DNA from: Pseudomonadota bacterium | Lineage (GTDB): Bacteria; Pseudomonadota; Alphaproteobacteria; Rhizobiales; Rhizobiaceae | Direction: 5' to 3' | Length of the DNA: 6,232 bases | Assembly: GCA_023428515.1 (NCBI GenBank) | Contig: JAEYXI010000574.1 | Coordinates: forward strand, 1 to 6,232 | Part shown: piece after piece, positions 1-6,232 of the stretch | Layout of the letters: the number at the start of each line of letters is the position of its first letter | Numbering within the stretch: the stretch's first letter is position 1 | Program-made: the position numbers and the translations under genes | Notes under the pieces: generated by a model | The model's input: the letters and a program-made list of their open reading frames with translations, nothing else | Told to the model about the DNA's origin: nothing | Database searches by the model: none

Positions 1-290
1 GAATCGAAGAGGAAAGGCATGTTGTCGTTGACGACGGTGACCGCGGTGAGCGGCCGGCCGTTGCGGACGATGCCGGGATCGGTGTCGACGGCGATGACGC
101 TCTGGCCCTTGCGGTGGGAGAGCACCGCCTTCTCCGCCAGCGCCGCAGCCTTCGCGAGCACCTTAGGCTCATAGGAGGCGACATCTTCAGCCGGCGCGCG
201 GGCGAGCAGATAGTTGGCCAGGCCGCCGGCTTTGGATGAGATCGGAGACTTTCGGGTGGCCGTTGCCGGTTTAGCGCGAGCGGTGTCCAT
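1..290 (-). CDS. NAD-specific glutamate dehydrogenase, N-terminal fragment (cut by window edge)
   Basis: Only the first 96 codons are present; the gene continues beyond position 1. The translation starts MDTARAKPATATRKSP. It contains a helical stretch, LLARAPAEDVASYEP (about residues 28-42), and ends in VTVVNDNMPFLFDS (about 83-96). The 'hARAPAEDh..Y.P' segment followed by 'V.hVNDxMPFLhDS' is the N-terminal signature I associate with the very large (about 1,600-residue) NAD-dependent glutamate dehydrogenases of proteobacteria. These cytoplasmic enzymes oxidatively deaminate glutamate to 2-oxoglutarate and ammonium. No catalytic residues lie in this fragment, so the call rests on the N-terminal domain alone. 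The ATG at 288-290 has a strong Shine-Dalgarno (GGGGAGGGA, 298-306) seven bases upstream, which fixes the start. The gene lies 176 bp downstream of the LysE-type exporter gene, in the same direction. Confidence 0.85.
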   Translation of the reverse strand, partial: MDTARAKPATATRKSPISSKAGGLANYLLARAPAEDVASYEPKVLAKAAALAEKAVLSHRKGQSVIAVDTDPGIVRNGRPLTAVTVVNDNMPFLFD

Positions 291-297
291 CGTCGAA

Positions 298-333
298 TCC
301 CTCCCCGAAGCATGTTTTGCGGTCATCGTAGCA
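298..333 (-). promoter_or_regulatory. Shine-Dalgarno and possible extended -10 for the glutamate dehydrogenase gene
   Basis: On the minus strand, GGGGAGGGA (306-298) is a very good ribosome-binding site for the ATG at 290. Further upstream, TGCTACGAT (333-325) fits an extended -10 pattern (TGnTAnnnT) and would give a leader of roughly 30 nt. I see no good -35 at 16-18 bp, so the promoter part is weak; the ribosome-binding site is firm. Confidence 0.35.
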
Positions 334-378
334 GAAGCTTGAAGTTTGGCGACCGGCGAATGCCAGAAGCTGCGATGA
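323..378. repeat. Imperfect inverted repeat with a nested direct repeat upstream of the glutamate dehydrogenase gene
   Basis: TCATCGTAGC (323-332) and GCTGCGATGA (369-378) are inverted copies with one mismatch (a G-U pair in plus-strand RNA). The octamer CAGAAGCT also occurs twice in direct orientation (332-339 and 364-371). The left arm overlaps the candidate -10 at 325-333, so an operator role is possible. The arms are 36 bp apart and may be coincidental. Confidence 0.3.
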
Positions 379-381
379 CGT

Positions 382-405
382 CGACGCGCCCGGGCGAGCG
401 CGTCG
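382..405. repeat. GC-rich hairpin between the LysE-type gene and the glutamate dehydrogenase gene
   Basis: CGACGCGC (382-389) pairs perfectly with GCGCGTCG (398-405) around an 8-base loop. It lies about 60 bp past the stop of the LysE-type gene and about 90 bp before the dehydrogenase start. Neither strand has a T tract after it, so it is not a standard intrinsic terminator. It could be a transcript-end stabilising or pause structure. Confidence 0.4.
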
Positions 406-466
406 GCTGATGATTGCGGAAAATGCAGGCGGCAGATGAACGGGTTATGACGCCGATATTGTGGCG

Positions 467-1081
467 CTACGACCGCGCCGCTATGGCCGCCGCCGCGCCG
501 CCCATCGTGGTGGCGCTGATACGGTTGGCGATCCGCATGGCGCGCTCGCTCCTGAGCAGTTTTCGCGCCTGCGATGCGGCGAGCACCCAGGTGAGATCGA
601 TGGCGATCAGGACAATGGCCATGGTGACCGTCAGCTCGACCCAGCCGAGCATGGTCACCGAGCCGAGATCGATGATCGTGGGCAGCAGCGCGAGATAGAA
701 CATCATGATCTTCGGATTGCCGAGCGTCACCGCCATGCCGGCAAGGAAAAGCTTAGCCGGCGAATCCTCGCGCGGCATGTCGCTGTCGCCGACAGCGACC
801 GGCGCCGTCCACATCTTCCAGGCGAGCCAGGCGAGATAGGCGACGCCCACCCATTTCACGATGACGAAGGCGAGGTGGAAGGTCTGCGCCACGAAGGCCA
901 AACCGAACACCGCCATGGAGAGCCAGATCGCCTCGCCGATCCACATCGCCGCGAGGAAGGGAAACACGTCGCGGAAACCCTTGGAGATGACGCGCGCCAC
1001 GAGTGCAGCGATCGACGGACCGGGCGATCCGGCCGCGACCAGAAGGGCGCCGGCGAAGATGAGGAGCGAGCTAAGCGTCAT
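467..1081 (-). CDS. LysE/RhtB-family amino-acid exporter
   Basis: This 204-residue inner-membrane protein belongs to the LysE/RhtB translocator superfamily, which exports amino acids or related metabolites by secondary transport. It has the expected family size and helix pattern: a hydrophobic N-terminal helix (about 4-18), the family signature SPGPS (19-23), helices at about 38-66 and 70-92, a hydrophilic loop (about 94-110), the second signature GNPKIMMFYLALLP (121-134), and helices at about 145-170 and 186-201. The ATG at 1079-1081 is chosen because GGAGG (1089-1093) sits seven bases before it; an in-frame ATG at 1105 would add eight residues but has no ribosome-binding site. The gene starts 73 bp after the DMT permease stop with no terminator visible between them, so co-transcription is plausible. 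Substrate cannot be predicted. Confidence 0.92.
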   Translation of the reverse strand: MTLSSLLIFAGALLVAAGSPGPSIAALVARVISKGFRDVFPFLAAMWIGEAIWLSMAVFGLAFVAQTFHLAFVIVKWVGVAYLAWLAWKMWTAPVAVGDSDMPREDSPAKLFLAGMAVTLGNPKIMMFYLALLPTIIDLGSVTMLGWVELTVTMAIVLIAIDLTWVLAASQARKLLRSERAMRIANRISATTMGGAAAAIAARS

Positions 1082-1154
1082 CAGATATCCTCCTTCCTTC
1101 ATCATAGCCGCTTTTTATTCACGGCCAAATGGCTTCGGAAACCTGCCTACGCCG

Positions 1155-2066
1155 TCAAACGCTAGCGGCTTCGGTGGGTTTGGCGAGCTTCGGCTTCGAG
1201 CGCGCCGCAATCAGGCAGCCGATAGTGATCAGCGCCGCACCCAGGACCGTCAACCAGCCGACTGTTTCGTCGAAGAAGAACCATCCCAGCATGATCGCCC
1301 ACACAAAGGCCGAATATTCGGTCGGAATGAGATACTGGGCTTCCGTGCGGGCGTAGGCCCAGCTCATCAGCATATGACCGCCGAGCGCCAGCGCCGTGAC
1401 GCCGAGGATTGGCGCCCACTGGTCGGCAGTGGGCCACACCACAAGCCAGGGCGAGGCGAGGCCCAGCACGATCAGCACCATGACGTTCATGAAGAAGGTG
1501 ATTTCGAGAGGCTTGGCGACAAGCGCCTGGCGGCGGGTCAATACCAGATTGTAGGCGTAGAGGATTGCCGACGCGATGATCGCCACCACGCCGTGCAATG
1601 CGTCGGGCGCATAGCCGGTCCCGCTGAACTTGCCGAGCAGGATGACGACGACGCCGACCAGACCGATGATCGCAGCCACGATGACCGAACGGCCGATCCG
1701 CTCGCCCAGCAATATGGCGGCCAGGAACAGCGCCACCAATGGTGCGATGAAGGAGAGCGCGATGGCTTCCGCGAGCGGGAGACGCCCCAGCCCCCAGAAG
1801 AAGCTAAGCGCGACAAAGCTGACCACCAGGCCGCGCAGGGCGTGGAGCCGGAGAGTTTTGGCGTCAGGCCGTCGGCCTGACGTGGCGGTCCATGCGGCTC
1901 CCGCCGCAAAGCTTCCGAAGAGGCTACGCCACAACAGCGCGTTGTAGGCGCCGATCGCAAGCACCAAGCCTTTGACCGCGGCATCCATGACGGAAAGCAG
2001 GAAGACGCCCGTCAGGCATACGAGGATAGGGACGACAGGCGATGCAGCGTTCTTGATGTTGGTCAC
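1155..2066 (-). CDS. EamA/DMT-superfamily permease
   Basis: With the start chosen here, this is a 303-residue inner-membrane protein with about ten predicted helices in two EamA repeats (about 12-143 and 154-290). The first repeat has the typical AEAIALSFIAPLVALFLAAI helix (98-117) closing with a GERIG turn. The second repeat has the matching segment around IPTEYSAFVWA and a closing DETVG. Members export amino acids, nucleosides or other small metabolites; the substrate here is unknown. The reading frame opens with a GTG at 2141, but that start has no Shine-Dalgarno and adds 25 polar residues before helix 1. The GTG at 2064-2066 (protein MTNIKNAASPVVP...) puts helix 1 near the N-terminus, as is usual, and has a weak GGA eight bases upstream. 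Start confidence is moderate; family confidence is high. The chosen start lies within a long inverted repeat (2061-2109). Confidence 0.9.
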   Translation of the reverse strand: MTNIKNAASPVVPILVCLTGVFLLSVMDAAVKGLVLAIGAYNALLWRSLFGSFAAGAAWTATSGRRPDAKTLRLHALRGLVVSFVALSFFWGLGRLPLAEAIALSFIAPLVALFLAAILLGERIGRSVIVAAIIGLVGVVVILLGKFSGTGYAPDALHGVVAIIASAILYAYNLVLTRRQALVAKPLEITFFMNVMVLIVLGLASPWLVVWPTADQWAPILGVTALALGGHMLMSWAYARTEAQYLIPTEYSAFVWAIMLGWFFFDETVGWLTVLGAALITIGCLIAARSKPKLAKPTEAASV

Positions 2067-2109
2067 GGGTTCGATCCGGCTGAGCCAGCGGTTAGATCGA
2101 ATCCCGACC
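2061..2109. repeat. Long imperfect hairpin covering the DMT permease start
   Basis: GGGTTCGATC (2067-2076) pairs with GATCGAATCC (2095-2104): nine Watson-Crick pairs plus one G-U in plus-strand RNA (an A-C mismatch in the minus-strand transcript). Outside a small internal loop, GGTC (2061-2064) pairs with GACC (2106-2109). The inner loop holds a small GGC-TGA-GCC stem (2078-2086). On the minus strand the GTG at 2066-2064 falls at the 3' base of this structure. It could be a translation-modulating leader, a palindromic operator or chance. Confidence 0.5.
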
Positions 2110-2195
2110 AAGGCCAAGGGATCAGCCTGGCCGTATCTCACGGTCCAGATGGAGGGCTACCGCACATACGGGGCTTGGAGAACGACGCCTGGAGG

Positions 2196-2555
2196 CTATT
2201 TGACCACGCGCATCTTCGGCAGTCGTCGCTTCGGTCCGTAAGGGCTGTCGGGATTGACGTCGAGATCGACGTCCCTGACGCAGCTCTGCCTTTGGCTGTG
2301 CTCGCTACCCGAATGCCAGGGACCATCGACGATCTCGGCGTCGCTCACCTCCACCAGCGACAGGCATTTCCACTGCCCGCGCACCGGCCCCTTGCTGCCC
2401 TCACCTTCGATCTGCCAGGTCAGCGCCTTCTCGGCGCCGTCGGTATGGCCGAGGATGATGGGACAGAGTGCGCGCGGATGGCCATGATACATGCAGACGA
2501 CCGGCTTTTTCGAGGCCATCGCCTCGGCGAACAACTCGTAGGTGCGGCTCGGCAT
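2196..2555 (-). CDS. Conserved protein of unknown function with four cysteines
   Basis: This is a 119-residue soluble protein with no signal peptide or membrane segment. I recall similar uncharacterised proteins in proteobacteria but cannot assign a function. Visible features are an N-terminal helix (MPSRTYELFAEAMASKK), then CMYHGHPRALCP (21-32) with two cysteines, ILGHTDGAEKALTWQIEG (34-51), QWKCLSLVEV (61-70), and a His/Cys-rich tail with GPWHSG (78-83), H86 and C92 leading into VDLDVNPDSPYGPKRR. C21, C31, C64, C92 and nearby histidines could bind a metal, but the spacing matches no zinc motif I know. The strand-rich middle recalls small WYL-like or SH3-like folds; this is only an impression. 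The ATG (2553-2555) has GGAG seven bases upstream (2563-2566), placed inside the typA terminator hairpin. No dedicated promoter is obvious in the 62 bp separating it from typA. Confidence 0.8.
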   Translation of the reverse strand: MPSRTYELFAEAMASKKPVVCMYHGHPRALCPIILGHTDGAEKALTWQIEGEGSKGPVRGQWKCLSLVEVSDAEIVDGPWHSGSEHSQRQSCVRDVDLDVNPDSPYGPKRRLPKMRVVK

Positions 2556-2556
2556 T

Positions 2557-2591
2557 AAAAAACTCCGTTCGGCACGCGCCGAACGGAGTTT
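2557..2591 (-). terminator. Intrinsic terminator of typA
   Basis: A perfect 14-bp stem joins 2560-2573 to 2578-2591 around an ACGC tetraloop (2574-2577). Read on the minus strand it is followed by six T residues (2562-2557, the first three also closing the stem as A-T pairs). It begins 26 bases after the typA stop codon (2618-2620), a textbook Rho-independent layout. Its T tract ends one base before the ATG of the next gene. Confidence 0.93.
2563..2566 (-). promoter_or_regulatory. Shine-Dalgarno of the 119-residue gene inside the terminator stem
   Basis: GGAG on the minus strand lies seven bases before the ATG at 2555. It belongs to the 3' arm of the typA terminator hairpin, so it is base-paired whenever the full hairpin forms. 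The terminator T tract is also the spacer between this site and the start codon. Confidence 0.65.
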
Positions 2592-2617
2592 ATTCAGTCC
2601 GCGTTCCTTGAAAAGGC

Positions 2618-4444
2618 TTATGCCGCACCGCTGATCTTCTGCTTCTCGAAACGCTTGCGCTCGTTGGGATCGAGATAGAGCTTCCGCAGCCGGATGGTCT
2701 TCGGCGTCACCTCGACCAGCTCGTCGTCCTGGATCCAGGCAAGCGCGCGCTCCAGCGTCATGCGTACCGGTGGGGTCAGGCGCACCGCCTCATCCTTGCC
2801 GGCGGCGCGGATGTTGGTGAGCTTCTTTCCCTTCACCACGTTCACTTCGAGATCGTTGTCGCGCGAATGGATGCCGATGATCATGCCCTGATAGACCTTG
2901 ACGCCGGCGTCGATGATCATCGGGCCGCGGTCTTCCAGGTTCCACATCGCATAGGCGACGGACTCGCCCTGCTCGTTGGAGATGAGCACGCCGTTGGTGC
3001 GGCCGGGCAGCTCGCCCTTGTAGGGCTGGTAGGAGTTGAACAGCCGGTTCATGACGGCGGTGCCGCGCGTGTCGGTCAGTAGCTCCGACTGGTAGCCGAT
3101 CAGGCCGCGCGTCGGCGCGTGGAAGACGAGACGCTGGCGGTTGCCGCCCGAGGGCCGCAGCTCGACCATCTCGGCTTTGCGCTCGCTCATCTTCTGCACG
3201 ACGATGCCGGCATGTTCCTCGTCGTCGTCGATGACGACTTCCTCGACCGGCTCGAGCAAGGTGCCGTTGTCGTCCTTCTGCATGACGACGCGCGGACGCG
3301 ACACGGCGACCTCGAAACCTTCGCGGCGCATCGTCTCGATGAGCACGGCAAGCTGAAGCTCGCCGCGACCCGAGACGTAGAACGAATCCTTGTCGGCCGA
3401 TTCCTCGATCTTCAGCGCGACGTTGCCCTCGGCCTCCTTGAGCAGGCGGTCGCGGATCACGCGGGAAGTGACCTTGTCGCCCTCGGTTCCCGCGAGCGGG
3501 GAATCGTTGACGATGAAGGACATGGTGACGGTCGGCGGATCGATCGGCTGCGCCTGCAGCGGCTCGGTCACCGCGGGATCGCAGAACGTGTCGGCGACGG
3601 TGCCTTTCTGCAGTCCGGCGATGGCGACAATGTCGCCGGCCTGGGCTTCCTCGATCGGCTGGCGCTCAAGTCCGCGAAAGGCGAGGATTTTCGAGATGCG
3701 GCCCTGTTCGACGAGCGAGCCGTCGCGGGCAAGCACCTTGACCGCCTGGTTCGGCTTTATCGAACCGCTCTCGATGCGGCCAGTGATGATGCGGCCGAGG
3801 AACGGATTGGCTTCGAGAATGGTGCCGATCATGCGGAACGGGCCGGGATGGACGGTCGGCGCCGGCACGTGCTTCAGCACCAGGTCGAAGAGCGGGGCGA
3901 GGCCCAGGTCCTTCGGTCCCTCGGGGTTTTCCGACACCCAGCCGTCGCGGCCGGAGCCGTAGAGGATCGGGAAGTCGAGCTGCTCGTCGGTGGCGTCGAG
4001 CGCGGCGAAAAGGTCGAACACCTCATTGACCACCTCGACATGGCGGGCATCGGGACGATCGATCTTGTTGATGACGACGATCGGCTTCAAGCCGACCTTG
4101 AGGGCCTTGCCGACGACGAACTTGGTCTGCGGCATCGGGCCTTCGGCGGCGTCGACCAGCACAATGGCCGAATCCACCATCGACAGGATGCGCTCGACCT
4201 CGCCGCCGAAATCGGCGTGGCCGGGCGTGTCGACGATGTTGATGCGCGTGTCCTTCCAATCGACCGAGGTCGCTTTGGCGAGGATGGTGATGCCGCGCTC
4301 CTTCTCGAGGTCGTTGGAGTCCATGGCGCGTTCGGCGACGCGCTGGTTCTCGCGGAAGGCGCCGGACTGTTTGAGGAGCTGGTCGACGAGGGTGGGCTTG
4401 CCATGGACGACATGCGCGATGATCGCGATGTTTCTAAGATTCAT
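2618..4444 (-). CDS. typA: Translational GTPase TypA/BipA with an atypical P-loop
   Basis: This is a 608-residue ribosome-associated GTPase of the EF-G/LepA group, involved in ribosome assembly and stress or cold adaptation. The full domain series is present: GTPase (1 to about 195), beta-barrel domain II (about 203-290), EF-G-like domain III with SGRGELQLAVLIETMRREGF (358-377), domain V (about 396-480) and the TypA-specific C-terminal domain (about 485-605). Switch I (RGITI, 50-54), G3 (DTPGH, 72-76, including catalytic H76), G4 (NKID, 126-129) and G5 (GSG, 163-165) are intact. The P-loop is not: residues 10-17 read AHVVHGKP where the family has AHVDHGKT, so Asp13 is Val and the Mg-coordinating Thr17 is Pro, while Lys16 is kept. 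Residues 404-410 read VIDDDEE where I recall VIDVDEE. Length and C-terminus are normal, so this is not an obvious pseudogene. The start has only a weak GAGA ribosome-binding site, but MNLRNIAIIAH is the standard N-terminus. Confidence 0.96.
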   Translation of the reverse strand: MNLRNIAIIAHVVHGKPTLVDQLLKQSGAFRENQRVAERAMDSNDLEKERGITILAKATSVDWKDTRINIVDTPGHADFGGEVERILSMVDSAIVLVDAAEGPMPQTKFVVGKALKVGLKPIVVINKIDRPDARHVEVVNEVFDLFAALDATDEQLDFPILYGSGRDGWVSENPEGPKDLGLAPLFDLVLKHVPAPTVHPGPFRMIGTILEANPFLGRIITGRIESGSIKPNQAVKVLARDGSLVEQGRISKILAFRGLERQPIEEAQAGDIVAIAGLQKGTVADTFCDPAVTEPLQAQPIDPPTVTMSFIVNDSPLAGTEGDKVTSRVIRDRLLKEAEGNVALKIEESADKDSFYVSGRGELQLAVLIETMRREGFEVAVSRPRVVMQKDDNGTLLEPVEEVVIDDDEEHAGIVVQKMSERKAEMVELRPSGGNRQRLVFHAPTRGLIGYQSELLTDTRGTAVMNRLFNSYQPYKGELPGRTNGVLISNEQGESVAYAMWNLEDRGPMIIDAGVKVYQGMIIGIHSRDNDLEVNVVKGKKLTNIRAAGKDEAVRLTPPVRMTLERALAWIQDDELVEVTPKTIRLRKLYLDPNERKRFEKQKISGAA

Positions 4445-4633
4445 GATCTGGTCTCGGGGGTGCTGCAGCGCCTGTTTCCGGCGCCACGAGTTCGGTTGCG
4501 CGGCTCATACAGGTTTTTTCGCAGTTGCGAAAGACCCCGGTTAAGACGGGTGGTTACCGAAAATTAGCCATTGGCTGCGACAACAAATCGCTAACCAATG
4601 CGGATCGTTCCTGCGCTGGAAGAGTTAACGGAC
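4445..4633. other. Divergent intergenic region between typA and the small exported-protein gene
   Basis: These 189 bp hold no supportable gene. The typA leader side has a small stem, GCGCC/GGCGC (4468-4472 with 4480-4484). A TTTCGC/GCGAAA hairpin (4517-4522 with 4527-4532) is preceded by six T residues. An 11-bp palindrome, AGCCATTGGCT (4566-4576), has a related inverted CCAATG at 4595-4600. Both genes must be transcribed from here or nearby, but I see no promoter with good -35 and -10 elements at correct spacing. The CATTGG/CCAATG pair is the best operator candidate. Confidence 0.4.
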
Positions 4634-4918
4634 ATGACCACGGCATTTTCCAGGATTTTTCGGACGACTGCAGCCACGGCGGCGCTTGCCGTTCTGCTGG
4701 CCGCCGGCGTCGCGCATTCGACCGGTACGCGGCAGATCGAAGGTCCGGCCTTCGCGGCGCAAACTCCCGCAGAAGAAGCCTTTGCCGACGCGCCTTACGG
4801 TGTCGACCCGATGGTGACCGGGCCGACCAGCGCCTCTTTCAAGAAAGAGCAGGCCGACGCCGGGTGCGACAAGGCCGTCTGGCCGAATATTCCGCTCGCC
4901 TGCTATCCGAAGCGCTAG
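4634..4918 (+). CDS. Small predicted exported protein with C-x4-WP-x5-C motif
   Basis: This is a 94-residue protein of unknown function. The N-terminus looks like a Sec signal peptide: basic residues R7 and R10, then a hydrophobic core TAATAALAVLLAAGVAHS (about 12-29). Cleavage may follow AHS or the later AFAA (39-42). The mature part is short, Pro/Ala-rich and hydrophilic, and ends in a compact motif, GCDKAVWPNIPLACYPKR (77-94), with C78 and C90 flanking W83-P84. Two cysteines in an exported peptide suggest a disulfide. I recall similar C...WP.I...C tails in small rhizobial periplasmic proteins, with no known function. The ATG at 4634 is preferred because GGAAGAG (4618-4624) precedes it by nine bases and the signal peptide then starts at residue 1. 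An in-frame ATG at 4598 lacks a ribosome-binding site. Its stop overlaps the hydrolase stop on the other strand, and no terminator is visible. Confidence 0.75.
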   Translation: MTTAFSRIFRTTAATAALAVLLAAGVAHSTGTRQIEGPAFAAQTPAEEAFADAPYGVDPMVTGPTSASFKKEQADAGCDKAVWPNIPLACYPKR

Positions 4919-5592
4919 GCCGACTTCTCCAGGATTCTCGTCAGTTCGTCGGGCTCTTCGATCGCGATGTCGTGGCCGCACGCCACTTCATAAACGCTCC
5001 AGCCCTTGTCGGCGCGAAACGCCGCGGCGGCCTCCTTGAATGGGCTGTCCCAGCCGGTTGCCTGGACGAAGCTCTTCTTGGGAACAGTCTTGTAGGCGCC
5101 GGTCACGCGGGCTCGCTCGGTAAAAGTTCCAGCCGGCTGCGGCGTCGCCTTCTCGTTGACCCAGATACGGTCGGCGTCGTCGCGATAATCGCCGATGACC
5201 GCTGGCGGCGCGGGGATCAGCGCCTCGGGCGGGAGGTTCCATTCCGGCGCAAAGTCGGCGAAGGCCTGGCCATCATCAGGAATGAACGCGTCCACGTAGA
5301 CGATCGAACTCAAACGGTCGGCGACTTTTTCGGCCACGCCGGTTATGACGAAGCCACCGTATGAGTGACCGACGAGCACCACATCGTCGAGATCCTTCCA
5401 GCGGATCTCGTTGACCACGTCGTCGATATGCGTGGTCAGGTTGATCGCGTTTCCGGCGAGGTGGGAGCGTTCGCCGAGCCCGCTCAGCGCCGGAACAAAG
5501 ACACGGTGTCTCCTGGAAACCAGCCGGTCGGCTACCCGCATCCATGCCCAGCTGCCGGCCCAGGCTCCATGCACTACCACGAATGTCGCCAT
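4915..5592 (-). CDS. Alpha/beta-fold hydrolase (esterase-like)
   Basis: This is a 225-residue cytoplasmic alpha/beta hydrolase without a signal peptide. It opens with a strand and the oxyanion-hole motif VVVHGAWAGSWAW (5-17; H8, G9). The nucleophile elbow is GHSYGG (75-80), with catalytic Ser77. The probable base is His207 in ACGHDIAIEEP (204-214). The acid is uncertain: Asp101 in YVDAFIP or Asp182 in TGWDSPF. The HGAW...GHSYGG combination and size recall the plant methylesterase/EstC-like carboxylesterase group; the true substrate is unknown. The start is set at the ATG 5590-5592, which has GGAGG (5598-5602) five bases upstream. Earlier in-frame starts at 5604 and 5658 lack a ribosome-binding site and precede the first strand. 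It is divergent from an HxlR-type regulator gene and probably controlled by it. Its stop codon (CTA, 4915-4917 on the plus strand) overlaps that of the convergent small gene. Confidence 0.92.
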   Translation of the reverse strand: MATFVVVHGAWAGSWAWMRVADRLVSRRHRVFVPALSGLGERSHLAGNAINLTTHIDDVVNEIRWKDLDDVVLVGHSYGGFVITGVAEKVADRLSSIVYVDAFIPDDGQAFADFAPEWNLPPEALIPAPPAVIGDYRDDADRIWVNEKATPQPAGTFTERARVTGAYKTVPKKSFVQATGWDSPFKEAAAAFRADKGWSVYEVACGHDIAIEEPDELTRILEKSA

Positions 5593-5608
5593 CTGTTCCT
5601 CCATCTGA

Positions 5609-5637
5609 TTGCATTTTCTAACTGGTTCGACTATTAT
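5609..5637 (+). promoter_or_regulatory. Sigma-70-type promoter of the HxlR-type gene
   Basis: TTGCAT (5609-5614) and TATTAT (5632-5637) are separated by 17 bp, giving good -35 and -10 matches for a housekeeping promoter. Transcription would start near 5644, leaving a leader of about 32 nt before the ATG at 5676. The left operator-like arm lies between the two elements. Confidence 0.6.
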
Positions 5638-5664
5638 ATCAGTGGTTAGAATTTGCAACTGGTT
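5616..5664. repeat. Operator-like repeats in the hydrolase/HxlR divergent promoter
   Basis: TTCTAAC (5616-5622) and GTTAGAA (5645-5651) form a perfect 7-bp inverted repeat, about 29 bp centre to centre, roughly three helical turns. It brackets both -10 elements. In addition AACTGGTT occurs twice in direct orientation (5620-5627 and 5657-5664), with a related CAGTGGTT at 5640-5647. HxlR-type dimers commonly bind such sites beside their own promoter, so this is the likely site for autoregulation and control of the hydrolase. Confidence 0.5.
5633..5638 (-). promoter_or_regulatory. -10 element of the hydrolase gene
   Basis: The minus strand reads TATAAT exactly at 5638-5633, overlapping the -10 of the opposite promoter. 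Transcription would start near 5626, about 34 bases before the hydrolase ATG. No good -35 is found at 16-18 bp (TTGCAA at 5658-5653 is only 14 bp away), which suggests a promoter that may need an activator. Confidence 0.5.
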
Positions 5665-5675
5665 TTTGCGCAGCT

Positions 5676-6212
5676 ATGAAAAAATCCGACGATGCCCATC
5701 GATCCGGCTGTCCGATCAACCTCTCGGTGGAGGTTTTTGGTGACAAATGGTCTCTTGTCATCCTCCGCGACATGATCTTCGGCGGCCGTCGGCACTTCCG
5801 GGAGCTTCTCCTGAACTCGCAGGAAGGCATCGCGTCGAACATGCTGGCTGACAGGCTTAAATCGCTGGTGGAACTCGGCCTGCTCACCAAGGCAGACGAC
5901 CCGACCCATAAGCAGAAGGCCGTCTACAGCCTCACCGAAATGTCGATCGCGCTGGTCCCGATCATGGCGCATCTGGGCGCCTGGGGCCGCAAGTGGCTGC
6001 CTGCGAGTGAAGCTTTGTCGATCCGGGCCGAACTCATGGAAGAGGGCGGCCCGGAATTGTGGGAAAAGTTCATGGCCGAGCTGCGCGAGGAGCACCTCGA
6101 CCATCCGACCGGCTCGCTCGACCCCTTCCGCCCCGGCTCTGTCCGCGCCGGCTTGCGGGCAGCTTATGAGGAAGTGGCGGGCAAACAGGCGGCCCAGGCC
6201 GAAGCCCAATGA
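5676..6212 (+). CDS. HxlR-family winged-helix transcriptional regulator
   Basis: This is a 178-residue cytoplasmic DNA-binding protein. The HxlR domain covers about residues 10-107: CPINLSVEVFGDKWSLVILRDMIFG (12-36) with the family GDKW core, HFREL (40-44), the recognition-helix region GIASNMLADRLKSLVELGLL (51-70), a wing (about 74-86, ending VYSLTE) and a C-terminal dimerisation helix with LGAWGRKW (100-107). Cys12, the only cysteine, is at the N-terminal position used for thiol or quinone sensing in some relatives such as YodB, so redox control is possible. Residues 108-178 form a helical, charged extension beyond the roughly 110-residue core; similar tails occur in longer HxlR proteins and their role is unclear. 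There is no clear Shine-Dalgarno before the ATG. The gene is divergent from the alpha/beta hydrolase gene across 83 bp with overlapping promoters and repeats. Confidence 0.93.
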   Translation: MKKSDDAHRSGCPINLSVEVFGDKWSLVILRDMIFGGRRHFRELLLNSQEGIASNMLADRLKSLVELGLLTKADDPTHKQKAVYSLTEMSIALVPIMAHLGAWGRKWLPASEALSIRAELMEEGGPELWEKFMAELREEHLDHPTGSLDPFRPGSVRAGLRAAYEEVAGKQAAQAEAQ

Positions 6213-6232
6213 TCGGTCAGGAGAGCCCGCGC

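Follow-up and report, generated by a model that had tools for sequence, protein, structure and literature searches.

A double P-loop substitution confined to one Rhizobiaceae TypA record: local consensus error or recent loss of GTPase function?

In the typA (bipA) gene of a Rhizobiaceae contig (analysed here as a single window, that is, the whole stretch of 6,232 nucleotides), the P-loop is written AHVVHGKPT, whereas all relatives that we read carry AHVDHGKT[T/S]. Does this pair of changes describe a TypA that works without its GTPase, a gene that has lost its function, or only the record in which it stands? The question matters in both directions: if the pair is real, it could show in a natural setting whether 50S assembly depends on the GTPase of TypA, while substitutions seen in a single record at near-universal catalytic residues are easily misread as degenerate GTPases. 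To part an artefact from a lineage trait, the count of private residues by source, the count of transitions and transversions and the branch lengths per codon position are helpful. The features considered are collected in Table 1.

Table 1. Features of the window considered in this work, with the codons discussed in the text.
Feature	Coordinates	Strand	Reading	Remarks
typA/bipA	2618-4444	minus	complete 608-codon ORF, full length	TIGR01394 TypA_BipA, Pfam domains
codon 13	4408-4406	minus	GTC, Val	K-3 of Walker A; all relatives read have Asp
codon 17	4396-4394	minus	CCC, Pro	K+1 of Walker A; all relatives read have Thr
codon 407	3226-3224	minus	GAC, Asp, in EFG_C domain	V407D, third radical private change; Val in 120/120 listed relatives
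codon 537	2834-2836	minus	GTG, Val, in BipA_C domain	L537V, conservative; Leu in 120/120 listed relatives
lysE	467-1081	minus	LysE-family exporter gene	in-window control

The product belongs to the TypA/BipA orthologue group. It scores 910 bits over residues 3-598 against the TIGR01394 TypA_BipA equivalog model (cut-off 757.3) and contains the Pfam domains PF00009, PF03144, PF00679 and PF21018, the last of which, specific to the TypA C-terminus, covers residues 484-592 (E 4.3e-47). The BipA structures 5a9v, 4zci and 8ewh, which we take to be of the E. coli protein, align over residues 2-600 (5a9v with 692 bits), and the alignment to the 5a9v chain shows that the catalytic His in DTPGH and the NKxD base-recognition motif are conserved; the P-loop of 5a9v, HVDHGKTT, is unlike the one found here. 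Rhizobiaceae TypA/BipA orthologues (e.g. P0001, P0003, P0009) have the same domains and are 94-96% identical over the full length, differing from the present protein, which has Val for Asp at position 13, Pro for Thr at position 17, and the private changes V407D and L537V. The original prediction had read codon 13 of the TypA P-loop as GTC and codon 17 as CCC, each one base away from a codon found in relatives, and both points are confirmed on the minus strand, inside the complete 608-codon frame. Its further statement that the other G motifs, and the 608 residues as a whole, are unharmed is wrong, since V407D and L537V had been overlooked.

As written in the record, AHVVHGKP departs from the Walker A motif [G/A]xxxxGK[S/T] (defined in a passage of PMC9599734). 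According to the same source, the side chain of the K+1 Ser/Thr coordinates Mg2+ throughout the P-loop NTPases, is strictly conserved in this role and also makes a hydrogen bond with the Walker B Asp. The P-loop Asp of translational GTPases serves to bind a monovalent cation (as described in part of PMC4342817), and the record has Val in its place, although that source names exceptions to the rule, EFGII with Gly and eIF2gamma with Ala. In those two cases the replacement is described as family-wide, whereas the present one occurs in a single record, where the K+1 Thr is lost as well. A TypA with this pair would be expected to bind Mg-GTP poorly. On this expected chemistry (the K+1 Thr as Mg2+ ligand, the Asp linked to a monovalent cation) the original prediction was sound, in line with the sections of PMC9599734 and PMC4342817 just mentioned.

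The pair was sought by alignment in close relatives, where the original prediction had left room for its being shared, and was found in none. HVDHGKTTL is present in 120/120 of the nearest listed TypA proteins (the best 120 of 8000 scored, 91-96% identical), and 80 genome loci gave 77 HVDHGKTTL, two HVDHGKTSL and one HVDHGKTTM. Fetched loci that include the P-loop and share 60% identity or more number 134 (some places were fetched twice), with 132 reading AHVDHGKTT and two AHVDHGKTS, so that the V/P pair is absent from all 120 nearest listed proteins and from all 134 fetched TypA loci. We also scanned genomes for exact codon forms of the altered motif. In 297 family genomes, the pattern AHVVHGK matched one place and HV[V/A/D/E/G]HGKP matched 11 places in 10 genomes, the latter scan covering P17 only after a codon 13 beginning with G; in 398 phylum genomes, IAHVxHGK with a middle base of codon 13 other than A matched once, a scan that leaves out P17 with Asp at 13. 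Twelve of these 13 matched places were read and all lie outside TypA, while the remaining one (G157:C56) is on a different contig from the TypA of the same genome. A scan of viral contigs with both variable bases left open returned 0 matches, and a plasmid collection held no close match, the best being 88.7% over 66% of a 201-base query or, with the window as query, 85% over 29% of the window. A trait of the lineage was considered and rejected, V13 or P17 being found in no relative read (120 proteins, 134 loci and the pattern scans), and the pair is likely not the mark of a new kind of TypA.

The two P-loop changes have company in the same gene. Compared with the 120 nearest listed relatives (again the best 120 of 8000), TypA here has eight private residues, four of which (V13, P17, D407 and V537) fall in the 408 columns that are invariant in those relatives. 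In 93 wider codon sets, column 407 holds 92 V and 1 I, and column 537 holds 90 L, 2 I and 1 M. The remaining four, at 180, 229, 379 and 395, are in variable columns, and the residues found here at 180, 229 and 395 occur in wider relatives. Over the 120 listed relatives, private residues at invariant columns total 39 (mean 0.33), and only P0028 and P0051 reach four and tie with the present protein; their changes are mostly conservative, unlike those seen here, which counts against an error. When divided by source, with groups picked by hand from the nearest-protein listing, such residues number 2 in the 30 isolate-named proteins and 13 in the 16 whose contigs are shorter than 5 kb, the remaining 74 proteins having 24. 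This contrast is confounded and partly a sampling effect, since the database offers isolates closer relatives. The three most radical of the private changes counted in the 120 are N213I and V440G in P0022 and H442L in P0075; judged from the protein and by codon logic, they would be single transversions.

At the base level, tblastn against 128 loci, with matches kept from 70% identity upwards, gave 98 codon sets, 94 of them distinct (window included), and base changes were counted in the 36 sequences of at least 90% identity (the window and 35 relatives). Nine typA sites that are fully conserved in the 35 relatives are changed here, and all nine changes are transversions; summed over the 35 relatives, the same class comprises 64 transitions and 46 transversions (Fisher p = 0.00066). 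With the conservation threshold relaxed to 90, 70 and 40%, the excess gives p = 0.025, 0.11 and 0.21, and the transversion signal is therefore suggestive only. A smaller set of 18 chosen loci gave 2 transitions and 10 transversions for typA versus 86 and 70 for the relatives. Codons 13 and 17 each carry a transversion, the two lying at a distance of 11 bases, and codon 29 has a third private one 36 bases further on. Purely random errors should include some transitions, which counts against an error, as does the lack of any stop or frameshift within typA, an observation that speaks against a null allele as well.

Selection on the gene as a whole was assessed with a codon-position tree of 36 sequences at 88% identity or more. 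The terminal branch of typA has about 57 expected changes at positions 1+2 versus 272 at position 3, a ratio of 0.21, which is at the upper end of the range among the 35 relatives (0.02-0.29) but inside it; the gene as a whole therefore seems to have been under ordinary purifying selection. A long-standing null state does not fit this ratio. An old pseudogene was accordingly rejected, the reading frame being intact as well. If the four changes at invariant columns were taken as the product of relaxed selection, the relaxation would span, by rough arithmetic, about 1% of the terminal branch.

The neighbouring lysE gene served as a control. Against 120 relatives it has no private residue (95/204 columns being invariant), and its product is 99% identical to P0121, with differences at three naturally variable positions. 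The 18-locus test gave lysE 3 private changes (2 transitions and 1 transversion) over 293 conserved sites and typA 12 over 1183 (10 of them transversions), so that the two rates are about the same while the transversion excess of typA is missing from lysE. Since lysE does not share the typA pattern, it speaks against a high error rate across the whole window. The zero count of private residues is weak evidence, as only about 0.9 would be expected at the typA rate over 95 invariant columns, and errors of local extent would still be compatible with it. At the 68 conserved sites of gdhN and the 50 of the 106-aa gene, which are few, there is no private change; relatives for the base-level test were likewise few for eamA and duf119 (2 each) and for abh and hxlR (1 each).

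Taken together, we lean towards the reading that V13 and P17 are a local consensus error in this single record, to which we give somewhat better than even chances on the strength of sequence comparison. The errors might have arisen in base calling or assembly at low coverage, within an otherwise ordinary Rhizobiaceae typA gene, and the TypA that the organism itself makes would then carry the usual P-loop, be able to bind GTP and serve in 50S assembly as the relatives' proteins do. The record is probably metagenomic, as we judge from the best listed database protein being 96% identical. We infer wrong bases from the private pair, from the other private transversions in typA and from the normal constraint elsewhere. 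The pattern by which an artefact may be recognized, changes that are private to one record and have private company at further invariant sites of the gene, is the one found here, and the fact that the companions in typA include further private transversions counts for an error. The original prediction offered three inferences and ranked sequencing error as the less likely cause; the private pair, the accompanying radical transversion V407D and the finding that private changes at invariant columns are commonest in short-contig proteins all lean the opposite way. Its doubt about random error keeps some force nonetheless, in that the clean lysE next door favours it.

The main rival is a real and very recent GTPase-null allele of typA, in a gene only just starting to decay, which we regard as possible, though doubtful. 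Without the K+1 hydroxyl, Mg2+ would lack one of its ligands, and without the P-loop Asp there would be no site for the monovalent cation; the allele would be tolerated because TypA is conditionally dispensable; in this sense, it is in favour of the allele that bipA is not essential for growth of E. coli under normal conditions (stated in part of PMC6962249). The absence of private residues from lysE in the same window also suits it, and V407D, likewise radical and private to this typA, is compatible with relaxed constraint. A typA match at E 1e-200 is found in 287/297 family genomes; of the ten others, five gave pieces at E 1e-40 and five (G008, G114, G193, G241 and G255) gave no match at that threshold, which reflects either incomplete assembly or a true absence and, as the latter, would favour a dispensable gene. 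On the other hand, one such change would be enough to disable the GTPase, and drift is not expected to put two radical changes into the P-loop within 15 bases. In Sinorhizobium meliloti, moreover, typA is reportedly required for stress adaptation and symbiosis (work attributed to Kiss et al. 2004), which counts against a tolerated loss.

We consider it improbable that both transversions were introduced in one step in a real cell, by a single clustered mutation event of an error-prone polymerase. The spacing of the two, together with the third private transversion at codon 29, is what such an event could leave, but the private changes at 407, 537 and elsewhere are outside the cluster, and a consensus sequence alone cannot part this event from a local error. 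Less probable still is a TypA kept as an assembly factor that binds the ribosome without nucleotide cycling, its P-loop lacking both the Mg2+ and the monovalent-cation ligand: the complete reading frame, the full set of TypA domains and the changed P-loop Asp of EFGII and eIF2gamma (part of PMC4342817) would agree with it, but the pair is shared by no relative read, strict conservation is described for the Walker A Ser/Thr (passage of PMC9599734), and E. coli BipA H78A fails to complement the deletion and makes growth worse, H78Q working partly (from a portion of PMC8313970). This reading has no support. For another BipA variant, N128D, GTPase activity is about 5-fold lower and the growth effect is unlike in two Salmonella strains (excerpt of PMC12013901).

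Some further observations concern the surroundings of the gene and its copies in the family. An EamA-family transporter gene (1155-2141) separates lysE from the 119-aa gene. Of the syntenic relatives found, the closest (L129, in G071) aligns with window positions 1-1128 and 2112-6208, not with the eamA stretch, and two other loci (L094 and L107) align over part of lysE and eamA. P0121 has 12 member sequences, from the sources lgn and ena, and the 99% identity of LysE to it means that the same or a very close species is probably present in another record. Two family genomes, G176 and G183, have two typA matches each at E 1e-200; the three copies that cover the P-loop read AHVDHGKTT, while residue 64 is the first that the other G176 match covers. 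In G183, both typA genes (L144 and L146) are full-length, 66-67% identical to the query and provided with a standard P-loop. The typA of G091 is matched as two adjacent pieces (L147 and L152) whose frames differ and whose junction is near residue 300. Finally, a record titled Bacillus subtilis SK6B4 (L016, JAHREI010000001.1) encodes a TypA that is 84% identical to this Rhizobiaceae protein, and its title probably names the wrong organism.
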